Shown piece after piece: positions 1 through 64,000 of a stretch of DNA of 64,000 nucleotides; the first letter of the stretch is position 1, and each line of letters starts with the position of its first letter. The stretch spans positions 1,147,354 through 1,211,353 of the forward strand of contig NZ_DS989904.1 of the NCBI RefSeq assembly GCF_000155595.1, in the 5' to 3' direction. This stretch comes from Synechococcus sp. PCC 7335. GTDB lineage: Bacteria; Cyanobacteriota; Cyanobacteriia; Phormidesmidales; Phormidesmidaceae. The notes beneath the pieces were generated by a model that ran no database searches, had not been told where the DNA came from, and was given only the letters and a program-made list of their open reading frames with translations. Both the position numbers and the translations under genes were made by a program.

Positions 1-373
1 TGTGGTTAAATTCAGATTCATACTTTGAGCACAATCTTTGAGCGCAATCAGATATCTAACTGTGGCGGTAGGTACAGCACGATCTCTTTCCATTCTGCTG
101 ACTTACTACAGTCTACTGGAAGTAACAGCTCGTCAACTGCTTGTCGAATAGGCATTCGATCATTGAACACGAGCATTCCTGACATGGGAACTTCTCAAAC
201 TATAGCTTTGGTCACTTAGCTTACGGCATGGTCATTGGCTATAACCCTTGTGCTTCAACAGGCTAAGTGACTCGCAATGCGCGAATGCATCCGCACCTTG
301 CTATAAGTGCTCATAAGCAAAACCTGGCATTGTTGCTCTGTTATGGGTGGGCAGGATACGATCAAATCATTAC
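1..373. other. Gene-free stretch downstream of a kinase gene
   Basis: No convincing gene is visible on either strand; the short open frames lack ribosome binding sites and recognisable protein sequence. The only structure seen is a 10-bp inverted repeat, GTCACTTAGC at 211-220 and GCTAAGTGAC at 262-271, with 41 bases between the arms. It has no T-run, so it is not an obvious terminator. Confidence 0.5.
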
Positions 374-2542
374 CTACCTTCGCTTTGTCAGCTGGGCAAC
401 AACGTCTACAATCTCCTGTAGTCCAATGGGCTTAGGAACATGTACCTGAAATCCGGCTAAAAGCGCTTTGGTGCGGTATTGATGTTCTGCAAGAGCTGTC
501 AGGGCGATCGCTGGTACATCACTTCCCTGGTGAGCTCTTCGAGCGCGAATGTTCCTAATAAGTGCGTACCCATCTGAGTCAGGTAAGATAATATCAACAA
601 CAAGAATATCTGGTTTAAAAGTTTCGAAAGTCGCTAGCCCACGTTCAGCAGAGGCCACCCCTCTTACTTCTGCACCATAAGCTTCTAGCATTAGCTTGTA
701 CATCTCTAATGCATCTGGATAATCTTCTATCACCAGCACCTTGATTCCTCGAAGAAGAGAATCTTCTATTTCCCCTGAAGCTCTTCGACTGCCAATGTTT
801 CTAGAATCAATCTGAGAACCAACAGCATCTTTTGAAGCTAGAACTGGCACCAACTCGCAAGAGAGCGTCGGCAGCTGAATAGTGAAGGTGCTTCCCTTAC
901 CAGATCCACCGCTTGCTACTTGGATACTACCTTGATGAAGTTCCATGATGTAGTGTGAGATTGAAAGTCCTATCCCTAGTCCTTTTTCTCGTCGATATTT
1001 GTTCTCTGCTGAGGTGTCCGGCACCTGCCAAAAACGCTTGAAGAGATGAGGAATTTCTGTTTCTTTAAGTCCACGGCCAGTATCTTTGATCGAAATCGAA
1101 ATTGCACTTTCCTCAACCTTCAAGCAGACTTCTACTTGCCCGTTAGCAGGAGTAAACTTCACAGCATTAGACAGTAAGTTCCGAATAACCTGCTGCAGCC
1201 TGACAACATCGGCCATTATGTGTGTTGACAACGCATATACTTGAGGAGGTAGTTTGTCTGTGTTACTTTCAATGGATTTTTCCTCGCTCAAGATTGAGCC
1301 CACCGCTTGTGTAGGAAGAGGCTGAGCCTGGAATGAGATATGAAGTTGTTTTGAGCTAGCTACTATGTTGATAGCATCGACCGCTTGGGCGACTATCTGC
1401 TCTAGCTGATCATAAGAGAGCAGCTCTGGAGTGAAAGAAAGCTTTCCCTCCATAATACGCGAAACATCTAGAAGATCTTCAATGAGGTTCTCTAGCACCA
1501 CGGTGTTTTTCTCAATCACCTTGAAAGCGCTTTGGACAATGCCCATCTCTTCAGGTTGACTCTCTACAAGGGCCACCCAACCTCTAATGACTGAGAGCGG
1601 AGATCTCAGTTCATGAGAAACGGTCGCCAAAAAATCATCTTTAAATCGATTAGCTTGTTCCGCTTCGTTGCGGGCGGCGTCAGCGTCAGCTAGGAGTTGT
1701 TGGCGCTGTTCGTCAAGCTGATAGCGTTCGGTCATATCCCGCCACGTCAGAACAAGACTATCCTTAAGCTTGGCAGCTCGTAAATCTATAACAACCTGTT
1801 GAGTTATTGACTCGTGCCCTTGCAAAACAATCTCTTGTGCCAAAGGTCGGCCCGAAACTAAAACGCCAAAGAGCTTACTGAATAAGCTATTACCGCTATC
1901 TCCTACGCCTGCTCGTTTAAAGGCTGGAACCGCAGCGTATATAGATTTGCTGATTGCCTCTTCCACATGGAGTGATAGATAGCTGCAAGCTGCTTTATTA
2001 AGATAGCGGATCACAAAGTCCTTTACTACGCCTTCATCTCTTTGAGCAACAACAACAGCTAACGGATCTGTCATCGTTTCGGTCAATGTATAAAAACTCT
2101 TCTCGCTTTCTTCTCGTTCAAGCGTTGCTAGCCGAAGGGCCTGTTTCTCTTGCTTTTCTCTGATCGCTCTTTCAACAGCCGGTGCCAATAGCTCTAAGCG
2201 TTGTTTAACGATATAGTCTGTTGCTCCTGCCTTAAGCGCTTCTACGGCTCTTTCTTCACCTAGAATGCCTGATACTAGAATGCATGGAACATCAGGACAT
2301 ATATCCTGAATAATTCTAATAGCGCTAAGACCATCGAAGGTAGGAAGTGAATAGTCTGCTAATATCAGATCGATCCGCTCAGATCCTATTATTGAACGAA
2401 ATTCAGATTCGGTTTCGACTCGCGTAAAATCACAACTGACCTGCGCATTGGTAAGAATCGCAACGATAAGCTCGGCATCAGTAGTGCTATCTTCGAGTAG
2501 CAGACACCGCAGCTGATTTGAGTCATTTGATACTCGATTCAT
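374..2542 (-). CDS. Hybrid histidine kinase, REC-PAS-HisKA-HATPase-REC
   Basis: Cytoplasmic two-component signalling protein of about 722 residues. An N-terminal receiver domain (phosphoacceptor Asp in LILADYSLP, conserved Lys in YIVKQ) is followed by a PAS-like stretch, a HisKA dimerisation domain with phospho-His in VSHELRSP (about residue 310), and an ATPase domain with N box (NLLSNAVKFTP), G1 (DTGRGL) and G2 (GLGIGLSIS). A second receiver ends the protein (VVDIILPDSDGY, lysine in VPKP). It has no membrane segment. An ATG at 2542 preceded by GAGAG was chosen; a GTG at 2551 would add three residues. With the next gene it forms the minus-strand arm of a kinase cluster that diverges from a phytochrome. 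The two receivers suggest a phosphorelay with neighbouring kinases, which is inference. The family assignment is firm; the signal is unknown. Confidence 0.92.
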   Translation of the reverse strand: MNRVSNDSNQLRCLLLEDSTTDAELIVAILTNAQVSCDFTRVETESEFRSIIGSERIDLILADYSLPTFDGLSAIRIIQDICPDVPCILVSGILGEERAVEALKAGATDYIVKQRLELLAPAVERAIREKQEKQALRLATLEREESEKSFYTLTETMTDPLAVVVAQRDEGVVKDFVIRYLNKAACSYLSLHVEEAISKSIYAAVPAFKRAGVGDSGNSLFSKLFGVLVSGRPLAQEIVLQGHESITQQVVIDLRAAKLKDSLVLTWRDMTERYQLDEQRQQLLADADAARNEAEQANRFKDDFLATVSHELRSPLSVIRGWVALVESQPEEMGIVQSAFKVIEKNTVVLENLIEDLLDVSRIMEGKLSFTPELLSYDQLEQIVAQAVDAINIVASSKQLHISFQAQPLPTQAVGSILSEEKSIESNTDKLPPQVYALSTHIMADVVRLQQVIRNLLSNAVKFTPANGQVEVCLKVEESAISISIKDTGRGLKETEIPHLFKRFWQVPDTSAENKYRREKGLGIGLSISHYIMELHQGSIQVASGGSGKGSTFTIQLPTLSCELVPVLASKDAVGSQIDSRNIGSRRASGEIEDSLLRGIKVLVIEDYPDALEMYKLMLEAYGAEVRGVASAERGLATFETFKPDILVVDIILPDSDGYALIRNIRARRAHQGSDVPAIALTALAEHQYRTKALLAGFQVHVPKPIGLQEIVDVVAQLTKRR

Positions 2543-3063
2543 GTCTCTCACGTAAGCGCTTATCTAACACTGCGATTAGTCACTATCAACTTCTGTTGCC
2601 GAGCAGTCATCAAGTGCGTCTGTAGCTAGCAGCGATATTCCTGTGTGCAGAAGCTTGAGCAAAGTGCGCAGGTCTAAGTGCGCAAGTCTGAGCAAAAATC
2701 TAGAACCGAGCGGCGCCTGGATTCTAAATTTGCTCTAGCTACTTGTTAAGAAGGCGAAGCTCGTGGTTCGGCACATAAATACAGATATCAGCTAGCTAAC
2801 TGGCGTTAGATATTTAGTTGGCTGGTAATTGACAGAATGCTATCTACGTAGATTCGCTTGTGAAGACTTGGACTCTTAGTGATAGTGCAAGCTAGATGCA
2901 GACTGCTATGAAACAACTATTTATTATGCTTGATAGGGTAACTATCGTCGTTCTTATTTCCTAGCAATTTGTAAAGCGCGATAAACTTTCGCTTAAACCA
3001 AAGCTGTCTTCTACCTTTGGGCGTATGGTTCTTATGTTAGTAGTATAGCTTACTATACTTTAT
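2543..3063. other. Intergenic region with a 14-bp tandem duplication
   Basis: About 520 bases separate the two minus-strand kinase genes. It contains the upstream region of the gene ending at 374 and the downstream region of the gene at 3064-4641. A 14-bp unit is duplicated at 2663-2676 and 2677-2690 (AGTGCGCAGGTCTA, then the same with two changes). No RNA gene or coding frame could be recognised. The gap argues that the two kinase genes are transcribed separately. Confidence 0.5.
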
Positions 3064-4641
3064 CTATGGGTCAGGAACAGCTGGCAGCGAAAAGTAGAAA
3101 GTAGCACCTTGATGCATCTTTCCCTCAGCCCAGGTTTCACCTTGGTGACGAGCGATGATGCGCCTGACGCTCGCTAATCCAATCCCCGTACCCTTCGCGA
3201 CCTCACTATTATGCGCTTGCTGAAACATGCCAAATATTTGATCGGCCTTTTCAGGCTTAAAGCCAATACCGTTATCTTCAATAAGAAAGATTGTCTTTTG
3301 TTGTGATCGCGTAGCGGCTTCTAGATTAGTAGTGTTTTCTAGATCGCCTGCCCAGGTGCCAATATGAATGTGGGCTTCTGCCTGATCCTTTGTAAACTTG
3401 AGCGCATTGTCGATCAGATTTTGCCAAACAGTAACTATCATCGAGCGATCGCAAACTACCGTTGGTAGCGGTGAAACGTGCCAATAGATACTACGCTCTG
3501 GCATGTTATCTACTGCTTGAGATACCAGTTGTTGCACAACTTTACCCATGTCTACGGGTTCATAGACTATCTCAGCGCGTCCGGTCCGAGAAAACGCTAA
3601 CAAAGCATCAATCATTTTGTTTGCTTGGCTAGCTAAGTCTAAGATAACCTCGAGATAGTGCCCTACCTGCTTGTCCGCTTTTTGGCCGATGTCAGATTGA
3701 TTAGCAGACTGTTGATGCTGGTCATACTGCCTGAGCGCTTCTTCGAGTAAGCCTACAAACCCATCAATCTGTCTAATCGGAGTCCGTAGGTCGTGAGAAA
3801 TAGAATAGGCAAATAGCTCTAGCTCCCTGTTAATTTCTGCTAACTGCTCGGTGCGCTGTCCTACCTGTAGCTCCAAGGTCTGATTTAGCTGGTTAAGTGC
3901 TTGCTCTGCCTGCTTTCTAGCTGAGATATCCTCGATCAAACCGTTGATGATCACTTTGCTATTAATCAGACTAGGTGTGGCAATTATCTTTAGCCATAGT
4001 GATCGCTCATTTTCATAAGACTGACTAAGCTCGATTTCGCGAGTATAAGAAACACCAAGGGGCCGCTGAGGAGCCGCAAGCCTTTGGCTCAGTGCCACCT
4101 GCGCTGCTTCTAGCGACTCTACCCCTAGCATGTTGAGCACAGCCGTATTTGCTTCAAGTAGCTGGCCTGATTGATTGGCTCTAAAGATACCAATGTCTAA
4201 CTGATTGAGCAAAGACTGAAGCCGTTGCTCTAGCTCACTAGCTTTGCGCTGAGTTTGGAACTTTTGCCAAGTAGAGCGCACTGCTTGACGAAGGCGAACA
4301 AAATGCTGTGGAGATTTGATTACATAGTCATCAAGTCCAGACTTCATCGCTTCTACAGCGATCTCCTGTGTGCCTGTGTTTGTGAACATGATGATAGGAC
4401 AATCAGGCAGGCGTTCTTTGATGGCACTTAGCGTCTTCAGTCCGTTTGACCAGCCTAGTTGAAAATCAGTGATAACAAAGTCAAAGTCTGCTTTCTCTAA
4501 TGCTGAATCAAACTGCTTTTGGTCGATGACTTCTTGTATAGTGATGTCTTCAAACTCACGATTAAGCTCGCGTTTTACAACTAGCCGATCGTTGGGATTG
4601 TCATCTATTAACAGAATAGTTTGGAGGCGAGCCTCGTTCAT
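3064..4641 (-). CDS. Histidine kinase with N-terminal receiver domain, REC-PAS-HisKA-HATPase
   Basis: A soluble 525-residue kinase. The receiver domain covers about residues 8-125, with Asp59 in VITDFQLG as probable phosphoacceptor and the conserved Lys in YVIKSP. A PAS-like region (about 140-245) leads through a coiled coil to HisKA with phospho-His 283 in ISHDLRTP, the H-box style common in phytochrome-type kinases. The ATPase domain has NLIDNALKFT, EDNGIGF and GTGIGLASV. The ATG start at 4641 gives a protein beginning MNEARLQTILLIDD, which fits a receiver domain without extra leader. It is transcribed away from the phytochrome gene at 4887; the 245-base gap presumably carries both promoters. 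That it works with the phytochrome is inferred from position only. Confidence 0.92.
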   Translation of the reverse strand: MNEARLQTILLIDDNPNDRLVVKRELNREFEDITIQEVIDQKQFDSALEKADFDFVITDFQLGWSNGLKTLSAIKERLPDCPIIMFTNTGTQEIAVEAMKSGLDDYVIKSPQHFVRLRQAVRSTWQKFQTQRKASELEQRLQSLLNQLDIGIFRANQSGQLLEANTAVLNMLGVESLEAAQVALSQRLAAPQRPLGVSYTREIELSQSYENERSLWLKIIATPSLINSKVIINGLIEDISARKQAEQALNQLNQTLELQVGQRTEQLAEINRELELFAYSISHDLRTPIRQIDGFVGLLEEALRQYDQHQQSANQSDIGQKADKQVGHYLEVILDLASQANKMIDALLAFSRTGRAEIVYEPVDMGKVVQQLVSQAVDNMPERSIYWHVSPLPTVVCDRSMIVTVWQNLIDNALKFTKDQAEAHIHIGTWAGDLENTTNLEAATRSQQKTIFLIEDNGIGFKPEKADQIFGMFQQAHNSEVAKGTGIGLASVRRIIARHQGETWAEGKMHQGATFYFSLPAVPDP

Positions 4642-4810
4642 TGGCCAATTGCAGCCTTAGCTGACTAGATACAGAACTACGAATAGTCTAAAAAGATCAT
4701 CTTATGTCTATTAACGCTACCTTACAGAAGCGCGTTACTTTCAATCGGTCAGCTTTAGTACGTTCTGTTATCGAACGGTGTCGATAACAGTGACTGTTTC
4801 GCCTAATCTC

Positions 4811-4850
4811 CAAGGAGCATAAACAATCTTCAAGGAGCATAAACAAACTG
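4811..4850. repeat. 20-bp tandem duplication in the phytochrome leader
   Basis: Two adjacent 20-bp units start at 4811 and 4831 and share CAAGGAGCATAAACAA. Each contains AAGGAG, a perfect Shine-Dalgarno core. They lie 37 bases before the phytochrome start codon, and a nine-codon open frame (ATG 4853, TAA 4880-4882) follows the second copy. Confidence 0.85.
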
Positions 4851-4886
4851 ATATGAGCGAAAAGTTCAATAGCCCAGGATAATTCT

Positions 4887-7800
4887 ATGTCTGCTCGCCC
4901 GCCTGCTCTGTTATCTTCTGGTGATACGACTAGCTCGGTGGTACCGCCAGAAGTCACGCTGACAATTTGCGATCGCGAGCCCATCCGTATACCAGGCCAG
5001 ATTCAGCCTTATGGACTGCTACTAGTACTTGCCGACAAGACCCTAGAGATCTTGCAGGTAAGTAAAAACGTCAGGTCTTTTCTAGGTCTAGAACCGGCCG
5101 AATTGCTAGGTCAGCCGCTAAGTCGGATAGCAGAAGAACAGCAGTGCCAGTCTATTCGACAGACAATCCAAGCGCTACAGACGTCTAATCAGCCTTCTGG
5201 ACGAAGCGCACCTATCTCTTTAGACTCAGTGATTTTGTCTGGTACTGCTAGGCAAACTGATGTGGTAGAAGCACCGGTATCTTCATGGCGCGGACTTTTG
5301 CACGTCAGTGCAGATAGCATCATTCTAGAGCTTGTTCCCGATGCCACAGCAGCTTCTGCTAAGCAGCCTGAAAACATATTCACTAAGCTGCATCAGAAAG
5401 TTAGCCAGTTTCAACTAGCAGACGGTTTGACAGCGCTCACCAATCAGATTGTACAGGCGGTAGCAGAACTAACCGGATTTGATCGGGTTATGGTGTATCA
5501 GTTTGCCACCGATTACAGCGGGACGGTGATAGCGGAGGTAATGGCACCGTCGCTAGAAGCATCAAGCTTCTTTGGTTTAAGATATCCCGCGACTGATATT
5601 CCAGCCCAAGCTCGCGATCTTTATCTCAAAAACTGGTCGCGGACCATTCCAGATGTTGGGTACGAGCCAGTTGGGATCGTTCCAGATTTGCATCCGCTGA
5701 CGCACAGTCCGCTCGATCTAGGCGCAGCGGAGCTAAGAAGCGTATCGCCAATGCACCTAGAGTACCTACAGAACATGGGCGTGCGGGCGTCGATGTCAAT
5801 TTCGCTAATTGTAGAGAATCGTCTGTGGGGCCTGATCGCTTGCCATCACTCTCAGCCTAGATCGGTGAGCTTGGATATCCGAAATGCCTGTGAGTTTCTC
5901 GGACAGATAGCTTCTCTAGAGCTGTTTCGTCAACAGATACGGACAGAAAAGCGCTACCTAGCAGAGGTTCGTAGCATTCAGCAGCAAATTCGGCAGACGT
6001 TGATGCGATCGCATCCTACTTATGCCATTGATTCTGTACTAAAGCAGCATCAGCAGGCACTGTTAGCGCTAGTTCATGCTACCGGTGCGGCTATCGTCTT
6101 CGACGAGCATCTGACGTTGATAGGCGATACACCTGCTGCCGAGAGCGTCCATGCGCTAGCAACGTGGCTAGTGCAGAAGCGACAGGACGTTTACTGTACC
6201 CACTCGCTTGTACAAGAATTTACGCTACCTGAGTCTGAACAGAACCGTGCCTGTGGACTACTGAGCATATCCATCTTCCTATCCCAGTCCTCTTACCACG
6301 TGCTGTGGTTTAGGCCCGAACTAGTTCAATTGGTCGAGTGGGCTGGCAACCCCTCAAAGTCAACAACTGTCGGTGAAGACGGCAGCTTGTATCTGTCTCC
6401 GCGTCAGTCATTTGAGCGTTGGAAAGAATCAATACACAATCAATCCCTCCCTTGGCAAAGTAACGAAGTCGTCGCAGCGCACGAATTGCATTCGACGTTG
6501 CTATTAGCAGCGTTAGAATTTTCTCAAGCTTCGCTAAAACGAGTTGCCAGTGAAGCGAATACTGCCAACCGGGCAAAGAGCCAGTTCTTGGCAAAAATGA
6601 GCCATGAGCTGCGAACGCCACTCAACGCGATTTTAGGCTTTACTCAACTGCTCCACTATCATGAGACACTCTCTTTTGAGCAGCGAGATCGGTTGAATAT
6701 TATCAATCGTAGCGGAGAGCATTTGCTATCGCTGATCAACGACGTTTTAGAAACTTCTCGAATTGAAGCTGGGCAGCTCAGACTAAACGAGAGCTGTTTT
6801 GATCTGCATCAATTTATTGAGTCAATACGAGAGATGTTGACGCTGCGCGCCAGCAACAAGAATCTGTTGTTGAAGGTCAATCAAACTCCTCGGGTTCCTC
6901 AATACGTATGGGGCGACGAGATCAAGCTTAGGCAAGTAATTATCAATCTCGTGGGAAATGCCATCAAATTCACTAACAATGGAGAAGTTAGGATAAGGGT
7001 TTCCTGCTTGTCAGGAATGGGTAAGGCGCCTATTGCAAAGTTAACAGAAGAGCAGGAAGAAGTCCTCACTGAAGAAGTCCTAACTAATGAGATAGAAGGC
7101 GTAAGCATCACTGAAAAAGTATCTAATACTGCTTGCATTCAATTTGAAGTAAGCGATACTGGCTGCGGCATCAAATCTGAGAACTTTGACGCTATCTTCG
7201 AGCCCTTCAAGCAGACTAAAGCAGGCCGTCGGGCATACGAAGGGACGGGACTAGGGCTTTCGATTAGTCGTCAGAACGCCCGGCTAATGGGAGGAGATAT
7301 TGAGGTGCACTCACAGTTGGGCGAGGGTTCAACGTTTGTTTGTCACGTCCAGCTAGGCCTGAGGACAGCAAATGACCTTACCGCACCAAAACAGCCACTA
7401 CGGCGAGTTGTCGCGCTTGCCGCAGGTCAAAGAGACTATCGGATTCTAGTTGTTGAGGATGTAGCTGAGAATCGCCAGCTGCTGATATCTCTACTGACAA
7501 CTATATGCTTTGAGGTCTGCACTGCTAACGATGGAAAAGAGGCTGTAGACCTCTGGCGGCAATGGCATCCCGACTGCATTTTGATGGATTTATACATGCC
7601 AAGGATGGATGGATACGCAGCAACTCAGCAAATCCGCGCTGAGCAAGCAGCGATCGAATTGACTTTTCCGCCAGCTATCATCGCGCTGAGCGCTTCTGTA
7701 ATTGATCACTTTCGCAGCGACTTAGTCAGTTTCGGGTTTGATGACTATGTCTCTAAACCCTTTCAAATCAACGTCATTCTCGAGAAAATAGCTGAACATA

Positions 7801-8099
7801 CAGGGGCTCTCTACGAATACGCAGACGACAATAGTAGCGACATCGATACCGATACATCGCCTAAGATGGTATTGCCGATAGAACCAGAGCAGATAGCAGC
7901 ATTGCGATCGCAGCTTCTAGCCCAACCCGAAGCCTGGCAGGTTGATTTCCACCATGCGGTTCTAGGCGCTAGAGAGCACAAGATCGAACAGCTCATTGAG
8001 CAGTTGTCAGCGAAGAATGTTGCTGATTCGCTACGAACCTGTCTAGGACAGCTTCGGTTTGACTTACTTCAGCAACTGATCGAACCGTTATCTGGCTAA
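4887..8099 (+). CDS. bphP: Biliverdin-type phytochrome hybrid histidine kinase
   Basis: Red/far-red photoreceptor kinase of 1070 residues with the order PAS-GAF-PHY-HisKA-HATPase-REC. The N-terminal PAS carries Cys28 in ICDREPIRIPGQIQPYG, the biliverdin attachment cysteine of bacteriophytochromes. The GAF domain has the chromophore-contact Asp237 in YPATDIPA and RSVSPMHLEYLQNMGV, so the GAF cysteine used by Cph1-type phytochromes is absent. The PHY tongue shows WFRPE and SPRQSFERW. The kinase part has phospho-His573 (SHELRTPLNA), NLVGNAIKFT, DTGCGI and GTGLGLSIS; the receiver has Asp901 in LMDLYMPRMDG and Lys in VSKPF. AGGA seven bases upstream supports the ATG at 4887. The gene is 72 bases ahead of the next REC-kinase, so the two are probably co-transcribed. 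Identity is firm; far-red tuning through biliverdin is inferred from cysteine placement. Confidence 0.96.
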   Translation: MSARPPALLSSGDTTSSVVPPEVTLTICDREPIRIPGQIQPYGLLLVLADKTLEILQVSKNVRSFLGLEPAELLGQPLSRIAEEQQCQSIRQTIQALQTSNQPSGRSAPISLDSVILSGTARQTDVVEAPVSSWRGLLHVSADSIILELVPDATAASAKQPENIFTKLHQKVSQFQLADGLTALTNQIVQAVAELTGFDRVMVYQFATDYSGTVIAEVMAPSLEASSFFGLRYPATDIPAQARDLYLKNWSRTIPDVGYEPVGIVPDLHPLTHSPLDLGAAELRSVSPMHLEYLQNMGVRASMSISLIVENRLWGLIACHHSQPRSVSLDIRNACEFLGQIASLELFRQQIRTEKRYLAEVRSIQQQIRQTLMRSHPTYAIDSVLKQHQQALLALVHATGAAIVFDEHLTLIGDTPAAESVHALATWLVQKRQDVYCTHSLVQEFTLPESEQNRACGLLSISIFLSQSSYHVLWFRPELVQLVEWAGNPSKSTTVGEDGSLYLSPRQSFERWKESIHNQSLPWQSNEVVAAHELHSTLLLAALEFSQASLKRVASEANTANRAKSQFLAKMSHELRTPLNAILGFTQLLHYHETLSFEQRDRLNIINRSGEHLLSLINDVLETSRIEAGQLRLNESCFDLHQFIESIREMLTLRASNKNLLLKVNQTPRVPQYVWGDEIKLRQVIINLVGNAIKFTNNGEVRIRVSCLSGMGKAPIAKLTEEQEEVLTEEVLTNEIEGVSITEKVSNTACIQFEVSDTGCGIKSENFDAIFEPFKQTKAGRRAYEGTGLGLSISRQNARLMGGDIEVHSQLGEGSTFVCHVQLGLRTANDLTAPKQPLRRVVALAAGQRDYRILVVEDVAENRQLLISLLTTICFEVCTANDGKEAVDLWRQWHPDCILMDLYMPRMDGYAATQQIRAEQAAIELTFPPAIIALSASVIDHFRSDLVSFGFDDYVSKPFQINVILEKIAEHTGALYEYADDNSSDIDTDTSPKMVLPIEPEQIAALRSQLLAQPEAWQVDFHHAVLGAREHKIEQLIEQLSAKNVADSLRTCLGQLRFDLLQQLIEPLSG

Positions 8100-8171
8100 T
8101 CTTAACTTGAAGGGGCGAGTAATCACCTGGCGCTACCTCGTATAATTATCAGTAGTGCTTGATCCCAATAC

Positions 8172-9317
8172 ATGACTTCGGCCCATGATTTGCGAACGAC
8201 TGGCGATATCTTAATTGTTGACGATCAGCCCGAGAATTTACAGCTGCTACTTGATACCTTAAGTCGCCAAAGCTATGAGTTACGCCGCGTACTCAGTGGA
8301 CAGCTAGCCATTCAGGTAGCACAGTTCGATCCGCCCGACCTAATCTTGCTAGATATTCGTATGCCAGACATGGATGGATACGAAGTTTGTCGCCAGCTCA
8401 AAACTAATAAACGAACACGAGATATCCCCGTCATTTTTCTAAGTGCCTTAGATGATCCAGTTGATAAGGTAAAAGCATTTGATGTCGGCGGCGCTGACTA
8501 TGTATCAAAGCCTTTTCAGGTTCCTGAGGTGCTGGCTCGGGTGCGCCATCAGCTACAGATTAGACAGCTTCAGAGGCAGGCCGAAGAGCAGCAGCAGCAG
8601 CTTCAAAGAAGGGCCCAGGCGTTAGAGATGGCAAATCAAGAACTAGAGTTCTTCTCCTCATCCGCTTCCCATGATCTCACCGCGCCTTTGCGGGGACTGC
8701 AAAGCCTATCAGAAGTTCTGATAGAGGACTATGGCGATCGCCTTGATGAGTTAGGTCAAACGTATCTACATCGGATCCGTTCAACCGCTATAGAGATGGA
8801 CTTACTACTGAAGACGCTATTGGACTACAGCCGGATGAGTCGCACCGAATTCTCAGTCGGCCCGGTTTCACTACAAGCGGTTGTTGCCAATACGCTACAA
8901 ACTCTGCGCTCTACGATTGAGAGCAGTGGGGCTGATATTGAAGTTCAGCCAGATTTACCTAGTGTTGTTGGATTCTCTTTAATTCTAGAAAGGGTCGCTA
9001 GTAATTTGTTGACCAATGCGCTGAAATACGTCGAACCCGGTAGCTTTCCGAGAGTTTATATTGGCGCTGAGAGAAAACAACAAACCGTTCGCTGGTTTTT
9101 TCAAGATAGCGGCATTGGTATTAGTGAAGACGATCAAGCCCGAATCTTTAAGCCGTTCGAGCGTTTGCACGGTAGTGAGTCATATCCAGGCACAGGCTTT
9201 GGACTAGCCATCGTGCAGCGTGGCATCACTCAACTAGGTGGCTACTGTGGCGTTGAGTCCGAGCTAGGCAAAGGAAGTCGGTTTTGGATCGAACTGCGCA
9301 CTAGTGATTTGGGATAG
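8172..9317 (+). CDS. REC-HisKA-HATPase kinase following the phytochrome
   Basis: A 381-residue soluble kinase. The receiver domain (about 13-130) has Asp61 in ILLDIRMPDMDGYE and Lys in YVSKPF. A glutamine-rich coiled coil (about 133-160) leads to a HisKA region with His167 in ASHDLTAPLRG; the usual Arg after Leu in SHDLRAPLR is Thr here. The ATPase domain has NLLTNALKY, QDSGIGI and GTGFGLAIV. There is no PAS or GAF sensor, so the receiver is the only input. It follows the phytochrome gene after 72 bases and precedes the multi-GAF kinase by 150 bases. A reasonable inference is that it takes phosphate from the phytochrome's or the GAF kinase's histidine and relays it, but no experiment supports this. 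Confidence 0.92.
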   Translation: MTSAHDLRTTGDILIVDDQPENLQLLLDTLSRQSYELRRVLSGQLAIQVAQFDPPDLILLDIRMPDMDGYEVCRQLKTNKRTRDIPVIFLSALDDPVDKVKAFDVGGADYVSKPFQVPEVLARVRHQLQIRQLQRQAEEQQQQLQRRAQALEMANQELEFFSSSASHDLTAPLRGLQSLSEVLIEDYGDRLDELGQTYLHRIRSTAIEMDLLLKTLLDYSRMSRTEFSVGPVSLQAVVANTLQTLRSTIESSGADIEVQPDLPSVVGFSLILERVASNLLTNALKYVEPGSFPRVYIGAERKQQTVRWFFQDSGIGISEDDQARIFKPFERLHGSESYPGTGFGLAIVQRGITQLGGYCGVESELGKGSRFWIELRTSDLG

Positions 9318-9467
9318 TAGACGAAAAGCTATATGCATCAATACCTTTAGAGCTGGAATGGCTTTGTAAACCAGCTATGCTCCGGTTGCGCCTACCCAAA
9401 AGTGAATATCAATTATGAAACAAAGGGATAGGCTTACTCGCTCGATGTTTGTATCGATAGATGGGGC

Positions 9468-12400
9468 ATGTTGATTACAGAAGAAAGATCGAAACTTACT
9501 GTTGCTCTCTCTATGTATGCATCCTCTACTGCTTCAACTGTCTCAACCGATGATTGCCAACAGGCGCTAGCTCGCAATCTAGAATATCAGAAGGTCCTTG
9601 GACGCATTCTTCATAAAGTTCGCAACTCTGTTTCGCTTGATGCTATTTGCATGACTACAAGCCAAGAGATTGTACGGCTACTCAACGTAGAACGAATAGC
9701 GTTTTATCAATTTGATGCAGACTGGAGTGGACAGTTCATCGATGAATATGGCTATGCCGGCTCGCCTTGGAATCAAATCGAAGCATTTGGTCAGCATCAG
9801 GTATGGAAAGATACGCACCTACAAGAAACTCAAGGAGGCCGATACAAAACGCACGATCCGTTTGCGGTGCCTGATATCTATGAAGCAGGCCATGCACGAT
9901 GCCACATAGAGATGCTCGAACAGTACCAGATTCGCGCCTATGCGATCGCACCGATCTTTGCAGGCAATAAACTGTGGGGGCTACTCGCGGCTTATCAGCA
10001 CTCAGCTCCTCGCGACTGGAGCAACTACGAAATCGATTTTCTTGCCCAAGCCGCAGACTACTTAGGAATTGCGTTCCAGCACTCTCTAGAGCTACAGTCC
10101 TCAGCGGCGAGGCAGCGCTCTTTGAGTGAGGTTGTCGGTAAGATTCGCTCTTCGCTCAGCGTTTCGGCCATCCTAGAAACAGCCTGTGAAGAACTCTGCA
10201 ATCTTTTGTTTGTAGAAAGAGCCGCTGTATATCAGTTTGACAAGGACTGGAGCGGTAATTTTGTTTGTGAGCACAGCCCTTATTCTCAGCTAGACGGTGT
10301 CAATCCTTTTGGGAAGAATCAGGTCTGGGAAGATACCCACTTGAAGGAAACCAAAGGGGGCCGCTATCGCAATAATGAAAGTTTTACAGTCGCAGATATC
10401 TATCAGGCCGATCATGCTCGCTGCCATCTAGATGTATTAGAGCAGTTCAAGATCCGCGCCTATGCACTCGCGCCCATTTTTGTAGGAGATCGTCTCTGGG
10501 GTTTGTTCGGAGCCTACCAGCATACGACTACACACGATTGGCAGGGCTACGAAATTGACTTTTTGACTCAGCTAGCTGCTCAAATTGGGGTGGCTATTCA
10601 GCAAGCTGAACTGCTTGGCTATTCAAAGACACAGGCGATCGCCCTTGAAAAGTCAGTATCTCGTCAAAAAGCGCTCACCGAAGTCGTCAGCAAAGTGCGA
10701 TCAGCACTAGATATTGATCTTATTCTCATAACAACCTGCAAAGAGGCTGTCAACTTACTAGAAGTGGATCGCGTCGCCGTCTATCGCTTCAATGAAGACT
10801 GGAGTGGACAATTTGTCAGTAGTTTCTACCGGCAAGATCCTGATGCAGAAGTCAGCATTCCCTTCGGACAGACACCTGTTTGGGAAGATACTCACCTACA
10901 AGAAACGCAAGGAGGCCGCTATCGCAACAACGAGACGCTCGCCATCAACGATATCTACAAAGCAGACTATGCTCGCTGCCATATCGATCTACTAGAGCAG
11001 TACAAAGTAAGAGCCTACGCGCTAGTGCCTATCTTTGTGGGACAAACGCTTTGGGGCTTACTTGCGGCCTATCAGCACCTAGCACCTTATGAGTGGCAGA
11101 AAGTCGAAGTTGATTTTCTTTCTCAAGTTGCCAATCAACTTGGCGTGGCTATCCAAAGCGCTAAAACCTTGAAGGATAGTCAGATCCGCGCAGAAGATTT
11201 GCAACAAGCGGCTGAACAACGCGAAATCTTGTTCGATGTCGTAGCCAAGATTCGAGAGTCTTTAGATCTAGAGACTATCTTCAATACTACCGCTCAAGAA
11301 GTTCGGCGATCGCTTAGGGCAGACCGCGTAGGTATCTTCAAGTTTGAAGATGACTCTAACTATTGCAGGGGCCAGTTTGTTGCAGAAGATGTCTTGTACA
11401 AGTTTGGTTCAGCCATGAACTTGATGCTAGAAGATCATTGCTTTGGTGACAGCTATGCTACCCAATATTCCAAAGGTAGAATGCAAATCATTGCTGATGT
11501 CTTGACGGCCAACTTTCAAGCTTGTCATGTCAATTTTCTAGAACGGCTGCAAATCAAGGCCCAAATCGTTGTGCCTCTAATGAAAGGAACAGAGCTATGG
11601 GGGTTGCTCTGTATTCATCAGTGCGAACATACTCGTCACTGGGCAGATAGCGCTGTTGAATTTGTCAAACAAGTCGCCGTCCAGCTTAGCGTAGCGCTGC
11701 TTCAAGCTAGCCTACACGCACAGACTCAAAAGCAAGCCGAACAGCTAGCAGAAAGCGTAAAAGAACTACAGAGCGCTCAACTGAAAGTCATTCAGTCAGA
11801 GAAGATGGCTAGTTTGGGTCAGTTAGTAGCAGGCGTTGCTCATGAAATTAACAACCCTATCAGCTTTATCTATGGCAATCTAACGCACGCAGAAGACTAT
11901 GTTACTGACCTCCTTCAGATAATAGACTGCTACCAAAGCGCTTATCCAACGCCTGAGAGCAGCGTCACAGCCTGCCTAAGCAGCATAGACGCGGACTTCA
12001 TTAGAAATGATTTGCCGAAGCTCTTTCAGTCTATGCAGGTCGGTACTCAGCGTATCCGTGAGATTGTCAGCTCATTGCGTAACTTTTCGCGGTTGGACGA
12101 ATCTGCACCCAAAACTGTCGATATTCATGAAGGAATTGACAGCACGCTGATGATCCTGCAGAACCGCCTAAAGCCCTCACCTAGCCAGCCAGGTATCCAC
12201 ATCATCAAGAACTACGACTCGCTACCTAAAGTAGAGTGCTTCCCAGGTCAGCTCAACCAAGTCTTCATGAATCTATTAGCGAATGCTATCGACGCTTTAG
12301 AAGAACGCAACCAAGATCGCTCAGAAGACTCTCTTGAGGAAGATCCTAGTCGGATCGAAATTACAACATCCGTGCATCAGCCTGATAGCGTAGCGATTCG

Positions 12401-12626
12401 TATAGCCGACAATGGTAGCGGCATGCCTCAAGAGATGCTTGATAGCGTGTTTGATCCATTTTTCACGACTAAGCCAGTGGGCAAAGGTACCGGATTAGGT
12501 TTATCAATTAGCTACCAGATTGTCACTGAAAAGCATAATGGCAAACTGTACTGCCATTCGTCGCAGGCGCAAGGAACAGAGTTCGTTATAGAAATTCCAA
12601 TTGAGCAGAAAGAGATGGCTCATTAG
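9468..12626 (+). CDS. Four-GAF cyanobacteriochrome histidine kinase
   Basis: A 1052-residue cytoplasmic photoreceptor kinase with four successive GAF domains (about 50-210, 225-385, 410-570, 595-755). GAF1-3 each have the residues known to hold phycocyanobilin in red/green cyanobacteriochromes: Trp-x-Asp, GGRY, Cys-His and a later Tyr. The cysteines are Cys145, Cys319 and Cys504, each 30 residues after the Asp, the same spacing as in AnPixJ GAF2. GAF4 differs: it has DHCF with Cys658 and a canonical Cys686, 28 residues apart, which is the DXCF dual-cysteine layout. After a coiled coil comes an NtrB-like kinase with His792 in GVAHEINNP, then NLLANAIDAL, DNGSGM and GTGLGLSIS. It has no receiver domain. 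The start is the ATG at 9468. Chromophore binding and colours are predictions from family knowledge. Confidence 0.95.
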   Translation: MLITEERSKLTVALSMYASSTASTVSTDDCQQALARNLEYQKVLGRILHKVRNSVSLDAICMTTSQEIVRLLNVERIAFYQFDADWSGQFIDEYGYAGSPWNQIEAFGQHQVWKDTHLQETQGGRYKTHDPFAVPDIYEAGHARCHIEMLEQYQIRAYAIAPIFAGNKLWGLLAAYQHSAPRDWSNYEIDFLAQAADYLGIAFQHSLELQSSAARQRSLSEVVGKIRSSLSVSAILETACEELCNLLFVERAAVYQFDKDWSGNFVCEHSPYSQLDGVNPFGKNQVWEDTHLKETKGGRYRNNESFTVADIYQADHARCHLDVLEQFKIRAYALAPIFVGDRLWGLFGAYQHTTTHDWQGYEIDFLTQLAAQIGVAIQQAELLGYSKTQAIALEKSVSRQKALTEVVSKVRSALDIDLILITTCKEAVNLLEVDRVAVYRFNEDWSGQFVSSFYRQDPDAEVSIPFGQTPVWEDTHLQETQGGRYRNNETLAINDIYKADYARCHIDLLEQYKVRAYALVPIFVGQTLWGLLAAYQHLAPYEWQKVEVDFLSQVANQLGVAIQSAKTLKDSQIRAEDLQQAAEQREILFDVVAKIRESLDLETIFNTTAQEVRRSLRADRVGIFKFEDDSNYCRGQFVAEDVLYKFGSAMNLMLEDHCFGDSYATQYSKGRMQIIADVLTANFQACHVNFLERLQIKAQIVVPLMKGTELWGLLCIHQCEHTRHWADSAVEFVKQVAVQLSVALLQASLHAQTQKQAEQLAESVKELQSAQLKVIQSEKMASLGQLVAGVAHEINNPISFIYGNLTHAEDYVTDLLQIIDCYQSAYPTPESSVTACLSSIDADFIRNDLPKLFQSMQVGTQRIREIVSSLRNFSRLDESAPKTVDIHEGIDSTLMILQNRLKPSPSQPGIHIIKNYDSLPKVECFPGQLNQVFMNLLANAIDALEERNQDRSEDSLEEDPSRIEITTSVHQPDSVAIRIADNGSGMPQEMLDSVFDPFFTTKPVGKGTGLGLSISYQIVTEKHNGKLYCHSSQAQGTEFVIEIPIEQKEMAH

Positions 12627-12629
12627 GGC

Positions 12630-12655
12630 CAGGTCTGCCTATCAGGTCTGCTCAT
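12630..12655. repeat. 13-bp tandem duplication after the kinase gene
   Basis: CAGGTCTGCCTAT at 12630-12642 is followed by CAGGTCTGCTCAT at 12643-12655 and a partial third copy. It lies in the short spacer between convergent genes, directly after the TAG of the four-GAF kinase. Confidence 0.75.
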
Positions 12656-12713
12656 CAGGTAAGCAAAACGCCGCTAAGCGTATTCAACCAGGCCCCAAAG
12701 CGATCGCCTTTGT

Positions 12714-13505
12714 TTATCGCAGCGCATGGACGATGTGACGCTTATAGTCCAAAAACTCAGAAGTTAGCTTCATGTCTAGCTCGCGATGTGTGGGCAGATT
12801 AATTGGGATAGTTTCGCTCAGTCTGCCAGTTCTATCCATGATGTGCACTTGCTGTGAGAGAAATATGGCCTCTTCTACATCGTGAGTAATCATCAGCACC
12901 GTGATTTGACTGTTTACCCATAGGTCATGAAAAAAGGCCTGAAGCTGCTCTTTGGTTTGCGAGTCGAGTGCGCCAAATGGTTCATCCATGAGCAACACTT
13001 CTGGCTCGTTGGCAAGGGCCCGGGCGATCGCCACACGCTGCTTCATGCCACCCGATAGTGCCTTTGGATAGGCTTTAGCACTACTACTTAATCCAACAAT
13101 GTCTAGATAGTGAGCAACTCTGCGATTCAGCTCAGCTCTGGCCATGCCCTTGAGCCTCAGCCCAAAGGCTACATTCTCGGCAACTGACAGCCACGGAAAA
13201 AGCGTGTAGTTCTGAAATACCATTCCTCGATCGGCCCCGGGGCCAGGGACAGGTGCACCATCGACCATGATTGTGCCACTAGTTGCCTTACTCAGCCCAG
13301 CCGCAATACTTAGCAGTGTGGACTTGCCGCAGCCTGAAGGGCCCACAATACAGCTAAATTCGTTGGGTGCCAGCGATAGGCTCACATCATCTACAGCCGT
13401 TATCTTTCGCTTGCCCTGGCCAAAGACTTTGGTAATATTGCGAATCTCAAGCTTATGAACTGGTGGCTGTACTGGCTCTGACGATGGCAATGTTGTTGGA
13501 TGCAT
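12714..13505 (-). CDS. ABC transporter ATP-binding protein, nitrate/sulfonate/taurine type
   Basis: A 263-residue ATPase subunit of an importer. Walker A is VGPSGCGKSTLL, the signature is LSGGMKQRVAIARAL, Walker B is LLMDEPFGALD, and the switch His is in MITHDVEEA. The LSGGMKQR signature and length are typical of the SsuB/TauB/NrtD group. It is the last gene of a three-gene minus-strand operon, starting four bases after the permease stop. The substrate cannot be read from this subunit. The operon runs convergent to the photoreceptor kinase gene, so it is not part of that transcript. Confidence 0.93.
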   Translation of the reverse strand: MHPTTLPSSEPVQPPVHKLEIRNITKVFGQGKRKITAVDDVSLSLAPNEFSCIVGPSGCGKSTLLSIAAGLSKATSGTIMVDGAPVPGPGADRGMVFQNYTLFPWLSVAENVAFGLRLKGMARAELNRRVAHYLDIVGLSSSAKAYPKALSGGMKQRVAIARALANEPEVLLMDEPFGALDSQTKEQLQAFFHDLWVNSQITVLMITHDVEEAIFLSQQVHIMDRTGRLSETIPINLPTHRELDMKLTSEFLDYKRHIVHALR

Positions 13506-13508
13506 AGG

Positions 13509-14405
13509 CTAGCTCATCTTAGAATCGGCCCAGGGAAGCCACAGCCGAAACAGTAGCTTGAAGGCGAAGTCTGTAGCTAGTCCAATCAGGCAAATGATGA
13601 GGATACAAAACATGGCGCGATCGGTTTGCAAGTATCGTTGCGATCGCACAATCGTAAATCCCAACCCATTTTCGGCTGCAATCAGCTCAGAGAGCACCAA
13701 AAAGTTCCACGCGCCTGCAACATTCACTCTCAGCGTGTCCAAAATGCTGGGTAGCGTTGCCGGTAAAATGACCCGGTGCACGACATCCCAACGAGTCGCC
13801 CCGAGCGTATAAGCGACATTGAGCGTCTCATTGGGAATGAACTTGACTGCATCTGCAATCATCGTGGCGTTGTAGAACACAATTCCCAAAAAGATGATAA
13901 TGATCTTAGAAGCTTCATCAATCCCTGCCCAGATAATGATCAGCGGGACGAACGCCGCAATTGGTAGGTAGCGGGCTGTGCGAATAAATCCACCTAGCAA
14001 GCTATCCATGCTATAAAAGGTGCCCATCGCTAAGCCCACCGGAATGCCCACCAGTGCTGCAAAGGTAAAGCCAGCTATCACCCGCGCCGAGCTAGCGAAG
14101 ATATCAACTATCAAATCGCCATCAAGCAGCATCGAAAAGCCGCGCACAACCACAGCAGTAGGTGTTGGCAAGAACTTAGCATTGACAAACTCGCCATAGC
14201 TTAGGCCCGCCCAGATTAAGACTGGAACTGTAAGAGACACTATCACCAGCAAAGCTTGCAGCCATCCAGGAAAACCCTGACGAATACTCCAGAATACTGA
14301 GGGCCGTAGATAGCGGCGATCTAATCTAGGTTCTCTGCGTTCTTGGCTAAGCTTTTCTGGGGGGCTCTCTTCCGGCTGGTGGGTAGATAGTTGGCTAGCC
14401 GCCAT
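13509..14405 (-). CDS. ABC transporter permease, SsuC/TauC type
   Basis: A 298-residue inner-membrane permease with a polar N-terminal tail of about 50 residues, then about six or seven hydrophobic segments. The cytoplasmic EAA loop that docks to the ATPase is visible as AYTLGATRWDVVHRVILP. Its ATG overlaps the stop of the binding-protein gene by one base (TAATG), so translational coupling is likely. The family is the binding-protein-dependent permease group serving nitrate, sulfonate, taurine or related small anions. Confidence 0.93.
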   Translation of the reverse strand: MAASQLSTHQPEESPPEKLSQERREPRLDRRYLRPSVFWSIRQGFPGWLQALLVIVSLTVPVLIWAGLSYGEFVNAKFLPTPTAVVVRGFSMLLDGDLIVDIFASSARVIAGFTFAALVGIPVGLAMGTFYSMDSLLGGFIRTARYLPIAAFVPLIIIWAGIDEASKIIIIFLGIVFYNATMIADAVKFIPNETLNVAYTLGATRWDVVHRVILPATLPSILDTLRVNVAGAWNFLVLSELIAAENGLGFTIVRSQRYLQTDRAMFCILIICLIGLATDFAFKLLFRLWLPWADSKMS

Positions 14406-15469
14406 TACACGTCTGCTGCCTCAACAAACTGTGGCTCAATCAGCGTAGACAAATCGCCAGGATCTGACTCTATCTGACCTTCTTCAAGCAAAAAGGCGGA
14501 TAGCTCTGCCAACGGCTTGCCTAGATACAGATCGCTATCTGGCTGAGCTAGCATTTCGAGATTTGCTTCCTTATCAGGCAGCTCTAGACCGCTCAAATCA
14601 CTTTCAAGATCCGCCGCTTCCATTTCTAAAACAGCAGCGCCGATCTCAATCCCCTCGTCTGGGTTTTCCTTTAAGTATTCAACGCCACGCAGCGTCGCAT
14701 TGACAAAGGCCTGTACCGTCTGAGGGTTCTCTTCTGCAAAGGCTGTATCAAACACATAGAGATCAGAGATAGCAGTCGGCATTTGAGAAGAATCATAGAT
14801 GATACGGCCATCTTCAGTAGCGTCTGCTGCCTCCTGTAAAAAAGGTGCGTAGGTCACCGCAATATCGACATTCCCCGACTGAAAGGCCGCGGCGGCGGCT
14901 GAAGGCTCGGTATTAATCGCAGTGATATCGTCTTTGCTCAGCCCAGCTTCTTTGAGCACCTGCAGCAAAAAGAAGTACCCAACCGCGCTAGTTTCTACAG
15001 CAACCCTTTTTCCTCTAAAGTCTTCGATGCTAGTAATGCTATCTCTAGCTAAGATGCCATCGATGCCAACGGAATTATCCTGCACCATAACAATCTTGAA
15101 ATCTTTGCCTTGTGATTTGATTAAGACCGCTTCTGAAGTAACCGGTGCTACCGCATCTAACTGATCGCTCAAGAAAGCGGCAATGTACTCACTGCCTGAG
15201 CCGAACAGACGCAGCTCAAAGTCTAGGCCTTCTTCCTCGTAGTACCCTTTATCTTGGGCAATGTACATAGGAACCTGACCAGCCCAAGGAATACTGCCCA
15301 TAGTGAGTGATAGACTAGCCGGCTGCGTGCCCTCAGCAGAGGTATCCTCAGCAGTGTCGCTTTGAGCGTCGTTCTGTGGGTTGCATGCCTTGAGTAAGAC
15401 GGCTCCAGAAGCACCTGCTAACAGCTGTAAAGCATAGCGACGGCGAATTTTGTAAGGCCGATAGGTCAT
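14405..15469 (-). CDS. ABC transporter substrate-binding lipoprotein, SsuA/TauA (NMT1) type
   Basis: A periplasmic ligand-binding protein that delivers substrate to the permease encoded next. The ATG at 15469 is preceded by AGAGGAGA and gives an N-terminus with RRR, a hydrophobic stretch and a lipobox-like LLKAC, so it is probably a lipid-anchored precursor. An in-frame upstream start (15565) would place 32 unrelated residues before this signal and is not favoured. The mature part shows the NMT1-like pattern WAGQVPMYIAQDKGYYEEEGL near the start and FRGKRVAVETS in the middle (about residues 75-95 and 165-175). The substrate is not predictable: nitrate, sulfonate, taurine and thiamine-precursor binders share this fold. 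Confidence 0.9.
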   Translation of the reverse strand: MTYRPYKIRRRYALQLLAGASGAVLLKACNPQNDAQSDTAEDTSAEGTQPASLSLTMGSIPWAGQVPMYIAQDKGYYEEEGLDFELRLFGSGSEYIAAFLSDQLDAVAPVTSEAVLIKSQGKDFKIVMVQDNSVGIDGILARDSITSIEDFRGKRVAVETSAVGYFFLLQVLKEAGLSKDDITAINTEPSAAAAAFQSGNVDIAVTYAPFLQEAADATEDGRIIYDSSQMPTAISDLYVFDTAFAEENPQTVQAFVNATLRGVEYLKENPDEGIEIGAAVLEMEAADLESDLSGLELPDKEANLEMLAQPDSDLYLGKPLAELSAFLLEEGQIESDPGDLSTLIEPQFVEAADV

Positions 15470-15600
15470 AAAGGATCTCCTCTTTAGCAGAGACTGTATC
15501 GCTTTTTCGAAAGTGTAAGAAGTATAAATACCTACCGTACAGACAGCTGAGAGATAGTTTTGCAAGCAGTAATTTTAGCCAACTTCTTTAGCTAACTTCC

Positions 15601-18225
15601 CTAGAACCACTCGTCTTTAGCCTCATCTTTAGTGTTAGTGTTGCGCTCTGGGGTTTCTCGCTTGAAGTGCAGATGAACGGCGCGAGTTTGTTCGCCATCA
15701 GCTGCTACCGCGCGAATGGGATAGTCAATCTGGCCATCAGGGAAGGCAATATGGAACCGGAAAGTGCCGTCGGGGTTGAGCGGAACAACTTTGTCTCCAA
15801 TCGTGAGGGTTGCATCCGGTTCAGTAGCGCCATAGACAATCAGCTCTGCGTCGGCGACTAGCCAGAATTTGCGCGATCGCTCCGGCAGCACTGACCCACC
15901 AGAGCCAATCCCAGACATCGTTAGGCCCGACATGTTCAATCCTGATGCAGGGAGCCCCAGTGGACCCATCAAGCGCTCTAACCCAATTGGGCCTCCAGAG
16001 GGTGATAGTGCACCAGGCGCACTTTGCTGCATTGAACCGTACAGTGAACCAGCAACTCGTAGCGCCGCTTGACTTTGGGTTAGTGCGAATAAGTTGTCAT
16101 AGATTCTTGGTAGGTCTGTGGCTTCACCTACTTCGGCAGGCTCTGTTGAGTCTAGGCTATAAGGCTGACCCAAATCGCCGAAGCTGCGGCCTACTAGCTG
16201 CTCTTGCCAATCGATACTAACAAACTGATCTTTCACCCATTCTGATGGATAGATTGGAGGAACTCGAATTGGAGTCGAGCGAGCTAATAGCAGCCAACGG
16301 TCATCCGCTGTGAGATAGCCAATCTCGCATAGATAGTCGCGATCGCTCACCGGCATCTCCAGATACCACGATCTTGCCATCTCATGGCAGTCCACTTGCT
16401 GCATGCTATGAGGCGCTTGCGAGGTTATGTCTAAATCGGTGACATCATACAGTCTAAGCATCAGCCTTTGGCCACCCTGCTGACGAAGCTCTTCTTTGTG
16501 CTCATTAGAGACATCCCAATAGGCATAGGCCCATTCAGGATCGCGAGGCAGTAAAACGATCCGGCTTTCACCGTATCCTTCAGGTAAATCTGCGAGACCG
16601 TTGTCTACGCTAGCAAGATCTTCAATAGTCAAGGGGGATGATTCTCCATTGCTGGTCAATACTTCAGCCTCTTCTTCTTCCGCTGTATCAGGTGTATCAG
16701 GTAGGACTTCTGCGGTAGATTCCTCCGTAGCTGCTGCTGAAACGCCATCGTAGATCACGGCGCTATCGCCAATAATCGTCTCCCTATTGGGTTCGATGTC
16801 TAGGGCAGTCTCGATCTCAGCAATGACCGTATCACGAGTGGGTTCTATGGCATTGATACCGCTGGCATCGAGATCACCCGGCGTGGTGGAGATCGACACG
16901 GCCGCAGTAGCAGGTGCTTCGGCAAGTGGCGTTTCGGCCTTTGCAGCTGTGGGGGAAGCTGGAACAGGAGGCGCTTCAAGAGGCTGTGTTTCGACAGAGG
17001 CGGTGTCGGCAATAGACGCTTCGACAGCAGGCGTTTCAATCGCAGGACTCTCAGTAGGTTCTTGCTCGAGGCTGCTTACAAGTATCGACTCAGCCAGTTC
17101 TACGGGTGCTGCTGCTGCTGGTTCAGCGTCTTCTAAAGTGAGTCCTAGGTCGTCGTCCCAAGGATCAGCTTCAAGCTCAGCTTCGATCTGATTATTTAGT
17201 GTTTCATCCCCTAATATCGCATCACCGTCTAGGCCTGTGCCATCTAAGTCTGCTCCCTCTATGGCGACTCCTTCTAAAGCCATAGAAGCTGCCGGTAGAT
17301 CTAGATTAGTGCCTTCTAGATCGGGCGATGATTCCAAATCATTTGATTCTTGTAGTGATAAGGTTTCAGCCTCAGGAGTACTGGCGGTAGGTAGATCATT
17401 TCTAGACTCATCTACCACCCGATCACTCAAGACAATTGTCTGCGCTCTGTTCGATACTTCTCTATCACGCTCTAAGTCAGTTATAGGGGGTTCAACGGTC
17501 GCAGTTGGTGAAGTTTGCCGACGTGCCTCGGTAGGGTCTGATTGCGAACGACGCCTACCCAAAAACAGCCAAGCCAAGCCCAATATTCCTATTAATGGGA
17601 TTAACCATACCCACCAGGGCGTTCCCTCAACCTCGACTTCGGCCGTATCGGCTGCGGTATCTACAGCTGGCGTTTCTGTAGCTGGCGTTTCTGTCTGGCC
17701 GATGACTGCGCTATCTGGCGGCAGTCCATCAAGTCCCCATAGGCCCTGCCGACCCTGACTAGCCCCTACATAGAGCGTCTCATTATCTTCAAATCTCAGC
17801 TCAGTGATCGCACTATCGTCGCCAACCACCGGCTGAAAAACATCTCCTCGCGGTTCACCATCGGTATTCCAAAACCGTACTTGTCCTGTCTGGGTGCCTG
17901 TAGCTAGGATTTCACCATTGTCGCTGAATGCTAGTGCCGTTACCGGTCCACCTGTTTCATCTAAAGGGCCCGCAACTACCTCACCTGCAGCGTTCTCGAT
18001 GATGACAAGGCCATCCGCATCCGTCGTCGCCGTCAAATTTCCTTCTGGGCTAGTGGCTGTTGTTGTCGGCTCTAGCGCCTCAGAATCTTGAGCGATTAAG
18101 CGCTCGGTAGTGTCTATCCTCGGGACATCCTGAGCACCGGTTGCAAAGGCCGACCGCTGAATCGGAACAGCAAGGGCCGTCAACAAGCAGAGCTTTGCAA
18201 AGGTGGAACGGTTGACACGCATCAT
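15601..18225 (-). CDS. DUF4912 membrane protein with WD40-like N-terminal domain
   Basis: An 874-residue protein of unknown function. A signal-like hydrophobic stretch (about 10-28) is followed by WD40-like repeats (VTALAFSDNGEILATGT, VRFWNTDG) up to about residue 180. One membrane segment (WWVWLIPLIGILGLAWLFLG, about 200-222) is followed by RRR, so the rest should be cytoplasmic. A long acidic, low-complexity region rich in Glu, Ala, Thr and Ser covers about 230-560. The DUF4912 domain then starts at SRIVLLPRDPEWAYAYWDV and runs through IRVPPIYPSEWV. The C-terminus has an immunoglobulin-like stretch (VYGATEPDATLTIGDKVV). Two adjacent ATGs at 18225 and 18222 are possible starts. It lies 131 bases upstream of the ABC operon on the same strand, but a functional link is not shown. 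Confidence 0.85.
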   Translation of the reverse strand: MMRVNRSTFAKLCLLTALAVPIQRSAFATGAQDVPRIDTTERLIAQDSEALEPTTTATSPEGNLTATTDADGLVIIENAAGEVVAGPLDETGGPVTALAFSDNGEILATGTQTGQVRFWNTDGEPRGDVFQPVVGDDSAITELRFEDNETLYVGASQGRQGLWGLDGLPPDSAVIGQTETPATETPAVDTAADTAEVEVEGTPWWVWLIPLIGILGLAWLFLGRRRSQSDPTEARRQTSPTATVEPPITDLERDREVSNRAQTIVLSDRVVDESRNDLPTASTPEAETLSLQESNDLESSPDLEGTNLDLPAASMALEGVAIEGADLDGTGLDGDAILGDETLNNQIEAELEADPWDDDLGLTLEDAEPAAAAPVELAESILVSSLEQEPTESPAIETPAVEASIADTASVETQPLEAPPVPASPTAAKAETPLAEAPATAAVSISTTPGDLDASGINAIEPTRDTVIAEIETALDIEPNRETIIGDSAVIYDGVSAAATEESTAEVLPDTPDTAEEEEAEVLTSNGESSPLTIEDLASVDNGLADLPEGYGESRIVLLPRDPEWAYAYWDVSNEHKEELRQQGGQRLMLRLYDVTDLDITSQAPHSMQQVDCHEMARSWYLEMPVSDRDYLCEIGYLTADDRWLLLARSTPIRVPPIYPSEWVKDQFVSIDWQEQLVGRSFGDLGQPYSLDSTEPAEVGEATDLPRIYDNLFALTQSQAALRVAGSLYGSMQQSAPGALSPSGGPIGLERLMGPLGLPASGLNMSGLTMSGIGSGGSVLPERSRKFWLVADAELIVYGATEPDATLTIGDKVVPLNPDGTFRFHIAFPDGQIDYPIRAVAADGEQTRAVHLHFKRETPERNTNTKDEAKDEWF

Positions 18226-18419
18226 AAAGCCTGAAGTTTCAAAATTTTTTCACATCTATGAAATTACTTTAATATCTCAGTGAATCATCAGCGAGTCAAT
18301 TACGTTTGTTAGAAGGCCGAACGATCTTGCGACTAACCTGCGACTAAAGCTACCAGGTTGATGAAACGTTAATCTAGACCGGTAGAAGAGGACAAAGCGC
18401 TCTCAACCCACGAGCTTTA

Positions 18420-18716
18420 TCAAGGAGTTTGTCCTTTCCTTTTGCCAGAGCGTTTGTTTTGACCGGGCGCAGTTTGATGGGCTCCAAAGTATTTCTCGCT
18501 TCGATAGCGCAACCAGATTCTGAGCTGCTGAGGAACTTTATCCTTTTGCGTTTTGGTCAGCTGTTGATAGAGTGCTAATGCCTTTTCGCGCTCATGCCGA
18601 CAGGCCGCGTTGCGATGTGCATCCCATAGCCCCTTTGCTGCTCGGATTCGACGACAGGTTTCTTTGACTAAGTCTTCACCTTCTAGTGGTTTGTTAGGCT
18701 GCTTGGATTTGGCCAT
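18420..18716 (-). CDS. Small basic protein of unknown function
   Basis: A 98-residue basic, probably soluble protein starting MAKSKQPNKPLEGEDLVKE. The core has CRRIRAAKGLWDAHRNAAC and a strongly charged helix (LALYQQLTKTQKDKVPQQLR), ending in a Lys/Arg/Gln tail. It has the look of a conserved cyanobacterial small protein, but no function is recognised. It is flanked by spacers of about 200 bases and probably has its own promoter. Confidence 0.7.
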   Translation of the reverse strand: MAKSKQPNKPLEGEDLVKETCRRIRAAKGLWDAHRNAACRHEREKALALYQQLTKTQKDKVPQQLRIWLRYRSEKYFGAHQTAPGQNKRSGKRKGQTP

Positions 18717-18942
18717 GATGTTTTGAATTGCGTATGACAGGAGTTGGACTGAAGCTTCGGATCTTGGCTAAAGTCCTTCGCTCTCAAGTTTTGTGCCCTT
18801 TTTGGTTGCCGATCTTGAGTCATCAGGCGGGCCGTCACAAAAACCGTCTATCTGCGACTATTTTTGAACGCCTTTGAGGGTATGCTTCATTTTATCTTGC
18901 TTACGTTTGCTATCCGGTTACTGACTTTACGTGAGATCAGCT

Positions 18943-19626
18943 ATGTCTGAGCATCATCATTCTGAAGATTGCCATTCGGCGGGGTGCCATCATCACGGCG
19001 TACCGTCGACGCCCCAGCAGGTGCGCTCGCTTAGAATTGCCCTCGTGTTTATTGCTAGCTTCTCTATTGCTGAGCTTTGGGTAAGCTTGCATACGAATAG
19101 CCTATCTTTGATGGCAGATGCTGGACATATGGCGTGTGATGTCGGCGCGATTTTGCTTTCGTTATGGGCTGCGAGCAAGTCACAGACAGATACACGTTCA
19201 AATACGAGTCCTGAAAGGCTACAGGCGATCGCCGCGCTAGTAAATGGCATTCTGTTGCTGGTGGTCAGTGGCTGGCTAGCCCGAGAAGCTATCGAGGCGC
19301 TGCAAATGCTACCTACAGAAATATTAAGTCAGCCTGTGGCTGCCACTGCCGCGGTTGGTTTGGGCATCAACGGACTCAACGCCTATCTATTACATAGCCA
19401 TGCTGACGATAACTTGAATATGCGCGGCGCTTTCTTGCACATGGTTGCAGATGCCGGTAGCTGCCTAGGGGTGTTGGTAGGAGCGGTGCTGATTGCCAAC
19501 TATCAGTGGTACTGGGCCGACGGTGTGGTCAGTGGTGCGATCGCTCTGCTCATTACCTCAAGTGCTATTCCGCTCATCCGCCAGAGCTGGTCTACTCTTA
19601 GTTCTAAGGCCATTCTTACCAACTGA
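18943..19626 (+). CDS. Short cation diffusion facilitator (CDF) metal transporter
   Basis: A 227-residue membrane protein that should export a divalent metal such as zinc or cobalt in exchange for protons. The N-terminus is rich in His and Cys (HHHSEDCHSAGCHHH), a likely metal-binding tail. Transmembrane segment 2 carries the HxxxD motif in MADAGHMACDVG and segment 5 carries HMVADAGSCLG, the CDF transport site. About six hydrophobic segments are present, but the protein ends soon after the last one, so the usual cytoplasmic C-terminal domain of about 80 residues is absent. The ATG at 18943 has GTGAG upstream; a GTG at 18931 is also possible. Confidence 0.88.
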   Translation: MSEHHHSEDCHSAGCHHHGVPSTPQQVRSLRIALVFIASFSIAELWVSLHTNSLSLMADAGHMACDVGAILLSLWAASKSQTDTRSNTSPERLQAIAALVNGILLLVVSGWLAREAIEALQMLPTEILSQPVAATAAVGLGINGLNAYLLHSHADDNLNMRGAFLHMVADAGSCLGVLVGAVLIANYQWYWADGVVSGAIALLITSSAIPLIRQSWSTLSSKAILTN

Positions 19627-19727
19627 GTGATAGCAACAGACTGAAAGACTTCGTCGTCAACGCGTTCTAGCGGACCTCACCGCTTAGAATACAAAAGTCT
19701 TGCGTCTTTGGTCTACACACTACCGCT

Positions 19728-20513
19728 ATGAAAGTCACCTCCTGGAATGTCAACTCCATTCGCACTCGTCTAGAGCAGGTTACTCAATGGCTACAAGCGA
19801 ATCCTGTTGATGTTCTTTGTCTTCAAGAAACCAAAGTTGTCGACAAAGATTTTCCGGCGCAAGCGTTCATAGATATCGGCTACCACGCTTACTTCTATGG
19901 CCAGAAATCTTATAACGGCGTCGCCCTAGTGAGTAGAGCACCTCTAGAATCGGTGCAGATGGGCTTTGGAGCCATTCTGGATGAAGCTACTGTTGGCGAT
20001 TTAGATGCCCAGAAAAGAGTTATCAGCGGCGTTCTTGGCAATGTGCGAATTGTTAATCTCTACGTTCCTAATGGCTCGTCTATCAACAGCGAGAAATATG
20101 AATACAAGCTTAGCTGGCTCGCCTTGCTAAAACAATATCTAGTTCACCAGCTAGAAGCGCATCCCAAACTTAACGTCTGCGGCGATTTTAATATCGCCCT
20201 CGAAAATAAAGATATTTATACAGACAAAAACAGAGATAAACACATTATGTCTTCCCCTGTCGAAAGACAAACCCTTCGCGATGTGCTCTCTGTTGGTCTA
20301 TCCGACGCCTTTCGAAAATTCACAGACGAAGGCGGTCATTTTAGCTGGTGGGACTATCGCACCAACTCTTTCGCTCGCAATACGGGTTGGCGCATTGACC
20401 ATCACTACCTTTCACCCTCGCTCTACGAAATAGCAACGAGTTGCACGATCGATACCGTTCCTCGTGGGTTAGAAAGGCCCAGTGATCACGCTCCGGTGAC
20501 AGTAGAGTACTAG
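19728..20513 (+). CDS. xth: Exodeoxyribonuclease III
   Basis: Base-excision repair AP endonuclease and 3'-5' exonuclease of 261 residues, the usual length. The fold's metal and catalytic motifs are complete: SWNVNSIR at the start, LCLQETK with the metal-binding Glu, NLYVPNG, GDFNIA, and the C-terminal RIDHHY and SDHAPV with the catalytic His. It stands alone on the plus strand, 101 bases after the CDF gene. Confidence 0.96.
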   Translation: MKVTSWNVNSIRTRLEQVTQWLQANPVDVLCLQETKVVDKDFPAQAFIDIGYHAYFYGQKSYNGVALVSRAPLESVQMGFGAILDEATVGDLDAQKRVISGVLGNVRIVNLYVPNGSSINSEKYEYKLSWLALLKQYLVHQLEAHPKLNVCGDFNIALENKDIYTDKNRDKHIMSSPVERQTLRDVLSVGLSDAFRKFTDEGGHFSWWDYRTNSFARNTGWRIDHHYLSPSLYEIATSCTIDTVPRGLERPSDHAPVTVEY

Positions 20514-20622
20514 ATTGAGCTACTGGCCAAGCGCTTGATAAACCGACTAAATCCAGTCTTGGTAAGCTCGCGCTCTATCGGAATTTAGAGACTGGTCAAT
20601 AGCTAGCCCTAAGTAAGAGCGC

Positions 20623-21162
20623 TTATGCTAGCTTTTCTTTAATAAACGCAAGAATCTCGTTGTTTTGAGCCTTGAGAGCAGCGACTTCTTGAGCGATCGC
20701 TTCAACTTGCGTTTGTAGGACTGCAAATTCAGTAGAAGTGTCTTCATCGCTAGCTGCTGTGGGCGTGAGTGTTTGAGGTCGTGCCCTGCGAGCTTTAGCC
20801 ATCGCTCCTTTGATTGCACCGATTAGCTCTTTTTGCTCAAAGGGTTTTTCAATAAATTCAAAGAATTCGAAGGGTTCGCTAATCTTTTCCGTTAGCTCTT
20901 CGCGGCGGCCTGACATCATCACCAACGGGATGCTTTGAAATTCAGGGACTGCCTGGATTTCCTGATAAACTTCGTAGCCGCTCTTCCTAGGCAACAAAAA
21001 GTCCAGCATGATTAGGTTTGGCTTTTGATTGCGGATGGCATCAATGCCTTCGATTCCGTCGGTCGCTTCGATGACTTCAAAATTTCCGTTCGGTAACATA
21101 TCACGTACCCGAGCGCGGATGACTCTGCTATCGTCGATTACTAAAATTTTGTGATTGGCCAC
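20623..21162 (-). CDS. Response regulator, receiver domain plus coiled coil
   Basis: A 179-residue regulator. The receiver domain (about 1-125) has Asp pair DDS, phosphoacceptor Asp in IMLDFLLPRKSGYE, Ser in VMMSGR and Lys in IEKPF. The C-terminal 40 residues (EFAVLQTQVEAIAQEVAALK) form a probable coiled coil rather than a DNA-binding or enzymatic domain, so output is likely by protein contact. The start is GTG at 21162, supported by GGAG eight bases upstream. It is not near a kinase gene; the closest kinases are about 8 kb away. Confidence 0.92.
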   Translation of the reverse strand: MANHKILVIDDSRVIRARVRDMLPNGNFEVIEATDGIEGIDAIRNQKPNLIMLDFLLPRKSGYEVYQEIQAVPEFQSIPLVMMSGRREELTEKISEPFEFFEFIEKPFEQKELIGAIKGAMAKARRARPQTLTPTAASDEDTSTEFAVLQTQVEAIAQEVAALKAQNNEILAFIKEKLA

Positions 21163-21236
21163 GACGAGCTCTCCGTTTTATCTGATGACTGTCAAGTTGA
21201 CAACTAGCAAACTAATGCGTGTGCGAGGCGAGATCT

Positions 21237-21268
21237 CGTTTTCGTAACAAGTCGTTTTTGTAACAAGT
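21237..21268. repeat. 16-bp tandem duplication
   Basis: CGTTTTCGTAACAAGT (21237-21252) is followed by the same unit with one change (21253-21268). It lies in the spacer between the divergent response regulator and lipA genes. Confidence 0.8.
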
Positions 21269-21436
21269 TAAAATCTTCGCTTTAAGACCGCTTTAGTCCT
21301 AGTTTAAAGTTGCCCAGATTACCAGGTTGATAGAACAAAGCTAGAAAAGGGTTAGAGCGCAGCAAACATAAGAACGGGTTAGCGGGCGAAGTCGCTAGAA
21401 TGTGTATGAGTTGTTAGTGGCAAGCTGTTTTACTTC

Positions 21437-22396
21437 ATGTCTATGTCTCGCGATCGCACCTCTCCTGATCCGTTGCTAGAGATTCAATCGAGTGAAAGGC
21501 AATCTATGAGTAGACAGATGCGGTCTGAGATTCTAGCGATGCCGACTTGGCTGCGTCGACCGATCGGAAAGGCAAGCGATATATCCGCTGTGCAAAAGGT
21601 AGTAAAGCAGCGGCAAATTCACACAATTTGCGAGGAAGGACGTTGTCCAAATCGAGGTGAATGCTATGCCAATCAAACGGCGACTTTTTTGCTAATGGGG
21701 CCAACTTGCACCCGGAGCTGTGCGTTTTGCCAGGTGGATAAGGGGCATGTGCCAATGCCATTAGACCCAGACGAACCAATGAAGGTAGCAGAGTCTGTAA
21801 AGTTACTCGGTTTAAAGTATGCGGTCTTAACGGCAGTGGCCCGTGATGATCTAGCCGATGGCGGTGCTAGTTGGTTTGTCAAGACAATGGCTGCTATTCG
21901 TCAGCTGAATTCGCAAACAGAAATTGAGGTGTTGACTCCGGACTTTTGGGGAGGGCCTGATGCCCAAGTTCAACAGCGGCTGAGGGTAGAAAAGGTTGTA
22001 GCTGCTCGTCCAGCCTGTTTTAATCACAATATAGAGACCGTAAAGCGCTTGCAAGGACCGGTGCGAAGAGGTGCGAAGTACGAGCGATCGCTAGATGTCT
22101 TACGCTATGTGAAGGCCGCTGATTCTACTATTCCAACTAAATCAGGACTGATGGTAGGCCACGGTGAAACGCTATCAGAGCTCGTAGAGGCGATGGAAGA
22201 TCTAAGGAGCGCGCAATGCGATCGTCTCACTATCGGTCAATATATGCGTCCATCTCTGGCTCATCTTCCGGTTCAAAAGTACTGGACGCCAGCAGAGTTT
22301 GAGCAGTTAGGTGCGATCGCTCGCGATTTAGGCTTCTCTCATGTTCGCTCTGGCCCACTCGTGCGTAGCTCATATCACGCGGGTGAACAGCCCTAG
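21437..22396 (+). CDS. lipA: Lipoyl synthase
   Basis: Radical-SAM enzyme that inserts two sulfurs into octanoyl groups on lipoyl-dependent enzymes. Both iron-sulfur clusters are visible: the auxiliary set Cys65, Cys70 and Cys76 ([12 protein letters not shown]) and the radical-SAM set Cys91, Cys95 and Cys98 (CTRSCAFC). The family's C-terminal RSSY (VRSSYHA) is present. The 319-residue frame has about 30 residues before the conserved core ([18 protein letters not shown]), so the real start could be a later ATG; the upstream sequence offers no clear ribosome binding site. It ends 12 bases from the convergent DUF3122 gene. Confidence 0.95.
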
Positions 22397-22408
22397 AAGA
22401 AATAAACC

Positions 22409-23002
22409 TCAGATAGCAGAAACGTCAGGAGCGAGTGCTGCTAGCTCTCGCCACTCGTGGACGGCAAACGGAGGAACCACTATCTCGGCGGTGCTACCGT
22501 CACCCAAAGTAATGTTCATTTGCAAAGGAATGTCGCCTGAAAGATCTGATAGAACTGTGGCAACATTGTACTGTCCTGCGTAGTCGGGTAATTCTGCGGT
22601 TTGACGATCTAACTCAGCGGTCGCTTGCCACTGCAAACTAGACCCGGTAGCAATCATGAGGGGTTTTTTGCTATCGACGGTGACCAGTCCTGGAAAGCCT
22701 ACAAGTCTGAGGTAGAGTCCTTGTAGCTGCTCTGACTCGTATCGTTTGAAGAGGATGATTTGCCAAGACCGGTCAGTGCGATCGCGCAAACTCTGCTTCG
22801 AGCGAAAGGTTGTCTGTTCGGGTTTCTCGTTGTAAGTGTGCAATGAAGCTACAGGCAGAGAGATCACGGGCGGCGAGATCATAAGCAGTGAGATCATAGG
22901 CAGCGAGACTGTAGGCGAAGATGCCCTTGCAGATGTTGTAGGTAGCAGAAAGCAGCACAGCGAAAATACCAAAGCAACCAAGCGCCAAATCATTATAGGC
23001 AT
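22409..23002 (-). CDS. DUF3122 secreted protein with an internal pentapeptide repeat
   Basis: A 197-residue cyanobacterial family protein of unknown function. A signal peptide covers about residues 1-28 (ALVFSLCCFLLPTTSARA). Five repeats of a five-residue unit follow (SPTVS, LPMIS, LLMIS, PPVIS, LPVAS) before the DUF3122 core, which begins at SLHTYNEKPEQTTFRSKQSLRDR and includes WQIILFKR and LRLVGFPG. The repeat is not a feature of the family and mirrors a 15-bp DNA repeat. The gene is convergent with lipA. Confidence 0.82.
   Translation of the reverse strand: MPIMIWRLVALVFSLCCFLLPTTSARASSPTVSLPMISLLMISPPVISLPVASLHTYNEKPEQTTFRSKQSLRDRTDRSWQIILFKRYESEQLQGLYLRLVGFPGLVTVDSKKPLMIATGSSLQWQATAELDRQTAELPDYAGQYNVATVLSDLSGDIPLQMNITLGDGSTAEIVVPPFAVHEWRELAALAPDVSAI
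22845..22919. repeat. 15-bp tandem repeat, about five copies, inside a coding region
   Basis: Units starting at 22845, 22860, 22875, 22890 and 22905 share the pattern GAGATCATAGGCAGC with substitutions. Because 15 is a multiple of three, the array stays in frame and encodes the pentapeptide repeat of the DUF3122 protein. Confidence 0.85.
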
Positions 23003-23196
23003 AGGAAAGAGGGCTGCTTTTAGTGTACAGCTCTCTTTTGAGCGACCTAGACTTCCGCTACTGCGATTCGATGGAAATCTACAGTCTGCTCATACAATTA
23101 GTTACTGTTCGATGATTTTAGATATCTTGTCATCAGCCATCACTAGCCTGAGTTGCCCATTCGCGTAGGGGAACGAACTAAAGGGAACTACCTATC

Positions 23197-24546
23197 TTGT
23201 TGTTTAACCACGCTCCGAGCTGGATTCGGCCATTTTGTAAGCTAGCGATCGCCAATACAACCTCTAGTTTGATGGTGCCGCTAGCAGGTCTGATTGATAC
23301 CGCCTTTTTAGGGCATCTATCTGACGTTCGCTATTTAAATGGTGTGGCGCTAGCGTCGATCGTCTTCAACGTGATCTACTGGGGCTTCAACTTTTTCCGG
23401 ATGGGAACGACGGGGCCGGTCGCTCAGGCAGCTGGTCGTAATGACAAATTGGACATTTGGCTGATTCTATGCCGAAATTCTCTGCTGGCTCTGGGTGCGG
23501 GCGTTGCTGTTTTACTGTTGCGACAGCCCATCGCAGAGATTGGATTCTACTTTTTGCAGATGAGCCCAGGCGTGAGAGACGCCGCGATCGCCTTCTTTAA
23601 TGGTCGTATTGTTGGTGCGCCCGCTGTTCTAGTCAACTTTGTTCTATTGGGTTGGCTGCTAGGCCGTGGCCAAGGTGCTCAAGTTGTTTGGCTATCGGTA
23701 ATCGGCAACGGTAGCAACATCGTCTTAGACTACTGGTTTATTCGCCAGTTAGGCTGGCAGAGCTATGGCGCAGGGTTGGCCACTGCGCTGAGTCAGTACG
23801 TAATGCTAGGGGTAGGGTGTGGCATCGTGATTGCTAGTAAAGTGCCCTGGCATTTGCTAGCGCAGATCAAAAAGAAACTGTGGCAACCAAAGGATTTGCG
23901 CCTGCTGTTTGGCTTGAACAGAGATATCTTGATTCGCACTTTTGCACTGGTATTAGCAATGTCAAGCTTCACTAACCTAAGCTCGGGATTAGGTGAGACA
24001 GTCCTTGGCGTCAACGCTTTGCTAATGCAAGTCGTCTTGATGTCTGCTCACTTTATGGACGGAATTGCACTCGCGGTAGAAAGCTACGCAGGTAGATTTT
24101 ATGGACAAAGATCAGTTGATAATTTAATACGGCTGCTGTGGATAGGTGCAGGCGGAAGTGTATCTCTAGGCGTTGCGATCGCCTTAGCCCTAACCATCTG
24201 GCCTGTTCCATTCTTTAGCTTATTAACCAAACACGAGCATCTGCTTACCCAAATCCCCACTTCTGTGTTGTGGCTGATCCCCGTCTTGGGCTTCGGCGGT
24301 GTTGCCTTTACGCTAGACGGCTACTTTCTAGGACTCACCTTCGGGCGAACTTTACGCAATAGCACCCTAATAGCAGTACTAATCGGCTTCTTTCCCCTGG
24401 CGCTACTCGCTAGTTGGTTGAATAGCTCACAGTTGCTTTGGCTAGCTCTAACGATGCTAATGGTACTGCGCAGCGCAACCTTGATCCGTCAGGTGCCAAT
24501 TGTAAATCAACAACTGTTGCTCCAAGCGCCTGAAGTAACTCACTAA
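23197..24546 (+). CDS. MATE-family efflux transporter, DinF-like
   Basis: A 449-residue membrane protein with about twelve hydrophobic segments. The first segment (SLMVPLAGLIDTAFLGHLS) and the loop GTTGPVAQAAGRND are typical of the DinF branch of MATE exporters, which expel organic cations or drugs using an ion gradient. No in-frame ATG precedes the conserved region, so initiation is probably at one of two adjacent TTG codons (23197 or 23200). The substrate is unknown. Confidence 0.92.
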   Translation: MLFNHAPSWIRPFCKLAIANTTSSLMVPLAGLIDTAFLGHLSDVRYLNGVALASIVFNVIYWGFNFFRMGTTGPVAQAAGRNDKLDIWLILCRNSLLALGAGVAVLLLRQPIAEIGFYFLQMSPGVRDAAIAFFNGRIVGAPAVLVNFVLLGWLLGRGQGAQVVWLSVIGNGSNIVLDYWFIRQLGWQSYGAGLATALSQYVMLGVGCGIVIASKVPWHLLAQIKKKLWQPKDLRLLFGLNRDILIRTFALVLAMSSFTNLSSGLGETVLGVNALLMQVVLMSAHFMDGIALAVESYAGRFYGQRSVDNLIRLLWIGAGGSVSLGVAIALALTIWPVPFFSLLTKHEHLLTQIPTSVLWLIPVLGFGGVAFTLDGYFLGLTFGRTLRNSTLIAVLIGFFPLALLASWLNSSQLLWLALTMLMVLRSATLIRQVPIVNQQLLLQAPEVTH

Positions 24547-24649
24547 AGGCATTTACAGAAAAACGGTTTAAAACAAAAACAGTGGCCTACCTAACTCGAT
24601 AGACCACCGCTTTATACAAGTTGTTTCTCAGCAGCAGCAATCTTTCCTT

Positions 24650-24683
24650 AGCTCATCCATCTCATAAGCTCATCCATCTCATA
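24650..24683. repeat. 17-bp tandem duplication
   Basis: AGCTCATCCATCTCATA occurs twice without change at 24650-24666 and 24667-24683, in the spacer between the convergent MATE gene and the gene at 24835. Confidence 0.85.
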
Positions 24684-24834
24684 AAAGCTGTTGCATCTGT
24701 CGTGCCAATTGCTAACCTAGACAAAAGTAGAAACGCACGCTTACTCTGTCTATATAAGTCTATATAACTAAATAGCCATACGACTCCTAACAGACAAAGC
24801 AGAGCATCCGGCTAGATTCACAAACGAAGCGTTA

Positions 24835-25266
24835 CTACTTGCGAATGTCTTTCGCCATGTTACGGAACATATCCATATCGCTGCTTGCAGGCTTGCGACG
24901 AGCAGGCGCAGGAGTACTTTCAACAGCGGGTGCAGTGCTTTCAGCAGCAGGTGCAGTGCTTTCAGTCTTTGGTGCCACACTAGGAGTACTGAAAGAGCTG
25001 AAGGTGGCAGCAGGTTGCGAAGACGTCGAAAAATTGGTGTTGGCATCAATCACTTTCGCTGCTGTCGAAGAGATTTGCCTAACGCTCTCCATGTGCTCAG
25101 CCTGACCCTTCTTCTTGGCGAAGGTCCGCCTTACTGTTTTTGAAGAGCGCATATAGTCAATGTTGCCAAAGGTCTTAGCGTCATCATCATTAAGGTAATA
25201 AGCCTGCTTAGGCGCAGTATCGTCTTTAGGTGCGCTCTTACCAAACACAAATTCTAGAATTCCCAT
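24835..25266 (-). CDS. Conserved cyanobacterial-type protein of unknown function
   Basis: A 143-residue protein beginning MGILEFVFGKSAPKDD. The first 70 residues look folded and conserved (YYLNDDDAKTFGNIDYMR). The next 55 are Ser/Thr/Ala/Pro-rich with a short repeat (ESTAPAAESTAPAVEST), and the last 18 are again ordered (SSDMDMFRNMAKDIRK), a possible binding peptide. There is no signal peptide or membrane segment. The start is the ATG at 25266. It could be an adaptor joined by a flexible linker, but that is only inferred from the layout. Confidence 0.75.
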   Translation of the reverse strand: MGILEFVFGKSAPKDDTAPKQAYYLNDDDAKTFGNIDYMRSSKTVRRTFAKKKGQAEHMESVRQISSTAAKVIDANTNFSTSSQPAATFSSFSTPSVAPKTESTAPAAESTAPAVESTPAPARRKPASSDMDMFRNMAKDIRK

Positions 25267-25498
25267 TGTTCTCCTAATTTCTGAAAGCGTTGAACTTCAT
25301 GTGTACTTATACTAACTTTTATTTCGTTTATTAGAAAGACAAAAGTACGAATTTGTTATTCAAATGAGTCCCTACCAGAAAGACCTTCGACATCTACATT
25401 CGTTCGAGTGCGGTCGTTCAAACTGATCCATCGGCCAGATGTTCTAGTCGTTACTCCAGTAACTATCGCCGGTTTCTGAGAAAATGAAAGAAGACTAC

Positions 25499-25807
25499 TT
25501 AGAGATTGCGCTGATAGTCTTCTAATAAATCAAGCAGATTGACTAAGCACTGCATCGGCAGTAGGTCGGCTAGAGCAACGGTTTTTCGTCCGCCACCTAG
25601 CTTAATTGGAATATCTGCAAGAATTTTGGTGACGTTATCTTCAGAGATATCGTCACTAGCTACCATCGGCATCAGTTTTTCTGCCAATGGCGTATGCAGC
25701 TTAGCCACGCCTAGATACAGGTGCCATTTAGCGATGTCCATATAGATATTTTCGCCAATTTCTGCGGCTAGTGCTTCGATATTTTCAGAGGCGTTAGGGG
25801 TAGCCAT
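25499..25807 (-). CDS. DUF3181 family protein
   Basis: A 102-residue soluble helical protein with the DUF3181 pattern (EIGENIYMDIAKWHLYLG, then IPIKLGGGRKTVALADLLP). The family is found in cyanobacteria and has no known function. It is followed on the same strand by two small genes (2TM protein, moaC upstream), with short gaps of 48-68 bases, so the group may share transcripts. Confidence 0.85.
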   Translation of the reverse strand: MATPNASENIEALAAEIGENIYMDIAKWHLYLGVAKLHTPLAEKLMPMVASDDISEDNVTKILADIPIKLGGGRKTVALADLLPMQCLVNLLDLLEDYQRNL

Positions 25808-25875
25808 AAGCGTTCTGTGGATAAGGGATCGTTGTTCGATGGAGTTAGGTTACTTAGGTTTATCAGCCCGTTTTA

Positions 25876-26139
25876 TCAGCTTTTAGATTGGTCAGCAGGT
25901 TGAGCTGAGTAGTCTGCAATGACAAAGAAGTAGATTGCGTGCGCGGCTAGTCCACAGGTCCAAACTAAGGAGATTGTTTTAGCTAGCGGTAGCGATCCGG
26001 GGTTTAAGGTGTTGAAAAATCCCATGCATGAGTTGACTGCCCCAAAGATGGCAAAATGCACCGCAAAGTTGATTCGGTCTTCTAGTTTTCTGTATTCAGG
26101 GTCGGCGCGGTCAGGTTTGCGGGGCCAGCGGGGAGGCAT
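25876..26139 (-). CDS. Small 2TM-domain membrane protein
   Basis: An 87-residue protein with two hydrophobic segments (INFAVHFAIFGAVNSCMGFF and TISLVWTCGLAAHAIYFFVI) joined by a short polar turn, fitting the 2TM family. The N-terminus is polar and charged. The function is unknown. It lies 48 bases downstream of moaC on the same strand. Confidence 0.8.
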   Translation of the reverse strand: MPPRWPRKPDRADPEYRKLEDRINFAVHFAIFGAVNSCMGFFNTLNPGSLPLAKTISLVWTCGLAAHAIYFFVIADYSAQPADQSKS

Positions 26140-26187
26140 AAGCAGTGTGGTCTAGATAGGTTACTTCTATAGTATAAGGAGTAGGGA

Positions 26188-26721
26188 TCAAGCGGGTGTG
26201 GGGGAAGCGGCTTGCCAATGCCCAGATTTGCCGCCAATTTTTTCGACTAGGTGAATATCACGAATGCACATGGATTTCTCTAGCGCTTTGGCCATGTCAT
26301 ACAGGGTAAGCGCTGCGACAGAAACGGCAGTTAGTGCTTCCATCTCAACACCCGTTTCGGACTTTGTTTTGACAGTGGCATAGATCTGATAGCCAGGTAG
26401 CTCGTCGTCTGGCTCGATAGTCACTTCTATTTTCTTAAGAGGCAGTGGATGACACAGCGGGATCAGTAGAGCGGTTTGCTTCGCTGCCATAATGCCTGCG
26501 AGCCTGGCGGTGCCGATAACGTCTCCCTTGGGCGCATTGCCTGATTGGATAGCTGCTAATGTCTTGGCCTGCATAGAAACCGAGCCGGTTGCCGTCGCCT
26601 GCCGGTCACTTGTTTGTTTGGTAGAGACATCTACCATCTGGGCTTGCCCCTGACGGTCTAGGTGGGTAAGCGTTGGGCTGTTCGTTGGCTTGGTATCTGG
26701 GTGAATGTCTGGATTTTGCAT
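26188..26721 (-). CDS. moaC: Cyclic pyranopterin monophosphate synthase
   Basis: Second enzyme of molybdenum cofactor synthesis; it forms cPMP from the MoaA product. The 177-residue protein has the family signatures [50 protein letters not shown], the catalytic [10 protein letters not shown] and GGKSGHW. There is an N-terminal extension of about 18 residues. No other moa gene is in the window. Confidence 0.96.
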
Positions 26722-26789
26722 GGCGAAAACAATATGAATTTTGAGCCGCTAGGATGCACTAGTCTTGTGCTACTATTAAAACCCGATGT

Positions 26790-26863
26790 GGGCCTGTAGC
26801 TCAGTGGACTAGAGCACGTGGCTACGAACTACGGTGTCGGGAGTTCAAATCTCTCCAGGCTCG
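26790..26863 (+). tRNA. tRNA-Arg (anticodon ACG)
   Basis: A 74-base cloverleaf. Acceptor arms GGGCCTG (26790-26796) and CAGGCTC (26856-26862) pair with one G-U, followed by discriminator G. The D arm starts with TAGCTCAG. The anticodon stem CGTGG/CTACG holds the loop CTACGAA, so the anticodon is ACG (A34 normally deaminated to inosine). The T loop is TTCAAAT. CCA is not encoded. A strong terminator follows nine bases later. Confidence 0.97.
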
Positions 26864-26871
26864 CTCATAGG

Positions 26872-26912
26872 AAAACGGCGATAGATTATTAAAAATCTAT
26901 CGCCGTTTTTTT
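26872..26912 (+). terminator. Intrinsic terminator after tRNA-Arg
   Basis: A perfect 16-bp stem (26872-26887 with 26894-26909) and a six-base loop are followed by a T-run. The core stem is CGGCGATAGATT. The A-run on the 5' arm means it could also act on the minus strand, below the MFS gene. Confidence 0.95.
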
Positions 26913-26997
26913 GTTCTTTAGGGATTGAAGCCTTCTACTGCTGATCTAGCACTCTTTTTTGCAAAGGGACTTGAAGGCGCTGACATGTCAGTATCTA

Positions 26998-28308
26998 TCA
27001 CTTGATAGCGTAAACATCACGTCCGCCGTTGAGTGCAAAACGAATGGAATGAGAAACATCCTTACTAGAGGTTGTGATGAAGATAATGAGACCCAGCAGG
27101 GTCATTGAGCTAGCGATCGCAAAGACAACGGCGTAGCTACCTGTGTAGTCGGCGACCCGTCCCATCAGCGGACCTGCCAAAGCAATGCCTAGATCAAAGC
27201 CGGTCATGCATAGACCAAAGGTAAGACCACGCTGGTTGGGTAGTGAGCGATCAGCCATTAGCGCCGCAATGATCGGGATTGTGGTGCCGCTGCCAGCACC
27301 TTGAAGCAAGCCTGCAAGGAGTAGGGTTTGCGTTCCACTCGATAACCATAAAGTGAACGTTGAAAGGCTGTAGCAGAGGATGCCTAGACTGATAAATCGC
27401 CCTCTGCCAAGCCGATCGCTCGCACTACCAGTGAACGCACGAATCGAAAAAGAGGCGATCGCACTGGCTGTGTAGATCAAGCCAATATTGAACCGCCATC
27501 CTTGCGACTGCACATACAGGGGCATGAAGGTCACGATTGATCCAAAAGAAATCCCTACCATCAGTAAGATCAGCGCTGGGACTCGAATGGGTGGGGTGAG
27601 CAGCAAACTCCAGAAAGGGGACGCTCTAGAGGCTTCATCGCGGTTGGTGGTACTTTTGGCCGGGATAGCGCTATCTAGCACCTCCCGGGAGGGCTCTTTA
27701 GCCGATAACACACAGAGCACTCCGATGCTTCCCATGCCGGTCATCGTCAAGAAGGCCAACGTGAAGCTCCCGGATAGATAGCCCCCTAACGCCGGACCTA
27801 GCGCTAAACCCACCGGATTAGCAAGGCTCATTGTGCTAATTAGCTCGCCTCGATGCTGAGGGGGGGCTAGATCAGCGACTGCTGCTGTGTAGGCTGTCGA
27901 GAATGCGGCGATGCTAAGGCCATGAAACATCCGAACTAATCCTAGTAGAACGGTGATGCTCTTTATCTGCCAGCCTAGAACGGGTAGTGTCCAAACTCCC
28001 TGTGGCAGTTGCCCCACTGCTAGGTATAGGACTGGAGCGATCGCAATCACTAAAACGCCGGTCAATAGCGCGGGCTTGCGGCCTACTTGGTCGGTCAATC
28101 TAGCCATGCGTGGCCGAAAGAACAGCAGTCCGACCGCAAAAGAGGCCATCACCCAACCAATTTCTTGGTTGCTAGCGCCAAAACTGCCAATGTATAGCGC
28201 CAGGTTAGGAATCATGCCTGCTAGTCCGCCCCAAAAGCACAGCGATGCACAAAAGAAGATAATTAGATTGCGTTGAAGCTCAGGTTCTAGCTTGCGAAAT
28301 ACGTTCAA
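26998..28308 (-). CDS. Major facilitator superfamily transporter
   Basis: A 436-residue membrane protein with about twelve hydrophobic segments. The MFS motif A is seen after segment 2 (RMARLTDQVGRKPAL) and again in the second half (GSASDRLGRGRFIS). It resembles drug/sugar efflux MFS members, but the substrate cannot be named. The start is TTG at 28308, which gives MNVFRKLEPELQRN; no in-frame ATG is better placed. It diverges from the DUF1643 gene with only 42 bases between them, so the two promoters must overlap. Confidence 0.9.
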   Translation of the reverse strand: MNVFRKLEPELQRNLIIFFCASLCFWGGLAGMIPNLALYIGSFGASNQEIGWVMASFAVGLLFFRPRMARLTDQVGRKPALLTGVLVIAIAPVLYLAVGQLPQGVWTLPVLGWQIKSITVLLGLVRMFHGLSIAAFSTAYTAAVADLAPPQHRGELISTMSLANPVGLALGPALGGYLSGSFTLAFLTMTGMGSIGVLCVLSAKEPSREVLDSAIPAKSTTNRDEASRASPFWSLLLTPPIRVPALILLMVGISFGSIVTFMPLYVQSQGWRFNIGLIYTASAIASFSIRAFTGSASDRLGRGRFISLGILCYSLSTFTLWLSSGTQTLLLAGLLQGAGSGTTIPIIAALMADRSLPNQRGLTFGLCMTGFDLGIALAGPLMGRVADYTGSYAVVFAIASSMTLLGLIIFITTSSKDVSHSIRFALNGGRDVYAIK

Positions 28309-28350
28309 GAGACTGCCCTATTGAATGGTCGAGGTGATCAGGATTGAAAG

Positions 28351-28875
28351 ATGAGAGAATTCGCTAATGGTGATCTTGTCGAAAGGACAGCCATCTTTGA
28401 TCAGACGGGTCAATATCGATATTGCTTAGGGAGACGATGGCAATCTGGGGGCAGCTCTGTTGCGTTTGTCATGCTAAATCCTAGCCAGGCGGATGCTAGC
28501 CGTGATGACCCAACGCTTAGAGCCTGCATGCAATTCGCTCAGCGCTGGGAGTATGCAGCGCTTGACGTTGTGAACTTGTTTGGCTATCGCACGCCGCATC
28601 CGACGAAGTTGAAGCAAGTGGACGATCCTATCGGTGATCAAAACGATCGCTATTTGCGACAGGCCGTCGAAGCGGCCGAGCGGGTGGTGTTAGCTTGGGG
28701 TAACTGGGGCTGTTTGTCAGGACGCGATCGCGCTATTTTGTCGCTATTAGCGCCCTACCGAGAGAAACTTACCTACCTACAGCTCAACCGCTCTGGTCAG
28801 CCGCGCCATCCGCTATACATCAAACGCAGCGTTCTACCTCAACGGTACCCAGTTTCCAGCCACCTGATTAGCTGA
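28351..28875 (+). CDS. DUF1643 domain protein
   Basis: A 174-residue soluble protein with the DUF1643 features YRYCLGRRW, FVMLNPSQADASRDDPTLR, DVVNLFGYRTPHP and VLAWGNWG. The family has no established function and is often found on mobile or plasmid DNA, although nothing mobile is seen here. Its last 42 bases overlap the 3' end of the convergent hydrolase gene. Confidence 0.88.
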   Translation: MREFANGDLVERTAIFDQTGQYRYCLGRRWQSGGSSVAFVMLNPSQADASRDDPTLRACMQFAQRWEYAALDVVNLFGYRTPHPTKLKQVDDPIGDQNDRYLRQAVEAAERVVLAWGNWGCLSGRDRAILSLLAPYREKLTYLQLNRSGQPRHPLYIKRSVLPQRYPVSSHLIS

Positions 28876-29817
28876 GCTGCCAATAACTTTTTGCATTACC
28901 CATTCGCTTAGCAGTGCGTTGACTTCTACAGGTGCATCATCATGAGGGCAATGACCCGCATTGATATGGTGCTCTTCTAGATTTGCGTAGTGCTTTTGAA
29001 ACAATTCGCCTCGGCTGTAGGTGTTCATCCAGGGATCAGCATCTCCCCAGATCAGCAACAGCGGGCAGCTCATCTGGGAGAGCAAAACGTCTACATACTC
29101 GCCGCGCTCTGCTTTGAATAAAGCAGCGAATGCTGCAGGCGCTTCGGGATCAGTGGCCGGTCGATAGACATCTTCGACTAATTGCTCAGTTACTTCTTCT
29201 TTGTTGACATATACCTGCTCTAGCGTTCTACGGATATATGACTTTTTGCGGACAAACTGAAAAACGACCCAGCTAGGAAACGGTGAAAGAACGACGGTCT
29301 TGATGAGCTGTCCTATGGCTTCTCGAAAGGGATTAGGCGCTTGATCAAGCTGCTGTTCGCTAAAAGAGCCCACGCCGTTGAGCATACAGACGCCGACCAC
29401 TTCTGCTGGGCAGGTTGCGCCCGTGTATAGGCTGCTGTAGCCCCCAATGGAGTTACCTGCAACGACGACAGGTCTGCCGATGATGTCTTTGATAAAAGTT
29501 GAGATCTGGTCTCGCCATAGCTGTGGACTGTAGCCGCTGCTGGGCTTAGATGAGCGGCCAAAGCCAATCAGGTCGAGCGCATACACCTCAAAGCGATCTT
29601 GCAGCCCAGAGATATTTTTCCTCCAATGGTCAGTAGACGCACCGAAGCCATGGATGAATAGTAGTGGGGGACGTTCCGGGTATTCGCTTCTAAGCGTTTC
29701 TCCAGCATGTACGTAATGAATTCTATAGCCAGACCAGGTCCAGTAGGCACCGTTACGTGCGGGTGGAACAACAAAAGGAATAGAGGGAGTAATAGGGTCA
29801 GGAGCGGTAGCAACCAT
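28834..29817 (-). CDS. Alpha/beta fold hydrolase
   Basis: A 327-residue hydrolase. The oxyanion segment LLFIHGFGAS, the Asp-rich DLIGFGRSSKP, the nucleophile Ser in GNSIGGY, an acid in WGDADPW and the catalytic His in INAGHCPHDD are all present. The sequence type is the chloroplast/cyanobacterial group related to pheophytinase-like and epoxide-hydrolase-like enzymes, but the substrate is not known. There is no signal peptide. Confidence 0.9.
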   Translation of the reverse strand: MVATAPDPITPSIPFVVPPARNGAYWTWSGYRIHYVHAGETLRSEYPERPPLLFIHGFGASTDHWRKNISGLQDRFEVYALDLIGFGRSSKPSSGYSPQLWRDQISTFIKDIIGRPVVVAGNSIGGYSSLYTGATCPAEVVGVCMLNGVGSFSEQQLDQAPNPFREAIGQLIKTVVLSPFPSWVVFQFVRKKSYIRRTLEQVYVNKEEVTEQLVEDVYRPATDPEAPAAFAALFKAERGEYVDVLLSQMSCPLLLIWGDADPWMNTYSRGELFQKHYANLEEHHINAGHCPHDDAPVEVNALLSEWVMQKVIGSSANQVAGNWVPLR

Positions 29818-29927
29818 GAGGACTGTAAAGAAAAGTAAATGTCTTTGTGTTTAGTCTATCGTGGTCAATAGAAGACCGCCGCATAGACCCTATTCTCCGG
29901 CCTTATTTCTATCTTTGGAGCGATCAC

Positions 29928-31403
29928 ATGACGCTATATCCGTTCAAACCTCGCCGCGCAAAAGTCAGCTCAACTGTTACTTGGTTTGAACGAGTAATGG
30001 CGGTGATCGCCCTAGTCAATCTTGGGTTAGTTCTATTCGATCTGAGCTATATCCGCTTTCGCGATTTGTACCTAAAGACGATGCCTCAAATTACGATCTG
30101 GTACGGAGAAACGCTAAAAGGTATCGAGCCAGAGCGAACAACGACAGGCTATCTAACAGTGGTTGATCAGCTATCAGCGCAGATCGCCAGTGTCGATACG
30201 CCCGCCGACCAGCTAAGGGTAGATAGGCTATTAGCACAGCTGCGAGAGCAAAGCGTCGCGATTATCGATGAGGATCCCTTTGCAGTTGCAAACAAGTCTG
30301 GCACTTTAGAACAGATCAAAAATGCAATGCGCGATCGCATGGATGAAGAATCATCTAAAGCTGCTTTCGCTGAATTTTGGCGTGCTGATTTAACCTCAAC
30401 TAGTGGCTCCTATGAGGACTCAGGCTTAGCTGAAAACATTGTCTTTTTCGATGAAGAGATCAGGCCGCTGATGGAGACTAACTACTATCGCGGTATCAAC
30501 GAACGTGGGAATCCTACCGACTTATTCTGGCGAATAGACATCTGGTTTATGGCTCTGTTCGCCGCTGAATTTTTAGCTCGAACCTATGTCCTGAGTCGTC
30601 GTCGTTTAGGGACTAGCTGGCTAGATGCCATGCTATGGCGGATCTATGACTTACCGATGTTTCTAGGCTTTTGGCGTTGGCTGCGTGTTATCCCTACCAC
30701 CGTGCGACTTCACCGAGCGCGCTGGATAAATCTAGAACCTGTTCGCAATCGCATTAGCCGCGCAATCGTGAGTCAGTTTGCAGTAGAACTAACCGAAATC
30801 GTTCTACTACGGGTAATTGATCAAGTGCAAAGACTCATCCGTGATGGTGACATCAGTCGCTGGATTTTAGCAGCTACTGACCGCAGTCAATATGTTGACA
30901 TCAATGGCATCGATGAAGTCCAAACCATTGCCAAGCGCCTATCTGACGTAGTGGTTTATCAGGTCTTGCCAAAGATAAAGCCAGAGCTAGACGCGCTTTT
31001 GCAGCATAGCGTGATCAGCGCCCTACATCAGGCTCCGGCCTATCAAGGGCTAAAGGCAATGCCGGGATTCAAGGGGTTTGCTACCCAAATTTCTGGACAG
31101 ATAGTCGCTGAGCTTTCTAGAACCTTAAACTCAGCTTTGCAAAGCGCCTTTGCCGATCAGAAAGGGGGAGAGTTGACTAACAAATTAGTCGCTAGCTTTG
31201 GTAGTAATTTGCGTAGTGAGCTACAGCGCGAAGAAACGCTAGAAGAGATTCGCATGTTGGTTTCAGACTTATTAGAAGAAATAAAAATTAACTACGTAGA
31301 TAAAATTGCCGCTGAAGATGTAGAGCAATTAGAGGAGTCTCGCTATCGCGTGTATGAGGTCTCAAGGCGATCACGACGTCCTATTCCTCCCGCTTCCATG
31401 TAA
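29928..31403 (+). CDS. Conserved membrane protein of unknown function
   Basis: A protein of about 491 residues. The ATG at 29928 has GGAG eight bases upstream; a longer frame from 29847 lacks such support. The first membrane segment is at about 20-40 (VMAVIALVNLGLVLFDLSY), then a charged region of about 150 residues, then a second membrane region near IDIWFMALFAAEFLARTYVL, the latter resembling the edge of an ion-channel segment. A basic stretch (WRWLRVIPTTVRLHRARW) follows, like an S4-type helix, and the remaining 200 residues are amphipathic helices. The function is unknown. It precedes the rimP operon by 307 bases. Confidence 0.75.
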   Translation: MTLYPFKPRRAKVSSTVTWFERVMAVIALVNLGLVLFDLSYIRFRDLYLKTMPQITIWYGETLKGIEPERTTTGYLTVVDQLSAQIASVDTPADQLRVDRLLAQLREQSVAIIDEDPFAVANKSGTLEQIKNAMRDRMDEESSKAAFAEFWRADLTSTSGSYEDSGLAENIVFFDEEIRPLMETNYYRGINERGNPTDLFWRIDIWFMALFAAEFLARTYVLSRRRLGTSWLDAMLWRIYDLPMFLGFWRWLRVIPTTVRLHRARWINLEPVRNRISRAIVSQFAVELTEIVLLRVIDQVQRLIRDGDISRWILAATDRSQYVDINGIDEVQTIAKRLSDVVVYQVLPKIKPELDALLQHSVISALHQAPAYQGLKAMPGFKGFATQISGQIVAELSRTLNSALQSAFADQKGGELTNKLVASFGSNLRSELQREETLEEIRMLVSDLLEEIKINYVDKIAAEDVEQLEESRYRVYEVSRRSRRPIPPASM

Positions 31404-31710
31404 CTACTGCTCTGTAACATTACTGAGGATAAACTTGATAGGTCGTAGGTACTAGAACTGTATCTTTACGCTATCCATAGGTTAGACTGTATCTTACGCA
31501 GTTTCTACGTGCGGTTTGATAGGTATCATGCCAAAACAATTAACTGCTGCAGATTGAGTTGACGCTTAGTTAATGCTTGATCTGCCCTAATTCGTCTGGT
31601 CTGTTCGGACCGCTGCGAAAAGTGGGAGCTTCTTTAGAGAGAAGCCCGCTTTTTTTATTGGTTGTTTTTTGATTGTTCTTCCCTAGGATTTTTGTTCTCT
31701 GGGCCGTTTT
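31404..31710. other. Leader region of the rimP-nusA-infB operon
   Basis: The 307-base spacer holds a terminator-like hairpin at 31620-31656 and, just before it, a smaller inverted repeat (GGTC/GGACC near 31599-31612). No small gene was recognised. It should contain the operon promoter and the end of the upstream membrane protein transcript. Confidence 0.55.
31620..31656 (+). terminator. Terminator-like hairpin upstream of rimP
   Basis: AAGTGGG (31620-31626), a two-base AG bulge and CTTCT pair with AGAAG and CCCGCTT (31640-31651, one G-U), with loop TTAGAG. Seven T residues follow (31650-31656). It lies 54 bases before the rimP start, so it could end the upstream transcript or act as an attenuator for the operon. 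Confidence 0.8.
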
Positions 31711-32175
31711 ATGACGCATCCTTTAATTCCTCAGGTACTTGAGCTGGCTGCCCCTGTTGCCGACAGGGTTGGTTTAGAAATTGTCGACGCGGTCTTTCAA
31801 ACCAACCAAAGCCCGCCTGTTTTGCGCTTAGATGTCCGCAATCCGACTCAAGAAGATACTGGCTTAAACGACTGCGAACGGCTGAGTATCGCGCTAACCG
31901 AGGCGCTAGATGAGTCCAATTTGATTCCAGATGCCTACGTACTCGAAGTGTCTAGTCCAGGTGTCTCTGATGTCCTATCGAGCGATCGCGACTTCAAAGT
32001 CTTTAAAGGATTCCCTGTCGAAGTCCGACTTAGCGAACCTTACAAAAGCAAACAAATCTGGCGAGGTAGTCTCATCGGTCGTGACGATGACAAGCTTACT
32101 CTCAATCTAAAGGGCAGACCTGTCAAAATCCCTCAAGCGCTGGTCCAATCTGTTCAACTGAGTACTGAAGAATAA
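31711..32175 (+). CDS. rimP: Ribosome maturation factor RimP
   Basis: A 154-residue 30S assembly factor with the two RimP domains. The N-terminal domain has GLEIVDAVF, LRLDVRN and YVLEVSSPGVSD; the C-terminal SH3-like domain has WRGSLIGRDDDKLTLNLKG and VKIPQALVQSVQL. It is the first gene of the rimP-nusA-ylxR-infB operon, an arrangement widespread in bacteria. Confidence 0.96.
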   Translation: MTHPLIPQVLELAAPVADRVGLEIVDAVFQTNQSPPVLRLDVRNPTQEDTGLNDCERLSIALTEALDESNLIPDAYVLEVSSPGVSDVLSSDRDFKVFKGFPVEVRLSEPYKSKQIWRGSLIGRDDDKLTLNLKGRPVKIPQALVQSVQLSTEE

Positions 32176-32242
32176 GTGTACTGAAGAACAACCATACTGA
32201 AAAAGCCTAAACTCATTCCCTGACAATTAAGGAGAAACGCCT

Positions 32243-33796
32243 ATGTCCATGGTCGCCTTGCCCGGTTTACAAGCGATGATCGATGGGATCAGCCAGGAAC
32301 GTAATCTACCCAAAAGCGCCGTCGAGATGGCCCTTCAAGAAGCTCTGTTGAAAGGCTACGAACGCTACCGCCGCACCCAGAGAATAGATGGCCAGTTCGA
32401 CGAAGAATATTTCGATAACTTCTATGTAGAACTTGATACCGACGACGAGGGTTTTCGGGTTCTGGCTAACAAAACCATCGTTGAGGCTGTCGAAAATTCC
32501 GATCACCAAATCGGCTTAGCCGAGGTCCAACAGGTCGCTCCTGAAGCGCTTGCTGGCGATACGGTTGTTTTAGACGTAACGCCTGAGCAAAATGACTTTG
32601 GCCGCATGGCCGCGATTCAAACTAAGCAGGTACTCGCTCAAAAGCTACGAGACCAGCAGCGCCGTCTTATCCAAGAAGAATTTCAAGATCTAGAAGGCTC
32701 TATTTTGAATGCTAGAGTGCTGAGGTTTGAACGGCAATCTGTAATCATGGCCGTTAGTAGCGGTATAGGCCAGCCTGATACAGAAGCTGAATTGCTCAAG
32801 CGCGACCAGTTACCTAACGATAATTACCGTGCCAACGCTACTTTTCGGGTTGCGCTCAAAAGGGTCTCAGAAGGGTCTCATCGAGGACCGCAACTGCTGG
32901 TATCTAGATCGGATGCCAGTTTGGTCGTTGAACTATTTTCTAACGAGGTCCCTGAGATTGAAGACGAAATTGTTCGCATCGTCGCTGTCGCGCGTGAGGC
33001 AAATCCACCTTCTCGCTCAGTGGGTCCTCGCACGAAGATCGCTGTTGACACCGCAGAAAGTGATGTCGATCCGGTAGGCGCCTGTATTGGTGCAAGGGGA
33101 TCTCGAATTCAAGTCGTCGTCAACGAGCTGCGCGGTGAGAAGATTGATGTGATCCGCTGGTCGCCCGATCCTTCTACCTATATTTCCAATGCGCTAAGTC
33201 CAGCGCGTGTGGATGAAGTTCGTTTGATGGATTCCGAGGGCCGTCAAGCCCATGTGCTAGTCCCCGAAGACCAGTTGAGTTTGGCGATTGGTAAAGAAGG
33301 GCAGAACGTTCGCCTAGCAGCGCGGCTAACCGGCTGGAAAATAGATATCAAGGATTCGGCTAAGTATGACTACGAAGCCGAAAACCAAAAGATGTCAGAA
33401 ATTACTGAAGCGAGAAGACTAGCGGCCGAAGAAGCCGAAAGACTAGCGGCCGAAGAAGCGGCCGAAATCGCAGAGGCGGAAGAGTGGAGAGCGAAAGCCA
33501 GAGCGGTCGCAGAAGAGAAGCAGCTAGTGGCCGAAGCCGCTGAAGCCGGAATCAGCGTAGAAGAGCTAAGAGCAGTTCGAGCAGTGACGCAGGCTGCAGA
33601 GGAAGCGGCCCTAGCAGAAGCGGCCGAGGCAACTGCGGCTGATTATGAAGCGGCTGGGTATGAAAGTGATGGTCTATACGATGAACAGACAGAGATGGCG
33701 AGCGCTGAAGAGCCTACCGCCGAAGAGCCTTTCGACGTCGCAGACGCTACCGTGCTAGAGACAACTGCTGAGGGCGCTGATGCTGAAGAAGAATAA
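32243..33796 (+). CDS. nusA: Transcription factor NusA with an Ala/Glu-rich C-terminal extension
   Basis: RNA polymerase-associated pausing, termination and antitermination factor. The N-terminal domain starts [14 protein letters not shown], then comes an S1 domain, KH1 ([13 protein letters not shown]) and KH2 ([20 protein letters not shown]). The conserved part ends near residue 380. Residues 384-517 are a charged tail of Ala, Glu and Arg ([17 protein letters not shown]) that looks like one long helix followed by an acidic disordered end. Cyanobacterial NusA proteins usually lack the acidic repeats of E. coli, and this tail is not one of them. AAGGAG seven bases upstream fixes the start. Confidence 0.96.
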
Positions 33797-34075
33797 ATGG
33801 CAGGGAAAAACCACCGACTGTGCGTGAGCTGTCGACAAACGGCTCACCGCGACCAGCTATGGCGAGTAGTCCGTACCTACCCCCATCGTAAAGTACAATT
33901 AGACTATGGAATAGGACGCTCTGCTTATCTTTGTCCTAATGCTAATTGTCTTAGCATGGCAAAAAAGAAAAATGGGTTAGCCAAAGCACTAAGAACGGCA
34001 GTGCCATCCGAAATCTATCAGATATTAGAAGCTAGACTACAAAGTCAATCAGCAAACATAACTTCCGAGTTCTGA
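33797..34075 (+). CDS. ylxR: YlxR-family (DUF448) RNA-binding protein
   Basis: A 92-residue basic protein with LCVSCRQT at the start and the family motif GRSAYLCPN in the middle, followed by a Lys-rich stretch. Its ATG directly abuts the nusA stop (33794-33796), so translational coupling is likely. The position between nusA and infB is the classic one for YlxR. A 216-base gap follows before infB. Confidence 0.92.
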   Translation: MAGKNHRLCVSCRQTAHRDQLWRVVRTYPHRKVQLDYGIGRSAYLCPNANCLSMAKKKNGLAKALRTAVPSEIYQILEARLQSQSANITSEF

Positions 34076-34291
34076 TATCTGAGTGAAAATAGCCCACATT
34101 ACAGAGCGTATTGATTAGAATAAGTGCTCATCGATTAAGTACGAGAGCATGAGTCAATGTGCATTGCTGTATTAAAGTTATAGAACAGCAACCGCTTTAC
34201 TTTATGCTTAAGGGCCAAGCGTGTTGATTCGATAAGGGCAAAAGGTCTTATGTAAAACACATTCGTCAAGTCAGGTTTTAAGAGGATAAGG

Positions 34292-37200
34292 ATGAACAAA
34301 GGCAAAGTGAGAATCTATGAGCTGTCAAAGGATTTAGAACTGGAAAATAAGGATATCTTGGCGATCTGCGAAAAGCTAAACATCGCGGTCAAAAGTCATA
34401 GCAGCACTATTTCAGAAGAAGACGCTGAGCAAATTAGAAAAGTAGCAACTTCATCTGATTACAAGCCCGCTCGCCGCGCGGCGCGTCCTCCTAAAGTTGA
34501 CAAGCCTACTCGTAGCTCTGGCGTTAAGCCGGTTGCTAAGCCCGTTCGCCCGCCTCGCGAGCAGCAGATTCTGGAAATTCGGCGATATCCTAAGCCCGCT
34601 ACGCCGCCGGGAGCGAGTCGCTCACAACCTTCATCAGCGCCAGGTGCTAAACCTAGTGCTGATGCTAAGTCCGCCACGCCTAAGCCACCTACTCTATCAG
34701 CGCCTCCTCCAAGACCTGGCAGCCGAACAGCAGCCTCTGCTGGTAGACCGTCTAATCAGGCCAACAGCGGCCCGTCGATCAGTCAGCCGCCCAATAGTGC
34801 CGGTAGTGTTGATGCTCCGGCTGTTCCGGCCTCGCCGCCTGAAGCGCCGAAAGCCGCGGCACCACCCCTAGAGCGAATCGTAACTACATCTGGTGCTACT
34901 CGCCCAGATCAGCTTAAGCCTCGTTTGGTAGCCCCCCCTTCACGCCCTGCTAACAAGCCAGCTGGGAGAAGCGAGGAAGACGACAGAAGTAGCCGGGTTG
35001 CTCGGCCTGTGCTGAAGCGTGATCGCGGTGGTCCTAGTCGCTCAGACGATAATGGCCCTAGAGAGCCTCGTCCGGGCCGCCCTAGATTAGATAGCAGTGG
35101 GGATGATGGCCTATCTGCACCACCCGCACCCAAAAAGCCTGTCTTGGAGCTGCGTCGTCCGGTCTCTCGGAAAACGGCTGTCGAGAGCACTGATACCGAC
35201 GATGAAACAGATACTGATGACGATCAGTCGTTCGTAGATCCTGCGCTGGAACTGCGTCGTCCAACTGCGCCGCGTCCACCGAAAAGGCGTGATCGGACCG
35301 CCGTGGAAGACGATGACGAGCAGGAGATCCGGCCTAAGAAAGTTACTAAGACGAAGCGTCAGCGTGTCATTGTCGATGATGACGATGACTTTGAAGAGCT
35401 ACAGTCGGCCAGCAGCGATGTCTCACAAGAGCAAATGAGCCTTTCGCTGATGCGTCCGCCTAAGCCTAGAGGGCAGCGCCAAGCAAAACCTGCACCAACT
35501 ACCAAAAAATCGAAGCAGCGGACGCCATCTCGCCGCGAACGACGTGAGCGTAGACAAGAAGTGGTGCCTGAAAAGCCGGAAATGATCGTTTTGACTGGTG
35601 GGATAAGCGTTCACGATCTAGCAGAGCAGCTCTCAGTTCCTCAAACCGACATCATCAAGCTGCTGTTCTTCAAAGGGATTGCCACTAACGTCAACCAGAC
35701 GTTAGATATGCCAACTGCTGAGATGGTAGCTACTGAATTTGGTGTAGAAGCAGTGACGGCCGAAGAAGCGCCAGAGGCTCGTAAAGTCACCGAGATGATT
35801 GATGATCAAGATCTCGATAACCTGGTTGCCCGTCCGCCTGTCGTTACCATCATGGGCCATGTCGACCATGGTAAGACCAGTCTGCTGGACTATATTCGTC
35901 AGGCAAAGGTCACAGAAGGTGAAGCAGGGGGGATTACACAGCATATTGGTGCTTACCATGTCGATCTAAAGTCGAACCCAAATAGCGATCGCAAATCTGG
36001 TCAGATTGTTTTTCTAGATACACCGGGCCACGAAGCTTTTACCGCTATGCGAGCGCGAGGTACTAGGGTGACAGACATTGCCATCCTGGTAGTGGCCGCT
36101 GACGATGGCGTTAGACCGCAGACCATTGAGGCGATTAGTCATGCTAAAGCAGCTGGTGTACCCATTGTGGTCGCTATCAACAAGATTGATAAAGAGGCGG
36201 CTAATCCAGATCGCGTGAAGCAGGAGCTGATGGAATATGAGCTTGTGCCTGAAGAGTACGGCGGCGACACCATTATGGTGCCGGTGAGTGCGATTACAGG
36301 CGAGAACGTAGACACTATTCTAGAGATGCTGCTGCTAGTCGCGGAAGTAGAAGATCTTCAGGCTAACCCTGAGCGTCTGGCTCGCGGCACTGTAATTGAA
36401 GCGCATCTGGACAAAGCTCGCGGCCCTGTGGCGACGCTGCTAGTTCAGAATGGTACGCTAAAGATCGGTGATGCTTTTGCCGCGGGGCCTGTGTTTGGTC
36501 GAGTAAAAGCGATGATTGACGACCGAGGCCATCGCTCTGAAGAAGTCAAACCCTCTTTTGCGGTGGAAGTGCTCGGCCTAAACGACGTGCCCCCAGCAGG
36601 TGAAGAGTTTGAGGTGTATTCAGAAGAGCGCAATGCTCGCGCAGCAGCAGACGAAAAGGCCATTGAACAGCGGCAGTCTCGTCTAGCTCAAACGATGGCT
36701 TCACGCCGCGTCACTCTCAACTCTTTGTCGGAGCAAGCTAAAGAAGGTGAGCTCAAAGAGTTGAACTTGATTCTAAAAGCAGACGTACAGGGCTCCTTAG
36801 AAGCTATTCTTGGATCTTTACAGCAGCTGCCTCAAAATGAAGTCCAAATTCGAGTGCTGATGGCAGCGCCGGGTGAAATCAGCGAGACAGACGTAGATCT
36901 AGCGGCAGCCAGTGGCGCGGTGATTATCGGCTTCAACACCACAGTTTCGAACAGTGCGCGCCTAGAAGCTGACAATATGGGTGTGGACATCCAAGACTAC
37001 GACATCATCTATAAGCTCCTAGAGGATATCGAAGGCGCGATGGAGGGTCTGCTAGAGCCTGAGATGGTTGAAGAATCATTGGGTCAAGTGGAAGTCCGTG
37101 CTGTCTTCCCTGTGCGCAAAGGAACGGTTGCTGGTTGCTATGTGCTTTCTGGTAAGGTAACGCGTAATTGCCGAGTTAGGGTTAATCGGGGTGGTGACGT

Positions 37201-37372
37201 TGTTTACGTAGGCAACCTGGATTCGCTCAAACGGATGAAAGACGATGCTAAAGAAGTTAACGCTGGCTTTGAATGCGGTATCGCGGTCGGTGGCTTCAAT
37301 GACTGGAAAGAAGGCGACATTATCGATGCCTTCAAGATGGTGTCTCAGCGGCGGACACTGGCACGAGTGTAG
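34292..37372 (+). CDS. infB: Translation initiation factor IF-2
   Basis: GTPase that places initiator tRNA on the 30S subunit. The 1026-residue protein has an IF2_N domain at the start ([20 protein letters not shown]). Then comes about 390 residues of low complexity, first Pro/Ala/Ser-rich and later Arg/Asp-rich, and a second IF2_N segment (about 442-495). The G domain follows, with G1 GHVDHGKT starting at residue 522, G3 DTPGHEAF and G4 NKIDKE, and then domains II-IV ([19 protein letters not shown]). AGGATAAGG precedes the ATG. The long linker is characteristic of cyanobacterial IF-2. Confidence 0.97.
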
Positions 37373-37397
37373 AGGCTCACTACAGACCTAAATAGCG

Positions 37398-38249
37398 ATG
37401 ATTGAGTTGCAGCAGAACCGCTACCTTTGGATACATTTCGCCGGGTTGGCGTTTGTTCCTCTGCTGCTGGATGTCTGCTTAGCAGGGCTTGCTTCGGCAG
37501 GGCCTGCTTTGCCTTTTCATGGGCAGTTCTGGGCGATCGCCCTAGTTGGAATCGTCCCCGCTTTAGCTATGCAGTGGTTCAAACCCTTCTACATTTTCAG
37601 TTTGCCACCTTCTGCTTTAAGTCCCGCTGCACTAAGTGAAGATCAGCGACGGTGTTTACAGATTTTTAAATCTTGGCAGATCAAAGCCTTATCAGTGATA
37701 GTGGCTATTTTCTCACTATGGCTATTGAAGCAGATCTACCTATTGCTGCCGCAGATTAGTCCGCTAATGACGCCAAACGCTGGATTGATTTGGGGCGCGA
37801 TCGCGTTTTTCATAGCTTCTAGCTTCATGCAAATTTCTATCAGTGCAGGAAGAGCGTTGCTAATTGGGCCAACGGCCTTAAAGCGAGTTCCTGCTGTAGA
37901 CGAAAGTGCGATCGCCACTGACTTTCTCATTCTAGGTATCCGGCTTAATCAACTCTTACCAGCGGTCCCTGACCCGCCAGCAACGGGGAAAATAGCCCTA
38001 GAGGAGATGGCTACAGAATTCGATAAAGAGATTCAAGCAGCTCATGAAACGACAGTGATAGCCGAACCGGATCAAACTTCTTCGGTAGAAGTACCAGGTG
38101 AAGACATACAGCCCTCTAATAGCGAACCGGCAGAAGTCCTAGAACCATCAGAACCATCAGTAGATGTAGAGTCGCCAGCGGATGAGGCTAGTGAAGTAGA
38201 AGTTGTCATTCCTGAAAGCCTTCCCCCTGAAGAAGGTTCATCACCATAG
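37398..38249 (+). CDS. Low-complexity-tail membrane protein
   Basis: A 283-residue cyanobacterial-type membrane protein of unknown function. Four hydrophobic segments are visible: LWIHFAGLAFVPLLLDVCLA, a second near FWAIALVGIVPALAMQWF, a third at ALSVIVAIFSLWLLKQIYLL and a fourth at GLIWGAIAFFIASSFMQ. After about residue 195 the protein becomes acidic and Pro/Ser/Glu-rich (EVLEPSEPSVDVES). It starts 25 bases after infB and is probably the last gene of that operon. Confidence 0.82.
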   Translation: MIELQQNRYLWIHFAGLAFVPLLLDVCLAGLASAGPALPFHGQFWAIALVGIVPALAMQWFKPFYIFSLPPSALSPAALSEDQRRCLQIFKSWQIKALSVIVAIFSLWLLKQIYLLLPQISPLMTPNAGLIWGAIAFFIASSFMQISISAGRALLIGPTALKRVPAVDESAIATDFLILGIRLNQLLPAVPDPPATGKIALEEMATEFDKEIQAAHETTVIAEPDQTSSVEVPGEDIQPSNSEPAEVLEPSEPSVDVESPADEASEVEVVIPESLPPEEGSSP

Positions 38250-38565
38250 TTGAATTTGGGCTCGGGTTAGCGCCCTCTCGAACACGAGAACTCCTTTGCC
38301 TCATAGGTAGAACAACTCTTGGAGATCTATAGTATGTACCGACTTCGTCTTCTTCGGGCCTAACAGATTCTGTCCAAGAGCAGTCGCTATTAGCGTGACC
38401 AGGAGTTGCTTTATGAGTGGAAGCTGAAGATTGCCTATATACTTTCTTCTGAATCATTTCGTTTGTTCTTAGATACCCCTTACTCTACCCTCACCAGCCC
38501 ATTACTTGTAGCTGGCATTCTTAAATCAATGAAGCAAACATATTGATTTCTAAAGGAGCCAACTC
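38250..38565. other. Upstream region of the repeat protein, with an 8-bp inverted repeat
   Basis: This spacer of 316 bases has no coding frame of note. AAATCAAT (38523-38530) and ATTGATTT (38542-38549) form an inverted repeat with an 11-base loop, ending just before AAGGAG of the next gene. In the RNA it would sit beside the ribosome binding site; in DNA it could be an operator. Confidence 0.55.
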
Positions 38566-39042
38566 ATGAAAACCCTATTCATTTCCACTCTTGCATTGAC
38601 TGCTGCTACATTAGTTCTCTCCCCTGTTGCCAATGCAGCCGAAGTTGTTTCTACTTCTGTCCAGCAACGTCGCCTAGAGGTGCTTGACACGCAAACCAAA
38701 GCGGTTGAAAACGTTCAAAAATCTCGTCTAGAGCACCTAGACAGCCAGACCAAGGCGACTGATAACGTTCAGACTACACGTTTGGAATTTCTCGACAATC
38801 AAACTAAAGCCGTTGGCGATATTCAGAAAGTTCGTCTAGAGCACCTAGATAGCCAAACTAAAGCGGTTGAAAACGTTCAAAAATCACGCCTTGAATTTCT
38901 AGACGACCAAACCAAAGCGGTTGAAGACGTTCAGACTACCCGACTAGAATTTCTCGACAACCAAACTAAAGCCGTTGGCGATATTCAAAAAGTCCGTCTA
39001 GAGCACCTAGATAGCCAAACTAAGGCCATTAACAACATTTAA
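38566..39042 (+). CDS. Small secreted protein made of seven 18-residue repeats
   Basis: A 158-residue protein. A clear signal peptide (LFISTLALTAATLVLSPVANA) is followed by about 12 residues and then seven copies of an 18-residue unit of the form RLExLDxQTKAVxxVQxx, the last one shortened. Units repeat in groups of three, distinguished by their ends (KS, TT, KV). The Leu, Val and Ala positions suggest a long amphipathic helix. There is no Cys and no catalytic motif. AAGGAG nine bases upstream supports the start and a terminator follows, so it is a monocistronic gene. I do not recognise the family; it may bind a surface, membrane or another helix. Confidence 0.82.
   Translation: MKTLFISTLALTAATLVLSPVANAAEVVSTSVQQRRLEVLDTQTKAVENVQKSRLEHLDSQTKATDNVQTTRLEFLDNQTKAVGDIQKVRLEHLDSQTKAVENVQKSRLEFLDDQTKAVEDVQTTRLEFLDNQTKAVGDIQKVRLEHLDSQTKAINNI
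38671..39039. repeat. 54-bp tandem array with a 162-bp higher-order period
   Basis: Seven 54-bp units start at 38671, 38725, 38779, 38833, 38887, 38941 and 38995. Units 1-3 and 4-6 are near copies of each other, so the array also has a 162-bp period. It keeps the reading frame throughout. Confidence 0.92.
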
Positions 39043-39106
39043 CATGCGCCCGCCACTCATTCCTGAACAATAGAATCGAATGACGCATTGTTGTGCTGAT
39101 GCCGTC

Positions 39107-39135
39107 AAAGCCTAGACCTTAGAAGTCTAGGCTTT
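39107..39135 (+). terminator. Hairpin terminator after the repeat protein
   Basis: AAAGCCTAGAC (39107-39117) pairs perfectly with GTCTAGGCTTT (39125-39135), with loop CTTAGAA. The T-run is short, but the hairpin stands between two convergent genes and could serve both. Confidence 0.8.
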
Positions 39136-39163
39136 CTAACGTGACCACTCTCGCTTCGATCAC

Positions 39164-40150
39164 TCACTCGGCTATCAGATACTTCAAATCCTCGATAAAG
39201 TTAGTGAAGAACTTTATAGCATCAACTTGCAAGGCAACCCAGGCATTTGAATTAGGCTTTGCGCACTGACGCGTATCTATTAAAGCTTGCCCTTTCGTCC
39301 ATTCGCCCTGGGTTTCGATTCGAATCTTCGCGCGTTGCATTACCAGCGTATCAGGATAGAAAAGATAGCCCAAGGTTGCCGCGTCGTGAATTAAAAAGCC
39401 TAACTCTCCGCTAGTTTCCCGATATTTCAGAGCGGTTTCAACCATGAATTGACAGAGCTGCACTATAAACCGAGCTAGCTGGCTGTGGGGATTTGGCTCA
39501 ATTACCGCCTTAGCCATCTCTTGAGTGAATACCAAATTTTGAGTTACATCTAAGGGCAATACAACAATATCATCGCGGCTATCAAATACCACCTGAGCGG
39601 CTTTAGGATTGAACCAAACGTTGAACTCTGCGATTGGTGTGACATTTCCTGAACAGTGAAATGCCCCTCCCATCACTACAACTTCCTTAGCTTGTTTAAG
39701 AATGCCGGGCTGTTTGATCTCAGCCGCAGCTAGATTGGTTAAGGGCCCAATAGCAACAATAGTAATAGTGCCGGGGTTGCTATTTAACTGTTCTATTAGT
39801 AATTCGTCAGCCATGATAGCAGACTCATAGTCGCTGGTTGACGGCGGTAGAATTCGAGATAAATTTCCCATACCGTCTGCTCCATGGATGTGAGCAGCAT
39901 CTTTTGAATCTTCTTGAATCAAAACCCCACGCCCCACAGGTATGTTAGAAAAACCAGTCAGTTCAAGGATTTGGTTGCTATTTCTAAAGGTTTGGTGAGC
40001 AGCGACGTTGCCTACTGCAGTGGTAATAGCAACTAGCTCAGCATGCTGTTGTCTAACCAAGCTCAGCGCCCACAGAATGGCAAAAATATCATCGCCGCCA
40101 GGGTCAGTGTCTATGATGATCTTGGTCGCTGCTATCGGAGATGGGGACAT
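39164..40150 (-). CDS. Nucleoside hydrolase (inosine-uridine preferring type)
   Basis: Hydrolyses ribonucleosides to base and ribose for salvage. The calcium-binding N-terminal cluster is DTDPGGDD, with the later family motifs VVMGGAFHCSGNVTPIAEFN, LPLDVTQNL and the His in IHDAATLGYL. The ATG at 40150 gives an N-terminus (MSPSPIAATKIIID) that enters the first strand directly, 328 residues long; the frame extends another 27 codons to 40231, which look unrelated to the family. Base specificity is not predictable. Confidence 0.92.
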   Translation of the reverse strand: MSPSPIAATKIIIDTDPGGDDIFAILWALSLVRQQHAELVAITTAVGNVAAHQTFRNSNQILELTGFSNIPVGRGVLIQEDSKDAAHIHGADGMGNLSRILPPSTSDYESAIMADELLIEQLNSNPGTITIVAIGPLTNLAAAEIKQPGILKQAKEVVVMGGAFHCSGNVTPIAEFNVWFNPKAAQVVFDSRDDIVVLPLDVTQNLVFTQEMAKAVIEPNPHSQLARFIVQLCQFMVETALKYRETSGELGFLIHDAATLGYLFYPDTLVMQRAKIRIETQGEWTKGQALIDTRQCAKPNSNAWVALQVDAIKFFTNFIEDLKYLIAE

Positions 40151-40540
40151 ATCAGAACTCTTAGTCTTTCCAAAGGCCGATGATACAACTATTCTTTTGT
40201 TAAGAAGTAGACTCGATCGACAGTAAGACAAATCAAGTGATCTTAAAGCCTTACTCTACAATGGGCCGAACTATATTTTTAGGACTCTTTCGGCGCCTGC
40301 TCCGTATAGGGGTTTCTACTACTTCTTAAGTCCAAGTCTGATAACCCTTATCTCCTTTGGATGAGAGCATTCGAATATCATAAGTCTCATACCAATTCTA
40401 CGACCTTAGTATGCGGTGATAGCTTTCACGCTTTCATCATTGCACCTTATGTGTGGGTATAGCTCCACTATTCGCTCAGTTAGACTATCTTTCAGATCGC
40501 TTTGATATTTCGATGGCGGTAGGTAGAATGATCTCTCCTA
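40151..40540. other. Spacer between the nucleoside hydrolase and a kinase pseudogene
   Basis: This 390-base spacer contains no supported gene. It should hold the nucleoside hydrolase promoter, but no clear -10/-35 pair was picked out. Confidence 0.45.
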
Positions 40541-41589
40541 TCATCTGTTTTCTACCTTTTCTCTAACTTCATGCTCTGATGATGAAGTAGATTTTTTCGA
40601 TGCACCTGCAACAACTGGAATCTGAACAATAAACTCACTACCTTGACTGACAATAGATCGACAAGATAGGTCGTCATGGTGCTTTTGGGAAATAATACTA
40701 TAGCTAATAGAAAGCCCCATTCCTGTTCCTTTCCCTATTGGTTTAGTCATGTAGAAAGTGTCAAAGATACGAGTTCGAACCTCGACTGGGATACCGAGGC
40801 CGTTGTCGATGATAGTAATCTCTACCTAGTCACATCTTTCTCTAGTAAAGCTAGAGGTGCGCAGCGAAATATGTCCCTGATAATTGTTCTGATGTCTTTC
40901 TGCTGCTTCCTTGCCTGCATCAACAGCGTTAGCCAAAAGATTCATAAACCGCCTGTTTTAGCAAGCCCGGGTAGCACTCTACAGAAGGCAGCGTTCCATA
41001 GTTCTTTCCTACAGTAATCGCTGGGCGTTCCGTTCCTTTTGCTAATCGATGCTTCAAGATCAGTAAAGTATCCTCTAACGCTTCGTGAATATTCACTGAC
41101 TTAGATCCTTGTTCATCAGATCGAGAAAAGTTCCTCAATGAAAGAACAATCTCTTTAATACGTTCAGAGCCCACCTGTGTGGATCTCAAAATCTTCGGTA
41201 AGCCCTCTTTATCAAAATTGATATCAGCTTCTGCAAGTCTGTTCAGTTAGCTCTTTTGACCACTGCTGTATTCCATTCCCGTACACTTCTTTTTATAGCT
41301 GGTAGGTCTTGCCAAACAAGAAGTCTATTGCCCGATCAGACTGATTGTCACGAATAAGTTTGAACGCATCGTTCTTCATATCAAAGAGTTTCAAGTTAGC
41401 GTCATTGATTTGGGCAGCATGGCGAGCGTAGGTATTTGGTGCTAGTTCAATGGCGTGGTTGATTGAATCTGTTAGAAGAGGTTCGTAGGTGTCGTAACGA
41501 TTTATTGAGTGCTGTAGAGACTCTGGAGTTGACAGTCTGAAGTTGCTATATAGATCTATATATGAGAGCTGCTCTTGAAGCTTTGACAT
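40541..41589 (-). pseudogene. Decayed sensor histidine kinase
   Basis: Reading from 41589 leftwards, 98 codons encode a helical sensor-like segment (SINHAIELAPNTYARHAAQ, LFDMKNDAFKLIRDNQSD). A TAA at 41293-41295 interrupts it, yet the same frame continues with kinase-linker-like sequence (KEVYGNGIQQWSKELTEQ). A frame jump and deletion near 41225-41245 then removes the H box. The text resumes with ILRSTQVGSERIKEIV and LSLRNFSRSDE, close to the four-GAF kinase (QRIREIVSSLRNFSRLDE). A frameshift near 40946-40950 splits the N box (FMNLLANAVDA), a TAG sits at 40826-40828, and the end encodes GKGTGMGLSIS. With at least four lesions and no phospho-His it cannot make an active kinase. Confidence 0.88.
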
Positions 41590-41639
41590 AGCGCTCTAGA
41601 CTTTTAAACAAGACTAAAGGTCTCTAGTCCATTTGCCTT

Positions 41640-41661
41640 CAATTTACGTTGTTGTAAATTG
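41640..41661. promoter_or_regulatory. Inverted repeat upstream of a small gene, possible operator
   Basis: CAATTTAC (41640-41647) and GTAAATTG (41654-41661) are a perfect 8-bp inverted repeat with a six-base spacer, and a third related half-site (TTACAATTTG) follows at 41671-41680. The repeat lies about 118 bases before the gene at 41779 and 50 bases before the decayed kinase. A regulator binding site is plausible but unproven. Confidence 0.5.
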
Positions 41662-41778
41662 TGGTTTTTCTTACAATTTGTGTTTGGTCCTTAAGCTAGG
41701 ATCAATAGATGAGAGGAGTGAGTCAATTCCACACTTGTTGCCCCAACGCCCCCTAAAAGCCCAAACTGGAGACCACCT

Positions 41779-41979
41779 ATGACAAATTCGTCATCTATCA
41801 GCTCAACTCATCCCGCACAACATACTGAGCTTTGGCAGAGTTTGAAGAGTGCGATCGCAAACAGCTCTGGTTTTCAAAGCTGGTACTCTGAGCAATCTAG
41901 CTCCCTAGTGACCGCTACGTCTACAGAAAATATGGTGCGACTGTACTTGCGTGAGACGTTAGAAACGTTAGCGTACTAA
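41779..41979 (+). CDS. Small hypothetical protein
   Basis: A 66-residue soluble protein (LWQSLKSAIANSSGFQSW and VRLYLRETLETLAY) with a GGAG ribosome binding site nine bases before the ATG. The Ser/Thr-rich N-terminus is followed by two probable helices. Codon use, the ribosome binding site and a terminator downstream favour a real gene. No function is recognised. Confidence 0.7.
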   Translation: MTNSSSISSTHPAQHTELWQSLKSAIANSSGFQSWYSEQSSSLVTATSTENMVRLYLRETLETLAY

Positions 41980-42017
41980 TTGGTTGCCGATACTTCCATT
42001 GCCCGTTTTTGATCTGA

Positions 42018-42075
42018 CTCAAACAACTCTTTTAATTTTAGTATTCTAAAACTTTGATCAGAAGAGTTTTTTGAG
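42018..42075. terminator. Bidirectional hairpin terminator between convergent genes
   Basis: CTCAAACAACTCTT (42018-42031) pairs with AAGAGTTTTTTGAG (42062-42075) with one mismatch, a 14-bp stem. The loop contains a second small stem (TTTTAG/CTAAAA). It lies between the small gene at 41779 and recR. Confidence 0.75.
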
Positions 42076-42131
42076 TTCTAGGCAGTTGTGAGGTCATCTT
42101 TAACTTGCCCAGGATGCTCCTCAAGCGCTGC

Positions 42132-42728
42132 TTAGGCGTCTAGCTCTCGACGGCCTTCTAACGCTCTAGCTAGCGTTACCTCGTCTGCATATTCTAAGTC
42201 ACCGCCCATAGGTAGCCCAAACGCGATCCGAGTGACTTTGGTGAATGGCTTCAGCAGCTGGCCAACATACAGCGTAGTTGTATCGCCTTCGATACTAGGA
42301 CTGATTGCTAAGATTGCCTCACTGATGCCTTCCCTATTTACTCTATGAACTAGCTGCCCTACATTCAGTTGTTCTGGGCCAATGCCATCCATTGGCGAAA
42401 TTAAGCCGCCGAGTACGTGATATCTTCCCTTGTATTCACGTGTCTTTTCTAGCGCAATCACATCTTTAGATTCGGCTACTACACAGATTGTATTGCGATC
42501 GCGCGACTGGGAACGGCAAATATTGCACACCGGCTCAGCTGATAGGTGAAAGCATTGTGAGCACTGGCCTACCTGATTTTTTGCGTCAATTAAAGCATTT
42601 GCTAACGCTCTGACCTCAGCTTCGGGCCGCTTCAGCATATGCATCGCTAGTCGCTGCGCTGATTTAGGTCCAATACCAGGCAGGCGTTGAAATTCTTCAA
42701 TCAATTTAGCTAAGGGGCGGGTGTAGAT
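42132..42728 (-). CDS. recR: Recombination protein RecR, with an unusual start
   Basis: Partner of RecF/RecO in gap repair. The conserved protein starts [20 protein letters not shown], then has the helix-hairpin-helix, a zinc finger (CSQCFHL...CNICRS) and the Toprim domain ([29 protein letters not shown]). The homologous region is about 198 residues, the normal RecR length. No ATG, GTG or TTG occurs at its beginning: the codon at 42728-42726 is ATC, seven bases after AGGAG (42740-42736). The open frame runs up to 42875, but that extension overlaps the preceding small gene and does not resemble RecR. An ATC start is proposed; a TTG about 87 bases upstream is the alternative. Confidence 0.9.
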
Positions 42729-42789
42729 AGAAAGACTCCTAAGAAAGTATGAAGAACAAATCGTGAAGTTTTGAAGCTGATGGTTACAT

Positions 42790-43026
42790 CTACGATTCCT
42801 CAGCTTCAGTTTCAAGTTGTGCTGGGGGTGAGCCAACTTGTTCGCTTTTGCCACGAACCGGCGGTAGGCTATCAACTAGCCCCATTTCAAAAGCAGCATC
42901 AGGAAGCTGACCAGCTAGATATTTCCCAGGTTCAAATAGCCCGCTAGGGGTCATACACACTTGGCGAAGCTCGACAATCTCGGTTTCAGCAAATATTTCT
43001 CTAGATAAGCGGCGTTCGAGGGCCAT
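42790..43026 (-). CDS. Small hypothetical protein between raf1 and recR
   Basis: A 78-residue acidic protein ([21 protein letters not shown], then [17 protein letters not shown]) with an acidic, Glu-rich end. It starts nine bases after the raf1 stop and its end lies 62 bases from the proposed recR start, suggesting the order raf1, this gene, recR in one transcript. I do not recognise a family. Confidence 0.7.
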
Positions 43027-43035
43027 ATCGTATCC

Positions 43036-44148
43036 TTATTCGTCTGTCTGCCAATACTCTTGAGTATAGTCCTCATCGAATATTTTCTTGGGACGCATGA
43101 TCAAAGCGAGCCCGCCCAAAATCTGGACGTCTGGCTGGGTTTCAAACCAGCTGATCTCTATTTTTCCATCTGCGTCAATGATGAAATAGCTAAATTCATC
43201 CCACTGGCGCTTAGCCCGATCGACTATTATCAGCACCTCTTCATCGTCATAGCCATCAGGTGGATTAGGCAGCTGTCCATACTTGGCGAGTAGGGCAATC
43301 GGATCTTCGGTCTTTAGAATGACTTGCCATCCAGGAACAGGCACCCAAGCGCCGGTTCCAGAAAATTTGACTAGTCCGAAGGCGTCTTCTGGTTCGACCA
43401 TCGGTACTTGTTTGTAGTCTGCTGTTGACAGCGGCATTCGGCCTGCTACTGGAACGATAACAGGTGAGTCGGCTTCGTTCTCTAGCCGGAAGATGGGCAG
43501 TCTAGGCGCAGCTTTTGACGATACCACTGTGAAGTCGATTAGTAGCTTTTCGATTTTGCTACGAGCGCTATCAGAGGTTGCAAATCGCAAACTCTGTGCA
43601 ATCAGCCGTGATCTCGCTTGCAAATCACTTTGCTGACGGGCTAAGCGCCAGTAGTAATAGGCAGCGGCGTCGCCCATGGTTTTCTCAAAGCCAGGGGGTG
43701 GCGTTTCGCTGTAGTAAAAGTCTCTAAGCCCTTTAACGATCTCTTTAACCTGCTCGCTATCTAGACCGTGGCTAAAGGCAAAATCAGCAGCGGTAGCGCG
43801 GCGCTCTTGAGGCAGAATTCTAAATTCGTAGAGGCTATCACTGCCTCTAGTTTGATAGTGGGTTGCGGTTTGCTCACTCACGCCACCCGCCAGCATAGAG
43901 TCAAAGACCTGAGCGGCGACGATTAGCTGGTTTTGCTGGATGGGCTCGAACCCAGTCGCCTCAAAAACGTCTTGAGGGCTCATCTTTGCTCTTTGCAGCC
44001 TCTGACAGGCTTTGCCCCAATCTACCCAGCTACCCTCTTTGCGTCGTAGCTTTTGAACGGTGCTTTGAATTTCCAGCTGATCTAGACTTTCTGGACTGTC
44101 AGGTTCGCCGGGTTTGGCGCTAGATGCGCTGGGGGGGTAAGCGGTCAT
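43036..44148 (-). CDS. raf1: RuBisCO accumulation factor 1
   Basis: Chaperone that assembles RbcL dimers before RbcS binding. The N-terminal alpha domain has EGSWVDWGKACQRLQRA and FEATGFEPIQQNQLIVAAQV; a helical middle includes DAAAYYYWRLARQQS; the C-terminal beta domain has FRLENEADSPVIVPVAGRMP and WVPVPGWQVILKTEDPIALL. The length of about 370 residues fits the family. The ATG at 44148 was preferred to the TTG at 44163 because it is the stronger codon, although no clear ribosome binding site is seen. No rbc gene lies in the window. Confidence 0.95.
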   Translation of the reverse strand: MTAYPPSASSAKPGEPDSPESLDQLEIQSTVQKLRRKEGSWVDWGKACQRLQRAKMSPQDVFEATGFEPIQQNQLIVAAQVFDSMLAGGVSEQTATHYQTRGSDSLYEFRILPQERRATAADFAFSHGLDSEQVKEIVKGLRDFYYSETPPPGFEKTMGDAAAYYYWRLARQQSDLQARSRLIAQSLRFATSDSARSKIEKLLIDFTVVSSKAAPRLPIFRLENEADSPVIVPVAGRMPLSTADYKQVPMVEPEDAFGLVKFSGTGAWVPVPGWQVILKTEDPIALLAKYGQLPNPPDGYDDEEVLIIVDRAKRQWDEFSYFIIDADGKIEISWFETQPDVQILGGLALIMRPKKIFDEDYTQEYWQTDE

Positions 44149-44267
44149 AGATGGTTGACGCAATTCTCGTTTCTACGTAATTATAGTAGTCTAAGCAAAT
44201 GTTCGGTTAAGCTGGTTTGCTTAATGACACAACCGCAAACAGTGGCTTAAGACGGACCGTAGAATAA

Positions 44268-44340
44268 GGGGCTATAGCGCAGCTGGTAGCGCACCTCAAT
44301 GGCATTGAGGGGGTCAGGAGTTCGAATCTCCTTAGCTCCA
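44268..44340 (+). tRNA. tRNA-Ala (anticodon GGC)
   Basis: A 73-base cloverleaf. GGGGCTA (44268-44274) pairs with TAGCTCC (44333-44339) and discriminator A follows. The anticodon stem CCTCA/TGAGG encloses loop ATGGCAT, giving anticodon GGC. The T arm is AGGAG-TTCGAAT-CTCCT. CCA is not encoded beyond the discriminator. Confidence 0.96.
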
Positions 44341-44517
44341 TTCATCTAAATATCTAAAGATTTCGCCTAAAGGTTTTGTTTAGCAAGGTCTTACTCTTGT
44401 AGATCTCACCACGTAGATCTCACTGATAAACTCAAGTCGAGTATGTAGAACCGGACGTGGAGAACTGTCGGTCGAGCTGTGTGTAGAGTGCTGCACTTGA
44501 GCAAGCGTATCCTTTGC

Positions 44518-45525
44518 TCATGACACGCCATACTGCTCTCTATACCAGTCTACAAATTTCTGAATGCCCACAGACAGTGGTGTCGAAGGCTTGAATCCAA
44601 CATCGTCCATTAGATCTTGTACATCGGCGTAGGTGACAGGGACATCGCCTGGCTGCATTGGCAGCATGATTTTCTCTGCTTTTTTGCCCATAGCCACCTC
44701 AATGGTGGTGATGAAGTCCATGAGCGTGACAGGGCTGTGATTGCCGATGTTGTAGATCTTGTAAGGAGCGTTGGTATCTTTATTCTCGGCAGCGGCTTCT
44801 GCTTTACTCAGTGGGGTCGGAGGACGATTCATAACTCTGATAATGCCCTCAACAACATCGTCTATGTAGGTAAAGTCGCGCTTCATTTTGCCATGGTTAT
44901 AGACATCGATTGAATTTCCTTTGGCGATCGCATCGACAAACTTAAAGTACGCCATATCTGGTCTGCCCCAAGGGCCATACACCGTGAAAAACCTCAGCCC
45001 CGTCATCGGTAAACCGTACAGGTGGCTATAGGCATGGGCCATCAACTCGTTCGACTTTTTGGTTGCGGCATAGAGTGAGACGGGATGGTCGACTCGGTCG
45101 TCTGTGGCAAAGGGGACTTTCTTGTTCTTGCCATAGACGGAGCTAGAGGAAGCAAAGACTAAATGACCCACCTTACTCTGACGACAGCCTTCTAAGATAT
45201 TGACAAAGCCCAACAGGTTGCTATCCGCGTATGCAAGTGGATTTTGTAAGGAGTAACGCACGCCTGCTTGGGCCGCTAAATGCACCACACACTCAAACGA
45301 ATGCTGTCCAAAAAGATCGCTCATAGCCGTGCGATCGCTAATGTCTATCTGTCCAAAGCTGAAGTTTGAAAACGGCTTAAGCTGAGCTAGTCTGCCCTCT
45401 TTCAAAGAGACGTCGTAATAATCATTCATGACATCTATGCCGTAGACTGACTTGCCTGCCTCTAAAAGCCTTAGTGATAGGTAGAACCCAATGAACCCGG
45501 CAGCGCCAGTTACAAGAATCGCCAT
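44518..45525 (-). CDS. UDP-glucuronate 4-epimerase-like NAD-dependent epimerase
   Basis: Extended SDR enzyme of 335 residues that probably interconverts UDP-glucuronate and UDP-galacturonate for surface polysaccharides. The NAD-binding start is LVTGAAGFIGFYL, followed by DVMNDYYDVSLKEGRL typical of CapI/LspL epimerases. The catalytic pair is YAATK with the upstream SSSSVYG, and FFTVYGPWGRPDMAYF is characteristic. It is transcribed alone between tRNA-Ala and pnp. Confidence 0.92.
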   Translation of the reverse strand: MAILVTGAAGFIGFYLSLRLLEAGKSVYGIDVMNDYYDVSLKEGRLAQLKPFSNFSFGQIDISDRTAMSDLFGQHSFECVVHLAAQAGVRYSLQNPLAYADSNLLGFVNILEGCRQSKVGHLVFASSSSVYGKNKKVPFATDDRVDHPVSLYAATKKSNELMAHAYSHLYGLPMTGLRFFTVYGPWGRPDMAYFKFVDAIAKGNSIDVYNHGKMKRDFTYIDDVVEGIIRVMNRPPTPLSKAEAAAENKDTNAPYKIYNIGNHSPVTLMDFITTIEVAMGKKAEKIMLPMQPGDVPVTYADVQDLMDDVGFKPSTPLSVGIQKFVDWYREQYGVS

Positions 45526-45742
45526 GTTGAGAAGATAGTAAAGGTCGGACTCTGATTAAACATTGTGACGTGACTCTACGAAAACGGTAGTCAAGTCTTT
45601 GTGAAGCAGTTAAACCCTCGTCATATCAAAGCAGATTGAGTTTTAGCCGCTTTCGTCACCGCAAGCGCAAGGCTTCGTCATCAGTGATACGATTGCCAAA
45701 GCACAAAATGAGAAAACTTAAAGAGAGTATAAGGACGCATCA

Positions 45743-47893
45743 ATGCAGGAAATTGATAAGTCGATTTCAATCGACGGCCGAGACATTCAGCTAAAAGCGG
45801 GACTGTTTGCTCCGCAAGCGGGAGGCTCGGTGCTGATAAGTTCTGGCGATACGGCTGTATTGGTTACAGCTACACGCTCTAGCGGTAGAGAAGGGATTGA
45901 CTTCCTGCCTTTGCTAGTAGATTACGAGGAACGACTATACGCCGCAGGTCGCATTCCCGGTGGATTTTTGCGTAGAGAGGGCCGCCCTCCTGAGCGAGCA
46001 ACATTAACCAGTCGCCTGATTGACAGGCCCATGCGACCCTTATTCCCCCAGTGGATTCGTGATGACATTCAAATTGTCGCAACCACCCTTTCGATGGATG
46101 AGGATGTCCCCCCTGATGTCTTAGCAGCGACTGGCGCGTCAATTGCTGTTTTGCTAGCTGAGATCCCCTTTAATGGTCCGATGGCGACCGTGCGCGTAGG
46201 GTTAGTTGGAGACGACTTCATTATCAACCCTACCTATCAAGAGATTGAAAATGGAGAACTCGATCTAATCGTTGCCGGCTCACCTGATGGCGTGATTATG
46301 GTTGAGGCCGGCGCCAACCAGCTACCTGAACAGGATGTAATTGAGGCGATCGACTTTGGCTACGAAGTGGTTCGCGATCTAATTCAAGCGCAGCTGGATT
46401 TGGTAGAAGAGCTGGGACTGGAAAGGCCTACTGAACCCGCGCCTGTAGCCGATCCTAGTTTAGAAGCGTTTCTCAGTGATCGCGCGACAGCCGATATTAA
46501 AGAAGTCCTCAAGCAGTTCGATCAGTCCAAATCTGAACGAGATAGCAAACTAGATGCTATCAAAGCGACCATCGCCGAAGAAATTGCAGCTAAAGATGAG
46601 GACGATGCTGTTCGTATAGCAATTGATAGCAACAGCAAGGCGCTAGGTAAGTCATTCAAAAGTTTGACTAAAAAGCTAATGCGATCGCAGATCTTAGAAG
46701 AAGGCGTTCGAGTAGATGGTCGCAAGCTGGATGAAATTCGTAAAATCACCTGTCGAACAGGCGTACTGCCTACTCGTGTACACGGCACGGGTCTTTTCCG
46801 TAGAGGACTCACTCAGGTGCTGTCGGTTACGACCTTAGGGACACCAGGCGATGCTCAGATGATGGACGATCTTCATCCCGGCGAAGAAAAGAGATACTTA
46901 CACCACTACAACTTTCCCCCTTATTCGGTTGGGGAAACTCGGCCAATGCGATCGCCAGGTCGTCGTGAAGTGGGGCATGGCGCTTTAGCCGAGCGCGCTC
47001 TCATACCGGTACTTCCCTCACAAGAAGACTTCCCCTACGTTATCCGGGTCGTTTCTGAATGTCTCTCTTCTAACGGGTCTACCTCGATGGGCTCGGTGTG
47101 TGGTTCGACCCTATCGTTGATGGATGCAGGTGTACCTATCATGCAGCCTGTTAGCGGCGCGGCTATGGGTCTGATTCGAGAAGGCGATGAAGTCCGTATC
47201 CTTTCTGATATTCAAGGGATTGAAGACTTCCTAGGCGATATGGACTTCAAGGTAGCGGGGACTGAAAGCGGTATCACTGCTTTACAGCTAGATATGAAAA
47301 TTACTGGCCTGCCGATGGAAGTGATCGGTGAAGCGATCAACCAAGCGCGTCCTGCCCGGCTGCATATTCTCGAAAAAATGTTAGGGGAACTAGATAAGCC
47401 TCGCACTGAAGTTTCTCCCTATGCACCTCGTCTGTTAACCATGCAAGTCAAACCTGATCAGATTGGCATGGTGATTGGCCCTGGCGGTAAGCAAATTAAG
47501 GCAATCACGGAAGCAACGGGCGCTAAAGTAGACATCGAAGACGATGGTACAGTGACTATCTCTGCGGTCGACTCAGATAAAGCCAAGCAGGCTCAGAAGA
47601 TGATCGAAGGTATCACCCATGTACCAGAAGCGGGTAACGTCTACATGGGCAAAGTGACTCGCGTGATTCCGATTGGTGCCTTTGTTGAGATCATGCCAGG
47701 TAAAGAAGGCATGATTCATATCTCTCAGCTTGCCGACTATCGGGTGAACAAGGTAGAAGATGAGGTCGACGTGGATGACGAAGTTTTAGTCAAAGTTCGT
47801 GAGATTGACAACCGTGGCCGCGTGAATCTAACTCGACTAGGCATTCATCCTGATGAGGCAGAAAAGGCTAAGGCAGCAGCAGGCGTTGCCTGA
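45743..47893 (+). CDS. pnp: Polynucleotide phosphorylase
   Basis: Phosphorolytic 3'-5' exoribonuclease of 716 residues. Two RNase PH-like domains flank a helical linker (about 230-330); the first has [20 protein letters not shown] and the second [15 protein letters not shown] and [23 protein letters not shown] domain ([18 protein letters not shown]) and an S1 domain ([18 protein letters not shown]) end the protein. AAGGA lies nine bases upstream of the ATG. Confidence 0.97.
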
Positions 47894-47917
47894 TGACGAG
47901 TAAGAAGTGATCAGCAA

Positions 47918-47967
47918 GGAATGATGAATAACGGAATTGAAATTTGCTCTGACTACTTCATCATTCC
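47918..47967 (+). other. Hairpin between pnp and tpiA
   Basis: GGAATGATGAA (47918-47928) and TTCATCATTCC (47957-47967) form a perfect 11-bp stem with a 28-base loop. No T-run follows, so it is more likely an RNA-stability or processing element than a terminator. Confidence 0.6.
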
Positions 47968-48048
47968 GCGCTCATCCTTCATACTTGATTGCCGGAGGCA
48001 ATCATTTACCTGTACGATCTAGGGTGCTATGCCTATAGAAGAATATCC

Positions 48049-48780
48049 GTGCGAAAAGTTGTAATTGCTGGTAATTGGAAGATGCACAAAACTCAGGCAG
48101 ACGCGTCTGCGTTTGTGCAGCAGTTGATGCCTCAGCTAGAAAGTGTTCCTGAGGAAAGAGAAATTGTGCTCTGCGCTCCATTTACTACGCTAGGTCTATT
48201 AGTCGATAAGCTACAGAGCAGTCGGGTGCAGGTCGGCGCTCAAAACGTGCATTGGGAAAGAGAAGGTGCCTACACGGGTGAAGTCTCGGGTGTCATGCTA
48301 AAAGAACTAGGCGTGCGCTACGTAGTGGTGGGCCATAGTGAGCGTAGGCAATACTTCGGAGAGACGGATGAAACGGTGAACGCCAGACTAAAGGCGGCTC
48401 AGCTCCATGGTCTAACGCCAATTTTGTGTGTAGGTGAAACTAAGCAGCAGCGCGATGCCGATCAGACTGAATCTGTGATTACTGGCCAAATTAAAAAAGC
48501 GTTAGTCGATATTAACCAGTTTAATTTGGTAATTGCCTATGAACCAATCTGGGCAATTGGTACAGGAGACACCTGTGCGGCCGATGAAGCGGATGCTGTC
48601 ATTGGTAAAATTCGTGCACTCTTAGACAATAAGGAAGTATCTATTCAGTATGGTGGTTCGGTCAAGCCTGAGAATGTAGACGAGATTATGGCACAAAGCG
48701 AGATCGATGGTGCGCTAGTAGGTGGGGCAAGTCTGACGCCAGACAGTTTCGCGCGGCTAGCAAACTATCAAGATCAGTAA
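48049..48780 (+). CDS. tpiA: Triosephosphate isomerase
   Basis: Glycolytic and Calvin-cycle enzyme interconverting dihydroxyacetone phosphate and glyceraldehyde 3-phosphate. The start is GTG at 48049, giving [15 protein letters not shown] with the catalytic Lys; a longer TTG frame from 47989 would add 20 residues that no TIM has. The catalytic His is in VVGHSERR and the Glu in [11 protein letters not shown]; the phosphate loop is YGGSVKPEN. The length of 243 residues is normal. Confidence 0.96.
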
Positions 48781-48900
48781 TCATCCAGGCTGAAGTAATC
48801 TCAGTAGTGGTAGTCCTAGTAATCTGTGAGACTTAGTAATCTACGAGAGTGGGTGCCTTTTGCGCTTAGGCATTAGCAAGGGTTGCCTGGTTAAAATTGA

Positions 48901-50205
48901 TTATCCATTCGGTGTTAGCTCAAGTTTGGCATCGACTGCTGCTTTGGGGATGAGGTCGCTATGGTTAATGGTGTTATGGTGACCGTTGATATAGGTGCGG
49001 TTGCGGCCTTGTTGCTTAGCGTAGTAGAGCGCGATATCCGATGCCTGAAGCAGCACCTGGGGTGTGCTATCGGGGCCTGGAATGATAGTCGCAATGCCGA
49101 GGGTAACGCTCAGGTAGGGCTCGTTGCTGCTAGCTGCGTGAGCGATCTGCAGCCCACGTATACTTGAGTGAATGTTTTGGGCTACGCGCCAAGCGCCATG
49201 AGTATCTGTGTTCGGTAAAATAATGGCGAACTCTTCTCCGCCATAGCGAGCAACTAAATCAGCGGAGCGTTGGGAAACTTGCAGAAGTGCCCTAGCGATA
49301 TGGATCAGGCAGCGATCGCCTGCTGGATGGCCAAAGGTATCGTTGTAGAGTTTGAACTGATCTATATCACACAAAATTAAAGAGAGTGGCTGCTGGTCTC
49401 TAGCGAGCCGCTGCCATTCATCTTCAATATATTCATCAAATCGTCGACGGTTCGCGATGCTAGTGAGCCCGTCAGAGAGTGCTAGCTTTTGAAGTGCCTG
49501 GTTATTGGTAATGAGCGCTTGGTGTTGGATGCTATGTGCGATCGCTGAAGCTAGCTCAGTAGCAATGCTTTGAGTATCTGTAACGGCAGATGCGGACCAG
49601 GTCTGGTCGTTTGCCAGTGCCAGCGCCAGGATGCCCCAATACTGCGAAGCACCACATTGTGAAGGAGACTGCGATAGGCGACTAGTCGCAGAAGGTACTA
49701 GCGCGTTTTGGACAGGGATTAACAGCCAGTTCCCTAGCCAGCGTGCCTGCCAGCGCTGTATGTCTTGCTTGAGTGAACAATATGATTGCCTAAACTCGTC
49801 AACCGACTCGTTCGTTTGAGATAAAGCAAGAGATAGATCAATAGGCTGCCCTTGCCAAAGCTGTTCTAGAAGCGAGGGAAAATCAGCGTGACAAAAAGTA
49901 AAGGGCAACTGCCAAGATAGGGATTGATTCTGACAATAGCGAGAAACCTGTTGATATGTCGTATGTGTCCGATCAGGTTGTATCAGTACGACTTGGCTAG
50001 CCCCAAACAGTCTTGCGATCTCGACAACAGTCGTTCCTAAGACGGTCTTTAAGTCGAGCGTTCTCCTAATCTTGCGCTCGACTTCTCTAAGCCGTTGCTG
50101 CTGAACAAGTCTTTGTGGTTGCAGATCTCGCAGTGCAAACTGATTACTCTGCGGAACCTGTTGCAAGGTATGAGGGTTTATTCCTTCAGTTACATATGTA
50201 AGCAT
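48901..50205 (-). CDS. GAF-GGDEF diguanylate cyclase
   Basis: A 434-residue enzyme likely to make cyclic di-GMP. A GAF domain (about 35-230) lacks the Cys-His pair of chromophore-binding GAFs, so it probably senses something other than light. The GGDEF domain begins at LALSDGLTSIANRRRFDEY. The active site is GGEEF at residues 322-326, and RSAD at 313-316 is the product-inhibition I-site at the usual five-residue distance. AAGGA upstream supports the ATG at 50205. It is preceded by a 905-base gene-free region. Confidence 0.94.
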   Translation of the reverse strand: MLTYVTEGINPHTLQQVPQSNQFALRDLQPQRLVQQQRLREVERKIRRTLDLKTVLGTTVVEIARLFGASQVVLIQPDRTHTTYQQVSRYCQNQSLSWQLPFTFCHADFPSLLEQLWQGQPIDLSLALSQTNESVDEFRQSYCSLKQDIQRWQARWLGNWLLIPVQNALVPSATSRLSQSPSQCGASQYWGILALALANDQTWSASAVTDTQSIATELASAIAHSIQHQALITNNQALQKLALSDGLTSIANRRRFDEYIEDEWQRLARDQQPLSLILCDIDQFKLYNDTFGHPAGDRCLIHIARALLQVSQRSADLVARYGGEEFAIILPNTDTHGAWRVAQNIHSSIRGLQIAHAASSNEPYLSVTLGIATIIPGPDSTPQVLLQASDIALYYAKQQGRNRTYINGHHNTINHSDLIPKAAVDAKLELTPNG

Positions 50206-51110
50206 AGGCAGTTTCCTTCGAGCTAAGCCCTTTTAACTAATCCAACTAACCAATTCAACAAAGGGCAACTGAGCCTAGACGATGGAGCCTAAAGAGGCTC
50301 ACGCATATGACTCTCCATTAGAATGTGAGACACGTATCCTACAAGGTGGGAATACTATTGATCGATTGATTGCTGATCGATTGATTGCGTCTATTTGGCG
50401 AACTCTATCTAGTACATACAGCACCAAAAGCTTGCTTGAGGAGTTCTATAGTCAAAGGCAAAGCTAAAATCAGGCCATTTAATAGCTACGGTTGATACAT
50501 TCTACGGATGGCTAGCAAGTCTGCCCTTCCAAAAAAGGAGCTATAAAGTGTTCAACATGCTTAAGCAAAGCTGACTTGTATGAGACTTGTATGAGTAGTA
50601 CGTAGCTGCGATTAGCTTTTTATCTGTGTTGTTCTATGTCTTCATCGTTCATTACTTCGAAGCAAAAAGAAAAGCGCTATCACGTTTGTTACTTACCTGA
50701 AGTACAACAATGTAGGTGCAACCCTTGTACAATATAGACCCCAGTGACTGTAGGGATAGGTAGACATGACTTCTATTCGAGTAAGCAGTCGCATGCTGCT
50801 ATATCTTTAGTAGCTCTATACAGGAATCTACTGTGATGTTAGCTCGCTAGAGGTCTACGTATAACCGTGTATACGCTGATACTTTTTACGTACATTGGCT
50901 ATCTACAGGAGCGTCGTTAGTTGCACCTGTCTAATGCGCTTAGGTTCCTTCATCCAATGAAGAGCAATATAGCGTTCGCCACTTATCTCTACATATTCGT
51001 GGATAAGGATAATCGTTGATGCATATGGAGCTAAGCGCATCAGCAATCGCCGAATGTATCCGGCGGTTGCTCACCGTATGATGGCTTGCTATTAGAAGTG
51101 ATTAGAGTTT
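50206..51110. other. 905-base region without recognised genes
   Basis: The region lies upstream of the diguanylate cyclase gene and downstream of the TPR gene. It carries two tandem duplications: a 15-bp unit at 50360-50374 and 50375-50389 (GATCGATTGATTGCT) and an 11-bp unit at 50573-50583 and 50584-50594 (GACTTGTATGA). Small open frames lack ribosome binding sites. A long untranslated leader, a small RNA or a degenerate gene are all possible, but nothing in the sequence identifies one. Confidence 0.5.
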
Positions 51111-52016
51111 TTAGAGCGTCAGAAAATGCTCTAAAGCAGTCACCATTTTAGGTGGCCACCGCCTGACATCTTTGACCCACTTGAGATCTTTATAGCGGGT
51201 GTCTAGTCCCACGACAGCCACCCAGTTGCTTTCTGCTTCACCGCGCTGTCCGGTTTCCCATAGAGCGGCTGTCAGTGCGGCGCGCATATCGACAAAGCTA
51301 GGATACTTACGCACCAGGCTTTTCATAATCTGTAAAGATTTCTGAACATCACCTGTTTCATAGAGCGCTAGGGCGTAGTTGCCATAGGCCAAAGAAAAGC
51401 TAGGCTGCAAAGTAATCGCTGCTTGGTAGTCTGCGATCGCCAGATCCCATTCCCCTAAGCCAGCTTCTGCGTTCCCTCGATTGTTGTAAGCAGCGGGATC
51501 GTCAGGATCAATTTGCAAAACCTGATTGTAGTCAGCGATTGCCGCTTCCCATTCCCCCATAGCTTCTCGCAGTGCCCCTCGGTTCAGATAAGGGTCTGGC
51601 TCAGTAGGGGCTAGCGTGATCGCTTGGTTGTAATCGGCGATCGCCCCTGCTAAATCGTTGCGGCGTACTCGCACATTGCCGCGATTACTCCATAAGGGCG
51701 CAGCTTCAGGTAACTGCTCTATCAGCTCAGACCACTTCTCTTCTGCTAGGTCAAACTCTCCAGCCTGCGTCGCTGCAAAGGCTGCTTCTCTTAGCTCACC
51801 AACCTTTTCCCAGTCTAAGCTCACTGTATATGAATTCGTTGCCGACTTTGGTAGAACTGGTCTAGCGATCGTGTTCGCACTATCCTCTGCTAAAACAGGC
51901 GCAATAGCCGTTATAGAAAGTAAGATTACACAGAGTCCGATAGCACAGGACCTAACAACACAGCGCAGAACCTTTGAAGCTGCTGTAGGGAAGTGGGGCT
52001 GTATTCTCTTTATCAT
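51111..52016 (-). CDS. TPR-repeat protein with signal peptide
   Basis: A 301-residue protein with a signal peptide (AIGLCVILLSITAIAPVLA) that would place it in the periplasm or thylakoid lumen. About five or six tetratricopeptide repeats follow, for example AIADYNQAITLAPTEPDPYL, AIADYNQVLQIDPDDPAAYN and AIADYQAAITLQPSFSLAYG. TPR arrays act as protein-protein scaffolds. The final 40 residues (LKWVKDVRRWPPKMVTALEHF) are not TPR and may be a family-specific tail. The partner is unknown. Confidence 0.88.
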   Translation of the reverse strand: MIKRIQPHFPTAASKVLRCVVRSCAIGLCVILLSITAIAPVLAEDSANTIARPVLPKSATNSYTVSLDWEKVGELREAAFAATQAGEFDLAEEKWSELIEQLPEAAPLWSNRGNVRVRRNDLAGAIADYNQAITLAPTEPDPYLNRGALREAMGEWEAAIADYNQVLQIDPDDPAAYNNRGNAEAGLGEWDLAIADYQAAITLQPSFSLAYGNYALALYETGDVQKSLQIMKSLVRKYPSFVDMRAALTAALWETGQRGEAESNWVAVVGLDTRYKDLKWVKDVRRWPPKMVTALEHFLTL

Positions 52017-52098
52017 TAGCGTCTTAGACCCGTAGTTTTGAAAAGCTTGGATTCGCGCTCAGTGTTGGAATTCCTAATGTGGATGAGTGTAAACCCTT

Positions 52099-53298
52099 TT
52101 AAGTTAGCTCCTCTGTGTCAATCAAGTTGAGTAGCGGCGCATCAGGTATAAAGAAATGGTTGTGTGGCACTTGATAGCCGAGATGTTTGCAGGCCGCTGA
52201 TGTGACGACTCGCCCTCTAGGCGTCCGCTGTAAATAGCCGATTTGTAGTAGATATGGCTCGTAGACTTCTTCGATAGTTTGAGGATCTTCCCCAGTAGAA
52301 GCAGCCATCGTATCCAGACCGACCGGACCGCCGTTGAAGTTTTCGATCATCAGTGTCAGTAGCCGGCGATCGGTCCAATCGAGTCCACAAGGATCAACGT
52401 TGAATAGCTCTAGAGCTTCCGCTGCTGTCTGCTGGTTAATCGGTCCTAACTGTTTGACCTGTACGTAATCGCGCACCCGCTTCAACAAGCGGTTAGCAAT
52501 TCGCGGTGTGCCTCTAGCGCGCCGGGCAATCTCTTGGGCACCGTCAGCTAGAACCTGAGTCTTGAGCACATCGGCGGTCCGTAGGACAATTTGAGTAAGC
52601 TCATCAACTTCATAAAACCTCAAACGTTGGACTAGGCCAAAGCGATCGCGTAAAGGTGAGGCTAATGCGCCGACCCGGGTGGTTGCCCCAACCAGCGTAA
52701 ATGGCTGTAGTGGAATGCTCCGAGTCCTGGCGCTTTGCCCTTTGCCAATGGTGATATCCAATCTGGCATCTTCCATCGCCGGATATAGAATCTCTTCGGT
52801 CACTCGTGAAAGCCGATGGATCTCATCAATAAATAGGACATCGCCTGCCTTCAAGTTCACCAGTAGTCCGGCAATATCTCGCGGACGCTCTAGGGCCGGA
52901 GCTGTCGTAATCTTGCAGTCGACTTCCATCTCCTGCGCTAAGATCAGGGCCATTGTAGTTTTACCCAGTCCAGGCGGACCATAGAGCAGCAGATGATCGA
53001 GCGGCTCTTGCCGAGATTTAGCTGCTTGAATGGCGATACTTAAGACTTCTTTGAGCGCTTTTTGGCCGATGTAGTCGCTAATGGCCCCTGGGCGAATACC
53101 CTCTTCGTTCCTTGATAGCTCTGTTGTTCTGGCCTCGCCTTTCAACAAGTCAGTTTTTACTGGAACGTTGCTCTTATCAGAAGCTGTTCCTGGCTGCGTT
53201 TGCTTTGACTGGGTAGGCGAAACTATCTTGCTATCTATCGATAGCCGCTTCTTTCTACCACCCTCTGAGGTCGAATGTTTTGAAGAGAAAATCGCCAT
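52099..53298 (-). CDS. ruvB: Holliday junction branch migration helicase RuvB
   Basis: AAA+ motor of RuvAB. Walker A is [12 protein letters not shown], Walker B is LFIDEIHRL, sensor 1 is LVGATTR and the arginine finger region is [11 protein letters not shown]; the winged-helix end has [10 protein letters not shown]-like [14 protein letters not shown]. The ATG at 53298 (MAIFSSK) gives 399 residues. About 70 residues precede the conserved core ([14 protein letters not shown]), a Ser/Lys/Thr-rich extension found in cyanobacterial RuvB. An upstream GTG-type frame from 53322 is less likely. It lies 82 bases upstream of the TPR gene. Confidence 0.95.
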
Positions 53299-53453
53299 AG
53301 AACAGCGCCAAGTGATACCCAAGTCTAGACAGATGTACTATAGCAGCTTACTCCAGAGTGATTTTTCTAACAGTCATAGCAGTCTAGCGAATGCCCCAGC
53401 AGCAGATGAGCCTCTAGCTTGATCCGATAGGGCTGTAGGTATCTTTTGGTTTT

Positions 53454-53494
53454 GTGCAGGTTGGTTAGCGTGCAGGTTGGTTAGCGCGCAGGCT
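53454..53494. repeat. 16-bp tandem duplication plus partial third copy
   Basis: GTGCAGGTTGGTTAGC occurs at 53454-53469 and 53470-53485 without change, followed by a degenerate nine-base start of a third copy. It lies upstream of the DUF4236 gene, about 65 bases before its ATG. Confidence 0.85.
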
Positions 53495-53558
53495 AAGTAT
53501 GGATAGCGATGCTTCAATGCAAGTGCCGCTACAATTCAATCACTACAACTGACTTATC

Positions 53559-53849
53559 ATGGGACTTCGCTTAAGAAAAAAGATCAAGCTGCTACCAGGG
53601 GTATCTGTTGTCCTCTCTGATCTGGGTGTTTCTGCCAATATGAAGGCTGGCCCGCTGAGCTGGGACTCTATGCATCAAAGAGCCTCACTCAATCTGCCCG
53701 GGCCGCTTTCGTATCGGGTGAAGGCTGGCGCTAAAGGCCTGACGAAAGCGCAACTGCTGAGAATTGCGAAACGAGCTGGATTGGATGGCTGTTCTCAGCT
53801 TAAAAAGAAAGACATTCTAGAGTTGCTAAACCGTCGTGGCCTTGTGTAG
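53559..53849 (+). CDS. DUF4236 protein with a C-terminal helical motif
   Basis: A 96-residue protein. The first 55 residues resemble DUF4236 (MGLRLRKKIKLLPGVSVVLS, then GPLSYRVKAG at the end of that segment). The last 40 (GLTKAQLLRIAKRAGLDGC, then KKKDILELLNRRGL) look like a SAP/Rho-N type helix-extended-helix motif that often binds nucleic acid. The function is unknown; DNA or RNA binding is an inference from the tail and the high Lys/Arg content. Confidence 0.78.
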   Translation: MGLRLRKKIKLLPGVSVVLSDLGVSANMKAGPLSWDSMHQRASLNLPGPLSYRVKAGAKGLTKAQLLRIAKRAGLDGCSQLKKKDILELLNRRGLV

Positions 53850-53869
53850 GCAATCTTAGCCAGTTGTGG

Positions 53870-53905
53870 CACCTGAGCCGGCTATGTCACCTGAGCTAGC
53901 TATGA
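53870..53905. repeat. 18-bp tandem duplication
   Basis: CACCTGAGCCGGCTATGT (53870-53887) is followed by CACCTGAGCTAGCTATGA (53888-53905), with three differences. It lies between the convergent DUF4236 and SDR genes. Confidence 0.8.
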
Positions 53906-53943
53906 CATCCAGTGATGACAAAATGCTTTTGCCACGAAAGTAT

Positions 53944-54903
53944 CTATTTCAGCTTTTGTTTAGGGGCTACACCTGCTGAGCGAAAGACGTCCTTGATACT
54001 CGGATAGTTGTCTTCTAGGCCAAAGCTAGATGGTGTGACTGTGTTCTCGTAGGTAAAATGGCGATAGTCCATACAAAATCGATCCCATTCGGCCATGCGG
54101 ATGTTGAAGACTTTGATAACGATGTCAGCTAGGGCAAAAGAGAGTGGAATTCGAAAGATAGGTGGTTTCCCAAGGTATGTAGCAATTTCTTCAACGATTT
54201 CGTTGGCGGTTTTAGCAGGGTTGCCAATGACGATTTCTCTACTCTCTTCTGCGCCAGGTGGATTGTCTACTAGATGGCGGACGACGTCGGCGATGTCTTT
54301 GGCGTGGATGTAGTGCAAGCTACCATCGGCACTGAGAAAGCGAATCAAGCTAATATACTTTGCGACTTCAGGCAGTCCCCCAGAAATGTGAGAGTAGGGC
54401 TTGGTCTCGCTGCCACCGAAGACTAGAGTAGGAAAAACGGTGGTGACTTTGGGCGTGATCGCCAACGCTTGCAGTTTCTGGTGGCAAATATATTTAGTAC
54501 GCACATAGTCTGTCCCGATCTCACCTGCCTCTTTCAGCGGCGTATTGTCTCGATCGAGAATGCTGGCCGTCGAGAAATAAATCACCTGCTGACAACGTTC
54601 AACATCTAGCAAAGACATCGTCTCTAGCGTTTTTTCGACGTTGATTTCATAGCTTTCTTTCGGATCGCCCCACGAGGTTGCTACTAAGATCGCGGTGTCC
54701 ATTGTCTTTAGCAAATCCGCGAACTGAGCGATCTCTCGCATATCGCCTTGGAGCACATGAATACCGGGGCGCTGGTCTACAGATACCTGTAGCTTAGCCG
54801 GATTGCGCATCATCAAAAACAGCTCATGATCCGTGTTTTCTATTAAGGTCTCTACCAGGTAATGGCCAATACAGCCACTCGCACCGGTGATGAAAATACG
54901 CAT
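53944..54903 (-). CDS. NAD-dependent epimerase/dehydratase (SDR) family protein
   Basis: A 319-residue extended SDR protein. The Rossmann start is IFITGASGCIGHYLVETL; YFSTASILD and the catalytic-type YVRTK (Tyr-x3-Lys) follow, and the middle has DIADVVRHLVDN. Its substrate is not evident; such proteins in cyanobacteria act on sugars, carotenoids or chlorophyll intermediates. It starts 143 bases upstream of the hemE end on the same strand. Confidence 0.88.
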   Translation of the reverse strand: MRIFITGASGCIGHYLVETLIENTDHELFLMMRNPAKLQVSVDQRPGIHVLQGDMREIAQFADLLKTMDTAILVATSWGDPKESYEINVEKTLETMSLLDVERCQQVIYFSTASILDRDNTPLKEAGEIGTDYVRTKYICHQKLQALAITPKVTTVFPTLVFGGSETKPYSHISGGLPEVAKYISLIRFLSADGSLHYIHAKDIADVVRHLVDNPPGAEESREIVIGNPAKTANEIVEEIATYLGKPPIFRIPLSFALADIVIKVFNIRMAEWDRFCMDYRHFTYENTVTPSSFGLEDNYPSIKDVFRSAGVAPKQKLK

Positions 54904-55007
54904 GAGTCATGTCGCTGAGAAAGCCTATTTATTCTGACATGAAAAAGCCCAAGACATTTGGTGCCGTGGGCCACTTGATTACTTGCAGAATTGAGAAGCT
55001 AACTCTT

Positions 55008-55039
55008 TAACTCCATCGATGTCTAACTCCATCGATGTC
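55008..55039. repeat. 16-bp tandem duplication after hemE
   Basis: TAACTCCATCGATGTC is present twice without change (55008-55023 and 55024-55039), seven bases beyond the hemE stop codon. Confidence 0.85.
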
Positions 55040-55046
55040 GTGATTT

Positions 55047-56111
55047 CTAAACAGCCGTCGCTAGTAGTTCGTTAACTTGCTTGCCTACCTCGAAGAAATA
55101 CGCCCCATTTTCTTCGGGAGTGCCAGGCAGGATGCCGTGCCCAAGATTAAGGATGTGGCCTTTGCTACCGGCTTTGCGGACGGTATCGATAATGCGATCG
55201 CGAATCACTTCCTTAGATCCAAACAACACGCCCGGATCAACATTGCCTTGCACCATCATGTTCGGTCCAAGGCGGCGACGCGCATCCGCCATATCTACCG
55301 ACCAGTCAACACTGACAATATCTACACCCGACTCGCCCATCAGTTCTAGTACCCCTGCGCTGCCACTCACGAGCAAAATTAGTGGTGTATCAGGATGCGT
55401 TTCTTTAACCTGCCGCACAATCTGCTGCTGGTAGGGAAGTGCAAAAGTCTTGTAGTCTTGCGGGCTCAGCTGACCTGCCCAAGAATCAAAAAGCTGTACT
55501 ACCTGGGCGCCGCAGTCAATTTGATGACGAACGTAGATAGCAATGTTGTCTGCGATCTTACTGAGCAGACTATGTAGCATTTCAGGTCGAGAGAATGCCA
55601 TATTCTTGATTACAGAGTAGGTCTTAGACCCTTTGCCTTCCACAATGTAGGCGGCTAGTGTCCAAGGCGCACCCACAAAGCCTAAGACGGTCGATTGGTT
55701 GCCAACCTCTTCTCGCAAGGCGCCTAAAATCTTGCGAATATAGGGCATTGACTCATCGGGATCGAGCGTGGTCAGTGCGTCGATCTGCGCTTGAGAGCGG
55801 ATGGGTTCATCAATGATTGGGCCTTTCCCCTCAGCTACGTCCATAGCCACACCCATGCCAGGTAGCGGTGTGACGATGTCTGAAAAGAGAATCACACCAT
55901 CGGGCTTGAATGCTTTCCAGGGTTGAAGCGAGACTTCAATGGCAACTTCTGGGATCTCAGATCTATCGCGGAAGGAGGGGTACTTTTCTCTCAGGTCTCG
56001 ATAGGCTTTCATATAGCGACCTGCCTGACGCATCATCCAAACCGGAGGACGCTCAACCGATTGGCCTTGGGCTGCCCGTAGTAGAAGAGGGGTTTGGTTC
56101 GATCCGGTCAT
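55047..56111 (-). CDS. hemE: Uroporphyrinogen decarboxylase
   Basis: Converts uroporphyrinogen III to coproporphyrinogen III in the path to heme, chlorophyll and bilins. The 354-residue protein has the substrate-binding N-terminus [20 protein letters not shown], the middle [16 protein letters not shown], the catalytic-region [10 protein letters not shown], and the C-terminal [11 protein letters not shown]. It is divergent from the cpcS gene across 208 bases. Confidence 0.97.
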
Positions 56112-56319
56112 GGCGTGGGCGCTCTTAGATATTTGTTTTATTTTCCACTGGCTAGCTTATCATTCACTGTGTCTGCGCGAGCCCCACAAAGCCCGAAGCG
56201 TAAGGAAACAATAGAACTTGACTCCGTTTGAGATAGAACAGTGCCGCCGCCGCTTGCGCGTAAAATTAAAGGAAGTAAAGAACTGTAGACTTGTTTTCAG
56301 CGCTATCAAAAGTGACCCT

Positions 56320-56862
56320 ATGGAAATTGTGAACTTTTTTGAAAAACTAGCTGGGCGATGGTTTTCTCAACGGACGACTCACGCCCTTTCGACTCAGCAG
56401 TCTAAAGCGGGCAAGTCTGATTTGGAAGTCTCATTCTTAGCATCAGATTCTGCTGAGGTTCAGACGCTTTGTGAAAGCTTAAGTGAGAGCGATCAAAGCT
56501 CTGGTGCACCACTGTGTGGACTGCAAATTCAGCAGAGCAGTACGATTGAGGGAGATACCAAGCCATCGATATCGACAACCTTGATGGTGCCGTTTGCTCC
56601 AGACTCTTCAGCATCAGGTCATGGAAAGCTAGTCAGCAGTGGGGGACCAAGCCAAAGAGTACAGCAAAGTACCTACTTGCTAGAAGACGAAGTCCTGACG
56701 ATTGTGACCGAAGATGATCAGGCCCAATCTACAGAGCGTGTATGGTTTATTAATGACAACTTACGTATGCGTACTGGAATGATGGAGCTAACGGATGGTC
56801 TACGAATCGCTTCGTTTTGCTCTGAAATTCGTCTGGGCGTAAAGCCTCCAAAGGCAGATTAG
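56320..56862 (+). CDS. cpcS: Phycobiliprotein lyase, CpcS/CpeS family
   Basis: Attaches phycocyanobilin to a cysteine of phycobiliproteins. The ATG at 56320 begins MEIVNFFEKLAGRWFSQRTT, the standard N-terminus of the family; an upstream ATG-type frame from 56218 would add 34 unrelated residues. The lipocalin-like core includes ERVWFINDNLRMRTG and the C-terminal SFCSEIR motif. The length of 180 residues is normal. Whether it is CpcS or a CpcU-type partner cannot be decided from sequence alone. Its stop codon overlaps that of the convergent gene by three bases. Confidence 0.93.
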   Translation: MEIVNFFEKLAGRWFSQRTTHALSTQQSKAGKSDLEVSFLASDSAEVQTLCESLSESDQSSGAPLCGLQIQQSSTIEGDTKPSISTTLMVPFAPDSSASGHGKLVSSGGPSQRVQQSTYLLEDEVLTIVTEDDQAQSTERVWFINDNLRMRTGMMELTDGLRIASFCSEIRLGVKPPKAD

Positions 56863-57521
56863 GTAGTGGCAAATGCCTTCTTCTTGGCCAGTCGAAGAGT
56901 CTGCGCAGAGAAAGGCAAGGCTGGCTTAAAGGGTTGAATCGCTCTGGCCGAGGAGAATGGAATGCTGTGCTGCTGGTGCGATCGCAATAAATCGACCGTC
57001 TCTGTCGGCCCAGATGTTGATTGTCGATTGCTCGTAGGTAATCCGGTTGACTCATTAGCTGTAGTTGCTTTGGCCGGAGTTATTTCCTTCGCCAAATCAG
57101 GTATTCCTGGATGGAAGGCCATCGCCGATAGTGACTGGTGAATGCGGCGGCTAGCGCGTTCCTTGAGAGGAGCTTCTTGATTAGTTTGAATAGATTCAAT
57201 CGTAGATTGAGGCAATGTCGTCACTAACTTCACTTCGCCAAACTCCCGGCAGATAGCCGCTTCAAACTCATGGGTGGCATGACGAACAGGCTGACCGCGG
57301 CGTTCCCACAACTCTAGAATCTGTTTGACGGAGCGCGACTTATAACGACCTTGATAGAGCGCTTCAACCACAGCATCGCGGATCCATACGGGGCGATAAA
57401 ATTCTAACCACAGTGAAACCCACTGACGCGCGTCGTGATTGCCTACCTCGAAGCGATACCCTTCTAGTAGAACAGCGGCTTGCTGCGCCTCTATCGATGT
57501 GGAAAATGTGGCTAGGGTCAT
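56859..57521 (-). CDS. Conserved cyanobacterial protein of unknown function
   Basis: A 220-residue protein. The first 95 residues look like a folded domain (AVLLEGYRFEVGNHDARQW, WIRDAVVEALYQGRYKSRS, ILELWERRGQPVRHATHEFE) seen as a conserved block in cyanobacteria. The second half is Ser/Thr/Pro/Gln-rich and probably disordered. The function is not known. Its 3' end is interlocked with the cpcS stop codon. Confidence 0.8.
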   Translation of the reverse strand: MTLATFSTSIEAQQAAVLLEGYRFEVGNHDARQWVSLWLEFYRPVWIRDAVVEALYQGRYKSRSVKQILELWERRGQPVRHATHEFEAAICREFGEVKLVTTLPQSTIESIQTNQEAPLKERASRRIHQSLSAMAFHPGIPDLAKEITPAKATTANESTGLPTSNRQSTSGPTETVDLLRSHQQHSIPFSSARAIQPFKPALPFSAQTLRLAKKKAFATT

Positions 57522-57726
57522 AAGAGATGCTGCCTATTCCAAGAAGTGACTTCCTACGACTGAAGTTCAATGAGTCTGCGAGCTTAGCTCATGTATGAGC
57601 TTACTAAAGAGCCCAGCGTGTTTACATTAAGAGAGTACACTTACCATTTAGCCTCATCTTTTAACAATAGGCAAGTGTGCTTATTAGTAGTCTTATTTTA
57701 TGATCGTATTGCTGTTTTGCTTCTGA

Positions 57727-59988
57727 TCAAAATCTTTCGACCACGCCCGCTTCGACCTGTCTGATTCGAGGAGTATCGAAGGGGTCGGTCTCACCTACCC
57801 AGTTGAAGTTGCTAAGCCGGAGGCCGATAGAACCGACCGATTGAGTGGCGTTATATCGCACCAGAATGCCATAGGTGCGGCGGCTGTACTCCAGCGAGTA
57901 TGCTGTGCTTACAGAATCGCCCGAATCGACACTAAAGGCCGTCTCGAACCCAGCAATAATTGGACCGTACAACTGCTGTGCAACGCCTACGGAAAGGACG
58001 TTACGATCTACCAACCGATCGAACAAAAAAGGAGAGCTTGCTTCCCCGATGAAGGACTGAGAGTAACCTAGGGACAAGCGAGTATAGTCGCCAAAGTTAC
58101 GGGAGAAGTGACCGAGCTGAGCATCTAGGCCGATATTCGCCAGCAGACTATTCTGTGAGTCGCCGCTGCTATAGTGAGTGAGCGTAGTGCGGATGCCTGT
58201 ATTGAGATTTAGATAGGGCACGACTGGGCGCGGTGTAAACCGCAGACCTTCCTCTTGAGTCGCGGGCTTGGGCTTACCGCGTAAAAGGTTAAAGCTGCGT
58301 GTGAGGGCAACACTGCCTTGATAGCGCCCTAACGTCACTCGGCCAGTATCAGATCCACTGGCAAGGAGTAGGTCTTGTTGGTCAGTCCGGGCGTTGATTA
58401 GCTGAGCGCTCGCTTGATAGGAGAGCTTGAGTCCAGTTTTGCCAAGTGTGAAGGTTGGTGAAAGAAGGATAGTTCCTACACTTGACTGGACGTCTTGAAA
58501 GCCTAGTGACCCATTGAAGAGGCGCTCGCGGTAGCTGTATTGAAGGGATAGTCTGTGCCGAGAGAGCGCCTGATCGACGCTAACGCTAGCACGAATGTCC
58601 TCAGTGATGTCTTCAAAGTCAAAACCGTTGACTTCGGCTCTACTGCTAAGCCGAGTGGTAGGAGAAAGGCGATTATCTAACCTGGCAGTTGTCCCAAAGT
58701 TTTCGAGATCTATTGGCGAGTTAGTATCACCGCTCAATGCCTGGGCTGCGAAGTACTGAGGGGTGATAGAGAGTCGAGTTCTAGGGGTGGTGACAATAGG
58801 AATTTGACGACCGATGTATAGACCGCCGCGATCTCGTTCATCTATGCCAATTGCGACTGGTACCGGGTTAATGTCGTCTGAATCGACGTCGCCTCGATTA
58901 ATAAGAATGCGCGATCGCAGCAACGGCAATGCCAACCCTTGATCGAAAACTAATCTAGGTCGTTTAAGTAGAAGTTCATCTTGAGTAGCCGATAGGTTGC
59001 GTAACAGCAGACTGTCGGCACGGAGTTCTACTTCTGGGGGTGAAAAGGGATCGTTCGTAATCCGTACCGATTCCGCTCGCCAACCTTCTACGCCAAAAGA
59101 GAGCTCATCGGTCTCAAACCGAAGCTGGCTAAACTGCCCGTCGCTACCTCTAGGAGCTTGCTGATTGAAAGAGCGACTGCCAACTTGGACACCAATTTGG
59201 ACATTGCCGTCATTAACAACTTCGAGCGATGGGTTACGATTAACTGGGTCAAAGACCCGCCGCGAGCGACTGCCGCCTGCTAAAGGAGACGCAAAATCCT
59301 CTTCGATATCAGGAAGGAACAATGTTCCAACGGCGCCCCTAATTACTCCTGCCTGTTGGATGAAGTTATATTCAGCGCTATTCCCTCGCGCTAGTTGTCC
59401 GCCTGTAGTCAGTAGTACATTTCCTTCGGCTAGGGTAAAGCGATTGGTTAGATTTACCCAAGCCTGGTCGGCTTCAATCACAGAATCGCCGACTTGTAAA
59501 CGCACGTCACCTCTGGCTGTAATGACTTGCGTTTCTGGATCATAGGTTTGGGAATCGGCTGTAAGCGATAGCCGCGAGATAAATTCTTCGTCCGAGGGTT
59601 GCTCACTCGCTTCAGTTTCGTTCGGCTCTAAGAAGATTGCTTCGGGGGCTAGGTCTTCTTCAGTTTCTAGGTTCTCTTCAAGTTTGGTGTCTACCGGGCT
59701 AGGCACGTCTATCGGGCTAGATCCTACGCCGGGTATTTCAGTATGGGTGGTTTGGGCAAGTGATGTTGAGGCCGTGTTTTCAACTGGCGAGAAGGAGTTC
59801 GTTTGTTTTATTCCCTTACCCTGCTGCTCGAGCCCATCTACCAGCATCGATAAGCGGGGTTGGGGACGGGAGGAGGTGACTTCTACAAGCTGTGTATGAT
59901 GCTGTAGAAAGTTCTGTGGCCTTTGTGCTTGTTCAGCGATCGCCTCAATTACAGCAACCGGCTGAGGGGGTAAGTTAATTTGAACCAT
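57727..59988 (-). CDS. DUF3769 protein, LptD-like outer-membrane family
   Basis: A protein of about 753 residues. A Pro/Ser/Glu-rich N-terminal part (about 1-150) leads to an OstA/LptA-like domain (SLTADSQTYDPETQVITARG, then VIEADQAWVNLTNRFTLAEG). The remaining 500 residues have alternating beta-barrel-like sequence (LSLQYSYRERLFNGSLGFQD, YSLEYSRRTYGILVRYNATQ) and end in Phe, as outer-membrane barrels do. DUF3769 is the cyanobacterial relative of LptD, which inserts lipopolysaccharide. The ATG at 59988 was chosen over a GTG at 60024 because MVQINLPPQPVAV fits the family start. No classical signal peptide is seen. Confidence 0.87.
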   Translation of the reverse strand: MVQINLPPQPVAVIEAIAEQAQRPQNFLQHHTQLVEVTSSRPQPRLSMLVDGLEQQGKGIKQTNSFSPVENTASTSLAQTTHTEIPGVGSSPIDVPSPVDTKLEENLETEEDLAPEAIFLEPNETEASEQPSDEEFISRLSLTADSQTYDPETQVITARGDVRLQVGDSVIEADQAWVNLTNRFTLAEGNVLLTTGGQLARGNSAEYNFIQQAGVIRGAVGTLFLPDIEEDFASPLAGGSRSRRVFDPVNRNPSLEVVNDGNVQIGVQVGSRSFNQQAPRGSDGQFSQLRFETDELSFGVEGWRAESVRITNDPFSPPEVELRADSLLLRNLSATQDELLLKRPRLVFDQGLALPLLRSRILINRGDVDSDDINPVPVAIGIDERDRGGLYIGRQIPIVTTPRTRLSITPQYFAAQALSGDTNSPIDLENFGTTARLDNRLSPTTRLSSRAEVNGFDFEDITEDIRASVSVDQALSRHRLSLQYSYRERLFNGSLGFQDVQSSVGTILLSPTFTLGKTGLKLSYQASAQLINARTDQQDLLLASGSDTGRVTLGRYQGSVALTRSFNLLRGKPKPATQEEGLRFTPRPVVPYLNLNTGIRTTLTHYSSGDSQNSLLANIGLDAQLGHFSRNFGDYTRLSLGYSQSFIGEASSPFLFDRLVDRNVLSVGVAQQLYGPIIAGFETAFSVDSGDSVSTAYSLEYSRRTYGILVRYNATQSVGSIGLRLSNFNWVGETDPFDTPRIRQVEAGVVERF

Positions 59989-60153
59989 ATGGACATGCCC
60001 CCTATCTCGAACTGACCCATACACCCTCTCACACAGCTACGAGAATTGACCATAGCGAACTAACCGGGTTATGAACTGGCCTTATCGTCAGCTGAAATAT
60101 CAGTCTGACTATCTGACTAGTCAAAGCGCCTTTATACTCTAAAAATTTGACAT

Positions 60154-60196
60154 AAAAAACTCAGGACGCAATGCAACATCGTTTCTAGGTCCTGAG
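60154..60196 (-). terminator. Terminator downstream of psbI
   Basis: On the minus strand, CTCAGGAC (60196-60189) pairs with GTCCTGAG (60167-60160) and is followed by six T residues (60159-60154). The loop is 21 bases. It lies 56 bases after the psbI stop codon. Confidence 0.75.
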
Positions 60197-60251
60197 CTTT
60201 TAGTTTGTATCCTGGGGTTTGTATCCTAGGGCTTGCTCTTAGGCGTACAAA

Positions 60252-60368
60252 TTAATCAAAATCTCTACCACTCGGATTGCGGGCAGGGTCTCCACTCAAA
60301 AATCCGAAGATAAAGAGGCCAACAAAGAATGAAACCGTAAGATATACAACGATTTTGAGCGTTACCAT
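60252..60368 (-). CDS. psbI: Photosystem II reaction centre protein PsbI
   Basis: A 38-residue single-span thylakoid membrane protein at the PSII reaction centre. The sequence [20 protein letters not shown] continues into [18 protein letters not shown], which matches PsbI closely in length, hydrophobic segment and the DPxRNP end. GGAGATAGGAA directly precedes the ATG at 60368. The gene has its own terminator downstream and lies 211 bases after truB on the same strand. Confidence 0.96.
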
Positions 60369-60579
60369 TTCCTATCTCCAAACGCGCTTGTAACAGTAAT
60401 CTTAATCATATCGTAATCTCTCTCCTCTTCATTAATAGTTGTCGCGAAGTAAGGATGCATCCTTACTTCGTGGGTAGAGTTGCCTGTTGCCCCGTAACGC
60501 TTTAAGCCGATGAGTATGTCCTAAACACTACGAGAGTTATTAAGAGGCGTGTGAACAAAAGTTACAAACATGAGTAGCG

Positions 60580-61548
60580 TTAATCTGCTGTTAAGAAGAC
60601 GCGCTTTGGCACCAGAATCTTGGTAGCGCACTCTACTGATAGAGGGTCAGAAGGTAGAGGGTCAAAAGGCAGGCTACGAATTTCGCCGATTCCTAAAAAT
60701 GTTTGGGTAGTTGCTTCTAGAATGCGAACTGGTGGATAGTTGGCGTGATCGCCGATCGGTTGAGGGATAGGAATACCCGCTGTAATTTCTAGCTTTTGCC
60801 CCAGCTGCCAACGCCGAGCTAGATCTGGCGGCAGCGTGATTGCCGCTAAGTGTTCCATCGCTTTTCCAGCTGAAACGGGTGCAAAAGTATTCTGTGCGAT
60901 CGCCTTTTCCAAGTTTTCTAAAGTGAGACTATCTGTGAGTTTAAATCCGCTGCTGTAAGTGCGCGTTAGTCCTGCTAGAGTTGCGCCGGTCCCTACTGCT
61001 TCACCTAGATCCCTAGCCAGAGAGCGAATGTACGTACCAGCACCACACTTAATATCTACCGTTAGCTCCGGCTGCACGCCTGGCTTCCAGCTTTGACTGA
61101 CTAAGTGCTCGATGGTGACTACCCGTTTAGGAACCTCTACTGCTTTGCCTGCTCGTGCGAGATCGTATAGTCGCCGTCCCTCTACTTGGATGGCGCTATA
61201 CATCGGGGGAACTTGTTCAATCTTTCCAATAAATTGAGAAAGCGCCGCATCTACCGCAGCTTCTTCTAGTTCAGTAGCATCTTGCTGCTTGGCGATGTTA
61301 CCTTCGAGGTCGTCTGTTGTTGTGATCACTCCAAATCTGATCACCGCTCGATACGCTTTTCCTTCTGGCAGATATTGTAATAGCCGCGTCGCTCGCCCTA
61401 CCGCTAATGGCAAAACGCCAGTGGCTAGTGGATCAAGGGTTCCGCCGTGTCCAATTTTCTTGGTGCCCAAGAGTTTGCGCGTGCGGGCAACACAGTCATG
61501 TGAGGTCCAGCCAACTGGTTTGTTGAGATTGATAAACCCATGAATCAT
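60580..61548 (-). CDS. truB: tRNA pseudouridine-55 synthase
   Basis: Makes pseudouridine 55 in the T loop of tRNAs. The 322-residue protein has the start GFINLNKPVGWTSHDCV, the catalytic Asp in GHGGTLDPLATGVLPL, GRRLYDLARAGK and CGAGTYIRSLARDLG. The C-terminal extension (about 240-322) carries a PUA-like segment. It starts eight bases after the DUF1400 hydrolase stop on the same strand, so it is probably co-transcribed with that gene. Confidence 0.96.
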   Translation of the reverse strand: MIHGFINLNKPVGWTSHDCVARTRKLLGTKKIGHGGTLDPLATGVLPLAVGRATRLLQYLPEGKAYRAVIRFGVITTTDDLEGNIAKQQDATELEEAAVDAALSQFIGKIEQVPPMYSAIQVEGRRLYDLARAGKAVEVPKRVVTIEHLVSQSWKPGVQPELTVDIKCGAGTYIRSLARDLGEAVGTGATLAGLTRTYSSGFKLTDSLTLENLEKAIAQNTFAPVSAGKAMEHLAAITLPPDLARRWQLGQKLEITAGIPIPQPIGDHANYPPVRILEATTQTFLGIGEIRSLPFDPLPSDPLSVECATKILVPKRVFLTAD

Positions 61549-61556
61549 GAACGTTG

Positions 61557-63305
61557 TTACTTAACCTGTTCTGCTAACTGCTCTGGCGTAAGTTCTGAGA
61601 TTAAGCTAAGCGGAATTTCTGGCTGACTAAAGCGAGTTGTGAAGGCGCTGGTGAGCACAGAAGCATATTCCTCTTCGCCTTTAAGGTAGGTATTGAGAAA
61701 GGCCAGACTCATTGCCTCAGTATAGTCTTGAGCAATTTCAGGATAAGGCCCGACGACTGCAGGGGGCAGATCAATCGCTTCTGTTCCAGTAATATCAATG
61801 GTTGAAAAGTGAGTTGCCCCTTGCATTACTAGCAGAAAGTGATCAGCCGTAGTCAACCATGTGAATGGCTGGATCTGTTCAGGCAGAGCCGGTGCGATCG
61901 TGTCGTTACTACCTGCTATCAGCAGCAGCGGAATGTCTATTTCAGAGAGACCTTCTGGGCCAAACAGCTTACTAGTGATCGGGTTAATAGCGACCACAGC
62001 ACGAATACGAGGATCTCGGAAGCTAAGACTCGTGCTGAAACTATTTTCCTGTGAAAGTTCGACGGCTTGACACTGCAGAAGTAGTGAGACGTTAAAGCTT
62101 AGCTCTGTGAGCGGACAGTCTGTTCGCAGCTGTTCGAGATTAAGCGGTGCACCCGCTACCGCAAGGGCCGTATATCCGCCAAGGGATTGACCAATGACGC
62201 CAACATTATTGAAGTCGATGCGTCCGCCGTCTTTCTCAAGTAAGTTATCTCTTTGTTCTAGCTCGTCTAATACCTGCGAGATCATCTCAGGGCGATCGAC
62301 AAACTCATCGGTATCTACCACTTCGTTCCTAAACCCAGCGAATAGCCCGGAGACCTGTTCATCGCTGCTACCTCTATGCTCTATGTTGATCACCGCGAAG
62401 CCGTGCTCAGCTAGGAACTCCGCGAGATAGGCGTAGGTATTACGGTCATTGCCAAGTCCGTGAGAAATCACAACCGCTGGCCAAACAAAGTCGTCTCTTC
62501 GCATAGCGCTATGGAGAAAGCCGGTGGAGAAGGTCGGTATATAGATATCGACGGGGCGATCGCTTGCCTTTGTCCGGATCGGCTGACGTCTGACTTGAAA
62601 AGGACCCGGTTCTGTGACTAGTTGGGTGAGTCTAATAGCAGAGGTATCGCCGGGGAGATCTTCAGTCGCTCTTGCTAGAGAAAGCTGTTCGACTAGTTGT
62701 AGTGCAGTATCTGACTGTTGAAATGCGGCATCGAACTGGCGGGCGATCGCAATCCCTTGACGGATATCTACTCGCAGCACTGGCGTGGGAAATCGTTGAA
62801 TCACATTCAACAGGGTTAATCCTTCTTCTGGATCAGCTGCGGACAATATCGCTGCACCCCGCAACCCACTTGCGCCAGATAGCCGGGCGCCTGTTCGAAA
62901 AACTTCTCCGATCTGTTGGAGTATATATTCCCCCTGTGCGGTGTAGCTAAATTGTGAGACGGTCGTCACATCTGTATCTACTCGCTCTGTTAGAATCTCG
63001 CGGGCTCGATTCAAGCTGGCTGCATCGAGCTGACGTAGATAAGGTAGATAGGCGGAAAATTCTTCGGTGATAATGCCCTCTTTCGCATAGAGCGTCAAAG
63101 AATCAACAGAAAGAGACCGTTCAATCCCTGATCCCAGATAAAAGACAATCTTTTCAGCCGCCTGTCCAGGTCTAGCTGCTTGAGGAGAGAATGCGATGAC
63201 CGCTTGCAATAGTCCTATTCCTAGGCCCCATACCCCCTGCTTGAAAAATCTTTGCTGAAACAAAAATGAGAATAGTGAATAGGGCCCTGATTGCAAGATC
63301 CACAT
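61557..63305 (-). CDS. DUF1400 alpha/beta hydrolase
   Basis: A 582-residue secreted or membrane-associated hydrolase. After a hydrophobic leader (VWGLGIGLLQAVIAFSPQAA) the DUF1400 domain runs from about 50 to 175 (FYLGSGIERSLSVDSLTLYA, LSGASGLRGAAILSA). The hydrolase half has VVISHGLGNDRNTYAYLAEF, the nucleophile Ser in GQSLGGYTAL, IAGSNDTIAP and the catalytic His in THFSTID. This DUF1400-hydrolase fusion is a cyanobacterial family; the substrate is unknown. Confidence 0.9.
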   Translation of the reverse strand: MWILQSGPYSLFSFLFQQRFFKQGVWGLGIGLLQAVIAFSPQAARPGQAAEKIVFYLGSGIERSLSVDSLTLYAKEGIITEEFSAYLPYLRQLDAASLNRAREILTERVDTDVTTVSQFSYTAQGEYILQQIGEVFRTGARLSGASGLRGAAILSAADPEEGLTLLNVIQRFPTPVLRVDIRQGIAIARQFDAAFQQSDTALQLVEQLSLARATEDLPGDTSAIRLTQLVTEPGPFQVRRQPIRTKASDRPVDIYIPTFSTGFLHSAMRRDDFVWPAVVISHGLGNDRNTYAYLAEFLAEHGFAVINIEHRGSSDEQVSGLFAGFRNEVVDTDEFVDRPEMISQVLDELEQRDNLLEKDGGRIDFNNVGVIGQSLGGYTALAVAGAPLNLEQLRTDCPLTELSFNVSLLLQCQAVELSQENSFSTSLSFRDPRIRAVVAINPITSKLFGPEGLSEIDIPLLLIAGSNDTIAPALPEQIQPFTWLTTADHFLLVMQGATHFSTIDITGTEAIDLPPAVVGPYPEIAQDYTEAMSLAFLNTYLKGEEEYASVLTSAFTTRFSQPEIPLSLISELTPEQLAEQVK

Positions 63306-63380
63306 AGATAGTCAGTCGGCTAGTTCCATCTGCCAATAGTTAAAGTAGCTCATAGCGCTATCACTCGGCTCAAAATCAGA

Positions 63381-64000
63381 TTAAGAACTGCTGAGAAGTT
63401 CTATCAGCTCAGCTTCTGTCAGTTGTTTTAGCCCTAGTTCGTCTGCCTTTGCCTGTTTGGACCCAGCATTCTCGCCAACCACAACATAGTCTGTCTTAGC
63501 ACTTGGCGCTCCGCTTACCCTACCGCCTGCTGCTTGAATCTGAGCTTTTGCCTCAGCACGTTTTAGGGTTGGCAAGGTACCCGTAAGTACAAAACTCTTA
63601 CCCATCAAAGGCTGTGGCCGCTGATCAATTTTCTGAGGGGTCGCTTCTAATTGAAGCCCCGCTGCCTCTAGTCGGGCGATCAGCTGTTGATTGGCCGGTA
63701 GCTGAAACCATTGCCGGACAGATTGTGCGATTTCTGGGCCAATACCGTAGATTTGGGCGATCACGCTTTCATCTGCTGCTGCTAGCATCGCCACCGAGGG
63801 AAATCTATTGGCCAAAATTTGAGCATTGGTACTGCCTACTAGGCGAATCCCTAATCCGTAGAGAACCTTAGCCCAGGGCTTTTGCTTTGAAAGGGCGATC
63901 GCCTGCAAAAGTTTGTTTGCTAGCTGCTTGCCCATCCGTTCCAGCGGCAACAGATCTTCAAGCGTGAGGTCATAGAGATCCGCAATTGAAGTCACAACGC
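63381..64000 (-). CDS. ligA: NAD-dependent DNA ligase, C-terminal part (cut by the window edge)
   Basis: The last 206 or so codons of ligA; the gene continues beyond base 64000. Visible parts are the helix-hairpin-helix region (LADLYDLTLEDLL-like DLTLEDLLPLERMG, KVLYGLGIRLVGSTNA, IAQIYGIGPEIAQSV) and the BRCT domain (GKSFVLTGTLPTLKRAEAKA, GGRVSGAPSAKTDYVVVGE). The adenylation domain with the catalytic lysine is outside the window. It lies 75 bases upstream of the DUF1400 hydrolase. Confidence 0.94.
   Translation of the reverse strand, partial: VVTSIADLYDLTLEDLLPLERMGKQLANKLLQAIALSKQKPWAKVLYGLGIRLVGSTNAQILANRFPSVAMLAAADESVIAQIYGIGPEIAQSVRQWFQLPANQQLIARLEAAGLQLEATPQKIDQRPQPLMGKSFVLTGTLPTLKRAEAKAQIQAAGGRVSGAPSAKTDYVVVGENAGSKQAKADELGLKQLTEAELIELLSSS

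Follow-up and report, generated by a model that had tools for sequence, protein, structure and literature searches.

Red/green and DXCF GAF domains within one protein are an already known and common combination among cyanobacteriochromes. NpR1597 from Nostoc punctiforme has a teal-DXCF GAF (g1) and an insert-Cys GAF (g2) (PMC5240096), and a red/orange cycle and a half-life for g4 are reported (PMC6121604); it resembles the kinase described below in the presence of a DXCF and a red/green-lineage GAF in one protein, but differs from it in the order of the GAFs and in having an insert-Cys GAF. SPI1085 from Spirulina subsalsa (WP_017306776) is a four-GAF histidine kinase of 1046 aa, with a 642/535 nm red/green g2 (PMC9705869), a 642/590 nm g3 with a dark reversion of 3.3 min, and a response-regulator domain also listed (PMC6121604). 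It is similar to our kinase in length, in the number of GAFs and in the kinase output (PMC9705869), and its red/green-lineage domains g2 (216–369) and g3 (397–551) are located at approximately the same residues as GAF2 and GAF3 in the present protein. None of 388 class genomes contains a 22-base part of a published SPI1085g2 primer, so the source genome is probably outside our sample.

For the individual domains, AnPixJ g2 and NpR6012 g4 exhibit the same red/green (XRG) signature as GAF1–3 of our protein, but the parent proteins have, by their molecule names, a chemotaxis-type output and not a kinase. TePixJ (3vv4, 4fof), also with a chemotaxis-type molecule name, shares with GAF4 the DXCF motif, a canonical Cys 28 residues further on, the Arg of QGR, a Leu at the helix-Phe position and the His of HQC (in 3vv4 also the Cys of HQC), but has Ile at the position of C715 and lacks a three-residue insertion ahead of the conserved Gly. 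PPHK, a "dual sensor histidine kinase" (6oap), is the top PDB match to the GAF4 sequence, but has DQYF, and hence no second Cys, and a Val in place of C715.

The window, i.e. the whole 64,000-nt stretch analyzed here, comes from the forward strand of Synechococcus sp. PCC 7335 (GCF_000155595.1, NZ_DS989904.1, positions 1,147,354–1,211,353). The preliminary description had interpreted the ORF 9468–12626 as a kinase with three red/green-type GAFs and one DXCF-type GAF, and the ORF, Pfam, motif and tree analyses agree with this assignment (Table 1). The resemblance is not due to chance, as Pfam assigns GAF to four stretches (protein-level E 5.1e-89) and also detects HisKA and HATPase_c. As judged from Pfam and the ortholog alignment, the histidine kinase part is intact: it possesses H792, which we take to be the phosphoacceptor, and N939, D981, G983, G985 and T1008–G1011, presumably the N, G1 and G2 boxes. 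All motifs listed in that description were found, namely Trp-x-Asp (113–115, 287–289, 472–474), GGRY (123, 297, 482) and Cys-His (Cys145, Cys319, Cys504) in GAF1–3, and DHCF (656–659) with C686-H687 in GAF4; Asp and Cys lie 30 residues from each other in every one of the four GAFs, and Cys658 and Cys686 are 28 residues apart, as in the TePixJ PDB chain. A structure model of mediocre quality (pLDDT 73.6, pTM 0.31) predicts long helices between the GAFs; the fold search with the whole model retrieved, with low TM-scores, chiefly phytochromes and histidine kinases, including PPHK (rank 16, 35% identity, 198 columns).

Table 1. Features of the four-GAF kinase locus (nucleotide positions in the window; residue numbers of the protein).
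Feature	Position	Strand	Evidence
Four-GAF cyanobacteriochrome histidine kinase, 1052 aa, ATG start	9468..12626	+	ORF, Pfam, orthologs
GAF1, XRG type, aa 40–213: W113, D115, GGRY123, C145; helix-Phe position Y153	9585..10106	+	
GAF2, XRG type, aa 216–388: W287, D289, GGRY297, C319; helix Phe F327	10113..10631	+	
GAF3, XRG type, aa 400–577: W472, D474, GGRY482, C504; helix-Phe position Y512	10665..11198	+	
GAF4, DXCF type, aa 578–755	11199..11732	+	
C633 codon (GAF4); Cys in 68/78 orthologs, 0/7 outgroup kinases	11364..11366	+	
C658 codon, second (DXCF) Cys of GAF4; Cys in 58/78 orthologs	11439..11441	+	
C686 codon, canonical Cys of GAF4; orthologs: Cys 17, Pro 60, Ala 1 (n = 78)	11523..11525	+	
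C715 codon (GLLC-I-HQC), aligned with AnPixJg2 A350; Cys in 77/78 orthologs	11610..11612	+	
DHp and ATPase domains, aa 774–1047	11787..12608	+	Pfam, ortholog conservation

Each of GAF1–3 contains the WxDxxL motif and the canonical Cys that define the XRG class, and in the GAF tree they fall within a 39-row, mostly XRG clade that includes NpR6012g4 (support 100). With the whole protein as the query, the top-ranking PDB chains are AnPixJg2 (3w2z, 1e-50) and NpR6012g4 (6bhn, 5.9e-49), with Slr1393g3 fourth (5dfx, 3.3e-43). The Trp, Asp and Cys, as well as the GGRY Arg and the D-ring Tyr, are invariant in each of the three domains (78/78 orthologs). "Near-duplicate", the term used earlier for these domains, is loose wording: they are alike (53–57% pairwise identity, vs 30–32% to GAF4), yet not near-identical, and in the GAF tree their divergence looks older than the ortholog split. 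The helix-Phe position is Tyr, Phe and Tyr in GAF1, GAF2 and GAF3 of the window protein (Phe in 76, 78 and 76 of the 78 orthologs), and the Glu of W(S/G)GE is replaced by Gln, Asn and Gln, respectively (orthologs: Ser in 65 for GAF1, Glu in 75 for GAF2 and in 73 for GAF3, n = 78). Since these residues differ, photoproduct colour and dark reversion may vary among GAF1–3; "three identical readers" were ruled out at the same two positions. Hence, the earlier prediction of three red/green readers and one blue/green or blue/teal reader stands with respect to the classes (motifs and tree), but not with respect to three equal XRG readers.

GAF4 groups apart from the XRG domains, in a 36-row, mostly DXCF clade (support 96), with an unresolved fork between it and TePixJ; a second DXCF-like group (11 rows, support 93) is placed elsewhere. 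PDB searches with GAF4 alone identified PPHK (1e-34), 8k9o (2.5e-31) and, third, the XRG chain 6bhn (2e-29), with TePixJ just tenth (3vv4, 3.5e-24), so overall GAF4 is not especially near TePixJ. The window GAF4 retains C658, C686, R671, D656, H717 and F659 together. Between the two colour pairs proposed earlier, blue/green is favoured for this domain because of the Leu at its helix-Phe position, as in TePixJ. Position 694, the helix-Phe site, is Leu in 5, Phe in 6 and Tyr in 1 of the 12 orthologs with both cysteines, and the colour may therefore vary within this group.

A pattern scan of genome contigs, with C715 included in the pattern and the best 80 of 565 relatives kept, revealed how common such pairings are. 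Among these best 80 of 565 relatives, at least 39 frames combine DXCF with red/green-lineage GAFs, and at least 24 consist of exactly an XRG followed by a DXCF GAF (all dual-Cys by the class definition); two-GAF frames with an XRG first and any other second GAF were not found in this set. Three XRG domains followed by a fourth GAF occur in at least 37 frames of the same 80, at least 7 of them dual-Cys. Four two-GAF XRG-DXCF kinases contribute the XRG domains that, among those from outside the family of the window kinase, lie closest to it in the GAF tree.

The ortholog family proper shares the arrangement XRG-XRG-XRG-GAF4-HK along the full length and is separated by score (at least 1186 bits, vs at most 820 for other loci). 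Its 113 loci were merged into 78 distinct sequences, including the window protein; 76 of them were retrieved by a genome search with residues 1–755, and two (L045, L046) came from the pattern scan. A 693-aa broken ortholog (L205, 801 bits) and four loci below the score gap (L139–L142) were left out, and L132–L135, gapped at position 658, were scored as lacking C658. In GAF4 of the 78 sequences, C686 is found in 17 (Pro in 60) and C658 in 58; 12 sequences, among them the window protein, have both and 15 have neither, i.e. all four combinations occur. Omission of L045 and L046 (n = 76) gives 15 for C686, 56 for C658, 10 for both and 15 for neither; omission of the dual-Cys rows L131 and L136 (n = 76) gives 15 for C686, 56 for C658 and 10 for both. 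In the GAF tree, GAF1 and GAF3 of the sampled orthologs cluster in the expected way. The GAF4 domains of L131 and L136, however, join another kinase (L096_g1), apart from the other ortholog GAF4s, which reflects either an exchange of GAF4 in these two or insufficient power of the tree. Both this tree and the ortholog tree, calculated without GAF4, are quick trees with long branches (0.91 for the window protein in the latter). The minority status of dual-Cys GAF4 in its own family (12/78) was hidden from the preliminary description, which had the sequence alone to go by.

All seven outgroup kinases possess C658, C686 and C715. On the ortholog tree, the fewest changes are 8 for C658, 1 for C686, 1 for C715 and 7 for C633. 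Because C686 changed once, the 61 rows without it are not independent, and its link with a basic residue at position 671 (R or K in 17/17 rows with C686, 5/61 without) amounts to one historical coincidence. In the rows without C686, the mean pairwise identity of GAF4 (0.827) is near that of GAF1–3 (0.845, 0.869, 0.910) and the kinase (0.808), which indicates that the domain has been retained. DXCIP GAFs are reported to attach their bilin via the Cys corresponding to C658 alone. Since 46 of the 61 rows without C686 keep C658, a bilin held by C658 alone is possible, and a "relay only" description may be wrong for these 46. No spectrum was found for any identifiable family member.

Three further cysteines of GAF4 are better conserved than the canonical one: C719 (78/78), C715 (77/78) and C633 (68/78). 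C719 was dropped as a special cysteine, as it is general in the aligned DXCF-like GAFs, including wild-type TePixJ (3vv4). C715 aligns with the residue that faces ring D (A350 in AnPixJg2); because the pattern of the contig scan contained C715, its count is given also for the 76 rows retrieved with residues 1–755 (75/76), and an explanation of its conservation as a retrieval artefact was dropped. Among the literature matches listed, none was related by title to a third cysteine.

The genome encodes two PcyA, one PebA and one PebB; with two PcyA, phycocyanobilin can probably be made by the host. The analysis of genomic neighborhood (proteins of 90 aa or more, with 40% identity and 60% coverage as lower limits; flanks no longer than 5 kb, often ended by contig ends) revealed no conserved partner genes linking the other genes of the window to 38 ortholog loci: besides the kinase, one neighbour family is common to 4 of the 38 loci and no other occurs in 4 or more. 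The surroundings of one ortholog (L038) showed no match to the first 30 kb of the window besides the kinase at 1e-10.

On balance, we favour, with moderate confidence, an interpretation in which three conserved red/green GAFs act through a kinase-proximal GAF4 of optional photochemistry, which in the window protein is probably a blue/green dual-Cys sensor. The sensor histidine kinase is probably a soluble dimer, with the three strictly conserved red/green GAFs as its core input; long helices would join these to GAF4 beside the kinase, whose activity the GAFs would affect. GAF4 would derive from a photosensor of the dual-Cys DXCF type. That of the window protein most likely binds PCB, converts part or all of it to PVB and alternates between a blue dark state with a C658 adduct and a green photoproduct; this photosensor reading is based on the retention of both bilin cysteines, of the TePixJ-type Leu and of a basic residue at the propionate position. 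Most of the orthologs examined have a GAF4 without one or both cysteines, which would mainly pass on the signals of the three red sensors. Alternatively, the four GAFs of the window protein could be equal photosensors, with the kinase comparing red/green with blue/green light and the XRG copies setting gain or threshold, much as the preliminary description had suggested. The ligating cysteines kept in 4/4 GAFs and the XRG-DXCF pairing in the two-GAF frames described above, four of which carry the nearest outside kin, agree with this; but as only 12/78 orthologs keep both GAF4 cysteines, comparing colours is not what the family has conserved as its function, and the tuning positions of GAF1 and GAF3 in the window protein deviate, so we regard such a scheme as unlikely.

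Less probable still is that the window GAF4, too, relays signals without any photochemistry and that its cysteines are leftovers. The tree, on which C658 changed at least eight times and C686 once in a domain otherwise near-normally conserved, would fit such a history, but drift would tend to break the set of six residues that the window GAF4 keeps jointly, and its long end branch offered time enough for that. We give little credence to a related scenario, in which GAF4 is repeatedly and independently converting from a dual-Cys photosensor to a conserved non-canonical signal gate that retains another cysteine of the chromophore pocket, C715; colour would be read by the three upstream GAFs alone, and GAF4 would set the response via a thiol-based or bilin-free signal; the window protein would then be a rarer member with both chemistries, and could switch. 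Finally, GAF4 could have become a sensor of thiols, metals or redox state that relies on C715, C719 and C633, with an optional bilin. Each of these cysteines is kept better than C658 or C686, but C719 is, as noted above, present in TePixJ and most of the other aligned DXCF-like GAFs, C715 is common to dual-Cys kinases outside the family, where it may merely tune colour, and C633 changed seven times on the tree; we consider this the most doubtful of the explanations. 

The interpretation we favour, of conserved red/green input through an optional fourth sensor, draws on a contrast at the level of sequence: among the relatives examined, the fourth GAF has repeatedly lost its pigment-holding cysteines and the other three have kept theirs. 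In the studies of multi-GAF cyanobacteriochromes consulted here, GAFs are expressed singly. The family is a natural experiment on which GAFs of a tandem array matter to the output, with many species, one architecture, three inputs lost in 0/78 and one input with every combination of its two bilin cysteines, and it points to orthologs in which one may ask whether the kinase-proximal GAF must be photoactive to relay light.

The four-GAF kinase comprises 1052 aa, in which Pfam recognizes four GAF stretches, HisKA and HATPase_c. All motifs and distances ascribed by the preliminary description to three red/green-type GAFs and a fourth of the DXCF type, with the second Cys C658 and the canonical Cys C686, were found in its sequence. 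The kinase motifs, with the N, G1 and G2 boxes, are unbroken. GAF1–3 exhibit 53–57% pairwise identity to each other and 30–32% to GAF4. Sequence searches of the PDB revealed AnPixJg2 and NpR6012g4 as the leading matches to the whole protein (Slr1393g3 was fourth), while GAF4 alone matched PPHK and 8k9o best, followed by 6bhn, a domain of the red/green lineage (XRG), in third place and TePixJ in tenth.

Searches with residues 1–755 returned matches at E ≤1e-150 in 19 of 388 genomes of the class; 14 of them, including that of the window, reach E ≤7.4e-279 across most of the query, the next best value being 1.8e-169. Searches of whole families at E ≤1e-200 gave matches in 3/63 genomes of the same family (own genome counted) and in 65/217, 6/42 and 1/36 genomes of others. 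Translated ortholog loci reach 1186 bits or more, compared with a maximum of 820 for other loci. The 78 distinct orthologs analyzed comprise 76 from the genome searches, including the window protein, and two (L045 and L046) from a pattern scan. The ortholog frame at locus L205 has only 693 aa, with the match ending inside GAF4, and is either a broken copy or an assembly error.

Among the 78 orthologs, the Trp, the Asp and the canonical Cys are retained in 78/78 sequences in each of GAF1, GAF2 and GAF3. In GAF4, position 686 is Cys in 17, Pro in 60 and Ala in 1, and C658 is present in 58, so that 12 sequences have both cysteines, 46 only C658, 5 only C686 and 15 neither; C715 (77/78), C719 (78/78), C633 (68/78) and H717 (78/78) are mostly or fully conserved. 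Exclusion of L045 and L046 (n=76) leaves C686 in 15, C658 in 56, both in 10, neither in 15, C715 in 75, C719 in 76 and C633 in 66. The sole sequence without C715 (L176) lacks also C658 and C686. Each of two genomes (G556, with L198 and L202, and G563, with L201 and L204) encodes a pair of orthologs, of which one retains C658 and C686 in GAF4 and the other lacks both. Near-invariant cysteines other than the bilin ligands occur also in helices of GAF1–3, at aa 61, 240, 244 and 424 of the window protein (77, 78, 77 and 77 of 78, respectively).

A quick ortholog tree was calculated with the GAF4 columns left out and seven outgroup kinases added. C658, C686 and C715 are all present in 7/7 outgroup kinases, which suggests that the changes at these cysteines are losses. 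The fewest changes required are 1 for C686, 8 for C658, 1 for C715 and 7 for C633, counts that carry no direction of change and come from a tree with long branches (0.91 for the window protein).

Position 671, which corresponds to the Arg of QGR in TePixJ, is R/K in 17/17 sequences with C686 vs 5/61 without it (Fisher 4.2e-13, for sequences that share one history). Where C686 is missing, the conservation of GAF4 is close to that of GAF1 (0.827 vs 0.845). C715 corresponds in the alignment to AnPixJg2 A350 and MCC3606390g2 I1076, a residue on the β face of ring D with a supporting role in PCB-to-PVB isomerisation (PMC11284453); TePixJ has Ile and PPHK Val at this position, in contrast to the Cys of the window GAF4. 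Isomerisation in AM1_6305g1 is independent of its second Cys (PMC11284453), hence loss of C658 alone need not abolish bilin chemistry. DXCIP GAFs lack the canonical Cys and hold PCB through the second one (review PMC5578081); the orthologs that carry Pro together with C658 share the missing canonical Cys with them, but their motif is DXCF, not DXCIP.

A quick tree calculated from 97 GAF domains (24/94 inner branches starred) places GAF1–3 of the window protein within a 39-row clade with NpR6012g4 (support 100) and GAF4 within a 36-row, mostly DXCF clade (support 96). The position of TePixJ is an unresolved fork, and 11 other DXCF-like rows form a group elsewhere (support 93); thus DXCF is not a single clade in this tree, in agreement with the derivation of XRG from DXCF lineages (PMC11284453). 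The GAF1 domains of the sampled orthologs form one clade (support 96), their GAF3 domains and the window GAF3 another (support 92), and six GAF2 domains cluster (support 83), with the window GAF2 adjoining at an open fork. The XRG triplication, by these separate groupings, is probably older than the orthologs. The closest XRG domains outside the family come from four two-GAF XRG-DXCF kinases (fork support 94), from which we infer that the four-GAF kinase was derived from such a pair via expansion of the XRG unit. Two orthologs speak against a simple history of the array, L131 and L136, whose GAF4 clusters with the first GAF of another kinase (L096_g1), outside the 10-row clade of the window GAF4 and the other ortholog GAF4s (support 95); a swap by domain exchange is possible.

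The helix-Phe position (canonical Cys + 8) was matched through the 6bhn alignment to F695 of NpR6012g4. The window GAF1–4 exhibit Tyr, Phe, Tyr and Leu there, and the orthologs Phe in 76, 78, 76 and 72 of 78. At the W(S/G)GE Glu position, the window GAF1–3 have Gln, Asn and Gln, and the orthologs mostly Ser (65/78), Glu (75/78) and Glu (73/78). Absence of the helix Phe has been linked with a red-shifted photoproduct in SPI1085g3 (PMC6121604) and the Glu with thermal reversion (PMC12856669); on this basis, the best candidate for a canonical red/green GAF is GAF2, and a different photoproduct colour or reversion is possible for GAF1 and GAF3. GAF4 had been predicted to be blue/green or blue/teal; the Leu at its helix-Phe position, common to TePixJ, favours blue/green. 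Among the 12 dual-Cys ortholog GAF4s this residue is Leu in 5, Phe in 6 and Tyr in 1.

The pairing of DXCF and red/green-lineage GAFs in one protein is not new. NpR1597 combines a teal-DXCF GAF (NpR1597g1) and an insert-Cys GAF (NpR1597g2; PMC5240096). Among GAFs of the red/green lineage, a red/orange cycle is listed for NpR1597 and a half-life for NpR1597g4 (PMC6121604); in this pairing it is like the window protein. A scan of genome contigs with the GAF4 alignment and the patterns GLLC[IV]HQC and D[HKS]CF[GA]... identified at least one XRG and at least one dual-Cys DXCF GAF in a single frame in 39 of 80 loci (the best 80 of at least 565 relatives). A description of the four-GAF family was not found among the open-licence PMC papers searched. 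The genus and family of the window also have a different protein, with five GAF-like domains (L014, L016, L018, L022 and L026), in which the last GAF carries DHCF and, at the C715 position, Ala.

In two full-length orthologs with three intact XRG GAFs (L137 and L138), the N-box Asn and the G1 Asp are gone and G2 is partly lost or broken; these two are likely pseudokinases. L045 and L046 lack the N-box Asn and part of G2. A search around the ortholog loci gave no conserved neighbour that would point to the regulator. Just upstream of the kinase gene, on the same strand, lie a hybrid kinase and a receiver-kinase (see the table). The former has a Cys in the N-terminal TICDREP stretch and SPMHL in the GAF domain, where cyanobacterial phytochromes typically carry CHL, which suggests biliverdin as its chromophore. 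The latter is a possible partner of the four-GAF kinase; it was not found beside the orthologs among neighbour families of at least 4 loci. The genome encodes two PcyA-family proteins (L208 and L209) and one PebA and one PebB, whose genes are adjacent.

Coordinates of the kinase gene and related features in the window
Feature	Position	Strand	Remarks
Bacteriophytochrome-type hybrid kinase	4887-8099	+	PAS_2-GAF-PHY-HisKA-HATPase-receiver (domain search)
Receiver-histidine kinase	8172-9317	+	between bacteriophytochrome and four-GAF kinase
Four-GAF kinase	9468-12626	+	
Probable kinase pseudogene	about 40613-41285	-	kinase part of the four-GAF protein matched twice, with overlap and internal stops

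In the AlphaFold2 model built from the 78 sequences (pLDDT 73.6, pTM 0.31), successive GAFs are joined by helices of 43, 53 and 53 residues, and long helices run into the DHp domain. These fit a rod-like dimer, in which every GAF would act upon a common helical spine. GAF4 would be obliged to relay whatever GAF1–3 report, and its own colour input would be the variable part of the family. The preliminary description is right in its literal finding, which belongs to a known kind. It is less expected that the members of a single array differ so much: the ligands of three photosensors are fully conserved, and in the fourth the bilin cysteines vary repeatedly while the GAF fold and C715 are retained.
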